The notes beneath the pieces were generated by a model, which had not been told where the DNA came from, did not search any database, and saw nothing but the letters and a program-made list of their open reading frames with translations. From Deltaproteobacteria bacterium RBG_13_61_14 (lineage in GTDB: Bacteria; RBG-13-61-14): 5,158 nucleotides of DNA. The translations under genes were made by a program, and so were the position numbers. Of the stretch, positions 1-5,158 are shown one piece after another. The stretch is taken from positions 47,103 to 52,260 of the forward strand of contig MGQK01000065.1 in assembly GCA_001797815.1 (NCBI GenBank), given 5' to 3'. How positions within the stretch are numbered: the stretch's first letter is position 1; every line of letters starts with the position of its first letter.

Positions 1-696
1 CGAGATGACCAGGCCGGCGAGCGGGCCCAGGAGGACTTTGGTCTGCTTCTCCTGCTCCTGGATCAGGGTGAAGAGCCGGGCGGCCACCTCCGGGCTCGGG
101 CAGCGCGCCGCCAAAATCTTCTCGGTGCCGATCATCTCCGTGGTCTCGGACAGGATCACGGTCGCGCCCTGGGCCACCAGCCAGTCCGCGGCTTTGCCCA
201 CCATGGGGTTGGCGCTCACCCCGCTCATCGCGTCCGAGCCGCCGCACTCGAGGCCCACGCAGAGCTTGTCCCAGCCGAACTCCTGGCGCTTGAGCTTGTT
301 GGCCTGGGCCAGCATCTTCCCGGCGATCTCGATCCCCAGCCGCGCGGTCTTCTTCGAGCCGCCCTGCTCCTGGATCACCAGGAACTCGACCGGCTTGCCC
401 GTGGCCTTGATCTGGTCGGCCAGGCCGGCCGCCTTGATGAACTCGCAGCCCAGGCCCACCACCAGGATCGCGGCCACGTTCGGGTTCTTGCCCAGGCCGG
501 CGAGCGCGCGGGTGGAAATGGCGATGTCCTTCAAGCCCCGGCCGCAGCCCTCGGTGTGGATGATCGGCTTCACCTCCGGCAACTCCCGGCCGATCGCCTG
601 CACCACCCCGTTGGCGCAAGCCACCGAACTCATCACCACCACGTAGTTGCGCACGCCCGCGCTCCCGTCCGGACGGCGGTATCCCTGGAAACCCAT
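1..696 (-). CDS. UxaA-family dehydratase/lyase large subunit (C-terminal catalytic domain), partial
   Basis: This is the large subunit of a two-gene UxaA-type lyase. The family removes water from sugar acids (altronate, galactarate) or sulfite from sulfolactate (SuyB), and its characterised members are metal dependent and cytoplasmic. The visible 232 residues start MGFQGYRRPDGSAGVRNYVV. They carry the family signatures HTEGCG (47-52), VVGLGCE (79-85) and ECGGSDAMSGVSANPMVG (150-167). Cys51, Cys84 and Cys151 are candidate metal ligands. The reading frame is open to the left edge. Family members of this split type are usually about 380-390 residues, so roughly 150 C-terminal residues lie outside the window. 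The ATG at 696 is preferred because GAGGA (705-709) lies 8 nt upstream and the start is 1 nt after the stop of the small-subunit gene, which suggests translational coupling. The family call is secure. The substrate (altronate, galactarate, sulfolactate or another) cannot be read from the sequence. Confidence 0.9.
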   Translation of the reverse strand, partial: MGFQGYRRPDGSAGVRNYVVVMSSVACANGVVQAIGRELPEVKPIIHTEGCGRGLKDIAISTRALAGLGKNPNVAAILVVGLGCEFIKAAGLADQIKATGKPVEFLVIQEQGGSKKTARLGIEIAGKMLAQANKLKRQEFGWDKLCVGLECGGSDAMSGVSANPMVGKAADWLVAQGATVILSETTEMIGTEKILAARCPSPEVAARLFTLIQEQEKQTKVLLGPLAGLVIS

Positions 697-697
697 C

Positions 698-970
698 TTA
701 GCGGTCCTCGCTCTTCAGGTTATGGGTGTGCACCCACCGGCCCGGCTCGATGGCCCGGCTCGCCGCCCCGATGCTCTCGCCGTATTTAATGATCCGTCCG
801 CCCGCCGGGATCTCCGCCAAAGCCACCTTGTGGTTCTGGCGGATGTCCTCCTTCGCCGTCAGCTCCTTGCCTTCCACCCCCACCAGCGGCTCGCCCGCCT
901 TGATCTCTCGCAGCGCCACCCCCACGTTGTCCTTGGGGTTGATCACCACCACATTGATTTTATTCTCCAT
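698..970 (-). CDS. UxaA-family small subunit, SAF domain
   Basis: This 90-residue protein is a stand-alone version of the N-terminal SAF domain of altronate/galactarate dehydratases, as in SuyA of the sulfolactate sulfo-lyase SuyAB. It should pair with the large subunit encoded immediately downstream. Visible motifs are DNVGVALREIKAGE (14-27), NHKVAL (46-51), IIKYGESIG (60-68) and the terminal HTHN (81-84), which is typical of the family. Its length matches small subunits of split enzymes. The ATG at 970 has GGAGG (980-984) 9 nt upstream. The stop TAA ends at 698, and the next gene begins at 696. A REP-like palindrome lies just upstream, between this gene and the hydrolase-like gene. The domain is clear. 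Which acid it helps bind is not. Confidence 0.88.
   Translation of the reverse strand: MENKINVVVINPKDNVGVALREIKAGEPLVGVEGKELTAKEDIRQNHKVALAEIPAGGRIIKYGESIGAASRAIEPGRWVHTHNLKSEDR
705..709 (-). promoter_or_regulatory. Ribosome binding site inside the SAF gene
   Basis: GAGGA on the minus strand lies within the last codons of the small-subunit gene, 8 nt before the ATG at 696. It fixes the start of the large subunit and implies coupled translation of the two subunits. Confidence 0.7.
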
Positions 971-989
971 TGGATACAGCCTCCGCCAA

Positions 990-1017
990 GGAGTGGCGCG
1001 GGTTTTCCAACCCGCGC
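990..1017 (+). repeat. REP-like palindrome with GGAG head
   Basis: GGAG (990-993) and a T are followed by a perfect 9-bp stem, GCGCGGGTT (996-1004) and AACCCGCGC (1009-1017), around the loop TTCC. It fills most of the 50-bp gap between the hydrolase-like gene and the SAF gene. The head and left arm (GGAGTGGCGCG) match the left half of the element at 1681-1737 (GTAGTGGCGCG) at 10 of 11 positions. REP elements typically have GTAG or GGAG at the foot of a hairpin. In the minus-strand transcript it would form a stable hairpin upstream of the SAF ribosome binding site. It lacks a T-run and so is not a standard terminator. Confidence 0.7.
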
Positions 1018-1020
1018 ACC

Positions 1021-1659
1021 TTACTTCTTGGTGCCCTGCGCCCGCTCCAGCGCCTTTTTGGCCAGCACATCCGAATACAACTCCCAGTCGTCCGCCTCTC
1101 CCGGCCGCTTGCGAAAGATCTGGAAGGTGCAGACCTTGGATCCCGCCGGGATGGTCGCTTTCACCTTGATGTTAAAATCCATGCCCGGGAAATTCTCCCG
1201 CGCCGCCTCGACCATGCCCTGGACCAGGTAGCGCTGCACCCGGCAGTCAAAGGCCCGGTAGCTGTCCTGGTGCGGGCACCAGAGGATATCGAAGGAGCAA
1301 TGGTCCGCGTCCTCGATCCGCGGCGCCTCCGGCGAGGCATACACCTCCCGGTTAATCATGCTGGCATAGGCGGAGATGAACTCGATCGGCTCCATGTCCG
1401 CCGGCAGCGTAAGCCCGGCGAGCATCTGCCGGCCCACCTCCCGGCCCACCTCGACCAGCGCCTCGATCATCGCTTTCTGCCCGGCCTCGCCCAGCTCCCG
1501 CTCGGCCGCCTCCAGCATCTTGAGCACCGCCATCCCCAGCATGTTGCCCCAGCGGAAGAGCGAGACCGGGTCATAGTCCGGCCGGTTGAGCGCCTCCCGC
1601 TTCAGCCGCGCGCCCGCTTCCGCGAACGGGTATTTGAATTTCATTTTCAAAGTTTTCAT
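1021..1659 (-). CDS. L-2-amino-thiazoline-4-carboxylic acid hydrolase-like protein
   Basis: This 212-residue cytoplasmic protein has no signal peptide. The N-terminal half (30-105) is predicted helical. The C-terminal half has conserved-looking polar and Cys/His residues: DHCSFDILWCPH (119-130), FDC (137-139), then a segment ending ATIPAGSKVCTFQIFRK (168-184). A late 'G-x-x-x-C-x-F' after a helical Cys-containing stretch resembles the L-2-amino-thiazoline-4-carboxylate hydrolase family (ATC_hydrolase). The founding members open a thiazoline ring on the way to L-cysteine, and most relatives are uncharacterised. The ATG at 1659 follows GGAGAG (1668-1673) by 8 nt, so the start is well supported. 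An in-frame ATG five codons later is less likely. REP-like repeats flank the gene on both sides. The position next to a UxaA lyase suggests a role in the same catabolic step or in its regulation. The family assignment is moderate and rests on pattern memory only. It may be a non-enzymatic relative. Confidence 0.55.
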   Translation of the reverse strand: MKTLKMKFKYPFAEAGARLKREALNRPDYDPVSLFRWGNMLGMAVLKMLEAAERELGEAGQKAMIEALVEVGREVGRQMLAGLTLPADMEPIEFISAYASMINREVYASPEAPRIEDADHCSFDILWCPHQDSYRAFDCRVQRYLVQGMVEAARENFPGMDFNIKVKATIPAGSKVCTFQIFRKRPGEADDWELYSDVLAKKALERAQGTKK

Positions 1660-1680
1660 TATGTATGCTCTCCAACAAAT

Positions 1681-1737
1681 GTAGTGGCGCGATTTATCGC
1701 GCCCGAAGTTGATGGGCGCAATAAATTGCGCCCCTAC
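1681..1737. repeat. Paired inverted REP-like hairpins (BIME-like element)
   Basis: Two hairpins face each other around a 9-bp spacer (1705-1713). The left half (1681-1704) starts with GTAG and contains GGCGCGA/TCGCGCC. The right half, read on the minus strand from 1737 to 1714, also starts with GTAG and contains GGGCGCAAT/ATTGCGCCC. The two 24-base halves agree at 21 positions. Two of the three differences are paired (G-C in one hairpin, A-T in the other), so both stems stay intact. An outer GTAG followed by an imperfect palindrome is the pattern of REP elements recognised by RAYT transposases. The element fills most of the gap between the zinc-ribbon and hydrolase-like genes and overlaps the zinc-ribbon stop codon (1734-1736). 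It could also affect mRNA stability or read-through. Confidence 0.8.
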
Positions 1738-2402
1738 TCGTCTTCTTCAAATTCGGCCCCGCACCGGGGGCAGGCGGCCGCGGTCGGCCCCACCTCCGCC
1801 CCGCACACTTCGCAGGTCCACTGATCGCCTTCCTCCGAGCATTCGTGGGAAACATTGGCCTCCGCCTCCACCGAGGCCAGCACCTCTTTCGCCCGGGCCA
1901 GGTCCATCTCGCCCACTATGATCTGGCCCGCGCCTACCGTCACCAAAGGCGCGTGCAGATAGTCAACCGGCGTCCGCTCGTCCTCCATCAACACCGCCCG
2001 GACGTCTTGCTCAGCCAGGACCGAGATCAAAAAGTCCGCCTCCTCCGGGGTAGAGGCCGAGCAGAGCATCTTCAGCGGGCCGCGATAACCAGGCTGGTCC
2101 TCCGCCGGCTCCTGGGCGAGCAAATGGTCCTGCAAGACCACCGAGCAGTCCGGGCAGACGACCACGTCGGAGCGGAACTCGCCCTTGCACTCCGGGCAAT
2201 AGCGGGGCGGGCCTTGGGCTTGGCGCGCTTCGAGGGGGGACTGGACCAGTCCCAGAACCTGGCCGCAGTGCGGGCATTGCCGGGCCGAACGGGATAGGGA
2301 GGCGTCGCAGCGGGGGCAGCGCTGGCGGCCGGCCACGAGCAGGATCACGACCACGACGACCAGGGCCAGCGCCAGGATCAGGACCAGGTGGAGGGGCGAC
2401 AT
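1734..2402 (-). CDS. Membrane-anchored protein with three zinc ribbons and a DUF2007-like domain
   Basis: This is a 222-residue protein of unknown role. An N-terminal transmembrane helix (about 4-24, very rich in Leu, Val and Ala) is followed by basic residues GRQR, suggesting an N-out single-pass anchor with a cytoplasmic body. Three CxxC/CxxC zinc ribbons are visible: Cys29/32/43/46, Cys69/72/83/86 and Cys197/200/211/214. Between the second and third lies a domain (about 108-180) with PEEADFLISVLAEQDVRAVL and a closing DLARAKEVL, like DUF2007, a small putative signal-transducing domain. The acidic tail EFEEDE ends at a TAG that belongs to the flanking REP-like element. I chose the ATG at 2402 because it puts the hydrophobic helix right at the N-terminus. 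An in-frame TTG at 2441 would add 13 residues without helping. No Shine-Dalgarno sequence precedes 2402, and a TATAAT lies only 9 bp upstream, so the message may be nearly leaderless. Domain architecture is solid. Function is unknown. Confidence 0.82.
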   Translation of the reverse strand: MSPLHLVLILALALVVVVVILLVAGRQRCPRCDASLSRSARQCPHCGQVLGLVQSPLEARQAQGPPRYCPECKGEFRSDVVVCPDCSVVLQDHLLAQEPAEDQPGYRGPLKMLCSASTPEEADFLISVLAEQDVRAVLMEDERTPVDYLHAPLVTVGAGQIIVGEMDLARAKEVLASVEAEANVSHECSEEGDQWTCEVCGAEVGPTAAACPRCGAEFEEDE

Positions 2403-2411
2403 GACCAAGCC

Positions 2412-2441
2412 ATTATAGTCTCTGCCCCCGGCTTCCCGCAA
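2412..2441 (-). promoter_or_regulatory. Candidate sigma-70-type promoter for the zinc-ribbon gene
   Basis: A perfect TATAAT (2412-2417) has TTGCGG (2436-2441) 18 bp upstream, a half-match to TTGACA, with an AT-richer stretch further upstream (2442-2480). The predicted start of transcription would be within about 5 nt of the ATG at 2402. The sequence around the -10 (TATAATGGCTTG) closely matches that at the DUF362 promoter (TATAATGGCCTTG), which raises confidence in it. Confidence 0.5.
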
Positions 2442-2457
2442 GCCATTAGATCAAGAG

Positions 2458-2493
2458 AAAAGGGCGGCAAAAATATATTCCCGCGATTGCCCC
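2458..2493 (-). terminator. Weak terminator-like hairpin after DUF2804
   Basis: On the minus strand, GGGGCAA (2487-2493) can pair with TTGCC-G-CCC (2462-2470), with one bulged base and a loop of about 16 nt, followed by TTTTC. The stem is imperfect, the loop is long and the T-run is short, so termination would be weak. Its placement 56 bp after the DUF2804 stop and just before a candidate promoter makes sense as a boundary between transcription units. Confidence 0.3.
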
Positions 2494-2522
2494 GGAGACT
2501 TCAAAGCGGCTGGAAGCGCTGG

Positions 2523-2536
2523 GCGATTTGAATCGC
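2523..2536. other. Short hairpin downstream of DUF2804
   Basis: GCGATT and AATCGC form a 6-bp inverted repeat around 2 bases (realistically 5 bp with a 4-base loop), 12 bp past the DUF2804 stop. No T-run follows on the minus strand. It may protect the 3' end of the transcript or may be chance. Confidence 0.3.
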
Positions 2537-2548
2537 TGAGCCGGGCCT

Positions 2549-3703
2549 TTACCAGCGGTGGGCGAACTCTTCGGCCCAGCCGATCAGGTTTTTCACTTCG
2601 ATTTCCCGGCCGTCGAAGCGGATCACTCCGCTCCAGTGTCCGAAGGCGCAGGTGCCGCCGGTGGAAAGGAAGCCGAGGCTGATCCGGGTGGTGCTGGGGT
2701 AGATGGGATTGAGGGTCAGGTCCATCATGTCGGAGTAGCCGGTGCGGACCCGCCAGGGTTTCATCCAGTCGCCCGGATCGTATTCCCAGATCAGGTCTTC
2801 CATGATCTTGTAAAGCCGGCCGTTGCAGCAGATGCCGTTCTCGTTGGAGCCGGTGCCGGTGGTCCACTTGCTTCCGAAATTCACGCCGATCCGGTCGTCC
2901 CCCTGCCGGCCGGTGGCCACGCCCCAGTTCCAATAGGACCGATACGGCCACATGCCCCGGCCGAAGTCCTGGACCCCGTGGCACTCCTCCGGCCTCATCT
3001 CGTAACGCCTCTCGCCCACGCGCACGTAACCCTCCACCGGCAGGGTGTTGTGCTTGGAGTTCATCTGGAAGCGCTCGCTACTCCACGGCACCACGATATT
3101 CAAGGTCTGGTGCCCCGGCGGCTTCTGGATGATAAACTCCGCCTTCACCTCCTGGCCCTTCAGATCCGGGGCATCAAAGGAAACCTGGATGTCTCCGCCC
3201 TCGTTGATCTGGGCGTAGCGCATCTGCTTGCTCTCAAATCGGACGCTGCGCTCGACCTCCTCGGGCATGGGGAAACTGCCCGAGCGCTTCATCGCCATCC
3301 CGCCCAGGTTCCGCCGGGTCTCAAAATCAATGAAGGAGACCGCGCAGAACTGGGCGAAGTCAATGTCGGCCAGGGTGACCGAAAAGACAAAGCCGGGGCT
3401 GATCCAGTTCCAGAAATTCCATTTCTTCTTGCGCGGCCAGTGGCCCGAGAGGTTGGCGCGCACCAGCGGAACCCGCGACCAGCCGACCGCCTGAGGGTTG
3501 AGCCGGCCCTGCTCGTCGCAGAGCAGCACGGGTTCCGTAAGCTCGCGCTCGAAGTAGTGCGGGACATAATCGCCCCGCGCCATCTTTTCGTCCAGGATGG
3601 GCAGGAATTCGGGCACGGTCTTGGCGCGGGCGAGCACGTTTTCTCCCGGAGAAAAAGCGGCCAGGGTCGCGGCAGCGCCTCTCAGGAAATCCCGCCGGTG
3701 CAT
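2549..3703 (-). CDS. DUF2804 family protein with Tat signal peptide
   Basis: This 384-residue protein is of unknown function. The N-terminus MHRRDFLRGAAATLAAF is a twin-arginine signal with a short hydrophobic core. Cleavage after LARA (24-27) is plausible, giving a periplasmic or exterior protein. The mature part carries DUF2804 hallmarks: LSGHWPRKKKWNFWNW (85-100), SVTLADIDFAQF (108-119), the acidic-aromatic IDFETR (125-130), DFGRGMWPYRSYWNWG (246-261), GSNENG (285-290) and GHWSG (355-359). The many Trp/Tyr and alternating beta-like stretches suggest a beta-rich fold that may bind a hydrophobic ligand; this is inference. The ATG at 3703 sits 26 bp after the DUF362 stop, preceded by GAGG at a rather long distance, so translation may depend partly on the upstream gene. 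Most DUF2804 proteins I know of are about 330 residues without a Tat signal, so export is the odd feature. The family call is strong. Confidence 0.85.
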   Translation of the reverse strand: MHRRDFLRGAAATLAAFSPGENVLARAKTVPEFLPILDEKMARGDYVPHYFERELTEPVLLCDEQGRLNPQAVGWSRVPLVRANLSGHWPRKKKWNFWNWISPGFVFSVTLADIDFAQFCAVSFIDFETRRNLGGMAMKRSGSFPMPEEVERSVRFESKQMRYAQINEGGDIQVSFDAPDLKGQEVKAEFIIQKPPGHQTLNIVVPWSSERFQMNSKHNTLPVEGYVRVGERRYEMRPEECHGVQDFGRGMWPYRSYWNWGVATGRQGDDRIGVNFGSKWTTGTGSNENGICCNGRLYKIMEDLIWEYDPGDWMKPWRVRTGYSDMMDLTLNPIYPSTTRISLGFLSTGGTCAFGHWSGVIRFDGREIEVKNLIGWAEEFAHRW

Positions 3704-3729
3704 GGCCGTCTCTTACCTCGTCGGTTCGG

Positions 3730-4821
3730 TTACGCCCAAAGGGCCTTGATCTCGTCGAAATGGGAAGCCTGAAGGTCTTCGATTTTGATCCGGCCGGGAT
3801 CGGCCTGGCCCAGGCCCAACTCGGCCGAGTAGTAGATCTGCACCTGGTCCCAGACGCTCTTGGTTACGTAAGGCAGGTCCACCTGGGCCTCGGCGCCGTA
3901 GCGCTTGAGCACCGCCACGGCCACGCTGTCGCAGGCCACCCGGTCTTTGCTGGCCAAAATCAGGTTGGGCTTGGCCCACAGCTTCTCTTTCTTCAGCCCG
4001 TCCGGCCCGCCGGCCACCATGATCTCAATGGCGTCCACGATGTTGATGGTGGGCTTGGCGCTGAGGTTGAGCTCCGCGATTTTTTCGCTGATGTTCTGCA
4101 GGTGGAGGTTGTCCGCGCCGGCCTGGTGCCGGTCCGGGGGATAGCAGACGCCGACAAAGGACTTGAGGCAGCAGGTGAACTCCGCGCCCTTGACCCCGTG
4201 GTTCTTGAGCAGGGGCACGTTGATGAAGTGGTCCGCGGCGAGCAACTCCTTGGGCACGCGGAAGCCCTGGCTCCAGTGCCGCTTTTCGGGCTTGAACCAT
4301 ATATACTCGGCGCGGGTCCAGGGAAAGACGGTCGCGCCTTCTTCCCGGCAGACCTTCTCGATTCCCGAATACATGAAGGCGGTCTCGGTCAGGAACATGG
4401 CCCGGTCGCCCACGATGGGAAAGGCGCCGCGCTCCTGGACCAGCCGGATCACCGCGCGCACCACTTCCGGGTTGGTGGTGATGCGGCCGGGATACTTGGC
4501 CCGGATCGCCGGCCCGCACACGTTGGGCTTGATCATCACCCGCTGGCCCTTCTCGATTTCCTCCAGCCCGCCCGCGGCCGCGACCGCCTCCCGCACCGCG
4601 GCCGCGATCGAGGCGGTCACCCCGACCGCGCTGACCACGGCCGGCGGCATGGCCGGATAGACCCGGGTCGGCGGCAGCGGGTCGGCGGAAATCACTTGCT
4701 CCGCGGCCAGGGTGTTCTTCATAAAACAACCCGGCAGGATCGAAGCCACTCCCGCGGAAACGAACGCGGTCTCAAGAAAACGGCGGCGGTCCCAGGTTTT
4801 CCCCTGGCGATGATCAAACAT
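3730..4821 (-). CDS. DUF362 domain protein with Tat signal peptide
   Basis: This is a 363-residue member of the DUF362 family, whose biochemical role is not well established. The N-terminus has a twin-arginine motif DRRRFLET (11-18) and a hydrophobic stretch ending ILPGC (28-32). Cys32 could be a lipidation site, though Pro at the -2 position is unusual. The DUF362 core shows VMIKPNVCG (95-103), TNPEVVRAVIRL (116-127), FINVPLLKNHGVKGAEF (199-215), LKSFVGVCYPPDRH (219-232), INIVDAIEIMVAGGP (259-273) and LASKDRVACDSVAVAVL (289-305). No ferredoxin-like CxxCxxC clusters are fused to it, unlike some DUF362 proteins. The ATG at 4821 is supported by AAGGA 6 nt upstream and by a strong promoter. It is the first gene of the DUF362-DUF2804 pair, and both products are Tat substrates. 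The family call is strong and the function unknown. Confidence 0.9.
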   Translation of the reverse strand: MFDHRQGKTWDRRRFLETAFVSAGVASILPGCFMKNTLAAEQVISADPLPPTRVYPAMPPAVVSAVGVTASIAAAVREAVAAAGGLEEIEKGQRVMIKPNVCGPAIRAKYPGRITTNPEVVRAVIRLVQERGAFPIVGDRAMFLTETAFMYSGIEKVCREEGATVFPWTRAEYIWFKPEKRHWSQGFRVPKELLAADHFINVPLLKNHGVKGAEFTCCLKSFVGVCYPPDRHQAGADNLHLQNISEKIAELNLSAKPTINIVDAIEIMVAGGPDGLKKEKLWAKPNLILASKDRVACDSVAVAVLKRYGAEAQVDLPYVTKSVWDQVQIYYSAELGLGQADPGRIKIEDLQASHFDEIKALWA

Positions 4822-4865
4822 CGTTTGTCCTTCTTTAGATGCGGATGGACTCGCGGGTCAAGGCC

Positions 4866-4895
4866 ATTATACCTGATTCCGCCGGCGCCTGGCAA
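4866..4895 (-). promoter_or_regulatory. Strong sigma-70-type promoter for DUF362-DUF2804
   Basis: TTGCCA (4890-4895; 5 of 6 to TTGACA) and a perfect TATAAT (4866-4871) are separated by 18 bp on the minus strand. The expected start near 4859 gives a leader of about 38 nt containing AAGGA before the ATG at 4821. The spacer holds the palindrome GGCGCC (4883-4888). The promoter lies in the 176-bp divergent gap shared with the plus-strand gene. Confidence 0.75.
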
Positions 4896-4984
4896 AAACC
4901 TTTCGCGCCCCGGAGATTTAGGAATCCTTGCCTCTCTTTTCAACCCGGGTTCAGATGTGCTAGGTTATGGGCGCCGATAACGTC

Positions 4985-4993
4985 GGAGGAGGG
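4985..4993 (+). promoter_or_regulatory. Shine-Dalgarno site of the plus-strand gene
   Basis: GGAGGAGGG ends 4 nt before the ATG at 4998, and its core GGAGG is 8 nt away. It decides the start of the plus-strand gene and argues against the overlapping minus-strand reading frame. Confidence 0.65.
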
Positions 4994-4997
4994 AATC

Positions 4998-5158
4998 ATG
5001 ATCAAGAGGAGTTGTCCGAGGGCATTAGTCAAGGCTTGCCAGGCGGCGTTGTTCCTGGGCCTGCTGGCTTTCGCGTTTACCGGCCGGGCCCAAAGCGAGG
5101 CGGCGCAGGGCATCCACCATGAAGCGTCGGCGGAGCCGGCCATCCATGGCCCGCGTAT
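4998..5158 (+). CDS. Exported protein of unknown function, 5' part only
   Basis: The first 53 residues are visible, and the frame is open to the right edge. The start is MIKRSCPRALVKACQ, with Lys and Arg before the hydrophobic core AALFLGLLAFAF (16-27). This is a Sec-type signal peptide with likely cleavage near GRA-QS (29-33). The mature start is rich in Ala, Glu and His (IHHEASAEPAIHG). That composition might suit a metal-binding or linker region, but no family can be recognised from this much. A strong Shine-Dalgarno site lies just upstream. It is transcribed divergently from DUF362. No convincing plus-strand promoter is seen; TTGCCT (4928-4933) lacks a well-spaced -10. Confidence 0.65.
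   Translation, partial: MIKRSCPRALVKACQAALFLGLLAFAFTGRAQSEAAQGIHHEASAEPAIHGPR

Follow-up and report, generated by a model that had tools for sequence, protein, structure and literature searches.

A GTAG-class REP doublet in Deltaproteobacteria bacterium RBG_13_61_14 and a probable REPIN population carried mainly by a promoter-spaced miniature transposon

The 5,158-nucleotide stretch of the Deltaproteobacteria bacterium RBG_13_61_14 genome analysed here, which we call the "window", carries at positions 1681-1737 an element that is very probably a GTAG-class REPIN, made of two inverted copies of GTAG-GGGCGC(G/A)AT-NN-AT(C/T)GCGCCC and dispersed by a RAYT, within a population borne largely by a MITE that has a separate transposase. 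Taken alone, the element would be a further member of a known REPIN kind; the population is a variant, mainly the core of a promoter-spaced MITE. The family is present in high copy, is biased towards extragenic DNA, is arranged in doublets whose paired positions covary, and is linked to RAYT genes in other bacteria. Its MITE-borne doublets have 10-bp duplications and lie at a fixed distance from promoter-like sequences.

Read in order, positions 1681-1737 consist of GTAGTGGCGCGATTTATCGCGCCC GAAGTTGAT GGGCGCAATAAATTGCGCCCCTAC, that is, two 24-nt GTAG-headed palindromes set head to head, with GTAG outward and a 9-nt linker between them. The left REP arm (1681-1704, + strand), which we term "G-type", is a GTAG head followed by TGGCGCGAT/TT/ATCGCGCCC and forms a hairpin with an 8-bp stem and a 2-nt loop, its basal T.C being unpaired. 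The linker occupies 1705-1713. The right, "A-type" arm (1714-1737, - strand; in full GTAGGGGCGCAATTTATTGCGCCC on that strand) is GTAG followed by GGGCGCAAT/TT/ATTGCGCCC and forms a hairpin with a 9-bp stem and a 2-nt loop. The GTAG head, short palindromic stem and small loop by which GTAG-class REPs are recognised are thus all present. An earlier note on this DNA had described two inverted hairpins with GTAG at their outer edges, and sequence, folding and the recovery of 51 such doublets against 0 in a control confirm this. The same note was right that, of the three differences separating the two arms, two preserve base pairing. The arms differ at positions 5 (T/G), 11 (G/A) and 18 (C/T); because positions 11 and 18 pair in the hairpin, these two differences amount to one compensated pair (G-C to A-T), while the third, at position 5, is a T in the left arm that unpairs the base of its stem, which is thereby 8 bp long compared with 9 bp in the right arm. 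As a single strand, the whole doublet can also form one long hairpin, whose folding energy is -19.6 kcal/mol for DNA (z -6.7, a value equalled by 0 of 200 shuffles) and -35.3 kcal/mol for RNA from the - strand (z -8.1). The G/A arm difference introduces a mismatch and a wobble into this long two-arm hairpin and leaves each single-arm hairpin intact.

Several counts show that the element is repeated throughout the window's genome (4.74 Mb in 132 contigs, ~95% complete). BLAST returned 42 places and 77 first-look candidates. A half-site pattern with up to 3 mismatches matched 141+146 times, compared with 39+34 for the reversed-pattern control, bearing out the high copy number for which the earlier note had proposed a search. 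At no more than 1 mismatch there were 72+75 = 147 matches and 0 in the control, and a two-arm pattern recovered 51 intact doublets, again with a control of 0; these 147 half-sites and 51 doublets, set against controls of 0, indicate that this is not a chance palindrome. The outcome that the earlier note had named as fatal to its reading, only one or two copies and no RAYT gene, is far from what the genome holds, since 51 doublets and RAYT genes are both present. Of 49 doublets scored for location, 41 avoid predicted genes altogether, 2 touch the edge of one and 6 are internal, so that 43/49 are extragenic, as the earlier note had expected; the gene calls came from a home-made codon-usage caller trained on the fetched loci, which are 81% coding. 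BIMEs join a REP and an inverted REP by a linker and are frequently arrayed in tandem alongside other motifs; the doublets here are inverted pairs and in that respect BIME-like. As in REPINs, inverted doublets are over-represented (51 vs 0) and able to fold (z -6.7 and -8.1). High copy number, doublet structure and extragenic bias together lead us to class the window element as a GTAG-class REP doublet, or REPIN.

The two arm types are nearly always joined to each other. Heterotypic doublets, with one G-type and one A-type arm, account for 46 of 48, where 23.5 were expected and the maximum in 20,000 permutations was 36; as many of these doublets share their descent within the MITE, independent events are fewer than the permutation implies. 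The window element has thus inherited the difference between its halves as a trait of the family. In other genomes, 30 doublets picked by one G-type arm include 18 that are homotypic and 8 of the G/A type. When 22 arm types from this and other genomes were compared, 98% of cells were paired, with changes on both sides in 7 of 9 pairs; 0 of 500 shuffles scored as high, and sliding the partner by 1-3 columns reduced pairing to 33-48%. This covariation indicates that the family as a whole maintains the single-arm hairpin. It is support rather than proof, since a REP-like appearance guided the choice of arms and arms related to one another do not count independently. The suggestion in the earlier note of selection on the folded form is therefore upheld in part: paired positions do covary across the family, but the G-C/A-T difference on which it was based is family-wide (46/48) and not private to the window copy.

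The proposed tie to RAYT transposases likewise stands in part, since the doublets are REP/BIME-like, inverted and GTAG-out, and RAYT genes bearing the same palindrome occur in other genomes but were not found in this one. Twenty Y1_Tnp (PF01797) loci were found in the window's genome. Two of these, L045 and L048, scored 107.9 and 91.8 bits, above the NCBIfam cut-off of 80 for REP-associated tyrosine transposases, and L047, L049 and L050 are close to L048. None of the 20 loci, in an assembly that is ~95% complete, is flanked by the doublet palindrome, so that the flanked RAYT gene suggested in the earlier note did not materialise here; RAYTs such as L045 and L048 are instead bracketed by other palindromes. 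Those at L045 (GTAGCCCGCCCTTG..CAAGGGTGGG) make up another REP family of this genome, and those at L047/L048 (GTGGTGCGGGTGCCC..ACCCGCAAC) and L049/L050 (CGCGGGTG- and CGCGCCTG-types) are unlike the window palindrome. An IS200-type TnpA, L031, was considered as a partner and rejected, the one GTAGGGGCGG-like sequence nearby being judged unrelated. Most of the loci L032-L046, about a dozen, encode Y1_Tnp proteins of ~320 aa that are extended at the C-terminus; these are multi-copy in one genome and have no adjoining GTAG palindromes. Searches of the genome with PF01797 and directly with proteins did not find the cognate RAYT clade (best match 26% identity, in the L048 clade). As the assembly is interrupted at repeats, with some RAYT loci falling at N runs or contig ends, this absence is weak evidence. 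The cognate RAYT may by now have been lost from the genome, or may be unassembled in it.

Elsewhere, the exact 24-mer GTAGGGGCGCGATTYATCGCGCCC occurs in at least 117 stretches from many phyla. Its hosts include Gallionella, Deltaproteobacteria, Armatimonadetes, Poribacteria, Omnitrophota and Chloroflexi, and further Acidobacteria, Gemmatimonadetes, Bacteroidales and Oscillospiraceae, among others. Many of these records are metagenome bins, and single ones could be misbinned; the spread rests on their number and on the complete HdN1 genome. The family was absent from two other genomes of the same phylum. A lineage-specific family, as the earlier note had supposed, is thus ruled out by the cross-phylum scan. 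RAYT genes flanked by the window palindrome, the arrangement of a REPtron (RAYT-associated REP), were found in several other bacteria. They belong to a RAYT clade different from those of the window's genome, and the palindrome they carry is exactly this one. In gamma proteobacterium HdN1 (L215) and Myxococcales Hm464_bin50 (L130) it flanks the RAYT; in Deltaproteobacteria FR_14 (L134) it overlaps the 3' end of the RAYT gene; and genome G033 has decayed copies (L220, L227) with the same G/A arm pairing. Members of this RAYT clade in genomes G056 and G026 have sister palindromes in which GTAG-GGGC is kept and the inner stem is varied. A putative signature of the clade is RRSIRLKxYDYSQ...VMPNHxHG...WQRNYYEHIIR. 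REP palindromes also occur in frame within RAYT genes (L215:2793-2846, L227:258-335, L049:1670-1770, L050:1440-1495). They take up a similar position each time, after the HUH motif and before the tyrosine helix (e.g. VGAQFNAP..GAMNRAPT), and the genes come from several phyla and two RAYT clades. Studies of TnpA_REP provide the basis for RAYT action on folded single-stranded DNA (PMC8266576, PMC3116915), and by analogy a RAYT (HUH/Y1) would act here on the folded single strand, cutting it by the GTAG head and so dispersing the doublet.

In the window, the doublet lies between two genes predicted by a self-trained gene caller. Upstream is a zinc-ribbon protein gene (1734-2441, - strand; Zn_ribbon_3 and DZR matches), whose TAG stop codon (1734-1736) is part of the right arm's GTAG head (1734-1737). 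Downstream is a gene for a 212-aa protein (1021-1659, - strand; weak ATC_hydrolase match) that starts 21 nt past the left arm; as it is on the same strand, the doublet sits between two co-directional genes. An orthologue of the 212-aa gene in genome G001 is 74% identical. An empty site was sought there and not found, the G001 stretch having no zinc-ribbon gene and its contig ending within the orthologue. A second, different palindrome (GCGCGGGTTTTCCAACCCGCGC, 996-1017, with GGAGTG before it) resembles the palindromes that bracket the RAYT genes L047/L048; it lies just upstream of the start of a SAF-domain gene and was judged, by inspection only, to fall outside the doublet family. An altronate/galactarate dehydratase is split here into two adjacent genes, one for the SAF domain (698-970) and one for the second and C-terminal domains (1-696).

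We infer that the window copy is a plain REPIN insertion between these genes and that the upstream gene takes its stop codon from the GTAG of this insertion; in mRNA the doublet is predicted to form a strong intercistronic hairpin. The position at a co-directional junction, the overlap with a stop codon and the RNA fold (z -8.1) would also suit a non-mobile regulator, such as a terminator, attenuator or mRNA stabiliser, selected at an operon junction. This explanation is very improbable, however, as the same sequence is found at ~50 unrelated loci, promoter regions included, and in many phyla; in addition, no T run follows the hairpin and an Rfam search with the element matched no relevant family.

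When the doublets were aligned with their flanks, most were found to share sequence past the GTAG heads. The shared sequence defines a MITE with the consensus CTTGCCCACCCTCATTTTTCCGGGAACCGGGG-doublet-GAAGGCCGAAAATATGCGGTGCGGTCAAAAAATGAGGGTGGGCAAG, mostly 137-138 bp long, with ~20-bp terminal inverted repeats (TIRs) and ends CTTGCCCACCC...GGGTGGGCAAG; examples are L016:1455-1592, L021:1455-1590, L027:1455-1592, L277 and L278. The TIR pattern matched 84 times genome-wide and 4 times in the control. Both TIRs are present in 36 of 49 doublets, leaving 13, the window copy among them, without a pair, though the end pattern is loose and two or three doublets could change sides. Most copies in the genome derive from the MITE that contains the doublet (36/49). 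The 10-bp flanks of 35 MITEs were identical in 17 cases, matched at 9/10 or better in 23 and at 8/10 or better in 27, whereas mismatched left/right pairings gave 0 at 8 or better; since these repeats differ from copy to copy, they are target duplications. At two loci, L056:1392-1615 and L242, the doublets have a GTGAT-type arm and are set in a different TIR-like context, AACTGGTTTCATAAC..GTTATGAAACCAGTT.

The window copy might itself be a MITE core whose TIRs have been lost, in which case a MITE transposase, and never a RAYT, would have placed it. The 36 of 49 doublets that are MITE cores share its arm types and its G-type/A-type pairing, as such a history would predict. Yet the 75 bp to the left and to the right of 1681-1737 contain no TIR, and the linker GAAGTTGAT differs from the TTGCCGGGACT-type linkers of MITE-borne doublets and from the MITE consensus. 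Twelve further doublets without paired TIRs have mostly unrelated linkers and flanks, and bare doublets of the same palindrome occur in other genomes, where no such TIR pair was seen. We regard TIR loss as improbable; the lack of paired TIRs suggests instead that the window copy originated in the manner of RAYT-dispersed REPINs rather than on the MITE.

MITE insertions were spaced with respect to promoter-like sequences. TTGACA (at least 5/6), a sigma70-like -35 box, occurs in 22 of 35 MITEs at 12-14 bp from one end, nearly always at exactly 13 bp, compared with a mean of 0.81 and a maximum of 3 at other offsets, a post-hoc statistic because the pattern was found after the flanks had been inspected. 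The -35 box is on the right of the MITE in 15 cases and on the left in 7. Among the 28 MITEs that have TTGACA at 4/6 or better, 25 also have a -10-like hexamer (at least 4/6) at a spacing of 15-19 bp, mostly 17, where 7.0 would be expected. The -35/-10 spacers differ among copies, indicating that the promoters are independent targets outside the element. The base before TTGACA is usually C, so that the target is CTTGAC and shares CTTG with the end of the TIR; the transposase may read this tetranucleotide instead of the promoter, which would leave the -10 enrichment unexplained.

A DDE-type transposase separate from the RAYT probably amplified the MITE copies, with a preference for DNA just upstream of promoters. 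The MITE TIR is not found at the IS4-type DDE genes of this genome (PF01609, 3 loci), none of which is an autonomous partner, nor was it found in foreign loci with the window palindrome, in viral contigs or in plasmids. We give an even chance to the fuller proposal that a DDE-type miniature transposon spreads the REP doublets as its core and finds its targets by the sigma70 promoter, in either orientation, cutting at ~3 and 13 bp upstream of the -35 box (a 10-bp stagger). This would give bacteria a counterpart to promoter-guided integration, the REPIN being a passenger or a functional core. The spacing could also reflect selection and not targeting, if only copies directly upstream of promoters persist or if the TIR serves as an operator. 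Survivors outside genes should in any event be found close to promoters, and both orientations occur; tolerated positions would spread, however, and the offset is almost always exactly 13 bp. We regard selection as the less likely reading.

The element resembles several known systems, each with differences. The survey of GTAG superfamily REPs by Di Nocera et al. 2013 (PMC3733652) describes 24 families with a GTAG head, a 9-bp stem and a 2-nt loop, which are mostly head-to-head dimers, are extragenic, and within a family have alternative complementary residues in the stem. All of these features are shared by the present family. Its exact palindrome is found in more phyla than the survey lists, its dimers nearly always combine two arm subtypes, and no RAYT of its own was found in the genome. 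REPINs (Bertels and Rainey 2011, PMC3116915) likewise are inverted REP doublets that form one hairpin with a variable spacer; here, two arm subtypes place a mismatch and a wobble in the long hairpin, and most copies are inside a TIR element with target duplications. Group 3 of TnpA_REP/RAYT (Corneloup et al. 2021, PMC8266576) shares the short perfect palindrome with GTAG and, in other bacteria, the adjoining RAYT-type genes; no RAYT of the cognate clade was found in the window's genome. Prokaryote MITEs, as treated in a review (PMC10969869), have a comparable size (~138 bp), TIRs, target duplications and extragenic location, whereas the REPIN core and the exact 13-bp spacing to -35 boxes are particular to this element; no mention of REPINs was found in a search of that review. 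The limited literature that we searched yielded no report of REPINs inside MITEs or of insertion spaced from the -35 box.

REPINs are held to be spread by RAYTs, and here is a large REPIN population without a detectable cognate RAYT. A MITE with its own ends and target duplications that carries REPINs represents a second route for REP amplification. The identical palindrome found across phyla ties one RAYT clade to one palindrome class. The exact spacing from the -35 box would give a clear bacterial example of promoter-guided insertion and, if true, would let the MITE serve directly as a promoter marker in a phylum that is poorly sampled.
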